From positions 1 to 45,242 of the forward strand of contig JAFZQO010000029.1 in the NCBI GenBank assembly GCA_017620335.1: a stretch of DNA of 45,242 bases, written 5' to 3'. Below the pieces are notes generated by a model. It had not been told where the DNA came from and did not search any database. It saw nothing but the letters and a program-made list of their open reading frames with translations. Positions 1 through 45,242 of this stretch are shown here, piece by piece. This stretch comes from Bacteroidales bacterium. GTDB taxonomy: Bacteria; Bacteroidota; Bacteroidia; Bacteroidales; UBA932. Position 1 is the stretch's first letter. Each line of letters opens with the position of its first letter. A program made the position numbers and the translations under genes.

Positions 1-1
1 C

Positions 2-280
2 ACCCTTACCGGTCAAAATTATCTCCTTCAGGAACTCCGCACCACTCCACGCTTTATCCAGGACGATGAATGGACCGAATTGGAACGGGTGTTCCGGAAT
101 TCCTCCGACCATACCCCGGATTCCCTCCGGGAAACCCACCCGGGACTCACCAAGGGCGACATCCGGATCTACATCCTCTCTCACTTCCAGTTCCCCGTGT
201 CGGAGCAGGCCATCCTGCTTGGGATTTCGCCCACCTCCGTTACCAAAGCACGCCAGCGGCTGAAGGCAAAACTTCAATGA
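2..280 (+). CDS. C-terminal part of a regulator with a LuxR/sigma-region-4-like HTH (cut by window start)
   Basis: The frame is open from the window edge and ends at TGA 278-280; 92 residues are visible. The last ~35 residues look like a helix-turn-helix: VSEQAILLGISPTSVTKARQ followed by a basic end (RLKAKL). This resembles the C-terminal HTH of Bacteroidota TPR-plus-HTH or sigma-region-4-like regulators, where the second helix reads as 'SPxSVxxAR'. The upstream part is charged and helical, consistent with the linker of such proteins. The N-terminus lies outside the window, so sensor or TPR domains cannot be judged. The stop nearly meets the end of a gene remnant on the opposite strand (274-420). 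The DNA-binding role is family inference; the target is unknown. Confidence 0.6.
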   Translation, partial: TLTGQNYLLQELRTTPRFIQDDEWTELERVFRNSSDHTPDSLRETHPGLTKGDIRIYILSHFQFPVSEQAILLGISPTSVTKARQRLKAKLQ

Positions 281-420
281 ATGGGAATGCCATTCTGGCT
301 CGTTATGGCATCGATTAACGGTTCCATCGAGTTTAAATCGACGTAATCCACCTTTTGACCATAAGTTGCCAGTACAGCTTTGAATTCGGAAGTGAGTTTC
401 TCTTCCGGGAAGTAACTATT
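274..420 (-). pseudogene. C-terminal remnant of an unknown gene
   Basis: On the minus strand there is an open stretch of 48 codons that reads like a genuine protein tail (for example LTSEFKAVLATYGQKVDYVD, ending in NGIPIH) and stops at 274-276. It is preceded directly by an in-frame TAG (421-423) and has no start codon before residue 32. It lies just downstream of the AraC gene. I read it as the surviving 3' end of a deleted or decayed gene. I do not recognise the family. The protein-like composition is seen in the sequence; the pseudogene status is inferred from the missing 5' part. Confidence 0.35.
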
Positions 421-439
421 CTAATCGAAAGATTAGATT

Positions 440-1318
440 CTAGGAATCTCTATACTCTCTTGGCGACAGGCCCTTCATCCTTGAGAAGAACTTGCTGAAA
501 GAAGGCGTGTCGGCGAAATGGAGGCGGTCGCCAATCTGAGCGATGCTCAAATTTGACGTGCGCAGCAGGAAAGAGGCCTCTACCATCAGCATATGGTTGA
601 TATAGTCGATAACAGTGCGTCCGGAGACCTGGCGGACAACCCGGGACAGGTAAACGGGGCTGATACAGAGCCTGGACGCGTAGAACGGGATGTCGTGGTG
701 CTCAATAAAGTTGTCCGGCAACAGGCGGATGAAGCCGATGAAGATTTCCTCCACGCGCTGGGGCGTCTGGCGGTGTACAATGGCACGCTGCTGCGCGTTC
801 TGCAGGTCAAGCAGGAAGATGGAATAGAGCATGCGCAACACCTCGACCTTATAGATATGGTCGGAATGAATATAGTCGATGATTTCGCGCATTTTTGCTA
901 TCAGACGCTGTGCGGCATCTGAGACCAGTGTCTGCTTCGGCTCATGCAGCTGTACAATGGGCAGGTATGCCAGATGTACCAGATCGTGGACGGATGGTGC
1001 CTCGATGGTGACATGCTCATCGGCCATCAGACAGTAGCTAAGAAAATCGTCGGATGTTGCAGTGACGGTGACAGGGAGGCCTGGCGAATAGACGCACAGG
1101 TCATTGGGATGAAACGTTAACTCACGGCCATTGTAATGAATCGTCATCCATCCTTTGTCGACTATCACAAAGGCGAAGCAGGAGACGAACCCATGCAGCA
1201 AGTTGGTGCGAAGGATTTTCGTCGCATCCGTTTCCAAGCAGTACATCCCGTCATCCCAGCCTTTTTCGGGCAAGTCGTCGCCTACAAATATGGGTAGATA
1301 TTCATTCAGCGTGTACAT
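440..1318 (-). CDS. AraC-family transcriptional regulator
   Basis: This is a 292-residue protein, the normal length for an AraC regulator with an N-terminal cupin-like sensing domain (about residues 1-170) and a C-terminal double HTH (about 195-292). The C-terminal signature is clear: IPFYASRLCISPVYLSRVVR for the first HTH, and IAQIGDRLHFADTPSFSKFF followed by a GLSPREYR ending for the second. The frame is open further upstream, but I chose ATG 1316-1318. It leaves a clean N-terminus (MYTLNEYLPIF) and a TAnnTTTG-type promoter (1327-1334) sits just upstream, which a longer start would swallow. The gene diverges from the ferritin-like gene at 1457, so it may regulate that gene or itself; this is inference. 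The effector is unknown. Confidence 0.85.
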   Translation of the reverse strand: MYTLNEYLPIFVGDDLPEKGWDDGMYCLETDATKILRTNLLHGFVSCFAFVIVDKGWMTIHYNGRELTFHPNDLCVYSPGLPVTVTATSDDFLSYCLMADEHVTIEAPSVHDLVHLAYLPIVQLHEPKQTLVSDAAQRLIAKMREIIDYIHSDHIYKVEVLRMLYSIFLLDLQNAQQRAIVHRQTPQRVEEIFIGFIRLLPDNFIEHHDIPFYASRLCISPVYLSRVVRQVSGRTVIDYINHMLMVEASFLLRTSNLSIAQIGDRLHFADTPSFSKFFSRMKGLSPREYRDS

Positions 1319-1326
1319 ATCGGGTA

Positions 1327-1334
1327 CAAAGATA
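1327..1334 (-). promoter_or_regulatory. -7 promoter element of the AraC gene
   Basis: The minus strand reads TATCTTTG, an exact match to the Bacteroidota TAnnTTTG element, 8 nt before the chosen ATG. No clear TTTG -33 partner was found. Transcription would begin almost at the start codon. Confidence 0.45.
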
Positions 1335-1408
1335 CAAATAAAAACCGATTGTATCGTTTCAGACAATTTCTGTGTTGTTTCGGATTTCAGATAGTGTTTA
1401 ATACAGCG

Positions 1409-1416
1409 TACCTTTG
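1409..1416 (+). promoter_or_regulatory. -7 promoter element of the ferritin-like gene
   Basis: TACCTTTG matches TAnnTTTG and lies 40 nt upstream of ATG 1457. A weak TTTC sits about 20 nt upstream in the -33 region. The predicted leader is about 35 nt. Confidence 0.5.
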
Positions 1417-1456
1417 CAGTCGGAATGAAACGTATAACCAATAAACATTCATCATT

Positions 1457-1912
1457 ATGGACAAGAAGAAATCTATTGAGGCATTGCAGTTTTTCGTAAC
1501 CCACCTGGCAGAAGGCGCCATGGTTCACAAGCAGCAGGGCATGATCTTCAAGTCTCAGGGCATCACCAAGCTTGGAGAGAAGTACATCGGCCACTTCAAT
1601 GAGGAGATGGGCTGGGTAGAGAAGTTCACGGAGCGCATCCTCGACCTTGGCGGAGAGGTCAAGTTCGAAGGCATGAAATCCCGCGACTTTATCTGCGACC
1701 CCGTCGAGTATGTCAAGGCCGACCTCGCCATCCAGGGACCTGGCGTTGAGCTTCTGCTGAAGTGCATGGAGGGCGTGAAGGACGATCCCATCACCTACGA
1801 CCTGCTGAAGGACTATCTGAAGGACGAGGAGGAAGACCTCTTCTGGAGCCAGGGTGCTGTGGAGCTCGTCGAGAAGATTGGCACGCAGAACTGGCTACTG
1901 TTGCAACTGTAA
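1457..1912 (+). CDS. Ferritin-like four-helix protein (bacterioferritin-like)
   Basis: The protein has 151 residues, close to bacterioferritin length (~155-160). It is almost entirely helical and has the helix patterns expected of the family: SIEALQFFVTHLAEGAMVHK in helix A with E19, and HFNEEMGWVEKFTERILDLG in helix B, resembling the bacterioferritin 'ERILxLxG' block. Acidic residues recur in helices C and D. The position where bacterioferritins usually have the bridging His of the E-x-x-H motif appears to be Trp53, so a standard di-iron ferroxidase centre is not certain. The likely role is cytoplasmic iron storage or oxidative-stress protection. It is followed 28 nt later by a 57-residue winged-helix protein, probably in one transcript that ends at the hairpin at 2141-2164. 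Confidence 0.75.
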   Translation: MDKKKSIEALQFFVTHLAEGAMVHKQQGMIFKSQGITKLGEKYIGHFNEEMGWVEKFTERILDLGGEVKFEGMKSRDFICDPVEYVKADLAIQGPGVELLLKCMEGVKDDPITYDLLKDYLKDEEEDLFWSQGAVELVEKIGTQNWLLLQL

Positions 1913-1940
1913 GATACCAACAACTTTTCAAGCGAAGATT

Positions 1941-2114
1941 ATGAAAGAAAAAGTATTACAAGCCATGCGCGAGTTCGGTGCACCCGTAAACGCCGGCAAG
2001 ATTGCTGAAATCACAGGTATCGACCGCAAGGAAGTGGACAAGGTTTTTGCCGAACTGAAGAAGGAAGGCGCCATCGTCTCCCCGGTACGCTGCAAATGGG
2101 AGCCGGCCAAGTAA
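1941..2114 (+). CDS. Small winged-HTH protein (57 aa)
   Basis: ATG 1941 opens a 57-codon ORF. Most of it is one HTH fold: MREFGAPVNAGKIAEITGID followed by a recognition helix (RKEVDKVFAELKKEG) and a short wing (AIVSPVRCKWEP). It is much shorter than ordinary MarR/ArsR regulators but similar single-domain HTH proteins are common in Bacteroidales. It lies 28 nt after the ferritin-like gene on the same strand, so the two are probably co-transcribed. DNA binding is inferred from the fold only; any control over iron storage is speculation based on position. A longer frame from 1854 overlaps the ferritin gene and is not preferred. Confidence 0.7.
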   Translation: MKEKVLQAMREFGAPVNAGKIAEITGIDRKEVDKVFAELKKEGAIVSPVRCKWEPAK

Positions 2115-2140
2115 TCGCTCCCAACCCTGCACAAAAGCAT

Positions 2141-2164
2141 AACCCCGACCACATGGCCGGGGTT
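2141..2164 (+). terminator. Hairpin terminator after the ferritin/HTH pair
   Basis: AACCCCGACC and GGCCGGGGTT form a 10 bp stem with one mismatch around the loop ACAT, 26 nt after the HTH stop codon, followed by a T-containing tract (TATGTT). It can also serve transcripts arriving from the minus strand. Confidence 0.6.
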
Positions 2165-2188
2165 TATGTTATGCCGTTAAATTGGAAT

Positions 2189-2350
2189 TTACTTGGTTGT
2201 CATTTCTTTCCTGAACACGAACATCTCGTCCTCCTCGCTCCAGTTCTCTTCCATCTCTTCCAGAACGGCGGGGTCGTGGTGATGCTTGTTCCAGAACTCG
2301 ACGATATGGAAGCCGCAGCGATTCACGTAAAATGTGAATTTATCGCACGG
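2189..2350 (-). pseudogene. C-terminal remnant of a GNAT acetyltransferase
   Basis: After an in-frame TAG (2351-2353) the minus strand encodes about 51 residues typical of the end of a GNAT acetyltransferase: FTFYVNRCGFHIVEFWNKHH, then an acidic stretch ending in DEMFVFRKEM. The 'FYxxxGFxxV' piece is the beta6-alpha4 region that follows the acetyl-CoA binding core. The core itself and the N-terminus are missing. The upstream end runs into the stop codon of the cupin gene (2340-2342), which suggests a deletion fused the cupin 3' end to the acetyltransferase 3' end. Not expected to be functional. Confidence 0.55.
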
Positions 2351-2780
2351 CTAATCCTTGATAATGTTCATCATTTACCGGCTCCAGCCACTCGTTGGAA
2401 GCCCTATCTTGAACGTCCTTGTGATAGATCAGGTGCTGCATCCAGCTGTCGGCAGCCGCTCCGTGCCAATGCTTCACCCCTTCGGGAATGGCAATGACTA
2501 CGCCAGGCTTCAGTTCAACCGGATCTTTACCCCATTCCTGGTACCAGCCGCGGCCGGCTACACAGACAAGCACTTGCACCTGTTTGTGGTGGATGTGCCA
2601 GTTGTTGCGGCAGCCGGGCTCGAAGGTGACGTTGGCCATTCCGCCGTCCATCGGGGCCAGATAGCTGTTGCCGATGAAATACTGAGCGTACGCCGTGTTG
2701 GGCTGCCGGTTCGAGGAGGCGCTCCGGCTGCTCTCCGCCTCCGGATACGGCATCAAATACTGAATCGAAGATGAGTTCAT
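2340..2780 (-). CDS. Cupin-domain protein
   Basis: This is a single-domain cupin of 146 residues. Motif 1 is visible as NNWHIHHKQVQVLVCVAGRG (G-x5-HxH-x3-4-E pattern with Q in place of the Glu) and motif 2 as PEGVKHWHGA with the metal-binding His. Bacteroidales proteins of this size are usually annotated as cupins of unknown substrate, some near carboxymuconolactone-decarboxylase genes. The annotated start overlaps by 10 nt the start of the divergent acetyltransferase at 2771. An internal Met at residue 10 (MPYPEAES) is an alternative start that would remove the overlap. The fold and likely metal binding are well supported; the reaction is unknown. Confidence 0.75.
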   Translation of the reverse strand: MNSSSIQYLMPYPEAESSRSASSNRQPNTAYAQYFIGNSYLAPMDGGMANVTFEPGCRNNWHIHHKQVQVLVCVAGRGWYQEWGKDPVELKPGVVIAIPEGVKHWHGAAADSWMQHLIYHKDVQDRASNEWLEPVNDEHYQGLAVR

Positions 2781-3253
2781 TCACCATACGTCCGGCAAGG
2801 CCTGACGAGGCCGGTGTCATCCTGGACCTGATCAGGCAGCTCGCCGTTTATGAGAAATGCGAGAAGGACGTGGTCGCGGACGAGGCCACCATCCGTCATT
2901 CCTTATTCGTCGAACGTTCCGCCGAATGCCTTCTTGGCGAGGAAGACGGGGCGGTAGTGGGATTCGCGCTGTTCTTCCACAACTTCTCCACCTTCGTCGG
3001 AAGGAAGGGCCTGTACCTGGAGGACCTGTTCATCGTTCCGGAGAAACGCGGCCGGGGCTACGGGAAGGCATTCCTGAAACACTTGGCCAAGATTGCCGTG
3101 GAACGTGGCTGCGGCCGGATGGAATGGATCTGCCTGGACTGGAACGAGTCCGCGCTATCGGTCTACCGTTCTATTGGAGCGATTCCTCTCTCCGACTGGA
3201 CGGTTCAGAGGTTGAGCGAGGATGCCTTGAAACGGTTCGCCGAATTAGATTAA
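2771..3253 (+). CDS. GNAT acetyltransferase, SSAT/thialysine-acetyltransferase-like
   Basis: The 160-residue protein has the complete GNAT order: N-terminal beta1-alpha1 (FTIRPARPDEAGVILDLIRQ), central strands with ALFFHNFSTFVGRKGLYLED, and the acetyl-CoA site VPEKRGRGYGKAFLKHLAKI (R/Q-x-x-G-x-G/A). The tail is WICLDWNESALSVYRSIGAI. The 'GLYLEDLFV' type strand and the 'W-N-x-x-A-x-x-x-Y' tail are characteristic of spermidine/spermine or thialysine N-acetyltransferase-like enzymes (about 160 aa). It probably acetylates a small amine, but the substrate cannot be read from the sequence. Its start codon overlaps the start of the divergent cupin gene. Confidence 0.8.
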   Translation: MSSFTIRPARPDEAGVILDLIRQLAVYEKCEKDVVADEATIRHSLFVERSAECLLGEEDGAVVGFALFFHNFSTFVGRKGLYLEDLFIVPEKRGRGYGKAFLKHLAKIAVERGCGRMEWICLDWNESALSVYRSIGAIPLSDWTVQRLSEDALKRFAELD

Positions 3254-3285
3254 TCATAAAAAGAGAAGGTCATCCGCGTTTTATC

Positions 3286-3396
3286 TCAAGTGATGACACA
3301 ACAATTTTCGTATTGCTCGAAATCGGACCAACTCAAATCCTCCCCTTTGGCGGACAGTTCGACGATCTTGTCGAGCGTCAGCCGGTTATCGTCATT
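3286..3396 (-). pseudogene. Short remnant of an uncharacterised small protein
   Basis: The minus strand between an in-frame TAG (3397-3399) and TGA (3286-3288) encodes 36 residues including LTLDKIVELSAKGEDLSWSD followed by FEQYE. This resembles a block ('ELSKKGDDLTWSDFExYE') that I recall from small uncharacterised bacterial proteins, but here the block ends early and has no start codon. I interpret it as a truncated relic. The family resemblance is from memory and is uncertain. Confidence 0.35.
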
Positions 3397-3407
3397 CTAT
3401 AGGAAAG

Positions 3408-3903
3408 TTAAAAAACTTGCTTCGTTCTGATATAATGCCCCTCCTGCACGGCGGCAAAGGTGGCGACAGCCGCCACAATGGCGATAGGTATTACAGACCG
3501 GAACACTGCCGGCAAAACCAGGAAAAGCAGTAATCCGGTCAATTTGTTCGCCAATGTGTGAGGAAAGCAGAATCGTTTGTAGACGACCAGCGCTGATAAC
3601 AGGTTAACAATCTTGACGAAGACAATCACCCCGGCCCAAATCAAGAGCCACGTGGGAATCTCCAGTACTGGCAACAGACTGATGGCGCAGCAGGCCACGA
3701 ATATAATGTCGGACACACTATCCAGAATGGCCCCCGGCTTTGGTCTCTGCGTGGAGTTTCCTGGCAAGCCAACCGTCGACCATATCGCTGATGCCACACA
3801 ACGCATAGAGCACCCAGAACGGCCATCCGGTCACATTGCAAAACAGCAGGCCTACAGAACCTGCTATCCTGAGCACAGATATGACATTCGGTAAATGTTT
3901 CAC
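3408..3903 (-). pseudogene. CDP-alcohol phosphatidyltransferase, frameshifted
   Basis: Two overlapping minus-strand frames together encode one ~164-residue integral membrane enzyme of the CDP-alcohol phosphatidyltransferase family (phospholipid head-group transfer). The N-terminal frame (from GTG 3903) carries the first part of the catalytic motif, SDMVDGWLARKLHAETKAG. The second half, GAILDSVSDIIFVA, is in the other frame. Together they restore D-x2-D-G-x2-A-R-x8-G-x3-D-x3-D. The switch falls at a run of five C (plus strand 3731-3735); removing one base joins KAG to AILDS. Several membrane segments follow, ending at 3408. The GTG start is 1 nt beyond the stop of the barrel-protein gene, so translation may be coupled. 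Either a true null allele or a homopolymer sequencing error. Confidence 0.75.
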
Positions 3904-3904
3904 A

Positions 3905-6793
3905 CTATTGCCAAATCATATCTTCAGCCGCCTGCTGTGCCCTTTGGCTGTGAGCGGCATTCATCTTGCCGAAATTCCATTTTACGCCGAAGATGATATA
4001 CCTGCCCATGATAAGACGATAGGTGTCTTCTTCGTAGTTGGCGGTGACGCTGTGGGTGAGGTTCTTCGTCTGGTTCAGGATGTCGTGCACTTTGACGCTC
4101 AGGTTGAATGCGCCGATGCTTTTGTTGACGTCAGCGTTCCACTGCCATTCCGGCTGGCCGTATCCGGCCGCATATCCCTTATAAAAGGCGTAAGTGAGGT
4201 CCGTGTGGAACTCCAACTCATGCTCGGTGGTGTAGATTCCATTCATGCCCAGCCGGGTGTCCAGCGTATTCAGATTGATGCTCGGATCAAGGGAGTAACG
4301 GGCGACATGGCCCTCCGTATTGGCGATAATCCCGATGGAATAGCGGTCCTGGTTATACTTCAGGCTGATGCCTGCATACGGATTGACGGTGATGGTCCGG
4401 CTCTCCCCGAAGCCGCTCTGGCCACCGTAGAAGCGGTCTCCCCCGGCATTCCCCCAGAAATCGGCCATGAAAGCCGAATAGTCGAAGGTGTCCTTGTTCA
4501 AGCCGGCCATGTTCCGTTTCGCCTGGTAGCTGGTTGAGGAGGAGGTCAAAGCGTAAAAGGTCATCGACAGGAACCAATTCTTCTTTGCATCCAGCGGAGT
4601 GGTATAATCCACCAGGAAAGTGTTGTTTATGGTTGGTTTCTTCGCGTTGACGGGAATGGAATACTGGATCCCGTCCGTATCGTACCAGCGGGCCTGGCTG
4701 ACGGGCGACCCGTTGACAAAACTGGTCGCGGAAACCCACAGGGTGGAGAATTTCTCCGGATTGCTCCGGGTCCAGCTGGCGTCGATGTAGGTTTGCGAAT
4801 AGGGCTTCAAGTAAACGTTTCCCAGGCTTAGCCGGGAGGGATCGGCGATATTCAGCACAGGCTGCATCCTGGACGCTCCAGGATGCGCCCCGGATCCGGT
4901 CGTATAGAAGGTGACCTCGTCTTTCTCCGTGCTGAACTGGAGTCGCGCGGTAGGTGCGAAATGCCAGTTCCACTCCCCTTTTCCGGCCGTGTTTTCCATC
5001 CCGAAACCCTTGGAATAGGTCTCGTTGAGAATGCCGTACAAGCGGGAGCCGAACGTAATCCAATTCCCGTCTCCGAATTGGTACTGGGCAGTCATGTCGT
5101 ATTGCTGCTCCATATAATCGTTCCGACTCGAGGAACTGTAATAGTCGTTCCGTCCCGCCGCGTCAAACGCGTCCCGGACCTTGTCGCTATGGGACCAGTT
5201 CACTCCTCCCATCGCAGACAGCGTCCACTTTTCGCCGAACGGTTCCGTGAACCGGACATAGCTGTCAGCCCCAAAGGACCTGCCGTCCGAGATATAGCGC
5301 ATCGCACGCGTATCGGACCCGCTGATGGTTCTCAGGAGGTTTGATTCCTCACTCTCTCCGGAGTCGATGCCATAACTACCATCAAGGTTTAAGCGCAGGG
5401 TACGGCCCTTTTTGCCCCATAAATCCCGTAAGGAGACATCATTCTCCATCGAGGCGTCCTTGCTTGTGGATAAACGGTGGGAAGCACTCTCTGAACCGTT
5501 TACGAAAACTCCTTCCCGGCGGGTTTCCGAAGTGCCGCTCCCAGTATAGTCTGTATGGCCGTACTTGAAGGAAGGACGTACATGGAACCACGTCTTTCCT
5601 TCCTCTTTCTGAAACTCCAGATTGGCGTTCAAGGACGTGGCATACTGTTTACCGCGGTCCCGGGTGGACGAGTGCAGGTCGCCGTCATCCAGGTACGTGG
5701 TCCGGTCGGACTGGCTGCCGGAGTCCGTGTCCGTATGCTTGAAATTGACGCTTGCCGTCGATTCCACGCCCTTGATACGGGTGGTGTTGGCATTAAAACC
5801 CAACTGGGTGGCCGTTGAGAGGCCCTGGTCTACAATCCCCAACTCCCCTTCGTCGCTCATCCCTCCGATGACCAAGCCGGAATCGTCGATATTCTGCCCG
5901 TTGGCAATGACTACCACCTGGTTTTTTTCGTTATAGGCCGATACCAGGGCATTCGCACCCCATACCAGTCCCCTGTCATCCCGGAGCGGGTTTTCATCGG
6001 CCTTGTCGCCCAGTGTGGTGCCGCCCTTGACGCCCACGTTGCCGAACCAGCCCTTTTCATATTCCTTCTTGAGGGCGACGTCCAGCACCTTTTCCTTGTC
6101 GCCGTCCTGGAGGCCCGTGGCACGGGTCTCCTCCGATTCCCTGTCGATTACGCGGATCTTGTCCACCACGGAAGCCGGGAGGTTGTTCAGGGCCGCGGAC
6201 TGGTCGTCAAAGAAGAATGTCCGCCCGCCCACGGTGATCTTGTCGATCTCCCTGCCGTTGAACCTGACTTTTCCGTCCTCGGTGATTTCCATGCCGGGCA
6301 TCCTGAGCAGCAGGTCCTTCAGCATAGCATTGGCCCCTACCCGGAAGGAGGACGCATTGAACTCGACTGTATCCTTTTTGATTACGATGGGATTGCCCAC
6401 GTCGCTGATGGTGGCCGCCTGCAGGAACTGCCGGTCGACCTGCAGCCGAATCGTGCCCATGTCCACTTGCTTTTCACGGAAATACCGCTCTGTCACATAG
6501 GGCTTATACCCCATCATTTCGACATGGAATGAATAACTGCCGAAAGGGACCTCGTCCAGCTTTGCCTCTCCCTTGGCGTCAGTCAGCGTGAAGTTGGTGA
6601 TGGTCGTATCCTTGGAGGGGATCACATATACCGATGCAAACGGAACCGGCTCATTCGTGAGAGAGTCCACGACCGCAGCCTTGATCTCACCCATCCGCTC
6701 CTGATACGCATTGTCATTAATAATAAACACCTGTGCACGGGACGGCAGTCCAAGGCACAGGATGGATATCGCAACGAAAAGGATTTTCTTCAT
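3905..6793 (-). CDS. Outer-membrane beta-barrel protein with CarboxypepD_reg and TonB-plug domains
   Basis: This 962-residue protein begins with a signal peptide (about 1-20, ending SRA|Q). A carboxypeptidase regulatory-like Ig fold follows (about 36-120; 'VPFASVYVIPSKDTT' and 'GSYSFHVEMMGYKP'), then a plug-like domain (about 130-245; 'LKDLLLRMPGMEITEDGKVR', 'FFFDDQSAALNNLPASVVDK'). The rest is a long barrel ending in aromatic-rich strands (IIFGVKWNFGKM). This order matches the 'outer membrane beta-barrel family' TonB-related proteins of Bacteroidota that are not SusC. The substrate is unknown and no SusD partner lies nearby. The next gene downstream is the broken phosphatidyltransferase, 1 nt away. 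A TAGATTTG promoter element precedes the start. Confidence 0.85.
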   Translation of the reverse strand: MKKILFVAISILCLGLPSRAQVFIINDNAYQERMGEIKAAVVDSLTNEPVPFASVYVIPSKDTTITNFTLTDAKGEAKLDEVPFGSYSFHVEMMGYKPYVTERYFREKQVDMGTIRLQVDRQFLQAATISDVGNPIVIKKDTVEFNASSFRVGANAMLKDLLLRMPGMEITEDGKVRFNGREIDKITVGGRTFFFDDQSAALNNLPASVVDKIRVIDRESEETRATGLQDGDKEKVLDVALKKEYEKGWFGNVGVKGGTTLGDKADENPLRDDRGLVWGANALVSAYNEKNQVVVIANGQNIDDSGLVIGGMSDEGELGIVDQGLSTATQLGFNANTTRIKGVESTASVNFKHTDTDSGSQSDRTTYLDDGDLHSSTRDRGKQYATSLNANLEFQKEEGKTWFHVRPSFKYGHTDYTGSGTSETRREGVFVNGSESASHRLSTSKDASMENDVSLRDLWGKKGRTLRLNLDGSYGIDSGESEESNLLRTISGSDTRAMRYISDGRSFGADSYVRFTEPFGEKWTLSAMGGVNWSHSDKVRDAFDAAGRNDYYSSSSRNDYMEQQYDMTAQYQFGDGNWITFGSRLYGILNETYSKGFGMENTAGKGEWNWHFAPTARLQFSTEKDEVTFYTTGSGAHPGASRMQPVLNIADPSRLSLGNVYLKPYSQTYIDASWTRSNPEKFSTLWVSATSFVNGSPVSQARWYDTDGIQYSIPVNAKKPTINNTFLVDYTTPLDAKKNWFLSMTFYALTSSSTSYQAKRNMAGLNKDTFDYSAFMADFWGNAGGDRFYGGQSGFGESRTITVNPYAGISLKYNQDRYSIGIIANTEGHVARYSLDPSINLNTLDTRLGMNGIYTTEHELEFHTDLTYAFYKGYAAGYGQPEWQWNADVNKSIGAFNLSVKVHDILNQTKNLTHSVTANYEEDTYRLIMGRYIIFGVKWNFGKMNAAHSQRAQQAAEDMIWQ

Positions 6794-6811
6794 ACAATAC
6801 TAACTTCAAAA

Positions 6812-6819
6812 CAAATCTA
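6812..6819 (-). promoter_or_regulatory. -7 promoter element of the outer-membrane barrel gene
   Basis: The minus strand reads TAGATTTG, matching TAnnTTTG, 18 nt before ATG 6793. No clear -33 TTTG was found. Confidence 0.45.
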
Positions 6820-6878
6820 CCACGAATATTTGAGAAAAACGAGCATTTCGTGCTATATTGCATTACATTTCCGGAGAT

Positions 6879-7835
6879 ATGAAAAGAACCATAACCATTT
6901 TGAGCAGCCTGCTCCTTCTGATTGCCTGCGCGCCTAACGATGTCACTAAGGTTAATCTCAACAAAGCCTTCCGGCAGAAGACCGCTGCCAAGGACTTGTT
7001 CGCCCGCGTTGACGTGTTCCCGCTCTATCTTCCGGCGTCGGTCGCGCTCCCGGAGGCGCCACGCCTCGACGCCACCGACAGCCTGCTGTTCCTGACGGAC
7101 GCCTCCGGAGAACAGATCGTCGTGCTGGACACGGACGGCTCGTTCGTGACGCTGGTCGGCACCGGGGAGCCGATATCGGCCTTCTCGGCCTGCGGAAACA
7201 TGTTGGACGTCCTGTGCGGGAGCGAGGTGAAGGAATACAGTCTGCAGGATTTCTCCCTGACGCGCACCTTCTCCCTGCCCACGGACGGCGTCACGCTGAC
7301 CGGGATGCAGCGGGTGGATGAGGATGCCCTGTGGCTCTGTGGAAACAAAGAAGGCAAAGCCTATGATGGCGTGTATTTCTTCCCGCGGGACCATTTCTCC
7401 CTGACGCGTGATAATATTTTCCATACACCTGACCAAAGCGGGGATTTCTTCCGCTGCAACGACACTACCTTTTTCTTCCTTACGACGGGCCGGATCTTCG
7501 TATACGACGCGCCGAGCGATTTCGTCTTCGTGCCGTTCACGCCCGATTTCGGGAAACATGAACCCGAGGTCACGGCGGCGCAGATGACTACGGGCCACCT
7601 GTACATGCAGATGCGCCTTCGGGAGCAGGATCTGCTCCTGGTATACGACCGGAGTGGGAAGCAGAATCGCCTGCTCCGGATGACCTCCGAAGGGCTGGTA
7701 TTCCCGCTCGGAGTCATCCGGGGAGGTGTAAACTACTACTGCTGTCCGGCGCGACGGCTGGAAGAATATGTATTCCCGGGAACGGTCACCCTTCCCAAAG
7801 ACACCGATTACATCCTGTTGAGATACACCCTATAA
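6879..7835 (+). CDS. 6-bladed beta-propeller lipoprotein
   Basis: The chosen start is ATG 6879, giving a lipoprotein signal with lipobox LLIAC (Cys17); a start 7 codons upstream would lengthen the signal unnaturally. The mature 300-residue protein consists of repeated strands with 'D-S-L-L-F-L-T-D' and 'Q-I-V-V-L-D-T-D-G-S-F' units, typical of the 6-bladed propeller lipoproteins (BF3164-like / DUF5128 type) common in Bacteroidales. These are probably exposed to the periplasm or cell surface and their ligands are not known. The gene diverges from the TonB-type barrel gene and converges with cysK, overlapping its 3' end by 6 bp. Confidence 0.7.
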   Translation: MKRTITILSSLLLLIACAPNDVTKVNLNKAFRQKTAAKDLFARVDVFPLYLPASVALPEAPRLDATDSLLFLTDASGEQIVVLDTDGSFVTLVGTGEPISAFSACGNMLDVLCGSEVKEYSLQDFSLTRTFSLPTDGVTLTGMQRVDEDALWLCGNKEGKAYDGVYFFPRDHFSLTRDNIFHTPDQSGDFFRCNDTTFFFLTTGRIFVYDAPSDFVFVPFTPDFGKHEPEVTAAQMTTGHLYMQMRLREQDLLLVYDRSGKQNRLLRMTSEGLVFPLGVIRGGVNYYCCPARRLEEYVFPGTVTLPKDTDYILLRYTL

Positions 7836-8762
7836 CGGATAGTCCTCAAAAGCATACAGGACGGTTGACAGGTATCGTTCTCCGGTATCGGGGAGCAGGG
7901 CCACGATGGTCTTGCCGGCATTCTCTTCATTGGAAGCCAGGTTGAGGGCAGCGGAGAATGAGGCGCCTGAGGAAATGCCGACGAGAAGGCCTTCCCGGGA
8001 GGAAAGCAGACGGGACGCCCTGATGGCGTCGTCGTCAGCGACAGCCAGGATTTCATCCACGACGCCGCGGTCGAAGGTGGCGGGTTCAAAGCCGGCGCCT
8101 ATGCCCTGGATCTTGTGCTTGCCGGCGACGCCGGTGGAAAGGACGGCGGAAGACGCAGGCTCCACTGCGACAACTTTCACGGCGGGATTGTGCTTCTTCA
8201 GAGCCTTTCCGGTTCCGCTCACGGTCCCTCCGGTGCCGACGCCGGCGACGAAGATGTCGACCTTTCCTTCCGTATCACGCCAAATCTCCTCGCCGGTTGT
8301 GCGCTCGTGCGCGGCGGGATTGGCGGGATTCGTGAACTGGCCGAGGATAATCGCCCCTGGCGTATTGTCACGAAGTTCTTCCGCCCTGGCGATGGCTCCT
8401 TTCATGCCCGTGGCGCCCGGCGTAAGCTCCAGGGTGGCCCCAAGTGCTTTCAGGAGACTGCGGCGCTCCTGGCTCATCGTTTCGGGCATCGTAAGGATCA
8501 CCTTATAGCCCTTGGCACGTCCCACCCAGGCCAGTCCTACACCGGTATTGCCGCTGGTGGGTTCTATGATGGTAGCGCCTGGCTTCAGGATGCCGCGGCG
8601 TTCGGCGTCTTCGATCATTTCCAGGGCGATGCGGTCCTTTACGCTGCCGCCGGGATTGAAGTACTCCAGTTTGACGAGGATGTCGGCCTTCTGTCCGGGA
8701 AAAGGCTTGACTTTCAGCATCGGAGTGTTTCCGATAATCTCCGTAAGCGAATTATACACCAT
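7830..8762 (-). CDS. cysK: Cysteine synthase (O-acetylserine sulfhydrylase)
   Basis: The enzyme has 310 residues, standard for CysK. It is a fold-type II PLP enzyme that forms L-cysteine from O-acetylserine and sulfide in the cytoplasm. The PLP lysine is in LEYFNPGGSVKDRIALEMIE, the substrate loop is PTSGNTGVGLAW, and the phosphate-binding loop is GVGTGGTVSGTGKAL. The C-terminal GISSGASFSAAL and the ending LLPDTGERYLST are also typical. No serine acetyltransferase or other cys gene is adjacent. The 169 bp before the start contain a promoter, a 24-codon ORF with four consecutive Cys codons and an intrinsic terminator, so expression is probably controlled by cysteine-sensing attenuation (see the separate entries). 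Confidence 0.95.
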   Translation of the reverse strand: MVYNSLTEIIGNTPMLKVKPFPGQKADILVKLEYFNPGGSVKDRIALEMIEDAERRGILKPGATIIEPTSGNTGVGLAWVGRAKGYKVILTMPETMSQERRSLLKALGATLELTPGATGMKGAIARAEELRDNTPGAIILGQFTNPANPAAHERTTGEEIWRDTEGKVDIFVAGVGTGGTVSGTGKALKKHNPAVKVVAVEPASSAVLSTGVAGKHKIQGIGAGFEPATFDRGVVDEILAVADDDAIRASRLLSSREGLLVGISSGASFSAALNLASNEENAGKTIVALLPDTGERYLSTVLYAFEDYPL

Positions 8763-8791
8763 AACTAAACTATTAAATTATTAAACAAAAA

Positions 8792-8819
8792 CCCCTGCTC
8801 AATCAGGGATTGGCAGGGG
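8792..8819 (-). terminator. Intrinsic terminator in the cysK leader (attenuator)
   Basis: In the minus-strand RNA the 5' arm CCCCUGC-CAAUC pairs with GAUUG-A-GCAGGGG around the loop CCU: 12 bp with one bulged A. It is followed directly by UUUUUGUUU (plus strand 8783-8791). It lies 29 nt before the cysK ATG and 37 nt after the stop of the leader ORF, so it would stop transcription before cysK unless prevented. Its 5' arm (8808-8815) can pair instead with 8876-8883 inside the leader ORF. Confidence 0.85.
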
Positions 8820-8856
8820 CATATTCGTATTGCTAAATAAATATCCGTGAGAATAC

Positions 8857-8931
8857 TCAGGCATACGTCGCACCGTACCAATCATGCAGACCGGTACAGC
8901 AACAACAAATATGGGCATTTCCTGTATTCAT
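8857..8931 (-). CDS. Polycysteine leader peptide of cysK (24 aa)
   Basis: ATG 8929-8931 opens 24 codons ending at TGA 8857-8859. Codons 9-12 (8896-8907) are TGT TGT TGC TGT, four cysteines in a row, followed later by a Trp-Tyr pair. Such a run is highly improbable by chance in front of a cysteine biosynthesis gene. The RNA over the last Cys codons (8893-8900) pairs with 8872-8879. The neighbouring segment 8876-8883 can instead pair, 8 contiguous bp including one G-U, with the 5' arm of the terminator at 8808-8815. Ribosomes stalled on Cys codons would free the antiterminator and allow cysK transcription; completed translation would cover it and permit termination. The ATG lies only 6 nt after a TAnnTTTG element, so the ORF may be leaderless. 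The function is inferred from architecture. Confidence 0.8.
   Translation of the reverse strand: MNTGNAHICCCCTGLHDWYGATYA
8872..8900 (-). promoter_or_regulatory. Mutually exclusive RNA pairing segments of the cysK attenuator
   Basis: Segment 1 (8893-8900, GCUGUACC, within Cys/Cys/Thr codons) pairs over 8 bp with segment 2 (8872-8879, GGUACGGU), with two G-U pairs. Segment 2 extended (8876-8883, GAUUGGUA) is also complementary to UGCCAAUC of the terminator 5' arm (8808-8815). The two pairings cannot coexist, which is the pause-hairpin/antiterminator logic of amino-acid attenuators. Confidence 0.7.
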
Positions 8932-8937
8932 CTACCA

Positions 8938-8968
8938 CAAAAATAAGTAAAAAATTTTAAAAAGCAAA
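8938..8968 (-). promoter_or_regulatory. Promoter of the cysK leader transcript
   Basis: The minus strand carries TTTG (8965-8968) and TATTTTTG (8938-8945), separated by 19 nt: both Bacteroidota promoter elements (TTTG and TAnnTTTG) at the expected spacing. The element ends 6 nt before the leader ATG (8931), so the transcript should begin at or within a few bases of that ATG. It lies between the stop of the M28 peptidase gene (8980) and the leader, giving cysK its own promoter. Confidence 0.75.
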
Positions 8969-8979
8969 TCTTTCACGGA

Positions 8980-10431
8980 CTAAAAGAGGAAACTGACACC
9001 GAAGGCTCCCGTGTAAAGCCTGGCGTCGGGAGCCCCTTCTCCGATGAAGAGAGGGTTGAGCTGATACCGTCGCTCTCCGCTGAACTTGATCTTCCCTATC
9101 TGGAACCCTATGCTCCAGCAGATACCCCACTGGTTCTTGTCTGTCACGGGAGCAGACAGGTCCTTGATGCCGGAGTTCAGGACATGGCCGAAATAACCTC
9201 CGACCCCCAGGGTGAAGTTCACTCCCGCTTCCCCGGCGCTGAACAGAAGGGTGGCCGGAACGACGACGGATTCCTGATGATATTTGAGGGCGGATCCGTA
9301 GAGGTCCTCACCGTCGGGATATTGCGCATTGAGACGTTCGTAGAGGGCCCTGACTTCCAGCGCCGTCTTCTTGCTGATGTTGGCCTGGGCTGCGATACCG
9401 GCATCGAACCCGTCCCTGGTCTTTCCGTTGAAGGCTGCATCCGGGAACGAGATGTAGCTGTTCGCCCAAGAGACCACAGGACCGATCTCCAGTGCTTTCT
9501 TACGGCCTCCGTGTATGGCGGCAATCTTCCCGGAAGGCAGCGGGGACGGCTGGTTCGCGAAGCATTCCGTCACGTCGGCCATATAGCTCGTGATGCGGTC
9601 CAAGCCATGATAATCAATGAGCTCGGCGTCATCCTCGGGTTTGTGGTACGGCGATTTCAGACCGGTGGTCACAGCCAGGGTCGGCACGCTTTCCTTGGCA
9701 AAGCCCTGCGTGTCGGTGGCGGTGAGGATCTTGGTCTCGAAATCCTTGGCCGTGATGTCCAGCTGCATTTTCCTGGCTTCCGCTTCCAGAAGTTTCCTGC
9801 CGTCCTTAATGGTAGCGGCACCTTCCAGCTGGAGCGTCTTCCCTTCGCGCAGCCACCCGACCATGTCGATGCTCATCATCAGCTTGACCTTGTCCAGGTC
9901 CAGCTTTTCTGCCAGTGCCTTCGAGCCCCACAGTCCGCTTTCTTCAGCATCGAAGGCGGCGACTATGATGCTTCGCTTCAGCTGGTCCTGACGGGACTTG
10001 AGGATACGGGCCGCCTCAATGAGGGCAGCCGAACCGGAGGCGTTGTCGTCGGCTCCGTTGTAGATCTCGTCATCCTTGATGCCGAGGTGGTCGTAGTGGG
10101 CTCCGATAACTATATACTCGTCCTTCAATGACGGGTCATTTCCCGGAATCACCGCTACGACATTCTTGTAAGTATCCGTGCCATACATTTCGAAGGGCTG
10201 GAAGAAACCATCTTCGAAGAAGGGCTCCAGTCCCATTTCCTCGAACTGACGCACGATGTACCTCGCCGCCTTGTCGGCGTTTACTGTTCCCGCTCCGCGC
10301 CCCTTGAGGGAATCGCTGGCGAAATAATAGACGTGCCCTGTCAGCCTCTCCTGCTGCGATGACTGCGCATCGGCAATCCCGCAGAGGAGAAACATGAAGA
10401 AAGCGGCGCTGAAAATACGATACGTTTTCAT
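8980..10431 (-). CDS. Secreted M28 zinc peptidase fused to a C-terminal barrel-like domain
   Basis: The 483-residue protein has a signal peptide (1-22, ADA|Q) and an M28 aminopeptidase domain (about 30-295). All five metal/catalytic positions are visible: H112 and D114 (GAHYDH), D128 (NGADDNASG), E163-E164 (DAEESG), D189 (SIDMVGW) and H263 (YHKPEDD). M28 proteins normally end near here. This one continues for about 180 residues with alternating strands rich in Gly and aromatics (for example LFSAGEAGVNFTLGVGGYFG and a final FGVSFLF), which look like a small outer-membrane beta-barrel. The likely role is peptide or aminopeptide hydrolysis at the envelope, with the barrel possibly anchoring it to the outer membrane. 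It follows the M16 protease gene by 40 nt on the same strand and may be co-transcribed. Confidence 0.85.
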   Translation of the reverse strand: MKTYRIFSAAFFMFLLCGIADAQSSQQERLTGHVYYFASDSLKGRGAGTVNADKAARYIVRQFEEMGLEPFFEDGFFQPFEMYGTDTYKNVVAVIPGNDPSLKDEYIVIGAHYDHLGIKDDEIYNGADDNASGSAALIEAARILKSRQDQLKRSIIVAAFDAEESGLWGSKALAEKLDLDKVKLMMSIDMVGWLREGKTLQLEGAATIKDGRKLLEAEARKMQLDITAKDFETKILTATDTQGFAKESVPTLAVTTGLKSPYHKPEDDAELIDYHGLDRITSYMADVTECFANQPSPLPSGKIAAIHGGRKKALEIGPVVSWANSYISFPDAAFNGKTRDGFDAGIAAQANISKKTALEVRALYERLNAQYPDGEDLYGSALKYHQESVVVPATLLFSAGEAGVNFTLGVGGYFGHVLNSGIKDLSAPVTDKNQWGICWSIGFQIGKIKFSGERRYQLNPLFIGEGAPDARLYTGAFGVSFLF

Positions 10432-10471
10432 GGATACTTACAAGATGACGTGCTTTCAGATAAAAACCTGT

Positions 10472-13252
10472 TTAGATCGCCTGGATGAGCTTCGCGTCCG
10501 GAACGTTCTTGAGCTGGGTTGCGGCGTCGCCGACGACGACGAAGATCATGTTGTCCACATCGAGATACTCAGCGGCCTTGGCCTTGATCTCGTCGAGGGT
10601 CATGGCGCTGACCACAGCCTCCTCCTTGGCGACATAATCGTCGGGGAGGTTGTAGTTCCTGATCCTGGAAAGGAGGTTCACGAGGCTGGCCGAGGTCTCG
10701 AATGCCGAAGCGTTAGACCTGAGCATGGAGTCCTTCACGCCGTCGAGCATCTTCTGGCTGTAGTCGTCGCCGAAGCCGTCTATGATCTCCTTGAACAGTG
10801 CGACGGACTCCTTGGTGGAGCTGCCCTGTACGCTGGATGCGGCGTGGAAGTAACCGGTCTCGAGGTTGGAAGTGAACGAAGAACTGGCGCCATAGGTATA
10901 ACCTCTCTGGAGACGCAGCACCTCGAAGAGGCGTCCGGCGGAACCGGCGCCGAGCTTCTCGTTGAGGACTTCAAGCTCGTAGTATTCGGGATCGCTGATC
11001 TTCATGCCGGGGCCGATGATGTAGATATAGGACTGCTTCGAACCCGGGAAATCGATGAAGTAGGTGCCGGGAGCAGCGCTCTCGCCCACCTTGATCTCAG
11101 GAACCGCGACCTCGGCGCCATCCCATCCTTCAAGCACCTTGAGGGCCTTCTTGACTGCAGGGAGGTCGATGTCTCCGGCAATGTCGATATGGGCATTCTT
11201 CGGCGTGAGGGTGGCGTAGTAAGCCTTGATGTCATCCATCGTAATGGCGTCGATGCTCTCGTTGGTTGTGAAATCGGTGTAGATGCAGTCTCCGAGCCAG
11301 AGAGTCGTCGCGGCCCTGGAGCCGAGAGAGGTTATGCTCGTGAGCGCGTTCTGGATGGATGACTTCTCGGTCCTGACGGCGCGGTTGAACGCGGCCTCGT
11401 CGAATTTGGGCTCGGTGATCATCTCGTACACGATATCCATGACCGCGGGAAGGTTCTTGGTGAGAGAGCTTACGCTGATGTTGGTGGACTTGGTGCCGCT
11501 GCTTACGCGGGCGCTGGCGCCGAGCTTCCTGAGCTCCTGCTCAAGCTCTACCGCGGTGTGCTTCGCGGTGCCCTCGTTCATCATGCTGGCGTTGATCGAG
11601 GCCGTTCCCCTCTTCCCGTCAGGATCGAGCAACGAACCTCCGTCGATGGCGATGGTGAGGTTGACCATGGGGATCTCATTCTGGGTGATGCCCGCGACCT
11701 CGATGCCGTTGGCGAGGGTGGTCCTCCAGATGGTGGGGATGTTCGTCCTGGGAGCGTTCGGCAGGTATGCCGGCTCGACGCTGCGGTCGATCTTGGAGGG
11801 CGTATGCTCGTAATCATCGTCGACGATAGCGCCGGCGGCGCTCTTCATGGTCTGCTTGCTCTGGTCCTCCATGATGAGCTTAGCGGGTACGCTGCCTTCG
11901 ATGGAGAGCTCGACCTGTCCCTTGGGGACGGCTACCACGGCGACGTAGTTCTGGCCCTTGATGTATTTGTTGTAGACCCTCATCACATCATCGGCGGTCA
12001 CCTTGTTGAACTCGGCGATGTCATCGATGAACTGGTCGGCCTTTCCATAGAACTCCTTGCTCCTGGCGAGCATCTGGGCCTTGCCGAGCACGCTGCCGAG
12101 CCTGCGGTATGCGGAAGTCTCGTTCTCAGCCTTGAGGGTGGCAAGCTCCTCCTCGTCGACGCCGTTCGCCTCGAAGTCGGCCATGGCCTGCTCGATGGCG
12201 GCCATGATGAGGTCGATGTCAACGCCGGGATAGGCGGTGGCGCTGATGCTGACCTGGCCTGCGCTCTCACGCACCCCGTTGTAAGCGGAAGCGCGGGGAG
12301 CGAGGTTCTTCTCGACGATGTTCTTGTAGAGAGGGGAATTCTTGCCGCGGCCGAAGAGGCTGCAGAAAGCGTCGAGTGCGGCTTCATCCTCGTTGCCCTC
12401 GGCTACGGCCGACCATGCGACCTCGACCGCCGGCATGCTGGCGAACTGGTCCTCATAGTACAGCATCTTGGTCTCGTCGAGCTTGACGTCCCAGACGGCG
12501 GGCTTCTCCACCGGATGGCTGGGGATCTCCGCGAAGTACTTCTCTATGAGAGCCTTGGCCTCTTTCGGGTCGAAGTCTCCGGCGATGCAGAGGGTGGCGT
12601 TCGAAGGAACGTAATAGGTGGCGTAGAACTCCTTGACATCCTCGACGGTGGCGGACTTGATGTCCTCGAACTCACCGATGACGGTCCAGCTGTAGGGGTG
12701 CTTCTTCGGGAAGAAGTTCTTGCTCATCACGTCGTCCATCATGCCGAAGGCGTTGTTCACCTCGGTCTGGCGCTTCTCGTTGCAGATGACGTCGATCTCG
12801 CGCTCGAGGCCGCTCTGGGTAACGGTGTTGATGAAGAAGCCCATGCGGTCGGACTCCATCCACAGGATCTTCTCGAGGGCGTCGCGCGGAACGCACTCAT
12901 AGTAGATGGTATAGTCGTTGGAGGTGCCGCCGTTGAAGGTGCCGCCCATGTCGGAGATCTTGTTGAAGAAAGCGTTGCGCGGCAGGTTCTCGGAGCGCTG
13001 GAAGAGCATGTGCTCGAAGAAATGGGCGAAGCCGGTCTTGCCCTCCTTCTCACGTGCGCTGCCAACGTGGAATGCGATGGCCTGGGCGACGATAGGGTCG
13101 CTGTGGTCCTCGTGAAGCACGACCTTGAGGCCGTTGTCCAGGGTGTACTCCTCGTAGTCGATGTGCATGACATCGCTTTCCTTGCCCTTGCATGATGCCA
13201 GGGCAGCGATTGCAGCGACAACGACTGCAACGTAGATGATGGTTTTTCTCAT
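10472..13252 (-). CDS. M16 (pitrilysin-type) zinc protease lipoprotein
   Basis: The start was set at ATG 13252, because it gives a lipoprotein signal (lipobox ALAS|C, Cys21) directly behind a promoter-like element. The frame is open 55 codons further upstream, but that extension has no signal. The 926-residue product has the inverted zinc motif HFFEHMLF (H77, E80, H81) in the first M16 half, preceded by 'DNGLKVVLHEDHSDPI'. A second, degenerate M16 half begins near residue 500 ('LANGIEVAGITQNEIPMVNL') without the motif, as is usual for double-length M16 enzymes in Bacteroidota. It probably degrades peptides in the periplasm or at the outer membrane. It is followed by the M28 peptidase gene, suggesting a peptide-scavenging pair. 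Confidence 0.9.
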   Translation of the reverse strand: MRKTIIYVAVVVAAIAALASCKGKESDVMHIDYEEYTLDNGLKVVLHEDHSDPIVAQAIAFHVGSAREKEGKTGFAHFFEHMLFQRSENLPRNAFFNKISDMGGTFNGGTSNDYTIYYECVPRDALEKILWMESDRMGFFINTVTQSGLEREIDVICNEKRQTEVNNAFGMMDDVMSKNFFPKKHPYSWTVIGEFEDIKSATVEDVKEFYATYYVPSNATLCIAGDFDPKEAKALIEKYFAEIPSHPVEKPAVWDVKLDETKMLYYEDQFASMPAVEVAWSAVAEGNEDEAALDAFCSLFGRGKNSPLYKNIVEKNLAPRASAYNGVRESAGQVSISATAYPGVDIDLIMAAIEQAMADFEANGVDEEELATLKAENETSAYRRLGSVLGKAQMLARSKEFYGKADQFIDDIAEFNKVTADDVMRVYNKYIKGQNYVAVVAVPKGQVELSIEGSVPAKLIMEDQSKQTMKSAAGAIVDDDYEHTPSKIDRSVEPAYLPNAPRTNIPTIWRTTLANGIEVAGITQNEIPMVNLTIAIDGGSLLDPDGKRGTASINASMMNEGTAKHTAVELEQELRKLGASARVSSGTKSTNISVSSLTKNLPAVMDIVYEMITEPKFDEAAFNRAVRTEKSSIQNALTSITSLGSRAATTLWLGDCIYTDFTTNESIDAITMDDIKAYYATLTPKNAHIDIAGDIDLPAVKKALKVLEGWDGAEVAVPEIKVGESAAPGTYFIDFPGSKQSYIYIIGPGMKISDPEYYELEVLNEKLGAGSAGRLFEVLRLQRGYTYGASSSFTSNLETGYFHAASSVQGSSTKESVALFKEIIDGFGDDYSQKMLDGVKDSMLRSNASAFETSASLVNLLSRIRNYNLPDDYVAKEEAVVSAMTLDEIKAKAAEYLDVDNMIFVVVGDAATQLKNVPDAKLIQAI

Positions 13253-13294
13253 AATATCTGTTTTTAACTGGTTTGATGATTCAGTCAAAGCAAA

Positions 13295-13302
13295 CAAAGA
13301 TA
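13295..13302 (-). promoter_or_regulatory. -7 promoter element of the M16 protease gene
   Basis: The minus strand reads TATCTTTG (TAnnTTTG match), 42 nt before ATG 13252; no good -33 partner was seen. Confidence 0.45.
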
Positions 13303-13375
13303 TGGTATTTTCTTCAATTGTCGTGCATGATTGGTTTACAATCCGCGGCCTCTTGGATAACTCAACCTTTTGTGT

Positions 13376-13383
13376 TACCTTTG
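13376..13383 (+). promoter_or_regulatory. -7 promoter element of the CE1-type esterase gene
   Basis: TACCTTTG matches TAnnTTTG and lies 34 nt before ATG 13418; a CTTG at 13352-13355 could be the -33 partner (20 nt spacing). Confidence 0.5.
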
Positions 13384-13384
13384 A

Positions 13385-14602
<1,218 letters not shown>

Positions 14603-14615
14603 AGCGTCGTCATTT

Positions 14616-14655
14616 ATACAGCCGCCCCGGAATCCACATCCCGGGGCGGCTGTAT
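14616..14655 (+). terminator. Strong hairpin terminator after the CE1-type esterase
   Basis: ATACAGCCGCCCCGG (14616-14630) is the perfect complement of CCGGGGCGGCTGTAT (14641-14655): a 15 bp stem with a 10 nt loop, starting 14 nt after the stop codon, followed by the short ATTTG tract. Confidence 0.75.
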
Positions 14656-14713
14656 ATTTGCAACCGGGTTGCAAAAACATTGCGCTATTTTTGTATAATT
14701 AACGACAAGTCCA

Positions 14714-15205
14714 ATGTCCCGGAAAGAAACCATCATCGTCACCGCCCTGCTGATCGTCATCGGCACCGGCATGCATTTCGTGCACCACGCACCGTTCTTC
14801 AACCATTTCCTCGGTTACATCTTCCCCGTGAAGGAAAGCGTGATGGCGCACATGAAGATGATATTCTATCCTATGCTTCTTCTGGGATTATGCCTTTCAT
14901 TCAAACATCACAGTATCAAGGAGATAGGTGCTCCCATCCTGGGCGGGCTTGCGGTCATGCCGCTGGTCGTTGCGGCGTTCTTCGCCTACTGGGTGTTCGT
15001 CCGTCACGAGCTGATGGCGCTGGATATTGTCATCTACATCGCATCCATTGTCGGCGCGGTCCTTCTGGCCCTGAAATGGCGCAAGAGTTCTTTCGTCCGC
15101 AAATGGTGGCCGCTCTGGATAGCCGTCGCCCTGATCGTCATAGTTCTGACTGGATTCCTCACATACCATTCTCCGGATTGGATCATCTTTGAGGACCTGG
15201 GATAA
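14714..15205 (+). CDS. DUF6512-type integral membrane protein
   Basis: The 163-residue protein is very hydrophobic with about five membrane segments. It contains the block HFLGYIFPVKESVMAHMKMI followed by FYPMLL, which resembles the conserved 'F-x-P-V-N-E-S-V-W-E-H-L-K-x-x-F-x-P' motif of DUF6512 proteins. The function of that family is not known to me. It sits alone between two hairpin/promoter regions inside the esterase cluster, so it need not belong to the carbohydrate pathway. Confidence 0.6.
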   Translation: MSRKETIIVTALLIVIGTGMHFVHHAPFFNHFLGYIFPVKESVMAHMKMIFYPMLLLGLCLSFKHHSIKEIGAPILGGLAVMPLVVAAFFAYWVFVRHELMALDIVIYIASIVGAVLLALKWRKSSFVRKWWPLWIAVALIVIVLTGFLTYHSPDWIIFEDLG

Positions 15206-15294
15206 AAAGCCGGGGTCGCCGGCGGTTGGTTCCCATGGCAAGAAATTGCATTAATTAGGCATAATTGTGCAACCGGTCTTTACGGCAGTATTGT

Positions 15295-15302
15295 TAAATT
15301 TG
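15295..15302 (+). promoter_or_regulatory. -7 promoter element of the esterase/GH127 operon
   Basis: TAAATTTG matches TAnnTTTG and lies 43 nt before ATG 15346, the first gene of a tightly packed five-gene run; no clear -33 TTTG was found. Confidence 0.45.
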
Positions 15303-15345
15303 GACTGCATTCGCAGACAAAAGTTAACAAATACATATTTTGGCC

Positions 15346-16314
15346 ATGAAAAGATCCGGAATCCTTACAGTGGCTGCCGCAGCACTCTTCATCCTCTCAT
15401 CCTGCGGCGTTGACAAAGTTGCCGGTACGGTTGGTGACGGCAATGCTGACAAACCCAATGTTTCCGTAGGTAAGCTTGACTTCTATCCGGCCTTCGAGTC
15501 CGCGTCCGGGCTTGTTACACCGAGGAACGTATACGTCTGGCTCCCTGACAATTACTCGAAAAGCAAGAAATACGCCGTCGTGTACATGAGCGACGGCCAG
15601 AACCTCTTTGACGCCGAGAAGATGTTCAACCACCAGGAATGGGGCGTGGACGAGACCTTCGGCGGCCTGATCAACGAAGGCGAGATCCAGAACTGCATCG
15701 TCGTGGGCGTGGCCAACGCTTTCCGCACGAGGAGCCAGGAATACTTCCCCCAGGATGTGTACGACCTCTACTCCCCCGAACTTAAGGAGTATTCGAAGAG
15801 CAAGAGGCTGGGCGAGGACGACCTCCTCGGCAACAACTACCTTAAATTCCTCGTGGAGGAGCTCAAGCCCTTCATTGACAAGACATATTCGACGAAGAAA
15901 GACAGGGACCACACCTTCCACATGGGCTCCAGCATGGGAGGCCTCATTTCTTCCTACGCCGTGACCAAGTATCCCGATGTCTTCGGCGGTGCCGGCTGCC
16001 TCTCCACCCATTCCGTCCTCTACATCACCAACTACGATGCCGAGCAGGAGTTCATCGACCCCGCCAACCAGTGCTACGTCGATTATCTCAAGGCCAACCT
16101 CAAGCCCAACAGTTGCAAGCTGTACATGGACCGCGGCGACCAGACCCTCGACGCCCAGTATCCCAAGTACCAGGACCGCCTGGACAAGATGTTCAAGGAT
16201 GCTGGCTGGGATGACGCACACTATGTCAGCAAGGTGTATCCCGGCCTTTCCCACGTCGAAGGATCGTGGGCTTCGCGCCTCGACGTCCCCGTCCTCTTCC
16301 TCCTCGGCAAATAA
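15346..16314 (+). CDS. Esterase lipoprotein (alpha/beta hydrolase, Fes/esterase-D-like)
   Basis: The ATG at 15346 is preferred to a TTG two codons upstream. The 322-residue protein has a lipobox (LSSC, Cys20) and an alpha/beta-hydrolase fold of the putative-esterase (CE1/Fes-like) family. It shows 'NVYVWLPDNYSKSKKYAVVY', the oxyanion region 'MSDGQNLFD', nucleophile Ser196 in HMGSSMGGLIS and His303 in YPGLSHVEGSW. It is the first gene of a run with gaps of 11, 29, 24 and 5 nt leading to a GH127-type enzyme, so its job is probably removal of acyl esters from decorated polysaccharide at the envelope. The substrate is unknown. Confidence 0.8.
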   Translation: MKRSGILTVAAAALFILSSCGVDKVAGTVGDGNADKPNVSVGKLDFYPAFESASGLVTPRNVYVWLPDNYSKSKKYAVVYMSDGQNLFDAEKMFNHQEWGVDETFGGLINEGEIQNCIVVGVANAFRTRSQEYFPQDVYDLYSPELKEYSKSKRLGEDDLLGNNYLKFLVEELKPFIDKTYSTKKDRDHTFHMGSSMGGLISSYAVTKYPDVFGGAGCLSTHSVLYITNYDAEQEFIDPANQCYVDYLKANLKPNSCKLYMDRGDQTLDAQYPKYQDRLDKMFKDAGWDDAHYVSKVYPGLSHVEGSWASRLDVPVLFLLGK

Positions 16315-16325
16315 AACATCGGACC

Positions 16326-17444
16326 ATGAAAGCGCAAAGACTGATCGTGACTGCCGCGGCGTTCGCGGCGATGTCGTTCTCCCTCCTGGCCCAGCCCAAT
16401 ATCGACCTTCGTCCTGACAGGACGGTCTTCTTCTATGCAAAGGACGCCAAGGCGGCCGTCGAAGCGGTGAAGGACGACCCTGTCATCGCGAAGAAGGTCG
16501 AGGCACTGGCGACTCCGATCCAGAATCCCACCAACGCTCCCGGCCCCGAGACCATCGACAAGGCCGGTTCCATCTCCAACGTCTCCGAGTACGCCAGGAT
16601 GGACATCTACCAGCCCAAGGAGCCGAACGGACAGATGGTCATCGTCTGCCCCGGAGGCGCCTACGCCTTGATTGCCACCTATAATGAAGGCATATATCCC
16701 GCTGACTGGCTGGTGAAGCAGGGCGTCACCGTCGGCGTCTTGAAATACCGCATGCCCAACGGCAGCTGGAACGCTCCCCTCGAGGACGTGCACAACGCGT
16801 TCAAGTATGCGCGCGGCCATGCTGACGAGCTGGGTATCAAGAAGGTGGGCATCATGGGCTTCTCCGCGGGCGGCCATCTGGCGGCCAGCGGTGTGGTTCT
16901 CTATGACGATGCAGTGACCCGTCCCGATTTCGGTATCCTGGTCTATCCCGTGGTCTCCATGGACGCCTCCATCACCCACTCCGGCACGCGCAACGCCCTC
17001 ATCGGCAACGATACAGATTGGAACGACCGCGCCGGTCATACCGCCGACGAGTATCTGGCCAGGCAGGCCCAGCGGGATGCTCTCATCGAGAAATTCTCCT
17101 GCGAGAAGCAGGTCACTCCCGACACTCCCCCGGTGTTCATCGCACTCTGCTACGACGACATGGTGGTCCCTCCGGCGAACAGCCTCCGCTTCTATGAGGC
17201 CTGCCAGAAGAACAGGGTCACGGCCGAGATGCACATCTACCCTAAGGGCGTCCACGGCTGGGGCTTCACCCTCAAGGAATACGGCATGAACGACAACATG
17301 GAGTACTGCCGTTCGGAACTCCTGGCCTCCCTTTCCCGCTGGCTCGGCGGCCTCGAGGAGATGGAAGCTGCTAAGAAAGCCGCAGCCCAGAGAGGTGGCA
17401 TGCCCGGAGGCTTTCCCGGCGGAATGCGTCCCCAGGCAAGGTAA
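16326..17444 (+). CDS. Secreted alpha/beta-hydrolase esterase (BD-FAE/CE-like)
   Basis: The start is ATG 16326, giving a signal peptide (about 1-22, LLA|Q); an upstream extension of the frame overlaps the preceding gene and lacks a signal. The 372-residue enzyme has 'MDIYQPKE', the oxyanion loop CPGGAYALIA, nucleophile Ser180 in MGFSAGGHLA, an acidic residue at D277/D278 (CYDDMVVPP) and His310 in KGVHGWGF. This matches the hormone-sensitive-lipase-like acetyl/feruloyl esterases found in xylan loci. The last ~16 residues are Gly/Met/Pro-rich (RGGMPGGFPGGMRPQAR), an unusual tail also seen in different form in the next gene. Second gene of the operon. Confidence 0.8.
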   Translation: MKAQRLIVTAAAFAAMSFSLLAQPNIDLRPDRTVFFYAKDAKAAVEAVKDDPVIAKKVEALATPIQNPTNAPGPETIDKAGSISNVSEYARMDIYQPKEPNGQMVIVCPGGAYALIATYNEGIYPADWLVKQGVTVGVLKYRMPNGSWNAPLEDVHNAFKYARGHADELGIKKVGIMGFSAGGHLAASGVVLYDDAVTRPDFGILVYPVVSMDASITHSGTRNALIGNDTDWNDRAGHTADEYLARQAQRDALIEKFSCEKQVTPDTPPVFIALCYDDMVVPPANSLRFYEACQKNRVTAEMHIYPKGVHGWGFTLKEYGMNDNMEYCRSELLASLSRWLGGLEEMEAAKKAAAQRGGMPGGFPGGMRPQAR

Positions 17445-17473
17445 GAGTCTAATAATCAATAATATATCAGATT

Positions 17474-18565
17474 ATGAAGAAATCAGTGATTCTAGGTGCT
17501 TTGCTGGCGATGGCGCTTTCCATCAACGCCAACGCGCAGCCTTCACAGCAGCAGATCGTATCCAAGGCGGACATGTCCACCGTCGAGTTCGTAGTCCGCG
17601 ACGGCAAGCCCATCCTCATGGACATCTACCAGTTCAAGGACCAGGAAGGGAAACGTCCGGTGTTCATCTACTCCTTCGGCGGCGCCTGGGCCATGGGCTC
17701 CAGGGTTGACGCCCTCTGCAATCCCCTGTATGACCACCTCTGCGAGAAAGGCTGGGTCTGCGTCGCCATCGACTACCGCCTCGGCTCCGCCCGCGGAAGG
17801 GACGGGAAACCGCTCATCACTCCCCCTGAGGGCTACAATGCCTTCCAGTTCTCCATCGACATCGGTGTGGAGGATATCTATGCGGCCACCACTTGGCTCA
17901 TCGACCATGCCGACGAGTACAACATCGACCCTTCCAAGATCGTCATCAGCGGCAGCAGCGCTGGCGCCATCAACAGCATGAACGCCGAGTATTATATCTG
18001 CACTGGCCACAAGATCGCGAAGGAGAACCTTCCGGAAGGCTTCAACTATGCAGGTATCGTTCCTATGGCGGGTGCGGTTTATCTGACCGGAGAAAACGAC
18101 ACGGAGCTCAAATGGGACAAGAAGCCCTGCCCGATGTGCTTCTTCCACGGTTCCGCCGACCCGACCGTGACCTTCGACATGGAGCGCAGCCCCAACCGTC
18201 ACGGCTTCGGCCCCTACTACATCAGCCAGCAGCTTTACGGCATGGACGTCCCCTACATGCTCTACGAGTACTTCGGCGGAGACCACTGCATGGCCCTCCT
18301 TCCCCTGAAGTGGTTCTGGAACGAGATCGACTCCTTCCTCGACAGGATAGTCATCGACGGCCTGAACATCAAGGTCCACTCCGTCGAGAGGTCGGACAAG
18401 CCCCGTACCGACGCCAACTGGCTTGACACCGTCCGTCCCGGACAGTATCAGGCTGTCAACCGCATGCGTGCACCGGGAGGCGCTCCCGGCGGCAACGGCG
18501 GACGTCCCCAGGGCGCACCTCAGGGTGCTCCCCAAGGTGCCCCTCAGGGCCCTCCCCAGCGATAG
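17474..18565 (+). CDS. Secreted alpha/beta-hydrolase with PQGA-repeat tail
   Basis: The protein has 363 residues with a signal peptide (about 1-21, ANA|Q). Hydrolase motifs: 'VRDGKPILMDIYQ', oxyanion region YSFGGAWAMGS, nucleophile Ser162 in ISGSSAGAINS, D229 in HGSADPTV and His271 in FGGDHCM. The last 30 residues are a Gly/Pro/Gln-rich extension ending in tandem PQGA units (18506-18562). Without the tail the length is normal for BD-FAE-like esterases. It is the third gene in the operon and resembles the second more than the others, so the two may be diverged duplicates with different substrate preference. Confidence 0.78.
   Translation: MKKSVILGALLAMALSINANAQPSQQQIVSKADMSTVEFVVRDGKPILMDIYQFKDQEGKRPVFIYSFGGAWAMGSRVDALCNPLYDHLCEKGWVCVAIDYRLGSARGRDGKPLITPPEGYNAFQFSIDIGVEDIYAATTWLIDHADEYNIDPSKIVISGSSAGAINSMNAEYYICTGHKIAKENLPEGFNYAGIVPMAGAVYLTGENDTELKWDKKPCPMCFFHGSADPTVTFDMERSPNRHGFGPYYISQQLYGMDVPYMLYEYFGGDHCMALLPLKWFWNEIDSFLDRIVIDGLNIKVHSVERSDKPRTDANWLDTVRPGQYQAVNRMRAPGGAPGGNGGRPQGAPQGAPQGAPQGPPQR
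18506..18562 (+). repeat. Tandem 12-bp repeat encoding PQGA units
   Basis: About 4.7 tandem copies of a 12-bp unit encode PQGA-PQGA-PQGA-PQGP-PQR at the 3' end of the esterase at 17474. The third positions differ between copies, so it is an older or selected protein repeat rather than a fresh slippage product. Confidence 0.7.
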
Positions 18566-18589
18566 TCAAACCATTTAACCGGATATGAT

Positions 18590-20236
18590 ATGAAAAGGAT
18601 AATCCTTGCAGCACTTGCTATTTCAGCCTTGTTCGCCGCCGTTTCCTGCAGGAACGACAAGGAAGAGAACTTCTACAGCCGCACCGACCAGCAGCTGTTC
18701 ATCGGCGACGATATCGCCATAGCCAACACCCAGTACGGAAAGGTGAGGGGCTATATCATGCGCGACACTTACACCTTCCTGGGCATCCCTTACGGGGCCA
18801 GCACGGCCGGTGAGAACCGCTTCATGCCCGCCAAGCCGCCGCAGCCCTGGGAGGGCGTCAAGGACGCCGTCTTCTATGGCGCGTGCGCTCCCCAGTCCAT
18901 TATGAAGTATCCCAACAACATCGCCACGTTCCTGGACTGCTGGAACTACTTCGACATGGACGAGGACTGCCTTAACCTCAATGTCTGGACCCCCGGCCTC
19001 GACAATGCCAAGCGTCCCGTCATCATGTGGATACACGGCGGCGGATTCTCCAGCGGCAACAGCATCGAGCACCACGAGTACCATGGCGAGAACTTCAGCC
19101 ATTATACCAACGCCGTGTTCGTGTCGCCCAACCACAGGCTCAATTCCATCGGCTTCACCGATTTCTCGGGCGTGGATCCCAAGTTCAAGGATTCCGGCAA
19201 CGTCGGTATCCTCGACCTCGTGGAGGCTCTGAAATGGGTGCACAACAACATCGCGAACTTCGGCGGCGACCCCGATAACGTGACCATCATCGGCCAGAGC
19301 GGTGGCGGCGCCAAGGTCTGCAACCTTGTAACGATGCCTGAGACCAAGGGTCTCATCTACAAGGCCGTGGCCTTGAGCGGCAACGCCACTTCGGCCATCG
19401 ACAAGGAGGCTGCACGCGGCCTCGGCCTTGCCATCCTCGAAGAGGCCGGACTGAAGCCCGAAGAGATGTACAAGCTCCAGGAGATGCCTTTCGAGGACTA
19501 TATGGCCCTTGCCAACAAGGTCCAGAGGGAGTACGCCATGTCGCATCCCGGCCTCGGCCGCTTCGGCTTCGGCCCCATCGCCGACGGTGACCACATCCCC
19601 GTGGGAGACTTCTTCCGGAGCGACCACTGCGCGAACGTCCCCATGCTGATCTGCACCACGACCGCCGAATGGCCTTCCGCACGCGACGACGCCAAGAAAC
19701 ACGCTTCCTCCAAGGAGGAGGTCATCAAGATGATGGCGCAGGGAGGTGGCAGGATGGCTCCGGCCCTCGGTGAAGAGAAGGCCGCCGCCGTCTATGAGGC
19801 TTTCGCCAAGGCTTTCCCCAACAAACTCCCGATCGAGATCAACGACCTCGTGGGAAGCTCCCGCGCCAATGCCCTCAGGACGGCCGACCTCAAGGCCGCT
19901 CAGGGCTCCCCTGTCTATGTGGCCTGGTTCGACTGGCAGCCGCCCATCCTTGACGGACGTCTCCACGCTTTCCATACCATGGACATCGCGTTCTGGTTCA
20001 TGAACACCGACCTGCAGGTGTCCCACACCGGCGGCGGACAGTATCCTAGGAACCTCTCCAAGAAGATGTCCAAGGCCCTCTACAACTTCATGGCCACCGG
20101 CAATCCCAACGGCAAGACCGGCCTCCCGAACTGGCCCGCCTACACCACTGAGGAAGGCGCGACCATGATACTCGCGGACAAGAGCTACGTCCTCAATGCC
20201 CCTGACCGTGAGGCGCTTGCGATTATGAGCAGGTAA
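18590..20236 (+). CDS. Carboxylesterase type B lipoprotein
   Basis: The 548-residue protein has a lipobox (AVSC, Cys20) followed by RNDKEEN, an acidic stretch like those that direct surface export in Bacteroidota lipoproteins (inference). The fold is carboxylesterase B: 'GKVRGYIMRDTYTFLGIPYG', the EDCLNLNVWTP signature, oxyanion loop HGGGFSSGN, nucleophile Ser237 in IIGQSGGGAK, and the His region around DGRLHAFHTMD. These enzymes hydrolyse simple or aromatic carboxylic esters. In this operon it follows two other esterases and precedes a GH127-type enzyme by 5 nt. The plausible role is cleavage of phenolic or acetyl esters on plant polysaccharide. Confidence 0.88.
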   Translation: MKRIILAALAISALFAAVSCRNDKEENFYSRTDQQLFIGDDIAIANTQYGKVRGYIMRDTYTFLGIPYGASTAGENRFMPAKPPQPWEGVKDAVFYGACAPQSIMKYPNNIATFLDCWNYFDMDEDCLNLNVWTPGLDNAKRPVIMWIHGGGFSSGNSIEHHEYHGENFSHYTNAVFVSPNHRLNSIGFTDFSGVDPKFKDSGNVGILDLVEALKWVHNNIANFGGDPDNVTIIGQSGGGAKVCNLVTMPETKGLIYKAVALSGNATSAIDKEAARGLGLAILEEAGLKPEEMYKLQEMPFEDYMALANKVQREYAMSHPGLGRFGFGPIADGDHIPVGDFFRSDHCANVPMLICTTTAEWPSARDDAKKHASSKEEVIKMMAQGGGRMAPALGEEKAAAVYEAFAKAFPNKLPIEINDLVGSSRANALRTADLKAAQGSPVYVAWFDWQPPILDGRLHAFHTMDIAFWFMNTDLQVSHTGGGQYPRNLSKKMSKALYNFMATGNPNGKTGLPNWPAYTTEEGATMILADKSYVLNAPDREALAIMSR

Positions 20237-20241
20237 CCGGC

Positions 20242-22449
20242 ATGAAAAGGTTACCACTTGTTTTACTGGTCTTTTCCCTCTTCCTTGCATGCGGCAGGGA
20301 GGGGGGAAAAGCTCCTTTAGCGGGTGCTCCGGACATCCGTGTCGCCCCCTACGCCGTTTTCGCCGAAGGCCTTATCGGTGACATCACACCCGAGGGCTGG
20401 GTCAGGGAGATCCTCCAGAGGCAGAAGGACGGCCTCACAGGCCATCCCGAGGCTATGTCGTATCCTTTCGACAGCTGCTGCTGGGCCGGAAACCTCGAGA
20501 TGAGCAAGAACCCCCATTACTGGGGCTCCGACTGGTGGCGTTTCGAGCAGTCCGCTTACTACGTGGACGGCTTCACCAGGCTCGGCTACATCCTTGACGA
20601 CCCGGAGCTCATGGCAAAGGGCAAGGCCAACGTGGAGTATGTCCTCGACCATCCCCTGTCCCCGATGCCGGGCCGCCCCGAAGGGCGCCTCGGCCGCGAG
20701 GGCGTGTCGATGGAATGGCCCTTCGCCGTCTTCTTCAGGGCGATGAAGACCTACTACGAGGCTACCGCGGACCCGAGGGTTCCCCCAGCACTCGAGAAGA
20801 GCTTCCTTACATTCACTCCTGAAGAGCTCAGCAGGGGCCGCAACAACATCAACGTCGAAGGCATCCTCTGGACCTATGCCATCACCGGCAATCCAGCGCT
20901 CCTGGAGCTTGCTGAAGCCGTCTGGGCCCTTATGCCGCGCAACATGGAGCAGTACCTCAGCGACCAGCCCATGTCGGGCCATGGCGTCACCCTCTGCGAG
21001 ACCATGAAGCTCCCCATGCTCCTCTACGCCTTCACGGGCAAAGAGATTTACAAGGAGGCCGCCCTGAAGGCCGACAGCAAGATGGAGGACCTGAATATGC
21101 TCATAGACGGCATCGTCTCCAGCTCCGAGGGGCTTGCGGGCGTGGATGCGCTTGCCTCGCACGAGACTTGCGTCATCTCAGACTACACCTGGACCATGGG
21201 CTATTACCTGATGGTCACCGGGGACGCGTCGTTCGCCGACCGCCTGGAAAGGGCCATATACAACGCCGGCTTCGGCGCGGTCACCAAGGACTTCAAGGCG
21301 ATGCAGTATTTCTCCTGCCCCAACCAGTTCCTCTGCACCGGTTCCTCGAATCACAACGAGTACAAGAAGGCCAAGACATGGATGGCTTACAGGTCGGCGC
21401 ACGAGGTGGAGTGCTGCATAGGCAACCTACACAGATACTTCCCGAACTTCGCGTCCAGGATGTGGCTGAAAGACCGCAACGGACAGCCCGTAGCGGCCCT
21501 CTACGGCCCCTCTTCGGTGGTTTACGACCTCGGGGACGGTGTCACGGTGAAGGTCGAGGAAATCACGGATTATCCGTTCGGGGAGGACATCAGCTTCAGG
21601 TTCACCTTCTACGAGGACGGAAAGGTTTCCAAAAAGCCTCACCAGATGGACTTCACGTACAGGGTGCCCGGATGGTGCAAGGCCTCCGACAAGCAGGGCT
21701 TCCAGACCGTCAGCAAGGCGTGGAAGAGCGGCGAGAGCTTCAAGGTCAGTTTCCCCATGGAGATAGAGTTCGTGAAGAACGCAGTGCAGGGCGAGAGCGT
21801 CGTCCGCGGCCCTCTGACCTACACCTATGCCATCCCCGCCGACTGGGAGGTGGATACGAAGATTTACGACTACCTTGCCGGCAAGGAATCCAAGAATCCG
21901 GATTTCGTCAACTGGAACATCACCCCTGCAGGAAAATGGAATTACGCCATACGCAACGCCGACCTCGGCAAGGCGAAACTCCTCAGGACCCGCGCCAAGG
22001 GCTTCCCGTTCGACCTTGACAACGTCCCGCTCAAGATCAGGATCCCCGTGACGGGAGTGAAGGGCTGGGAGCTCGACGTCGTACCGAGCAAGCCTTACGA
22101 GGGCGAGCGTTTCACCCAGTGGACGGACGAGCCGCTGTACGACAAGGACGGAAAGCCGGCGGAAGACGGCGGATTCGTCAAGGTGGAAGGCCAACTCATC
22201 CGCCTGCTCAGGGCGGGAGCGATGAAGTATTACACTAACCCCGAAGGCAATTTCGGCCGGGTGCGCGACGCTTTCTGCGAGCTCTACGAGAAGGATGGCG
22301 AATGGTATTGCAGCTGGGAGATGGAGGATGCTTACATCACTCCCCCGCTCCCGCAGACCGTCGTTCCCGAGGAAGGCAGCGATACCTTCATCGAACTCGT
22401 CCCCTACGGCGCCTCGACCATCAGGCTGACGGTATTCCCTGAGATTTAA
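20242..22449 (+). CDS. GH127/GH146-type beta-L-arabinofuranosidase lipoprotein
   Basis: The protein has 735 residues with lipobox FLAC (Cys17). It belongs to the DUF1680 / beta-L-arabinofuranosidase superfamily. An (alpha/alpha)6 barrel carries the zinc-thiolate site: E308 and C310 in SHETCVISDYTW, and C391-C392 in VECCIGNLHRYFP, corresponding to the Glu-Cys-Cys-Cys set in the Bifidobacterium enzyme HypBA1, where one of the paired cysteines is the nucleophile. A beta-sandwich C-terminal part follows (about 430-735). The likely activity is removal of beta-linked arabinofuranose from glycans, but related GH families share this fold. The stop overlaps the stop of the TolC relic on the other strand. 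Last gene of the esterase operon. Confidence 0.85.
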   Translation: MKRLPLVLLVFSLFLACGREGGKAPLAGAPDIRVAPYAVFAEGLIGDITPEGWVREILQRQKDGLTGHPEAMSYPFDSCCWAGNLEMSKNPHYWGSDWWRFEQSAYYVDGFTRLGYILDDPELMAKGKANVEYVLDHPLSPMPGRPEGRLGREGVSMEWPFAVFFRAMKTYYEATADPRVPPALEKSFLTFTPEELSRGRNNINVEGILWTYAITGNPALLELAEAVWALMPRNMEQYLSDQPMSGHGVTLCETMKLPMLLYAFTGKEIYKEAALKADSKMEDLNMLIDGIVSSSEGLAGVDALASHETCVISDYTWTMGYYLMVTGDASFADRLERAIYNAGFGAVTKDFKAMQYFSCPNQFLCTGSSNHNEYKKAKTWMAYRSAHEVECCIGNLHRYFPNFASRMWLKDRNGQPVAALYGPSSVVYDLGDGVTVKVEEITDYPFGEDISFRFTFYEDGKVSKKPHQMDFTYRVPGWCKASDKQGFQTVSKAWKSGESFKVSFPMEIEFVKNAVQGESVVRGPLTYTYAIPADWEVDTKIYDYLAGKESKNPDFVNWNITPAGKWNYAIRNADLGKAKLLRTRAKGFPFDLDNVPLKIRIPVTGVKGWELDVVPSKPYEGERFTQWTDEPLYDKDGKPAEDGGFVKVEGQLIRLLRAGAMKYYTNPEGNFGRVRDAFCELYEKDGEWYCSWEMEDAYITPPLPQTVVPEEGSDTFIELVPYGASTIRLTVFPEI

Positions 22450-23463
22450 ATCTCGGTACCTACTGCGTTTATCAGTTCCGACCAGGCAGTGAACAACGCC
22501 GACCGCGCTCCTATGCAGGCCTCGGCGGTATCGTTATATACGCGCACGGCCATAAGATAGTCCAGCAGGGATGAATCTCCCTGTCGGTAAGCTTCCCTGC
22601 GGCTTTCAAGGATACCGGCGGCATCTCGGAGCATGGCGTCCGAACACGCTTCCGCCGTCTCCAGTGCAGCCTGGTACGAGGTCCAGGCCATGCGCACCTC
22701 CGCCTCGATCTGGCGGCATGCATCCTCATATGCGGCGTCGGCCTGCTTCACGGCCTTTTCTGAAGCGGTCCTTACGCCTTTGTTGGCGGATGAGAACTTC
22801 AGCGGGATGGCGACACCTACGGTCACTCCGTTGAACTGCGGCGCAGGCGCTATCTCGTTGCGTACCTCCTTGTTATAAGAGTAACCGACGTTGAGCCCGA
22901 TCTCGGGGGCGAGTTCAGCCTTTGCGAGCGCTAGATTCTTCTCGGAGAGGGTCTTCGAGAGCCTGGCTGCCTGCAGGTCGGCCCTCCTGTCAAGGGCCGT
23001 CTCGACCAGCACATCCACGGGGGTCTCCACAGGTGGAAAGTTTAGCGAGGGGGCATCCAGGTCCTGGAAAGCCATTCCTCCGGCGAGCACCGAAAGATAA
23101 GTCAGGGCGTTCTTGTAATCGGCCTTGGCCTTGAGAAGCTCTCCCCTCATGGCCCTGGCCTCGACCGAGGACTGCCGTGCATCCACCGGCCCTATCTCCC
23201 CTACCGCGGCCCTGAGGCTGTCGGAAGAGGCCAGGGCCTCCATGCTCGCAGCGGACGATTCCTTCAGTGAGAGTATCTCCCGGGCCTCCTAGGCGCTTGC
23301 CCAGGCGGACATGGCCTCGCCCCGCAGGTTGCGGAAATAGTCGGCGACCAGAAGCCTGGTGATCTCCTCCTCGCTCCTGGCGACGGACATCCTGGCCATT
23401 GCGGGCTTTACACCCGCATAAGACCGATGCTGCGAGCATCAGTGCGATATACTTGTATTTCAT
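22446..23463 (-). pseudogene. TolC-family outer membrane efflux protein, disrupted
   Basis: The intact 3' frame (22446-23243) encodes ~265 residues of a TolC/CusC-type channel: long helices 'RADLQAARLSKTLSEKNLAL' and the strand/turn 'APEIGLNVGYSYNKEV', then the second helical hairpin. The same frame continues upstream to about 23399 but is cut by an in-frame TAG at 23289-23291 (probably once CAG or GAG). A lipoprotein signal (MKYKYIALMLAASVLCGC, from ATG 23463) is in another frame, so there is also a frameshift near 23400. The total is ~340 residues against ~420-460 for intact family members, so an internal deletion is likely as well. It is preceded by the small His-rich gene, as in metal-efflux operons, but the expected inner-membrane pump and adaptor genes are absent. 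Confidence 0.75.
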
Positions 23464-23520
23464 TGATTCAGGCTGGTTTGGTTCTAATTTGCATGAGCGT
23501 CGTCGACGACGCCTGAAGAA

Positions 23521-23886
23521 TCAGACCAGCGAGGGAGGTCCCCTGAGGGAAAGGGATTCGGAAAAGCCATGCTCCTCCTGGGGGCAGTCGGGAGATATCA
23601 GTACACCGTATAAGATATCCTGCCTTTCCAGATGGATCTCAGACACCGCGTCGGCGGTATAGAGGGCATGGCAGATGACGTCGATGATCTGGAGCTGGCC
23701 GGTCGTATGGCCGCCCGAACCGTTACCGGCAGTGTGCGCACTTCCGTGGATATGGGAATGCACGACCTCCAGGCTCCCGATCCTGTGGCAATGCCAGAAC
23801 AGTGTGGCATTGGCATAGTTGAAGAGCATGATGGCTATGAAAACCACCGTGAGGACATTGCGGTATTTGCCTTTTCCGGGTAACAT
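23521..23886 (-). CDS. Small His-rich envelope protein of a metal-efflux locus
   Basis: The 121-residue protein has one N-terminal membrane/signal segment (about 10-28) and a His-rich middle (LFWHCHRIG, then VVHSHIHGSAHTAGNGSGGH). Similar short His-rich proteins precede CusC/CzcC-type operons in Bacteroides relatives, where they may bind metal in the periplasm; that is family knowledge of moderate certainty. It lies 58 nt upstream of the broken TolC gene on the same strand. With the pump genes missing it may be a relic, although its own frame is intact. Confidence 0.55.
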   Translation of the reverse strand: MLPGKGKYRNVLTVVFIAIMLFNYANATLFWHCHRIGSLEVVHSHIHGSAHTAGNGSGGHTTGQLQIIDVICHALYTADAVSEIHLERQDILYGVLISPDCPQEEHGFSESLSLRGPPSLV

Positions 23887-23944
23887 CAGTGTAAAGATAG
23901 CACTCTTTGGCTAAATACCGGATTTTTCTTAGAAAAAAAAGGCG

Positions 23945-23952
23945 TATATTTG
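23945..23952 (+). promoter_or_regulatory. -7 promoter element of the DUF2490-type gene
   Basis: TATATTTG is an exact TAnnTTTG match 34 nt before ATG 23987; only a T-rich stretch (23923-23927) occupies the -33 position. Confidence 0.5.
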
Positions 23953-23986
23953 TCTTCCGTAAAATGAACTTAGTTTTTAGTAGTGT

Positions 23987-24631
23987 ATGAAAAAGGTTTT
24001 TGCCACCCTTCTGTGCGCGCTTGCGCTGTTCTCCGCGCAGGTTAACGCCCAGTCCACTTCCGACCTCGGGACCTGGAGCAGCATCCAGCTCATCAAATCA
24101 TTCGGAGCGCCGTATGCCATGGCGCGCCTGGAACACCGCTCCTATGACAACATCGGCAGCACCGAATGCTGGTTCGCCATGGCCGGCGCCGGCACCAACT
24201 TCAACAGCTGGCTCAAGGGAGACCTGAGCTACGAGTACTGGAGCATCCCCTCGGCCGGCGACATGGTACAGCACAAGGCCGTCCTGAGTCTCACCGAGAC
24301 CCTCAAGCGCGAAGGCCTCGCCGTAGCCGTCAGGCAGAAGTACGAACTGGCCTACAACCCCGCGGCCAAATCTTTCAGCAACACCCTCAGGACAAGGCTC
24401 CGCGGGCAGTACAAGGCCCCTGACAGCCGTTTCACCCCCTATCTGATGTACGAGTACTTCAGCAGCCTTGACGGCAAGGGATGGGTCCGCTCGCTGCATT
24501 ATGCGGGCACCGAGATCAGCCTCGGCGGCGGCCATTCCTTCGACCTGTTCTATATGTACCATCTCTTCGACAAGGCCGGCCTCGTGGGCGCCTGCCACGT
24601 CCTTGGACTTGGATACAATTTTGTCTTCTAG
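23987..24631 (+). CDS. DUF2490-type outer-membrane beta-barrel protein
   Basis: The 214-residue protein has a signal peptide (about 1-21, VNA|Q) followed by alternating amphipathic strands ('MARLEHRSYDNIGSTECWFA', 'LSYEYWSIPSAGDMVQHKAV') and ends in GLGYNFVF, with the C-terminal aromatic typical of outer-membrane barrels. The size and the 'RxKYELAYN' and 'FTPYLMYEYF' strands resemble the DUF2490 family. Its role is unknown. It lies 33 nt upstream of the sodium/solute symporter, so they may be transcribed together, with the barrel perhaps acting as the outer-membrane pore for the same solute (inference). Confidence 0.65.
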   Translation: MKKVFATLLCALALFSAQVNAQSTSDLGTWSSIQLIKSFGAPYAMARLEHRSYDNIGSTECWFAMAGAGTNFNSWLKGDLSYEYWSIPSAGDMVQHKAVLSLTETLKREGLAVAVRQKYELAYNPAAKSFSNTLRTRLRGQYKAPDSRFTPYLMYEYFSSLDGKGWVRSLHYAGTEISLGGGHSFDLFYMYHLFDKAGLVGACHVLGLGYNFVF

Positions 24632-24664
24632 AAATGTATTATCCTGTATTATAGATACGAACTT

Positions 24665-26251
24665 ATGTTATTGAAAATCATCCTCTTGATCCTGTTCTTC
24701 GCTGTTATGATCGGCGTCGGGATCTATTGCCGCAGAACCGCTACCGACGTTCAGGGATTCGTTCTCGGAGGCCGTAACGTCGGCTCCTGGCTCACCGCTT
24801 TCGCATTCGGCACTTCCTATTTCTCGGCTGTCATCTTCGTCGGATACGCCGGACAGTTCGGCTGGAAATATGGCCTTGCTGCCACATGGATCGGTATCGG
24901 CAACGCCCTCATAGGCTCGCTGCTTGCCTGGAGGATCCTTGGACGCCGCACGCGCCTCATGACGCAGCACCTGCAGAGTGCCACCATGCCCGATTTCTTC
25001 GGGAAGCGTTTCTTCAGCGATTCGCTCAAGGTGGCCGCGTCCGTAATCGTTTTCATATTCCTCATCCCTTATACCGCTTCGCTCTATAACGGTCTCTCAA
25101 GGCTCTTCAGCATGGCCTTCAACATCGATTATGTGTGGTGCGTAGTCGGCATGGCGGTGCTCACAGGCATTTACGTGCTGGTGGGAGGCTACATGGCTAC
25201 GGCGGTGAACGATTTCATCCAGGGATTGATAATGCTTGTGGGTATTTGCGCGGTAATCGCTTCCGTGCTCAGCGGCAACGGCGGCTTCAGCGCGGCCGTG
25301 GCGAGCCTCTCGGAGATCCCGTCCGAGGCCGCTCCGGCCCTTAAGGGTGCATTCGTATCGTTCCTCGGCCCCCAGCCCATATACCTGCTGGGCGTCGTTC
25401 TGCTGACCTCCCTGGGCACCTGGGGACTGCCTCAGATGGTGGGCAAGTTCTACGCCATTCGCAACGAGGCGGCCATCCGCAAGGGCACCTTCATCTCCAC
25501 GTTCTTCGCCATCATCGTGGCCGGAGGCTGCTATTTCCTCGGAGGATTCGGCAGGCTTTACGGCCAGAGCATCGAATATACCGCCGCGGGCACCCCGGTT
25601 TACGACAGCATCGTCCCGTCCATGCTGGCCTCCCTTCCCGACCTGATGATCGGAGTGGTGATCATACTCGTGCTTTCCGCTTCGATGTCAACGCTGTCGT
25701 CGCTCGTGCTCACTTCCGGTTCCACCCTCACGCTTGACATCATTGACCCGGCCGTGGCCAGGATGCGCGCCAGCTCCCGCCGTCTCGGCGAGCGCAACAA
25801 GCTCCTCTTCATCCGCATCCTCGTGCTCTTCTTCATCATCATCTCCTCGGTCATCGCCATCGTCCAGGCCAAGAGTTCCGTGACCTTCATCGCCCAGCTG
25901 ATGGGTATTTCCTGGGGTGCGCTGGCCGGAGCCTTCCTGGCCCCGTTCCTCTACGGTCTGTACTGGAAACGCACCACCGCCGCGTCCGTTTGGGCTTCGT
26001 TCATTGCAGGCGTTCTTGTGATGTGCGGCTGCATGTACTGCACCTTCACGGGCAAGACCTTCATCAGCCCTTATTTCAGCTCGCCCATCAACGCCGGCGT
26101 GCTGGCGATGCTGCTCGGCCTCGTGATCGTGCCCGTGGTGAGCCTCTTCACCAGGATGGACAAGAAAGAGAAGGTGGACGAGATGTTCGACTGCTACGAC
26201 ACTACCGTCACGGTCCGTGCTTCCACTTCGCTGCTCGACGAACAGGAATAG
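24665..26251 (+). CDS. Sodium:solute symporter (SSS family)
   Basis: The transporter has 528 residues and about 13 membrane segments, the normal SSS topology. Family landmarks include the N-terminal 'GIYCRRTATDVQGFVLGGRN' followed by 'AFAFGTSYFSAV', and the middle block 'GLPQMVGKFYAIRNEAAIRK' that in SSS proteins lies next to the substrate and Na+ sites. Substrates in this family range from sugars, sialic acid and proline to vitamins, and the sequence alone does not decide. It is the second gene after the DUF2490 barrel and ends at a bidirectional hairpin (26271-26303). Confidence 0.9.
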   Translation: MLLKIILLILFFAVMIGVGIYCRRTATDVQGFVLGGRNVGSWLTAFAFGTSYFSAVIFVGYAGQFGWKYGLAATWIGIGNALIGSLLAWRILGRRTRLMTQHLQSATMPDFFGKRFFSDSLKVAASVIVFIFLIPYTASLYNGLSRLFSMAFNIDYVWCVVGMAVLTGIYVLVGGYMATAVNDFIQGLIMLVGICAVIASVLSGNGGFSAAVASLSEIPSEAAPALKGAFVSFLGPQPIYLLGVVLLTSLGTWGLPQMVGKFYAIRNEAAIRKGTFISTFFAIIVAGGCYFLGGFGRLYGQSIEYTAAGTPVYDSIVPSMLASLPDLMIGVVIILVLSASMSTLSSLVLTSGSTLTLDIIDPAVARMRASSRRLGERNKLLFIRILVLFFIIISSVIAIVQAKSSVTFIAQLMGISWGALAGAFLAPFLYGLYWKRTTAASVWASFIAGVLVMCGCMYCTFTGKTFISPYFSSPINAGVLAMLLGLVIVPVVSLFTRMDKKEKVDEMFDCYDTTVTVRASTSLLDEQE

Positions 26252-26270
26252 ATTCCTTCGCTGATAATGA

Positions 26271-26303
26271 CGACTGGCGGTCCGGAATCCGGGCCGCCAG
26301 TCG
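26271..26303. terminator. Bidirectional hairpin terminator
   Basis: CGACTGGCGGTCCGG (26271-26285) pairs with CCGGGCCGCCAGTCG (26289-26303) over 15 bp with one G-U and a 3 nt loop. It lies between the convergent ends of the symporter (26251) and the lipoprotein gene (26325). Confidence 0.75.
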
Positions 26304-26324
26304 CGTATATGGATGGGAGGATGT

Positions 26325-26906
26325 CTAGTCGTCGATTTCGACGGCGGGCCAGCCGTAGTCCTGGTAGTACGAGGCGTCGATGTCGTTGTCGTCGACATAG
26401 TCCGCGACAGACTTGCCGCGGGCGGCAGCCTTGGCCTCGTCATCGGACTGGAGGGCGATGAAGGCGTCGTAGAGCTCGCCGAAAATAGCCCTGGCGGTAG
26501 GGTTGAAGTCAGAGCCGTCAGCGACCGCGTCAAAGCCCGTAACCTTATATCCGTCAGCGGTCTTGCTCAGATGCATGAGGCCGGGATGGCTGCCGCCGGA
26601 AACGCTCTTAAGGGTCTCTCCGTCAAGATTGTAGTTCTCCACCCAGAAGTCACCCCAGACCTTGATGTCTTCGGGGTCGCTGTCGTCGGCCTTGACGATC
26701 AGGGCATAGGGGATGGTATATTCCGCTTCGGCGTATTGGGCGCCAAGCCCGGTCATGTAACGGTTGATGGCGTCAAGGTAGGTGTCTTCCTTTGCCTGCT
26801 CCTGCTCCTGAGCCTCGGGCTCGGTGGAAGATGTCTTTTCATTGGAACATTTACAGCCGTAGAAAGCGGCGATGCCGCAGAGGGCGAGAATGAGGATGCG
26901 TTTCAT
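26325..26906 (-). CDS. Uncharacterised conserved lipoprotein
   Basis: The start is ATG 26906, giving a 193-residue lipoprotein with lipobox FYGC (Cys18) and an acidic, Gln/Glu-rich linker. The mature part has DAINRYMTGLGAQYAEAEYT, then 'DIKVWGDFWVENYNLDGETL', 'VSGGSHPGLMH' and a C-terminal YYQDYGWPA. I recall similar proteins from Bacteroides and other gut anaerobes, all without known function. The compact alpha/beta pattern suggests a ligand-binding fold, but this cannot be confirmed here. A TAAATTTG promoter element (26928-26935) lies 22 nt upstream. Confidence 0.65.
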   Translation of the reverse strand: MKRILILALCGIAAFYGCKCSNEKTSSTEPEAQEQEQAKEDTYLDAINRYMTGLGAQYAEAEYTIPYALIVKADDSDPEDIKVWGDFWVENYNLDGETLKSVSGGSHPGLMHLSKTADGYKVTGFDAVADGSDFNPTARAIFGELYDAFIALQSDDEAKAAARGKSVADYVDDNDIDASYYQDYGWPAVEIDD

Positions 26907-26927
26907 GGTTATCGACTTTTGTTGGTG

Positions 26928-26935
26928 CAAATTTA
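26928..26935 (-). promoter_or_regulatory. -7 promoter element of the lipoprotein gene at 26906
   Basis: The minus strand reads TAAATTTG (TAnnTTTG match), 22 nt before the start codon; no -33 partner was found. Confidence 0.4.
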
Positions 26936-26987
26936 TCTACAATAAAGTTTTTTTCCTATTTTTACACCGATAACCATCAGCAGAGAG

Positions 26988-27953
26988 ATGATCATTCATT
27001 CCTGGCCCAGCGCTCTTGTCGAAGAAGTCCCGGCGAGTATCATCCGCGAGGAGATGGCAGTCCTGACGGACCGCATTCTCTTCGAGTCCGGTGACTACCG
27101 CGTGTACCTTATCCGTTCCACGGACGCTCCGGACGCAATGCGCGAACTGTACCGCCTTCGCGAGGAGACCTTCCGCCTCGTCGGCGAAGGCACCGGCCGG
27201 CCGGAGGATACTGATATCTATGATTCCCGCTATTACCATCTGATCCTGTGGAATATGCCGGAAGGCGAGATCGCCGGTGCGTACCGCATCGGAGACTGCG
27301 GAAGCGTCATGGCGGAGTACGGGGGCGTCGAAGGCATCTATACCGCCAGCCTTGTCCGATACAGCGACGAGGCCGCCCATGTCCTGTCACGTTGCATGGA
27401 ACTGGGCCGCTCATTCATCCGTTCGAAGTACCAGCGGGAGGTGCATACCCTGAGGCTTCTCTTTGCCGGGCTGACCGTCTCTTCGCTGAACATGCCTGAT
27501 GCACGGTATTACATGGGCCCCGTGAGCATAAGCAACGACTATCCCCGCTTCTACCGGAGCCTGATCGTCCGTTTCCTGACACGGGACTTCTCACTTCCCG
27601 ATGCCGAAAGGATCGTCACGCCAACGCATCCTTTCGTCCCTGATGATTCCGCTGATATCGACGGGATGCTGAAGGATATCCCCGAAGGCGACATAGACGC
27701 TTTCGACCACATGATGCTGAGTTTGTCAGATGGAAAGTACCGCCTGCCGGTGCTGGTCAGGCAGTACTTCAACTGTGGCGCACGGCTTGCGTGCTTCAAT
27801 GTCGATCCTGATTTCACCGACAGCCTCGACGGACTCATCTTCCTGGATGTCAGGAAGTTCCCGCCCAAGAAGCTGCGTTCTTTCCTGCGCGGGGTTCCGG
27901 ATGGCCTGAGGGACAAGGTATTCGAGCACTTCCTCGGAAGCGCCGCGCTCTGA
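26988..27953 (+). CDS. GNAT N-acyltransferase, OlsB/GlsB-like
   Basis: The 321-residue protein has a GNAT-like acyltransferase core similar to the OlsB/hemolysin-type family (Acetyltransf_5). Visible features: 'MRELYRLREETFRLVGEGTG' followed by acidic 'EDTDIYDSRYYHLILWN', 'IAGAYRIGDCGSVM', and 'CMELGRSFIRSKYQRE' (the E-x-G-R-S-F motif typical of acyl-ACP-dependent N-acyltransferases). This resembles Bacteroides GlsB, which N-acylates glycine in glycine-lipid and commendamide synthesis. The C-terminal ~110 residues are less typical. No GlsA-like O-acyltransferase partner lies in the window. The amino acceptor is therefore a family-based guess. Confidence 0.7.
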   Translation: MIIHSWPSALVEEVPASIIREEMAVLTDRILFESGDYRVYLIRSTDAPDAMRELYRLREETFRLVGEGTGRPEDTDIYDSRYYHLILWNMPEGEIAGAYRIGDCGSVMAEYGGVEGIYTASLVRYSDEAAHVLSRCMELGRSFIRSKYQREVHTLRLLFAGLTVSSLNMPDARYYMGPVSISNDYPRFYRSLIVRFLTRDFSLPDAERIVTPTHPFVPDDSADIDGMLKDIPEGDIDAFDHMMLSLSDGKYRLPVLVRQYFNCGARLACFNVDPDFTDSLDGLIFLDVRKFPPKKLRSFLRGVPDGLRDKVFEHFLGSAAL

Positions 27954-29135
27954 TCACTTTTCCGCTCCCAGGCAGGCTATGTGCGGGTCGGGGGCTTCCA
28001 TGATGTTCCATGACAGTACTGCGCCGTCGAAATGATGGCGCAGTACTGCGTCAAGCGACTCCTTCACATACTCGGGGGAAGTCTCTGCCACCCCGGCCCG
28101 GTAGTTTATCTCGATGCCGGGATACTTGGCGCAGGAGTAAGGCTCCATGGCCTCCATCTGCGAATCCAGGAATGCGGCGTCCATCGTGAATTCGGGGTAG
28201 CCCGTCGCCCCTGGGACCGCCTTGCGGAGCAGTTCGTACTCGAAGGCCATTCCGGCGGGGGCGTCGGTCTTGCGGTAGAGCATTGGCTTGATGAAGTCCG
28301 CATGCTGTGCGAGTATGCTGTAGTCCTGCCCGACGAAGGGGGCCATGAAGGGTGCGAAGAGGTCCATGCCGACCTCGAGGCCGCGGCTCTGGAGGCTGTC
28401 CGCGACAGCCGACACCGAGCCGCTGACGAGGCGGCCCTTGGCCTTGAAGAAGGCTGCGGCGACGGGATTCGCGAAGCTGAATCCCTCCGTCGGGTCGTAG
28501 CCCGTCACCGAAAGGAACGCATCGCCCTTCTCCTTCCATTCTTTCTTAACCGCCTCAAGGTCAACTCCTTCCTTAGCGTAAGCCTCAGCGCAGAGCGGGC
28601 ATCCGCAGCTCAACACACCGCTTACGCCGCCCACGAATGACTGTGTGCGGATGCGGTCGAGGAACACCCCGTCGAAGCAGCAGTCGCTGAAGCGGCTGTC
28701 GTAGATGGCGATGACATTGGCGGCATTATGAGGATCCGTGGGGCAATTGAAGCTGAAGTCCTCCCCTTCCGCGAGGCCGTAGTTGGAGGGGATTTCGCCC
28801 CAAAGGTCGACGGCGGGAGAATTCTCGCACACATCCTCGGTCTCGGCGAAGACGGGGAGCCAGAGAAGCATCTTGATATCCTTCTTATGGAGGTACTCCC
28901 CTACCTGCCTGTAGATGTCCTTGTCGAGGCTCCAGCCGATGATGACCTTCTCGACGTTGATGAGGCTGCTGACCGAGTCGATTCGGCTGACTATCCTGTC
29001 GGCCGTGTATCCGGGGTTGTTCCAGCCTCCCAGGGAGACCTGTACGATATAGCCGGGCTGATTGTCCACCGGCGCGCTTGTGCGGCACGCTGCGACCAGC
29101 AGCAGGCCGAAAAACAATATAATTATCCTTTTCAT
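27954..29135 (-). CDS. Putative TIM-barrel glycosidase-like lipoprotein with CxCxxC motif
   Basis: The 393-residue protein has lipobox VAAC (Cys17). The mature part looks like a (beta/alpha)8 barrel: 'VSLGGWNNPGYTADRIVSRI', 'IKMLLWLPVF', 'DCCFDGVFLDRIRTQSF' with an Asp at the end of a strand (D160), and 'ADFIKPMLYRK' further on. This is the pattern of putative glycoside hydrolase-like (GH10-like) proteins. A cysteine cluster C177-x-C179-x-x-C182 (SCGCPLC) with C152-C153 nearby could bind metal or form disulfides. Its ATG overlaps the stop of the LytTR regulator gene (ATGA), so the two are translationally coupled. The function is inferred only at fold level. Confidence 0.6.
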   Translation of the reverse strand: MKRIIILFFGLLLVAACRTSAPVDNQPGYIVQVSLGGWNNPGYTADRIVSRIDSVSSLINVEKVIIGWSLDKDIYRQVGEYLHKKDIKMLLWLPVFAETEDVCENSPAVDLWGEIPSNYGLAEGEDFSFNCPTDPHNAANVIAIYDSRFSDCCFDGVFLDRIRTQSFVGGVSGVLSCGCPLCAEAYAKEGVDLEAVKKEWKEKGDAFLSVTGYDPTEGFSFANPVAAAFFKAKGRLVSGSVSAVADSLQSRGLEVGMDLFAPFMAPFVGQDYSILAQHADFIKPMLYRKTDAPAGMAFEYELLRKAVPGATGYPEFTMDAAFLDSQMEAMEPYSCAKYPGIEINYRAGVAETSPEYVKESLDAVLRHHFDGAVLSWNIMEAPDPHIACLGAEK

Positions 29136-29986
29136 ACTGACTTAAGACTATCTTTCACTTCTGATGCGTGGCTTCGCGATACTGGTATCTTTTCATCGCA
29201 ATGCTTCAGCACCAGCTGCATGTTCCCCTCGTTCGGGACGAAGCGTTCCACCTGCGCGAGGTTGACCAGGAACGCCCTGTGACAGCGGACTATCATCGGG
29301 TATGCTTCGAGGCTTTCCTCCATCTGGGCGGAAGTGGCGCGGAGCATTTCGCTGCGGACCTTCCCGTCGCGCAAGCAACAGACTTTCACGTAGTTGCCCA
29401 CTGATTCGATGTAGAGCAGGTCATGGATGCTGAGGGTGACGGATTCGCTTGTCGTGCCGGAGAGCACGATGGAGGACGAGGGCTCCTCCGCCACTGTCTG
29501 GACGCGCTGCAGCTGCTCGTTGAGCAGCCGCACCTCTTCCAGCTCCGCGGCGAGGTACCGGCTGCGGAACTTGAAGCGCCAGTACAGGCCGATGGCGAAC
29601 GAGCAGAATGCGATTATGAGCAGGGCCTGGAAATAACCTGACCAGGTAAGTGGGTCGTGCTCCACCCAGCGGCCTATCGCCAGTTGCAAATATGCGCATA
29701 CCATCAGTGCGCAGAGAGGAGTATTGATGAGCTGGAACCAGAGGTTGCGCCTGATGATGTACTCTACCCCCTCGTCCAGGCTCGATGGCATTCGCACAAC
29801 GTATTTCAGGATTGCTTCCGTGATATAGCAGACGCCTATTCCCAGAAGCCAGATTACCAGCAGGTGCAAGTATGCCGCCCAGCCGAGCTCCCTCAGCCCG
29901 AGGGGCTTGAAAACGGCGAGGGCCAATGCGGTGAATCCCACGCTGGTGACCCTGGTTCTGAGCGTTTCTTTCTTCCTTCTTTCCAT
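29132..29986 (-). CDS. Membrane-anchored LytTR transcriptional regulator
   Basis: The start is ATG 29986, giving 284 residues. The N-terminal half has about four membrane segments ('VTSVGFTALALAVFKPLGL', 'LHLLVIWLLGIGVCYI', 'LINTPLCALMVCAYLQLAIG', 'YFQALLIIAFCSFAIGLYW'). A coiled-coil linker follows, then a LytTR DNA-binding domain (about 178-280) with 'DLLYIESVGNYVKVCC', 'YPMIVRCHRAFLVNL' and 'IPVSRSHASEVKD'. It has no receiver domain, so it is not an ordinary response regulator; signals would enter through the membrane domain. The stop overlaps the ATG of the downstream glycosidase-like lipoprotein gene by ATGA. A TATCTTTG element (29995-30002) precedes it. Confidence 0.85.
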   Translation of the reverse strand: MERRKKETLRTRVTSVGFTALALAVFKPLGLRELGWAAYLHLLVIWLLGIGVCYITEAILKYVVRMPSSLDEGVEYIIRRNLWFQLINTPLCALMVCAYLQLAIGRWVEHDPLTWSGYFQALLIIAFCSFAIGLYWRFKFRSRYLAAELEEVRLLNEQLQRVQTVAEEPSSSIVLSGTTSESVTLSIHDLLYIESVGNYVKVCCLRDGKVRSEMLRATSAQMEESLEAYPMIVRCHRAFLVNLAQVERFVPNEGNMQLVLKHCDEKIPVSRSHASEVKDSLKSV

Positions 29987-29994
29987 CTCGGAAA

Positions 29995-30002
29995 CAAAGA
30001 TA
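29995..30002 (-). promoter_or_regulatory. -7 promoter element of the LytTR regulator gene
   Basis: The minus strand reads TATCTTTG (TAnnTTTG match), 8 nt before ATG 29986, so the transcript would have almost no leader; no -33 partner was seen. Confidence 0.45.
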
Positions 30003-30090
30003 CTACCATTTGTCACATATTCCTGCAGAATATCCCACAAACTTGCACGCACGCGCGGGTTGGCCTTACTTTGCCGGAAACTTCACCGAC

Positions 30091-31206
30091 ATGTACAAGA
30101 CCCGCAATCTCCCCAACACCAGAGTCGAGGTGGCCGACGCGCTCCGCGGCATAGCCGTGATCGGCATCATCCTGTTCCATTCCGTGGAGCACTTCAACAT
30201 CTTCCCAACCGAGCCGGCCGTTCATACCCTGGCCTGCGACAAGCTCGTGAGTGACGTCCTGGCCTGGCTCCTGTCCGGCAAGATGTACGGCATCTTCGCC
30301 ATGCTCTTCGGCCTGAGCTTCTTCATAATGAATGACAACCAGCAGCAGATGGGACGCTCGTTCTCCGGGCGTTTCGCCTGGCGCATGTTCCTGCTGCTCT
30401 GCTTCGGCATGGTCAACATGGCACTGTACGACGGCGACATCCTGATGGTGTATGCCTTTGTGGGTCTGATACTTATCCCGATAAGCTACCTGCCTTCAAA
30501 GGCTGTTTGGGTCATCATCGTCCTGCTCGCCATCCAGCCGGTGGAGATATACCGGCTCCTGTCGGGCTGGGACATGGACACCGACAAGCTCTGGGGCCTG
30601 GCCGACTACATGGGAGACGTCCACATGAAGGGCTCGTTCTGGGAGAACACCTGGTGCAATATCAGGTGGGGATTCATCTTCGTGGTTAAATACTACATCT
30701 ACAGCGGCCGCCTGACGCAGATCCTCTGCCTCTTCATCCTAGGCATGCAACTGGGGCGGCAGCGCTTCTTCTACAACGAGGGACGCAACCTTCACTATTG
30801 GCATATAATACTCTGTGTATCGGCCGTCATGGCCGCAGTGCTGACCATCGTGGACCTCGGTAAGCTGGCAGTCTGGCTCACCCCCATCAGGAACTTCTTC
30901 ATCCTCTTCCTGATCGTTTCCCTGGTGGTTTCCTGCTGGTATGCATTCACGGGCTTCCGCAAGACGCTACATCACCTGTGCATCTTCGGCCGGATGAGCC
31001 TCACCAACTACTTCCTCCAGTCCATACTCGGAAGCTTCATCTTCTGCGGCTTCGGCCTCAGCTGCTACCACTGGGTCGGCACAACCTATGCGGTACTTAT
31101 CGGCGTCGGAATGATCGCGGTCATGTACACCTTCTGCTGGTTCTGGTTCCGCAACCACACCCGCGGCCCCCTCGAAGGCCTCTGGCGGAAGCTCACCTGG
31201 ATATGA
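30091..31206 (+). CDS. DUF418-type (YeiB-like) integral membrane protein
   Basis: Starting at ATG 30091 the product has 371 residues and about nine to ten membrane segments. The N-terminus 'VADALRGIAVIGIILFHSVE' is the 'R-G-x-A-x-x-G-I-x-x-x-N/H' motif of the DUF418/YeiB and related acyltransferase-3-like membrane families. 'FGRMSLTNYFLQSILGSFIF' near the C-terminus is the strongly conserved DUF418 block (G-R-x-x-L-T-N-Y-L-x-Q). These proteins are thought to be transporters or membrane acyltransferases, with no assigned substrate. The frame continues upstream to 30010, but no better start is present. Its 3' end overlaps the convergent thioredoxin-like gene by 14 bp. Confidence 0.85.
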   Translation: MYKTRNLPNTRVEVADALRGIAVIGIILFHSVEHFNIFPTEPAVHTLACDKLVSDVLAWLLSGKMYGIFAMLFGLSFFIMNDNQQQMGRSFSGRFAWRMFLLLCFGMVNMALYDGDILMVYAFVGLILIPISYLPSKAVWVIIVLLAIQPVEIYRLLSGWDMDTDKLWGLADYMGDVHMKGSFWENTWCNIRWGFIFVVKYYIYSGRLTQILCLFILGMQLGRQRFFYNEGRNLHYWHIILCVSAVMAAVLTIVDLGKLAVWLTPIRNFFILFLIVSLVVSCWYAFTGFRKTLHHLCIFGRMSLTNYFLQSILGSFIFCGFGLSCYHWVGTTYAVLIGVGMIAVMYTFCWFWFRNHTRGPLEGLWRKLTWI

Positions 31207-32374
31207 GGCTGTTAAGCCAGGATTCGCTGAATCCTCCCACGACTTCAAGGACAACACCTTCCGGTGAAACCAGGACGAAAGTCGGGAGGCCGATGCTCTC
31301 GAAGGAACGGACGCTGCCTGCATAACCTGAAGGGTCGCGCCATTCCGTCCAGGTGACAGGATGCTCCTTCCTGCTTTCCTCCCATAATGCCGGTGTGTTC
31401 AGGTTGATACTGATGATGGATAGCTGATCCGCATAGTCGTCGTTCAGTCTCTTCAGGACAGGCATGGACTCCATGCAGGGTCTGCAGCCCCGACTCCAGA
31501 AATCGAGCAGCACTCTCCTGCCCCGGAATTCCTTGACGAGATGTTCCCTGCCCTCGCGGTCGACATACCTGTAATCGGATAGAGTATCGCCCGCATGGAG
31601 TTTCTTGACCGGGTTGAGGTATTCCTGTATCTCCATCCCTTCCGAGGTCAACTTGAGTTCCTCTGGAAGGCTTTCATACAGTTTTTCCATGATGGGACGG
31701 TACTCAGCGTACATTCCATGCGAGAGTCCGCTGGCTTTCCTCCTGAGCCTGTCCATCCAGTATTGTCCGGGCTGTTCGCTGGCCATCACTCTCAATTCGT
31801 TAAGGTTTATGATGTCTGAGATGGAATCTGACTGTTTGAGCATCCTGCTAGACAGCTTGTTCAGCGAATCCTTTTCCACTTCGGAGATGCTCTGGTCATA
31901 ATAACTCTTGTTGACGATGGCATAGCGGTCGACGAACAGGTCCTGATAGTGTTCCCAATCCTCACGGGATACCTTGCTGAGGAAACGCTGGCGCAGTTTC
32001 TGGTCCTTCACATTGCTGCGTATCCGCGCAGTATAATAGTGCTTCGCCACTCCCTTGATGCGTACGCGTGCACCGGGCTCGAGATATACCTCGGGGCTGA
32101 GACACAGTATTTCATATATATCCCGGCCTATGTTTATAGTGAACTTCCCGCTGCCGGAAGGGAGAGTATCCAGTTTGAAGCGGAAACGGCCGTTTCGCAG
32201 CGTATCGACCATATACTGTCTGCCAACACTTCCTTCCCAATGGGAGAGGCGGACACTGATGACGCCAGTGTCCGGACACCCATCCACCTTCCCGGTGACG
32301 AGTGCCCCGTCCGATCGCCGCACCGTGCATGATAACGCCATCACGCAAGCAAGAAAACATACAATCTTTTTCAT
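31193..32374 (-). CDS. TlpA-like thioredoxin-fold lipoprotein
   Basis: The 393-residue protein has lipobox ALSC (Cys16). An N-terminal domain of about 230 residues starts with a DUF4369-like beta region ('GALVTGKVDGCPDTGVISVR') and continues as long charged helices. The C-terminal thioredoxin/TlpA domain (about 260-393) has the redox motif C297-R-P-C300 in LLDFWSRGCRPCMESMPVLK, and the cis-Pro in 'SIGLPTFVLV'. Such proteins probably act as periplasmic thiol oxidoreductases or reductases for specific partners. The usual WCxxC Trp is replaced by Gly (RGCRPC), which might shift redox behaviour. It is convergent with the DUF418 gene. Confidence 0.82.
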   Translation of the reverse strand: MKKIVCFLACVMALSCTVRRSDGALVTGKVDGCPDTGVISVRLSHWEGSVGRQYMVDTLRNGRFRFKLDTLPSGSGKFTINIGRDIYEILCLSPEVYLEPGARVRIKGVAKHYYTARIRSNVKDQKLRQRFLSKVSREDWEHYQDLFVDRYAIVNKSYYDQSISEVEKDSLNKLSSRMLKQSDSISDIINLNELRVMASEQPGQYWMDRLRRKASGLSHGMYAEYRPIMEKLYESLPEELKLTSEGMEIQEYLNPVKKLHAGDTLSDYRYVDREGREHLVKEFRGRRVLLDFWSRGCRPCMESMPVLKRLNDDYADQLSIISINLNTPALWEESRKEHPVTWTEWRDPSGYAGSVRSFESIGLPTFVLVSPEGVVLEVVGGFSESWLNSLISR

Positions 32375-32410
32375 TTCATTCCCGTTTTAAACTTAATTAC
32401 CGTCTATTTC

Positions 32411-32571
32411 GGCTTGACATGGAGTCTGCTATTTCGTATATTTATTCTTGAATACTAAACTGTGTTAACTATGAATGACGAATTGATCCTTGTACAAAAC
32501 CTCATCCATGAGATCCGTGGTAAGAAAGTGATGCTGGACTTCGATCTGGCGAGATTGTACCAAGTAGAGAC
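32411..32571. repeat. Direct repeat, copy 1: promoter and 5' part of ORF6N gene
   Basis: About 160 bp including the promoter and the first ~34 codons of the ORF6N gene. It matches 42551-42711 with 5 differences by eye, then similarity drops abruptly in the middle of the gene. Confidence 0.8.
32414..32442 (+). promoter_or_regulatory. TTGACA-N17-TATATT promoter of ORF6N copy 1
   Basis: TTGACA (32414-32419) and TATATT (32437-32442) are separated by 17 bp, the classical sigma-70 arrangement rather than the usual TTTG/TAnnTTTG form of this genome. The same arrangement is kept in copy 2 (42554-42582). Confidence 0.5.
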
Positions 32572-33037
32572 TAAGGCGTTGAACCAAGCCGTGAAACGTA
32601 ATCTCAAACGGTTTCCTCCTGACTTTATGTTCAAACTTACAGCGGAAGAAGTCCGCGATAACCGGTCACAAATTGTGACCGCATCCAGTAGAAACACTTC
32701 AGCGCCACCCTTTGCCTTTACGGAACAAGGTGTAGCCATGCTCTCCGGACTATTGCATAGCGATGTGGCCATCGCCGCCAACATCGCTATCATGCGCGCA
32801 TTCGTGCAAGTCCGGGAATACCTGTTGGCGGCGTCATCTGTTTCCTCGGAACTGAAGGAGCTCAGGGCTAAAGTGGATTTACTCGAAATGCAAAGGGAGG
32901 AAGACCTGGAGGCACTCAACGACCTGTCCGAGGATGTCCGGCAGGACATTGACAACCTGTATCTGGCAATAGCTGATCTCTCTTCTAAAATAGAAGAAAA
33001 GAAGAATGAGCCTAGGCCCCATATAGGTTTCAAATAG
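32471..33037 (+). CDS. ORF6N-domain DNA-binding protein, copy 1
   Basis: The start is ATG 32471 (a GTG three codons upstream is also possible), giving 188 residues. The ORF6N domain (about 1-100) shows 'IRGKKVMLDFDLARLYQVET', 'LNQAVKRNLKRFPPDFMFKL' and 'FAFTEQGVAMLSGLLHS', typical of this KilA-N-related family from phages and mobile elements. A coiled-coil C-terminus follows (about 120-180). It ends 8 nt before the end of the convergent permease gene. A second copy at 42611 is nearly identical at both ends but differs in the middle (about residues 35-85). The function is probably DNA binding; the targets are unknown. Confidence 0.85.
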   Translation: MNDELILVQNLIHEIRGKKVMLDFDLARLYQVETKALNQAVKRNLKRFPPDFMFKLTAEEVRDNRSQIVTASSRNTSAPPFAFTEQGVAMLSGLLHSDVAIAANIAIMRAFVQVREYLLAASSVSSELKELRAKVDLLEMQREEDLEALNDLSEDVRQDIDNLYLAIADLSSKIEEKKNEPRPHIGFK

Positions 33038-33086
33038 TCCATAATCTATTCTTTCTTCAGCTCCGTCGCCGGGTCGGTGCGGGCGG
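33001..33086. repeat. Direct repeat, ORF6N 3' end plus permease 3' end, copy 1
   Basis: This 86 bp segment covers the end of ORF6N copy 1, the 8 bp gap and the last ~14 codons of the convergent permease. It matches 43162-43247 with 3 differences by eye, so gene end and junction were duplicated together. Confidence 0.8.
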
Positions 33087-35355
33087 CGAGGAGCGTCTGC
33101 CAGAGCACCGACGCGAAGGCGACGAGAGCGGCGACCGCTACTGCGGTCAGGAACACCCACCAGTATCCGGAAATCCTGTAAGAGTACTGCTCCAACAGTT
33201 TGGAAGAGAAGTAGATGGCCAGCGGTACGGCGATGACTGCTGCCACCCCTAGATAGGCAAGATACTCGAGGACTGTCTTCCGTATCTCCTCCTCCATCGT
33301 GCTGCCGAATACCTTTCTGATAGCTATGTCCTTCGAACTCTCATCAGCATAGTAGATACTCATTGCTATCAGTCCCAGGACGGACAGCAGCAGGCTGAGC
33401 AGCATGAAAAGCCTGACCAGCGAAAGCCTGTCCTTCACTTCCGACAGATGCTCCGAGAGGATGTCGGTGATGTAACCGAACATGTATGGCTTGTCCTCTA
33501 TCCCGTTCCTTTCGATGCTGACCTCTGTGTATAGTTTCCTCAGGCTCCTTTCTGCCTCTTTCCTATCTCCAACCGTCTCTATCAGAAGGCCGTACTGTTT
33601 ATTCGACGGACCTATCACCACATAACTCCCGACTCCGGGGTCATAGTTAAGGACGTCGTTCGGCGCGAAATCTCCGATGATGCCACCTATGGATTTTCCC
33701 AGGATATGGTTATACATGAGATCTTCCGTATCCTTGCTGACCCCGAAACGTTGCATCTCAGTCCTGGAGAGCCATACGGTGCCTTCTTCAGGTTCCTCAA
33801 ACCTTTCCTGGACGTCAAATCCGAATATATCGAATGCAGTACTGTCGCAGGTGAGGATTGCAAGCGTGATCAGTCCCTTGTCGTGGTCTTCCGTCATCGT
33901 TTCCTCGACCATCCCCGGGAAATAGGTGCTGTGGCCTATCCGCTTTACGCAGGGCAATGAGACAGCCCTCTCAGCGAAGATTCCATGAAGCCCCGGATCA
34001 GTGATAAGTACGTAGAAATCACCGTCTACATCGGCCCCCAGCGGCCTGTTAAGCATATGCGACACCTGGAGACCCATCACCAGCGCAAGGGAGAGCAGCA
34101 CGATGGAGAACACCTGCTGCAGCACGATGAAGACTTTGCTGAACCAATGTTTGCTCTTCATGCGGAACTCCCCTTTCACGACCGAAATGGCCGGCATCCT
34201 GGTACCAGTCCACGCCGGAAGGAGCCCCTGGGCAAAGGATAAGATGATGATGGACAGAAGATATACTCCGACCCATCCCGGCGTATATAGCACCCTTACA
34301 AGGATTCCTTTTCCGCCTATGATACGGTTGAACCAGGGGGTGATAGCCTCGGCGAGCAGCGCTGCTAGCACGAAACAGACAGTTGTGAAGACTAACGACT
34401 CCAGCAAGTATCCGCGAACCAGCGATCCTTCACCCGCCCCGAGTATCTTCCTCGTAGCCATTTCCCTGGCCCTTTTGCCGGAGAGGGCGACGCTGAGGTT
34501 GATGTAATTGAAAATCGCTGACAGCAAAAGGATTATCGTGACAAGCAGGATGATATCAGTGTATGTACGGTTTCCCCTTTTGAGTGATTGGTTGTTGGCA
34601 GGAGAAAACCAGATCTCGTCGTATCTCAGCGCCCCGCTGTCTTCAACATCAATGATACCCTTGTAGATATCGAACTCCCTGGCAACGAGAGTGTCAGCCT
34701 TTTCCTCAATCGAGCCACGGTCGCTCCCGTCCCTGACCTTTACGAATGGAATGACGTCGAGTCTGGGAACAGTCGCACTATGGTCCAGATTCTCGATATT
34801 ATAGATGATATCAACGTCGCCGAAGATGGGATTTGGCGTATCCTTGATGACAGCTGAAATGGTATAGCGGCCGTCTATTATGCTCCCGATTGCCTTCCCT
34901 TCCCCTCCCAGGAGGTTGGCAAAAGACCTGCTGACTATGACGTTCGAGATATCCCCCATCACCCCGGCGCTTCCGTTCTCGAACTCGGCGGGAAAAATAT
35001 CGAAGAAATCTCCTCCGACCATGAAACTCTTTACATGGTACTTGTTGCCGTTCACCTCCACGGTACTTTCTTCGGACACCATGGATTTCCAGAACATCGC
35101 CGCTTTCTCTACCTCAGGAATACTTTCCTTGGCCTGATAGGCCAGGCCCCAGGACAGTCCGATTCCGGAGTTCCCATGAATTGTCCTGTAGAAGGTATAA
35201 ACATCCTTGTAGTCCGGCACGTTCCTGGTCATCTGCCTCTGCTTCCACAAAAAATGCCCGGTCAGCAGCACGAAGGCCAAGCTCACGATGAGCCCCACAG
35301 CCTCGATGGCGGTGTACAGCTTGTTGCGTGACAGGAATTTGAGGTAACTCTTCAT
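33046..35355 (-). CDS. MacB/FtsX-like ABC transporter permease (array member A)
   Basis: The 769-residue double-length permease has one N-terminal membrane helix (about 18-40) and a MacB-type periplasmic core domain. A three-helix FtsX block (about 270-390; 'LLLSAIFNYINLSVALSGKR' followed by AREMATRKILGAG) follows, then a second periplasmic domain and a final FtsX block (about 645-765; 'DIAIRKVFGSTMEEEIRKTV'). Its first ~29 residues (MKSYLKFLSRNKLYTAIEAV onward) are the same as in members B, C and, with changes, D. It ends RTDPATELKKE like member E. Such permeases work with a separate ATPase (MacB-NBD or LolD type), none of which lies in the window, in export of peptides, lipoproteins or antibiotics. 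It is last in the minus-strand array, 6 nt after member B. Confidence 0.88.
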   Translation of the reverse strand: MKSYLKFLSRNKLYTAIEAVGLIVSLAFVLLTGHFLWKQRQMTRNVPDYKDVYTFYRTIHGNSGIGLSWGLAYQAKESIPEVEKAAMFWKSMVSEESTVEVNGNKYHVKSFMVGGDFFDIFPAEFENGSAGVMGDISNVIVSRSFANLLGGEGKAIGSIIDGRYTISAVIKDTPNPIFGDVDIIYNIENLDHSATVPRLDVIPFVKVRDGSDRGSIEEKADTLVAREFDIYKGIIDVEDSGALRYDEIWFSPANNQSLKRGNRTYTDIILLVTIILLLSAIFNYINLSVALSGKRAREMATRKILGAGEGSLVRGYLLESLVFTTVCFVLAALLAEAITPWFNRIIGGKGILVRVLYTPGWVGVYLLSIIILSFAQGLLPAWTGTRMPAISVVKGEFRMKSKHWFSKVFIVLQQVFSIVLLSLALVMGLQVSHMLNRPLGADVDGDFYVLITDPGLHGIFAERAVSLPCVKRIGHSTYFPGMVEETMTEDHDKGLITLAILTCDSTAFDIFGFDVQERFEEPEEGTVWLSRTEMQRFGVSKDTEDLMYNHILGKSIGGIIGDFAPNDVLNYDPGVGSYVVIGPSNKQYGLLIETVGDRKEAERSLRKLYTEVSIERNGIEDKPYMFGYITDILSEHLSEVKDRLSLVRLFMLLSLLLSVLGLIAMSIYYADESSKDIAIRKVFGSTMEEEIRKTVLEYLAYLGVAAVIAVPLAIYFSSKLLEQYSYRISGYWWVFLTAVAVAALVAFASVLWQTLLAARTDPATELKKE

Positions 35356-35409
35356 CTTTTTTTATTCTTTTTTCAGTTCCACTGCCGGGTCGGTGCGGGC
35401 GGCACGGAG
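35281..35409. repeat. Direct repeat, permease junction copy 1 (129 bp)
   Basis: It contains the 5' end of member A, the 6 bp gap and the 3' end of member B. Only one base differs (35326) from 37681-37809. The two copies lie exactly 2400 bp apart. Confidence 0.9.
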
Positions 35410-37755
35410 CGTCTGCCAGAGCACAGACACGAATGAGAAGGCGAGGACCAGCAGGACGGAGAGGACGAAGATCCACCAGTATCCGCTGATGCGCTCGGGA
35501 TAGGTTTCAAGGAAGCGCTGGACAAGCACCACGCCGACCGGTACTGCGATGACGATCGCAAGCGCTACCCAGATCATGTAGTTCAGCACGCTGCGCCAGG
35601 TTTCACTGTTGACCGTTCCGCCGAATACTTTCCTGATGGCGATGCCCTTTGTGTTCGTACCGGCGTAGTAAGTGCTCATTGCCAACAGGCCGAGCATCGC
35701 AAGGAGTATCGCTATAAAGGCGAAGATGCCTACCAGACTTGAGTAATGTGAAAGGTCCTTATAGTCCTTTGCGATAATCTCGTCCAGATAGCCGCAATTG
35801 ACATCTTCATCCCCGCCGAAGACATCCCCGAAACCTACCTGCTCCCTGAACCATTCCCGGGCCGTTTCATAGAAATACTCCTTGAATTCTTTCCTGTTGC
35901 CAACTGTCCTGACCAAAAGACCCCAATTGTAAAAATGCGGGTTAACCCCGACAATGACTTCATTCAGGATTGAATAACCTACTTGAGTGTAGATTGACAT
36001 AAGGTCAGGTGCATTGACCGGCAAACGCCGGAAATTCCCGACTATCCCCCCTATTGGAATGCCAGATGCATATTTACCGGGGTCATCCCTGCTTACTCCC
36101 ATGAAATTCGCTGCCTCTTCCGTCAAATAGGTGACTCCCGGATGGAAAGGTTCATATTCTTCCTTGATCCTGTATCCTAGGAGGCGGAATGCCGTCGAAT
36201 CGCAATTGAAGCCAAGCATAAAGTAATCCGTCCCTATGCCACTGGAAAGATTCGCATGCGTGGGAATGGCCGTGGCAAAACCGATTTCCTGAACCATGGG
36301 ATTCGACCGGAGTTTGTCGGCCAATCCATCCATCGGATAATGCAGATTGGGATTGAAGTAGAACAGATCCGGCTCCGGGGAAATTCCGATATCCAGTTTC
36401 TGGAGATGCCTCAGCTGGGACTGGATGGTCAGCGACATCACAATGAGCAGTAGCGCCAAGGCCGTCTGCAGGACGATGCAGACGCTGCTGAACCACATCT
36501 TGCGCTTGCGGCGGACCCGGCCGGAGACGACGTCTAGCGGCCGCCAGGAGGCCAGGAATCCGGCCGGGATAAGGCCGGCAAGGCCCCCGATTCCCAAGAT
36601 GGCGACAACTGAAAACAGGATAAAGGACCAGTCGAAGCTGACGCGGAACGAGATGGCAAGTCCCGGCGGACGGAGGCTGTTCAGGGCCGGTACTATTGCG
36701 ACGGCCAGCAATGCTGCGAATAGGAAGCATACTGTTGTGAAGAGCATCGATTCGCCGACGGTACGCCGGATGATGCCGCGGTGGTCGTCGCCGACAAGCC
36801 GACGGGTAGCCATCTCCTTTGCCCTGGCTCCTGAGGCAGCGAGGCTCAGATTGACATAATTCAAAACCGCCGAAAGCAGAAGTATCAGCCCAAGAATCAC
36901 CAGCATGACGAGATACAGCCGTTTTCCCTGCCGGATACCACTTAACTCCGTATTCGAATAGTACAATTCGCGGAATGGAGTCAGAAGCCGGTCATTTTCG
37001 TCCGCATTGAGATACCAGACCACTTCAGCAAATTTCTCACGGAAGGCATCCCTGTCGGCGTTCAGAACCAGTTCGACGAGTGGCAGCACCATCAGCCCCA
37101 TGTTGCTTCCCCGAAGGTCGGAGTCCCTCCAGATGCTGACGACGGGTATCTCCGAGTTGAAATTAACCAGGAAATCGAATTCAGAGAGTATTGTATTGCC
37201 GGGATCGGCTGTAACCCCTGTAACAGGCAGCGGGAGTTGTTTCTCCTCTCCTTCTGAAAGACGAAATGCTATAGAGCCATTTACGTTTCGTTCCACTATT
37301 GTGACCAACTGTCCCAGAGGGTCTGAATCCGGAAAGAATTTCCGGGCGGCTGCTTCACTGATCAGCACCCCGGTACCTGAGCGGAAGAGTTTGTCGTCTC
37401 CGGCAATGATCTTCAATCCGGTGATGTCAAGGATGTCAGGATCAGCCATCGTCAGGGTGATCTGACGCTTCTCCCCTTCCACCTCCGCCATGGCCGACAT
37501 CGAATTCAATCCTGCCGTCCTTTTCACCTCCGGAATCGTCCCCAATGCTTGCATGTCATGATACTGGATACCCGGCCTCATCGAAGAGCCGGCAAGATAC
37601 AGGTTCTCCAGCCCTTGACGGTCATGTGTCAGTCGCCAGTGGTCCCGCACGGAGGTAGCGATGATAATTACGAACGCCAGGCTCACGATGAGCCCCACAG
37701 CCTCGATGGCGGTGTACAGCTTGTTTCGTGACAGGAATTTGAGGTAACTCTTCAT
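35362..37755 (-). CDS. MacB/FtsX-like ABC transporter permease (array member B)
   Basis: This 797-residue protein has the same two-module plan as member A: N-terminal helix, periplasmic domain, FtsX block with 'LLLSAVLNYVNLSLAASGAR' and AKEMATRRLVGDD, second periplasmic domain, and a final FtsX block with 'GIAIRKVFGGTVNSETWRSV', ending RTDPAVELKKE. The two ends are almost identical in DNA to those of neighbouring members, while the periplasmic domains are clearly different. The substrate or partner contacts therefore differ while the membrane framework is kept. It is separated by 6 nt from members A and C, so it is translated from one long transcript. No ATPase gene is nearby. Confidence 0.88.
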   Translation of the reverse strand: MKSYLKFLSRNKLYTAIEAVGLIVSLAFVIIIATSVRDHWRLTHDRQGLENLYLAGSSMRPGIQYHDMQALGTIPEVKRTAGLNSMSAMAEVEGEKRQITLTMADPDILDITGLKIIAGDDKLFRSGTGVLISEAAARKFFPDSDPLGQLVTIVERNVNGSIAFRLSEGEEKQLPLPVTGVTADPGNTILSEFDFLVNFNSEIPVVSIWRDSDLRGSNMGLMVLPLVELVLNADRDAFREKFAEVVWYLNADENDRLLTPFRELYYSNTELSGIRQGKRLYLVMLVILGLILLLSAVLNYVNLSLAASGARAKEMATRRLVGDDHRGIIRRTVGESMLFTTVCFLFAALLAVAIVPALNSLRPPGLAISFRVSFDWSFILFSVVAILGIGGLAGLIPAGFLASWRPLDVVSGRVRRKRKMWFSSVCIVLQTALALLLIVMSLTIQSQLRHLQKLDIGISPEPDLFYFNPNLHYPMDGLADKLRSNPMVQEIGFATAIPTHANLSSGIGTDYFMLGFNCDSTAFRLLGYRIKEEYEPFHPGVTYLTEEAANFMGVSRDDPGKYASGIPIGGIVGNFRRLPVNAPDLMSIYTQVGYSILNEVIVGVNPHFYNWGLLVRTVGNRKEFKEYFYETAREWFREQVGFGDVFGGDEDVNCGYLDEIIAKDYKDLSHYSSLVGIFAFIAILLAMLGLLAMSTYYAGTNTKGIAIRKVFGGTVNSETWRSVLNYMIWVALAIVIAVPVGVVLVQRFLETYPERISGYWWIFVLSVLLVLAFSFVSVLWQTLRAARTDPAVELKKE

Positions 37756-37809
37756 CTTTTTTTATTCTTTTTTCAGTTCCACTGCCGGGTCGGTGCGGGC
37801 GGCACGGAG
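37681..37809. repeat. Direct repeat, permease junction copy 2 (129 bp)
   Basis: 5' end of member B, 6 bp gap and 3' end of member C; 128 of 129 bases match 35281-35409. Confidence 0.9.
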
Positions 37810-40131
37810 TGTTTGCCACAACACCGAGGCGTATGCCACGACCAGGATCAATATAGTCGCGACCACATAAATCCACCAGGTCCCGGTGATGCGCTCAGCC
37901 TCTGTCTCAAGCAATTTCCGAACGATGACCACCGATATCGGGATGGCAACGGCCGCGGCTATCAACGTCATCAGCATGAACGACCGCGCATTGCGTCGGA
38001 CTTCATTGTCGACCGTGCTGCCGAAAACCTTCCGGACGGCGATGCTCCGGGCATTCGAGGACGCATACCATGTACTCATGGCAAGCAGACCGAGCATCGC
38101 CAGCAGGATGGAAACGAGAGCGAATATCTGTACCAGGCGGGCATAGTGGTGAAGGTCTTTGAAATCTGCCGCTATGATGTCCTCGATGTAGCCACATTCT
38201 ACGGCCGTGTCCGAGAAGACATCCGACAAACCCTTGGTTTCGCGATAATACTCTCGTGCAGTATCCTTGAACCATCGTTCAAAACCCTTCCTGTCCCTGT
38301 CCGTCTGCAGCATCAGACCATATTGATTCCCTGTGATCACAAGCGCGTTCAAAAACTGTCTGCCCCCGGAACTGGAAAGCTTGCCGTTTATAGGCTGAGA
38401 CCTGTAGTCCTCCACGATTCCTCCGACAGAAGTGGCGTAACCATTTCCGTGTGGAAACAGAAGTGTAAGGTCCTGGTTTTCACGGGTGATCCCGGTCACT
38501 GCCGCGGTTTCCTCCGTCAGCCAGACAGACCCGGGAACAGGATCCGAAAAGGCTTCTTTTACGCGATATCCTGTAAGTCGGAAGGCCGTACTGTCGCACA
38601 TGATCGTGTTTGTCATATAATCACGCGTTATCGTGATACTCACATTCCTTGTTGGGAATCCATATGAACGACCGATTGCCTCGACCCTGGGAGACGAGGT
38701 CATGATATCGGCAAGACCGTTCACGGAACCGGCGGTCATCGGATAAAAATAGAAGAGGTTATCCACGGGAGAAATGCCCAGGTCCGTCTTCTCCTTGAAT
38801 CTGAGCTGCGCTTCGAGGGTAATGGCGACGACAGTCAAGACCAGTGACAAGGCTGTCTGGAAAACTATGCAGACTTTGTTGAAAGTCATCTTGCGCTTGC
38901 GCCTTACCTCGCCGGAAACAATGTCGATTGGTCTGTAGGATGCCATGAACAAAGCCGGAGCAAGTCCGGAAAGGACGCCCACAACCAGTACAAGAGAGAG
39001 CGAAATAAACAGGAAAGGGCCGTCCAGGTTCACTCGGAACGGGACGCTCAAACCTGCCGGGCGAAGGCTGTTGAGCAAAGGAACGAGCCACTTCGCCAGT
39101 AACACCGCCATCAGGAAGCAGGCGAGGGTAAAAGCCAGCGATTCCAGGATGGATTTACTAATGATTGAAGCACGGTCTGCTCCAACAAGGCGGCGCGTAG
39201 CCATCTCCCTGGCCCTGTCCCCTGAAGATGCCAGGTTAAGATTGATATAGTTGAGCACAGCAGAGGCAAGAAGCACCAGGACCAAAATGATAAGCACCTC
39301 AAGATAAAGCACTTTGCCCTGACGTAGAGGTGAGAGATTCCGCGGCGAGAAGAAAACCTCCCTATAAGGAATCGCCATAGGCGTCCCGGATTCGTCCCCC
39401 CGGGCGAAACGTCCGAGAAGGTTACGGTATTTGTCAGAAAAGGAATCCATGTCGAATCCCGGTTCCATGTCGGCCAGGATATCGATAGTGTGTATTGTCC
39501 CATAACCGACACGTAAAACGTCGGATTCGGCAATCTCCTTCACGGACGGGATGTTGGAGCGGATCCCGACCATGCAGTCGAAATCCTCGAAGATGGAAAA
39601 GTCCGGATCCCTTATGACAGCCACGACAGGCTCCCCGACCGACTCTTCTTGTCCGGAAACCGTCAGGTTGGAGACTGTGACCGACTGCATCAGGGGATCC
39701 TCTTCTGGAAACATCCTCCTCGCAGCGGATTCCGTGATAAGTACACCGGAACCATCCCGGAACACATCCGGACTTCCCGACAAGAATGTCTGAGGAACCA
39801 AGTCAAGCATAGTAGGATCCACAATCAGGAACCTCAACGAGGTTTTCCCCTCGGGAGTCTCCACGGTAAACTTCTGCAAGGCAAACATGGACGCCGACCT
39901 GATTTCCGGGAAAGACCTCAATTCGTCCAAGTAGGGATACTCTATGTTAAAGCCGCTCGGTGAACCGACCACATACAAATTCGTGCCCGGTGGGGCGGTG
40001 TTTCTGATATGGATCTGGTCCCGTACCGACAGTCCCGCCAGGATCAGGAACGCCAGGCTCACGATAAGCCCCACCGCCTCGATAGCGGTGTACAGCTTGT
40101 TCCGCGACAGGAATTTGAGGTAACTCTTCAT
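37762..40131 (-). CDS. MacB/FtsX-like ABC transporter permease (array member C)
   Basis: The start is ATG 40131, which begins the family N-terminus MKSYLKFLSRNKLYTAIEAV; the frame is open for 105 more codons upstream, but that part overlaps member D and does not match the paralogues. The 789-residue product has the FtsX blocks 'LASAVLNYINLNLASSGDRA' and 'SIAVRKVFGSTVDNEVRRNA', with two different periplasmic domains between and before them, and ends RTDPAVELKKE. It is closest in layout to member B. The gap from member D's stop is 2 nt. Function as for the other members; substrate unknown. Confidence 0.87.
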   Translation of the reverse strand: MKSYLKFLSRNKLYTAIEAVGLIVSLAFLILAGLSVRDQIHIRNTAPPGTNLYVVGSPSGFNIEYPYLDELRSFPEIRSASMFALQKFTVETPEGKTSLRFLIVDPTMLDLVPQTFLSGSPDVFRDGSGVLITESAARRMFPEEDPLMQSVTVSNLTVSGQEESVGEPVVAVIRDPDFSIFEDFDCMVGIRSNIPSVKEIAESDVLRVGYGTIHTIDILADMEPGFDMDSFSDKYRNLLGRFARGDESGTPMAIPYREVFFSPRNLSPLRQGKVLYLEVLIILVLVLLASAVLNYINLNLASSGDRAREMATRRLVGADRASIISKSILESLAFTLACFLMAVLLAKWLVPLLNSLRPAGLSVPFRVNLDGPFLFISLSLVLVVGVLSGLAPALFMASYRPIDIVSGEVRRKRKMTFNKVCIVFQTALSLVLTVVAITLEAQLRFKEKTDLGISPVDNLFYFYPMTAGSVNGLADIMTSSPRVEAIGRSYGFPTRNVSITITRDYMTNTIMCDSTAFRLTGYRVKEAFSDPVPGSVWLTEETAAVTGITRENQDLTLLFPHGNGYATSVGGIVEDYRSQPINGKLSSSGGRQFLNALVITGNQYGLMLQTDRDRKGFERWFKDTAREYYRETKGLSDVFSDTAVECGYIEDIIAADFKDLHHYARLVQIFALVSILLAMLGLLAMSTWYASSNARSIAVRKVFGSTVDNEVRRNARSFMLMTLIAAAVAIPISVVIVRKLLETEAERITGTWWIYVVATILILVVAYASVLWQTLRAARTDPAVELKKE

Positions 40132-40133
40132 TA

Positions 40134-42533
40134 TTATTCTTTCTTCAATTCCACCACCGGATTGGTCCGCGCGACATATAGAGCAAGCGAGGAAATGACA
40201 GCAACAGTGGTGCCAACTACAAGTATCCACGCGAGCAGGAATATCCATACCGGCATTGAAGCCTTCTCCGAGAACTGCTCCTGCCAAATACGTATTACCC
40301 AGATGCTTAAAGGGATAGCCGCGACAAACACCGCTGAACCGAGCATGATGTATTTCCTCAGCATCATCCACATCAGGTCCTTGGGCAAGGCTCCCATCAC
40401 CTTCCTGATAGCGATGCCTTTCCTGATAGTCTGTATCTCCAAGCATATGAGGCCGAAGATGCCGAGCAGGGCCAAAACGAGTGACAATGTGGCCGATACC
40501 CTTACAAGGATGCTCTCAGCGACATTACCGCTATAGAATTTCCTTGCTGACGACTCCAATGTGCTGCACTGGGCCCCTCTCCCGCCACCTATCCTGTTCA
40601 GTATCCCCGGCAGATTTCCGGCCACCTCACCGCTTTTACCCGAGACGGTCTTTACCGCAGCCCTGAAGTATCTCGGAGTCAGGTCACCGATGGCAGCCGG
40701 TTCACCCGAGCAGTAGAAGGCGAAAGGTTCTATTGGGTGGGTAAGGTCCTGATAGTTAAAATCCTTGACAACTCCGATAATCCGGGCATCGGTATCAGGA
40801 CATCCTATCCTTATCCCTTTCATACCGGAACCGACACTGATGTCCGGATAAGCCCGGATAAAAGCCTCGTTTACAACGAATGATCCGGTCGAGGCCTCTC
40901 CATCCTCCTTGTTGAAACCACGACCGTCGATTATCTCGAAACCAAGGAGGTCAAGGTAGTTGGCCGATACGTCCATCCCCAGGAAGCGGGCCGTGACACC
41001 GTTTGACTCACGGGTCAGGAACCGGGGCGTTTTCATGAGTATGCTCTTGTCGGCGAAAGCCAAATCGACTATGTCAGCTTCCCGAAGGAGTTCCTGTTCC
41101 ACTGTTTCCTTTTTGGCAGCCGCTTCAAAGCCCATATATGTATCGATAATATCCTTTGTTTGGAAACCGAGGTCGAAATCTGAGACATAGCGGTTCTGGA
41201 CTCCTATCATCAAGCCGACCATGATGAACAGGAATGAAAGAAGGTATTGCAGTGCGAGAGTCCCCGTCCTGAACTCCTTGCCACGGCCGTAAAGGCTGAC
41301 CTTTCCCTTCAGGGCGGCAGCAAGTGAGAAAGAATTGCCGTAGTTTGACGGGATGTAAACGGCCAAAAGGGATCCTGCAAGCGAGACGACGAAACAGAAT
41401 GTCAGGGCGGGAATCAGCTTTCCGAGCTTCAGTGGAACGGTCAGGAATGATGCCATGGGAGAATTTGCGACCACCACAGTCACAATAAGCGCGATTCCGA
41501 AAGAAACCATGCATAGCAACGAGGCTTTCACGGTATCCCTGTGGAGAAGGTCGGCTTTCCCGGCTCCGAATACCCTTCGGACCGAATCACCCAGAAGCCT
41601 GAACGGGACCTCGGCATTCGAAAGGTTGAAGACGTTGAGCAAACCTACCAGCAGGAATATCAAGGCTATTGCAGACAGTACGACGTCTCGTGTCCGGCTT
41701 CCGGTCCCGTTCGCAAACGGGTCATAGTGGGACGAATGCAAGGATGTAAGACGTGATTCGTTGATAATGAGTTCCCGGATGCCGGGTGTTGTATCAGGCC
41801 CTTCCCAAAGTACCAGATTCTTCTCGAAGGCCTTTGCCATTACAGACGCAGCCTCCTTGTGGCTTGCCCCTTTCCGAAGTTTGACGAATGCCTCGAAAGA
41901 CTCGTAATTGGGATTGTTGACACTTATGCTCAGATTGCCTATCTGCCCGACGACACCCAGGCCGGCTAAGGACGAATTGACGGGAAAATCCCTGATGATG
42001 CCTATGACAGTATAGTCTTGCAATCCATGCTCCCCCTCCATGGCCAGCTGACCGCCCAGGGCGGAACCGGTTCCCCCGAACAGCACATTGGCTGCACTTT
42101 CCGTCACCAAGGCTGATTCAGGGCGGTCAAAACCGGACAATGTCCCGGCTATGGGGTGAAATGGGAATATCCTTATGAAATCATCATCGACTAGAGCGGC
42201 CCGGATATAATCGACAGGCTCGTTCGATTCTGTGTCCACGATGATCGTCTCCCCCATCGTCCCAACCGCCTCCACATCCGGAGAAGAATCCTTGATGCTC
42301 TGTATCTGCGGCCGGTTCATCAGCCTCTGGTATGGGGCCTGTACCCCGATACGGCTCTGAGGCCTCTCGAACAGATACACCCGCTCGCTTCCGGAGAAGG
42401 ACCTATCGTATGTCACGTCATACCACACCTGGCTCATCAGGATGATGAAAACAGAAAAAGATATTACCAGCCCCACCGCCTCGATGGCGGTGTACAACTT
42501 ATTGCGCGACAGGAATTTGAGGTAACTCTTCAT
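40134..42533 (-). CDS. MacB/FtsX-like ABC transporter permease (array member D, divergent)
   Basis: This 799-residue protein shares the N-terminal block MKSYLKFLSRNKLYTAIEAV and the ending VELKKE, but is the most divergent member. The first FtsX block reads 'FLLVGLLNVFNLSNAEVPFR' with 'VRRVFGAGKADLLHRD' instead of the AREMATRR form. The final block is 'KGIAIRKVMGALPKDLMWMM' and the tail RTNPVVELKKE. It begins directly next to the promoter region of ORF6N copy 2, which separates it from member E. The divergent core with a conserved 5' end suggests either an older paralogue that acquired the common end by gene conversion, or the reverse. Confidence 0.86.
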   Translation of the reverse strand: MKSYLKFLSRNKLYTAIEAVGLVISFSVFIILMSQVWYDVTYDRSFSGSERVYLFERPQSRIGVQAPYQRLMNRPQIQSIKDSSPDVEAVGTMGETIIVDTESNEPVDYIRAALVDDDFIRIFPFHPIAGTLSGFDRPESALVTESAANVLFGGTGSALGGQLAMEGEHGLQDYTVIGIIRDFPVNSSLAGLGVVGQIGNLSISVNNPNYESFEAFVKLRKGASHKEAASVMAKAFEKNLVLWEGPDTTPGIRELIINESRLTSLHSSHYDPFANGTGSRTRDVVLSAIALIFLLVGLLNVFNLSNAEVPFRLLGDSVRRVFGAGKADLLHRDTVKASLLCMVSFGIALIVTVVVANSPMASFLTVPLKLGKLIPALTFCFVVSLAGSLLAVYIPSNYGNSFSLAAALKGKVSLYGRGKEFRTGTLALQYLLSFLFIMVGLMIGVQNRYVSDFDLGFQTKDIIDTYMGFEAAAKKETVEQELLREADIVDLAFADKSILMKTPRFLTRESNGVTARFLGMDVSANYLDLLGFEIIDGRGFNKEDGEASTGSFVVNEAFIRAYPDISVGSGMKGIRIGCPDTDARIIGVVKDFNYQDLTHPIEPFAFYCSGEPAAIGDLTPRYFRAAVKTVSGKSGEVAGNLPGILNRIGGGRGAQCSTLESSARKFYSGNVAESILVRVSATLSLVLALLGIFGLICLEIQTIRKGIAIRKVMGALPKDLMWMMLRKYIMLGSAVFVAAIPLSIWVIRIWQEQFSEKASMPVWIFLLAWILVVGTTVAVISSLALYVARTNPVVELKKE

Positions 42534-42550
42534 CTTTTATTCTATTTGCT

Positions 42551-42711
42551 GGCTTGACATGGAGTCAGCTGTTTCGTATATTTGTTCTTGAATACTAAAC
42601 TGTGTTGACTATGAATGACGAATTGATCCTTGTACAAAACCTCATCCATGAGATCCGGGGTAAGAAAGTGATGCTGGACTTCGATCTGGCGAGATTGTAC
42701 CACATTGAAAC
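42551..42711. repeat. Direct repeat, copy 2: promoter and 5' part of ORF6N gene
   Basis: Matches 32411-32571 with 5 differences by eye. After it the two genes diverge for about 150 bp and then become similar again. Confidence 0.8.
42554..42582 (+). promoter_or_regulatory. TTGACA-N17-TATATT promoter of ORF6N copy 2
   Basis: TTGACA (42554-42559) and TATATT (42577-42582) with 17 bp between. The downstream box also reads TATATTTG, so it satisfies the Bacteroidota TAnnTTTG element as well; copy 1 has lost that final G. Confidence 0.55.
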
Positions 42712-43198
42712 CAAGGCTTTGAAACAAGCGGTACGGAGAAATCTGGAGAGATTCCCGGACGATTTCATGTTCACATTGTCTTCTGACGAGTATAACTCAT
42801 TGAAAGTCAGTATAAGGTCACAGTTTGTGACCTTAGAAGATGGTCGTGGGAAATACCCGAAATATCCTCCATTTGCATTTACTGAGCAAGGTGTCGCAAT
42901 GCTTTCTTCGGTATTGCATAGCGATGTCGCCATCGCCGCCAACATTGCCATCATGCGTGCTTTCGTGCAGGTTCGAGAATACCTGTTAGCGGCGTCAACG
43001 GTCTCTTCGGAATTGAAGGAACTCAGGGCTAAAGTGGACTTGCTCGCAATGCAACAAGAGGAGAACCTCGGGGCACTCAACGACCTGTCCGAGGATGTCC
43101 GGCAAGACATCGACAACCTGTATCTGGCCATCGCGGACCTCTCCTCGAAGATCGAGGAGAAGAAGAATGAGCCGAGGCCCCGTATAGGTTTCAAATAG
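42611..43198 (+). CDS. ORF6N-domain DNA-binding protein, copy 2
   Basis: The start is ATG 42611, giving 195 residues. The N-terminal block 'IRGKKVMLDFDLARLYHIET' and the C-terminal coiled coil ('SSELKELRAKVDLLAMQQEE', 'DLSEDVRQDIDNLYLAIADL') match copy 1. The middle differs: 'FPDDFMFTLSSDEYNSLKVS' and an insert GRGKYPKYPP before FAFTEQGVAMLSSVLHS. The gene lies inside the permease array, convergent with member E (8 nt gap) and divergent from member D. It is therefore antisense to any transcript reading from E into D-C-B-A. The DNA-binding role is inferred from the family. Confidence 0.85.
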   Translation: MNDELILVQNLIHEIRGKKVMLDFDLARLYHIETKALKQAVRRNLERFPDDFMFTLSSDEYNSLKVSIRSQFVTLEDGRGKYPKYPPFAFTEQGVAMLSSVLHSDVAIAANIAIMRAFVQVREYLLAASTVSSELKELRAKVDLLAMQQEENLGALNDLSEDVRQDIDNLYLAIADLSSKIEEKKNEPRPRIGFK

Positions 43199-43247
43199 TT
43201 CATAATCTATTCTTTCTTCAGCTCCGTCGCCGGGTCGGTGCGGGCGG
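43162..43247. repeat. Direct repeat, ORF6N 3' end plus permease 3' end, copy 2
   Basis: Matches 33001-33086 with 3 differences by eye, including the same 8 bp gap between ORF6N and the permease stop. Confidence 0.8.
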
Positions 43248-45242
43248 CTTTGAGGTCCTGCCAGAGCACGGAGGCGAGGGAGATGGCGAGTGAGATGAGC
43301 ACAGCCACGGCGAAGACCCAGCCGTAGCCGGAAATCCTGTAATTGAAGCCTTCAAGGTATCTGCGTGCGAGCCATACCGCCACGGGGACGGCAATGACGC
43401 AGGAGACTAAGACCAGAATCATATATTCTCCCACAGCCCTGAGGGTCTCGCCCTTGACCGTGCTCCCGAACACTTTCCTGACCGCAATGTCGTGAGTCCT
43501 CTCCGAAGCGAAAAGCGCCGACATCGCCAGCAGCCCCAGCAGGGAGATAAGCACGGAAAGGGCCATGAACAGCTCAATCATCCGCATATAGTTCTCGGCC
43601 TCTTCCAGCCCGTCATTCACTTTGTCCCGGACAAACCCGTTCTGGCGCGGACTCGGGAGATATCCTGTCTTTTCAGCAAGATATTTCTGGAAGATATCCT
43701 CCAGCTGTCTTTCCGCTTCCTTCTTGTTCCCTTCAATGCGAAGGAGCATGTAACTGCCCCGAGGCATATCGTACACTTCGATGACACCATACTCATCCGG
43801 CTGTATGTGGGCTGCATCCGATACTGCGAAATCACGGAGTATCCCGGCCAGTTGCGTCGTCCCGAAAAAGTCCGCCCAGTCCGGTAGAACCTCCTGTCCA
43901 GCCTCCATCCCAATGCTGTTCCAGGCCGATTCCGACAGCCAGACACCCGTTCCCATCGGGGTATGGAAATCTTCAAGCACCTCATAGCCGCACATCCTGA
44001 AAGCCTCGGGATTCATGCGGATTGTTGAGAACCTGAATGTATTTCCGTCGTCCTTGGCCCCGGAAACCGACATGTGTCGTTTGCCGGGATATCCGTCCGA
44101 GACTCCGGCTTCCTTAACGAATGGAAGCTTGATCACTTCATCCCATTGTGCATCGGAGAGCCGGTACTGGACATACAAGTCCTCGACGTCGACGCCGAGA
44201 GGCTGGTGGATCATGTGGGAATACTGCCTCTCCATCACAAGCGCGAACGCAATCAACAGCACTGAAAGGGCTGTCTGGAAAACGATGAACACCTTTGAGA
44301 AAACCGACTTGCTCCGGACCCTGTAGTCTCCCTTGACTACCTGGACGGGATTGTATCGGGTCGCCATGTGCGCTGGTATCCATCCGGCGAGCAGTCCCAC
44401 CAGGAAAGTCACCCCGATGAACAAAGCGGCAGTCGTAGCATCCAGATGCCATGAAAAAGGAGCCGACACGAATCTTTCCCCATTTCTGATCTCCACCAAA
44501 TGGCTGAGTGTCGGTGCAAATGCCTGGGCGACCAGGACTGCCACCCCGGCACAGACGAAGGTAAACACCAATGACTCTGCCATATATTTCCAGATGACCT
44601 GCTTGCGGGTGGCACCGAGGATGGAGCGCATCCCCATCTCCTTTGCTCTTTTTCCTGCAAGGGCTGCGTTCAAGTTGATGTAGTTGAATACAGCCGAAAG
44701 GAGCAGCAGAAGTACTACTGCAGAGAGCATCTTGAGCAGAGACGGGTTCCCCTGGTGGAAAGCCATCCCTCCGTTGAGGTCGGAAAAATAAAGGCGGTCC
44801 ATACGCTCGATGCATCCGTTCTTGAATGCGCGGGACTCGTCACGCCCCCAATTCTTCCGGCTGTGCTCCTCCATTACCCGGTCGAGGGAAACAACCAATT
44901 CGTCCTCGGGCAACTTGCTGGAAATAAGGCACACATCCCCTCCTGACGCTCCCCTCGATACGTCCTTCCTCTCCCGGACCCGGAGGAAGTCCGTATCGTT
45001 GAATAATGCAGGGACCTTTGAGCGGAAAACGGCGACGACAGGTATTGTGTCGCTATAGCTTACGATTTCCCGTCCGACTATTTTCCTGCTTTGACTATAC
45101 TGCCTGGCAAGGCTCTCGCTGATGGCGACACCGCCGCCGAGCAAGGAAGTCATGTCGCCTTCCACCCACTCGACCGGAAACATGTCGAAAAAGTCCGGCT
45201 CGACGGTCGCCATTCCGGTTTGGTCAATACTTTCATCTCCCA
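43207..45242 (-). CDS. MacB/FtsX-like ABC transporter permease (array member E, cut by window end)
   Basis: The frame is open to the window edge; 678 codons are visible and the N-terminal ~100 residues (first membrane helix) lie outside. Visible parts: periplasmic domain 'TVEPDFFDMFPVEWVEGDMT', FtsX block 'LLLLSAVFNYINLNAALAGK' with RAKEMGMRSILGAT, second periplasmic domain and a final block 'DIAVRKVFGSTVKGETLRAV', ending RTDPATELKKE. The tail and the 3' junction match member A in DNA, which ties the two ORF6N-flanked ends together. Function as for the other members. It would be the first gene transcribed in the visible array. Confidence 0.86.
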   Translation of the reverse strand, partial: GDESIDQTGMATVEPDFFDMFPVEWVEGDMTSLLGGGVAISESLARQYSQSRKIVGREIVSYSDTIPVVAVFRSKVPALFNDTDFLRVRERKDVSRGASGGDVCLISSKLPEDELVVSLDRVMEEHSRKNWGRDESRAFKNGCIERMDRLYFSDLNGGMAFHQGNPSLLKMLSAVVLLLLLSAVFNYINLNAALAGKRAKEMGMRSILGATRKQVIWKYMAESLVFTFVCAGVAVLVAQAFAPTLSHLVEIRNGERFVSAPFSWHLDATTAALFIGVTFLVGLLAGWIPAHMATRYNPVQVVKGDYRVRSKSVFSKVFIVFQTALSVLLIAFALVMERQYSHMIHQPLGVDVEDLYVQYRLSDAQWDEVIKLPFVKEAGVSDGYPGKRHMSVSGAKDDGNTFRFSTIRMNPEAFRMCGYEVLEDFHTPMGTGVWLSESAWNSIGMEAGQEVLPDWADFFGTTQLAGILRDFAVSDAAHIQPDEYGVIEVYDMPRGSYMLLRIEGNKKEAERQLEDIFQKYLAEKTGYLPSPRQNGFVRDKVNDGLEEAENYMRMIELFMALSVLISLLGLLAMSALFASERTHDIAVRKVFGSTVKGETLRAVGEYMILVLVSCVIAVPVAVWLARRYLEGFNYRISGYGWVFAVAVLISLAISLASVLWQDLKAARTDPATELKKE

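Follow-up and report, generated by a model that had tools for sequence, protein, structure and literature searches.

A polycysteine leader with the anatomy of a classical transcription attenuator upstream of cysK in Bacteroidales

The window (the whole 45,242-nt stretch of DNA analysed here) lies on contig C29 of a 54-contig, 2.76 Mb genome of a Bacteroidales bacterium. On its minus strand lies a gene whose product was identified as CysK (429 bits against NCBIfam TIGR01139, where the cut-off is 351). A plus-strand ORF at 6858-7835 converges on this gene, with a tail-to-tail overlap of 6 bases (7830-7835), and because the downstream ORF is convergent, cysK looks monocistronic. Upstream of cysK, in the direction of transcription, we found a promoter-like element, a short upstream ORF (uORF), a spacer, a terminator with its U tract and the cysK start, in that order. 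The features are listed below with the evidence for each.

7830-8762, minus strand: cysK, encoding O-acetylserine sulfhydrylase (cysteine synthase A), the gene proposed to be controlled (NCBIfam TIGR01139)
8786-8819, minus strand: intrinsic terminator, a hairpin at 8792-8819 plus a U tract (fold, terminator scan, covariation)
8808-8815, minus strand: strand 3, within the terminator 5′ arm, antiterminator partner of strand 2 (swap test, covariation, folds)
8857-8931, minus strand: leader uORF of 24 codons, MNTGNAHICCCCTGLHDWYGATYA* (translation; Cys-run uORFs in relatives)
8872-8883, minus strand: strand 2, partner of strand 1 or, through 8876-8883, of strand 3 (fold, covariation, spacing)
8889-8900, minus strand: strand 1, overlapping the last Cys codons, partner of strand 2 at 8872-8883 (minimum-energy fold, covariation)
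8896-8907, minus strand: four Cys codons in a row (TGT TGT TGC TGT), proposed to act as the sensor (uORF translation)
8938-8945, minus strand: putative Bacteroidales-type -7 element, TATTTTTG (TANNTTTG) (sequence)
8965-8968, minus strand: possible TTTG (-33) (sequence)

The terminator reads CCCCTGCCAATCCCTGATTGAGCAGGGG (8819-8792) followed by TTTTT, and was the one terminator-like site in a scan of 8600-9100 (shuffle mean 0.5). Between the last codon of the Cys run and the end of the uORF lie 39 nt. Two pairings compete for strand 2 on the minus strand: 8900-8893 pairs with 8879-8872, and 8883-8876 (GAUUGGUA) pairs with 8815-8808 (UGCCAAUC) through 8 bp, one of them G-U. A first-pass annotation of this DNA had described a 24-codon ORF with four Cys codons, a terminator and two exclusive pairings before cysK. 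All of its coordinates hold on the minus strand, translation, terminator scan and folds bear the features out, and the parts of an attenuator that it had called complete and correctly ordered are indeed all present and in order. The sequence at 8938-8945 is presumably a Bacteroidales-type -7 element, as judged from its match to the consensus as we know it. In the 60 nt preceding the ATG of the uORF, 17 of 41 leaders had TANNTTTG (mononucleotide shuffles: mean 1.5, maximum 5), and the other 24 lacked the exact sequence. No sigma-70-type promoter was found in the scan of 8600-9100.

Ribosome-mediated transcription attenuators of the trp and his type are known from Proteobacteria. Like them, the element upstream of cysK has a leader peptide rich in codons for the product of the pathway, hairpins 1:2, 2:3 and 3:4, and an intrinsic terminator; it is unlike them in its amino acid, cysteine, in its targets (cysK, or a cysE-type gene plus cysK), in its Bacteroidales host and in the rapid turnover of its strand sequences. 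The anatomical marks of a classical attenuator were found here: a Cys-codon run in the leader ORF of a cysteine-synthesis gene, an intrinsic terminator between this ORF and the gene, a mutually exclusive antiterminator pairing with covariation, and, for an assumed footprint size, a spacing that would free strand 2. It is very probable, in our judgement, that the leader is a classical ribosome-mediated transcription attenuator sensing Cys-tRNA(Cys) before cysK. From the anatomy we infer that the promoter is used, that the uORF is translated, that ribosomes stall and that readthrough depends on cysteine, in the following way. Transcription would start just upstream of the uORF. With ample charged tRNA(Cys) the ribosome would move beyond the Cys codons. 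Strand 2 would then be sequestered, either by strand 1 or under the ribosome, the 3:4 terminator would form, and RNA polymerase would be halted ahead of cysK. Under cysteine shortage, the ribosome would stall on the Cys codons and cover strand 1, and strand 2, left free, would pair with strand 3 before strand 4 is made, so that cysK would be transcribed.

The window's leader folded at -59.2 kcal/mol, compared with -39.4 ± 3.7 kcal/mol in shuffles (z = -5.35; reached by 0 of 200), and the minimum-energy fold was the termination state, with strand 1 (8889-8900) paired to strand 2 (8872-8883) and the terminator formed. Across 20 leaders the gap between the last Cys codon and strand 2 had a median of 11 nt (interquartile range 10.75-12.25, with outliers of 18 and 27). 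A gap of 11 nt fits the end of a ribosome stalled on the Cys run when a footprint of the generally known size is assumed, and on the same assumption it agrees with the earlier proposal that a stalled ribosome leaves strand 2 free. We then blocked the RNA as far as 13 nt beyond the A-site Cys codon's first base. In a transcript ending before the terminator 3′ arm, the 2:3 pairing formed together with a spacer hairpin at all four Cys positions (-25.5 kcal/mol); in the full transcript, the minimum-energy fold, which represents equilibrium, still had the terminator. Because the antiterminator wins only before the terminator 3′ arm has been made, the switch would have to be kinetic, that is, co-transcriptional. 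This co-transcriptional switching, which we infer from the modelled folds, would be the weakest step of the argument.

The first-pass annotation had named the lack of a Cys run in close relatives as evidence that would speak against an attenuator. In the genus, Cys-run uORFs recur upstream of cysK. Of 28 usable cysK loci in the genus search, 8 had an ATG-started uORF with a Cys run in the 300 nt upstream (shuffle mean 0.04, maximum 1), and the same test on named genomes gave 13 of 78 (shuffle mean 0.38, maximum 2). Runs of Cys outnumbered those of every other residue in both sets. The genus set consisted of 29 cysK loci less L018, whose contig begins inside cysK, and the named-genome set of 80 less L096, for the same reason, and L071, with 85 nt upstream; the two sets overlap, and L070 and L091 are near-identical. 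The majority of loci (20 of 28 and 65 of 78) had no Cys-run uORF, including close relatives of the window's locus at L045, L002/L044 and L048 (CysK 93, 88 and 83% identical, respectively). The absence of the Cys run from such close relatives indicates that the element has been gained or lost. CysK itself was found in 26 of 61 genomes in the genus search; at E <= 1e-60 there was no match in 35 of the 61, nor in 15 of the 26 genomes with a completeness of 90% or more and a contamination of 5% or less, where cysteine auxotrophy or another enzyme is possible.

Individual leaders departed from the common layout. L002, which is the L044 locus (CysK 88% identical), keeps a terminator with the strand-3 sequence and has no Cys-run uORF, apparently as a decay intermediate. 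In L021 the uORF ends in five Cys codons right before the stop, without a good terminator, and this leader is possibly under a different mode of control. The 2:3 pairing is weak in L023.

Four TGY codons in a row are not rare by themselves, being present at 13 places in the window's whole genome and at 22 in a backwards control. Only 3 of the 13 places had an ATG-started frame of fewer than 60 codons (L036, L038 and L039, the last being the window's leader), and the frames at L036 and L038 overlap longer open frames; L031 and L033 had ATG-started frames of 90 and 65 codons. A Cys run arising by chance was rejected, as Cys-run uORFs upstream of cysK are far above shuffles. The same excess weighs against the idea that the Cys ORF is accidental and the hairpin simply the terminator of the upstream aminopeptidase-like gene (8980-10431), which runs in the same direction and whose transcript could end there. 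Hairpins with a T tract were indeed seen by eye before cysK without a Cys leader at L066, L056 and L012. However, a promoter-like element and the uORF lie between the aminopeptidase-like gene and the hairpin, and the upstream context varies among leaders (a tRNA-His gene is directly upstream in L049); despite this variation the uORF, strand 2 and terminator persist and covary. We therefore rejected an upstream-gene terminator, which we regard as highly improbable.

A covariance model was built from 17 leaders using helices 1:2 and 3:4 only, helix 2:3 being left out. Of 350 genomes of the genus searched with it, 57 had a match at E <= 0.05, a level at which chance would give about 17. We inspected 30 of the matches, all from the 31 best (E up to 1.7e-4), and all 30 stood at cysK, 29 of them intact and 1 a fragment; 22 were leaders outside model building and 8 had been used in it. 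Twenty-nine model matches ended 16-90 nt upstream of cysK. The remaining one of the 31 best (G001 contig 74) duplicates the L004 leader and sits where its contig stops, without downstream sequence. L140, the one inspected match at a fragment, lies directly before a short cysK remnant followed by an unrelated gene, reflecting either decay or a misjoined contig. In a second genus of the same family (g15) there were seven leaders before cysK, of which L153 is the same as the model's L047. In searches of the family and the order, most weak matches were hairpins lacking a Cys run, which we took to be false.

Covariation was analysed in 44 structure-aligned leaders, which include the 17 of the model and whose Cys codons sum to 121 TGT and 38 TGC. 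In helix 2:3, 95.9% of 345 cells were paired, compared with 15-44% in slid controls, a comparison in which the unslid register is favoured by the definition of the pairs on the window's own leader. Both sides had changed in 6 of 8 pairs, which 9 of 500 shuffles also reached, and 30 cells had changed on both sides against 9.9 in shuffles (0 of 500). For helix 1:2, 83.1% of 522 cells were paired and 7 of 12 pairs had changed on both sides (30 of 500 shuffles); further pair types in this helix were not above chance (223 of 500 shuffles). Helix 3:4 was paired in 90.8% of 305 cells, and 7 of its 7 pairs had changed on both sides. Because helices 1:2 and 3:4 are part of the model, their counts lean towards it. 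The covariation of the three pairings that had been proposed as a check was thus observed, with changes on both sides in 2:3, 1:2 and 3:4.

An alignment-free swap test gave the same picture for strand 2 and the terminator arm. In 21 of 22 leaders (L021 was left out, and the near-identical L070 and L091 were both kept), duplexes of each strand 2 with its own terminator arm averaged -17.3 kcal/mol, and swapped duplexes -13.8 kcal/mol; 0 of 20000 permutations reached the cognate mean. The own arm ranked first for only 8 of the 21 leaders, and that of the window ranked 8th, its strand-3 sequence being common. The compensating changes can be read directly from the strand 2/strand 3 pairs: GAUUGGUA/UGCCAAUC in the window, GACUGGUA/UGCCAGUC in L060, GAUUAGCGG/CCGCUAAUC in L063 and AGGAUGGUGCA/UGCAUCAUCCU in L014. 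These pairs also bear on a metabolite riboswitch or T-box with incidental Cys codons, which would share the terminator/antiterminator logic. The strand sequences vary while pairing is kept, the constant part is the reading frame with its Cys codons, and no family of Rfam 15 matched the window at or above its gathering score. A riboswitch or T-box was rejected on this evidence and seems to us extremely unlikely.

Of 42 leaders, 26 read strand 2 in frame 0 and 14 in a different frame, and in 2 it lies downstream of the stop, indicating that its conservation is at the level of RNA, not of peptide. On this reading of the alignment, the recurring peptide motif WYG is RNA strand 2. An ATG-started Cys uORF was not found in 2 of the 44 leaders (L145 and L148). 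That the uORF encodes a functional Cys-rich micropeptide, binding metal or sulfur, would account for the conservation of the Cys run among leaders that have the element; the peptides differ outside the run, however, the distance from the Cys run to the stop ranges from 12 to 60 nt, and strand 2 falls out of frame or beyond the stop in 16 of the 42 leaders. The micropeptide was rejected on these grounds, and we give it very little weight. On comparative sequence grounds, the element is real, shows conservation of its RNA wherever it is present, is tied to cysteine-synthesis genes and is built like a classical attenuator, and there is a high likelihood that it also works like one.

To our knowledge, cysteine-synthesis control in gut and rumen Bacteroidales has been little described. 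Polycysteine leaderless sORFs were reportedly described in mycobacteria by Canestrari in 2020. Cys-run leaders without terminators occur in Actinobacteria, and those of Mycobacterium lack conserved terminators, according to the accessible part of PMC1262725; for mycobacteria, PMC13236596 refers to polycysteine sORFs and to attenuation of translation, and it describes cysteine genes of M. smegmatis as under such attenuation. Like the mycobacterial leaders, as far as these sources describe them, the window's element has a polycysteine uORF upstream of a cysteine-synthesis gene. In those leaders the Cys run is near the stop, no terminator is conserved, and control in M. smegmatis is by translation attenuation, whereas the window's leader has an intrinsic terminator and a Cys run that ends well before the end of the uORF. 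These precedents would suit a mycobacteria-like polycysteine uORF that acts by translational control or Rho-dependent termination, the hairpin being incidental. Against such control, a U-tract terminator whose 7 of 7 pairs have changed on both sides lies between uORF and gene, and strand 2 has the terminator arm itself as its other partner. We consider translational or Rho-dependent control unlikely, and continue with a transcription attenuator as the preferred reading.

The closest predicted counterpart in the literature, uORFC-8-2 in Rhodobacterales, is a predicted attenuator of cysS with two tandem Cys codons and a terminator (PMC8632094). In the accessible description, it has in common with the window's element Cys codons in the uORF and first stem, a terminator-like hairpin with a U run and predicted sensing of Cys-tRNA; it differs in its cysS target, its two tandem Cys codons and its alphaproteobacterial host, the window's element being upstream of cysK. 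Within the phylum, leader-like sORFs are reported in 5′ UTRs of B. thetaiotaomicron in the accessible part of PMC7366714, and strong clues for leader-peptide attenuation exist upstream of amino-acid biosynthesis operons of Flavobacterium psychrophilum, for which the accessible part of PMC9723704 names no cysteine operon. Our literature search found no cysteine attenuator in Bacteroidota; subscription papers such as Lopatovskaya 2010, with possible Bacteroidota predictions, were outside its scope. The first-pass annotation knew of no description of a polycysteine attenuator in Bacteroidota, and our search likewise gave none; leader-peptide attenuation as such is already indicated for the phylum by PMC9723704. 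The kind of control is known, the cysteine case appears to be new for Bacteroidota, and its distribution is unexpectedly wide.

The wider distribution emerged from an order-wide model search, in which 27 of 393 genomes matched at E <= 0.003. At L168, L169 and L176, polycysteine leaders with terminators preceded two genes, first one for a serine acetyltransferase and then a CysK-like one; 2 of these 3 acetyltransferases reached the EpsC cut-off and 0 of 3 the cysE cut-off. A search with one of them gave matches in 146 of 295 genomes of the order. Among the 70 best acetyltransferase loci, a Cys-run uORF was present in 17 of 49 of the closer type (shuffle mean 0.47, maximum 2) and in 3 of 21 of the other type (shuffle mean 0.03, maximum 1), and Cys led all residues in the closer type, not in the other. 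The acetyltransferase locus of the window's own genome (L243) had no Cys-run uORF. Of 21 candidate leaders, including L205 with two adjacent Cys codons, 16 from 11 families as coded also had, by reading, a terminator and a 2:3 duplex. Left out were L217, L222, L223 and L229, in which we judged no terminator or pairing to be plausible, and L252, which has no terminator. Downstream, 13 of the 16 showed a CysK-like gene; in L236, L244 and L245 the stretch shows the acetyltransferase alone.

The strands of these cysE-type leaders, e.g. AGGAGAGG/CCTTTCCT, are unlike those of the window; the leaders are unrelated in sequence and share the layout. In the swap test, own duplexes of the 16 averaged -13.8 and swapped duplexes -10.8 kcal/mol (0 of 20000 permutations); L194 has a longest block of only 4 bp. 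The 1:2 hairpin of these leaders was judged from the local fold only. The gap from the Cys codon to strand 2 in these 16 leaders of other families had a median of 14.5 nt (13-18.75). For cysS, a rough test found a Cys-run uORF in 0 of 30 loci of the order, the best among matches in 119 genomes. Gene starts were placed here at the initial Met of the longest frame containing an H.GN motif, and runs of residues other than Cys were frequent.

The cysteine model also matched leaders of a poly-Trp type, with WW or WWW in the ORF and a terminator, and these came from four families of the order. They stand before trpE in L170, L171, L173, L179, L183 and L188 and before trpB in L161 and L180. The downstream genes of L170, L171, L173, L179 and L183 are anthranilate synthase I-like (TIGR00564, under the cut-off); L188, cut by the contig end, gave no match at 1e-60 and was named trpE from its likeness to L173. 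The downstream gene is TrpB-like in L161, from the window's own family, and TrpB in L180.

We think it reasonably likely that cysteine transcription attenuation is widespread in Bacteroidales, in 16 cysE-type leaders from 11 families and before cysK alone in Cryptobacteroides and kin, and that it is a principal control of cysteine synthesis there, with strand turnover too fast for a single RNA family. Taking this together with the same scheme in the poly-Trp leaders of trpE and trpB, leader-peptide attenuation would be a general layer of control over amino-acid synthesis in the order. If the cysteine attenuator holds, translating a tiny ORF would let the cell read its cysteine supply directly and without any regulatory protein, which would provide a testable rule for many uncultured lineages and a natural cysteine sensor for engineering gut bacteria. 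The cysteine transcription attenuators of the phylum would also be numerous enough for covariation; our literature search found no such set elsewhere.

In other orders of the class, a uORF with a terminator and a 2:3 duplex was seen in 2 of the 30 best acetyltransferase loci (L276 and L283), where polycysteine uORFs stand before cysE-cysK.
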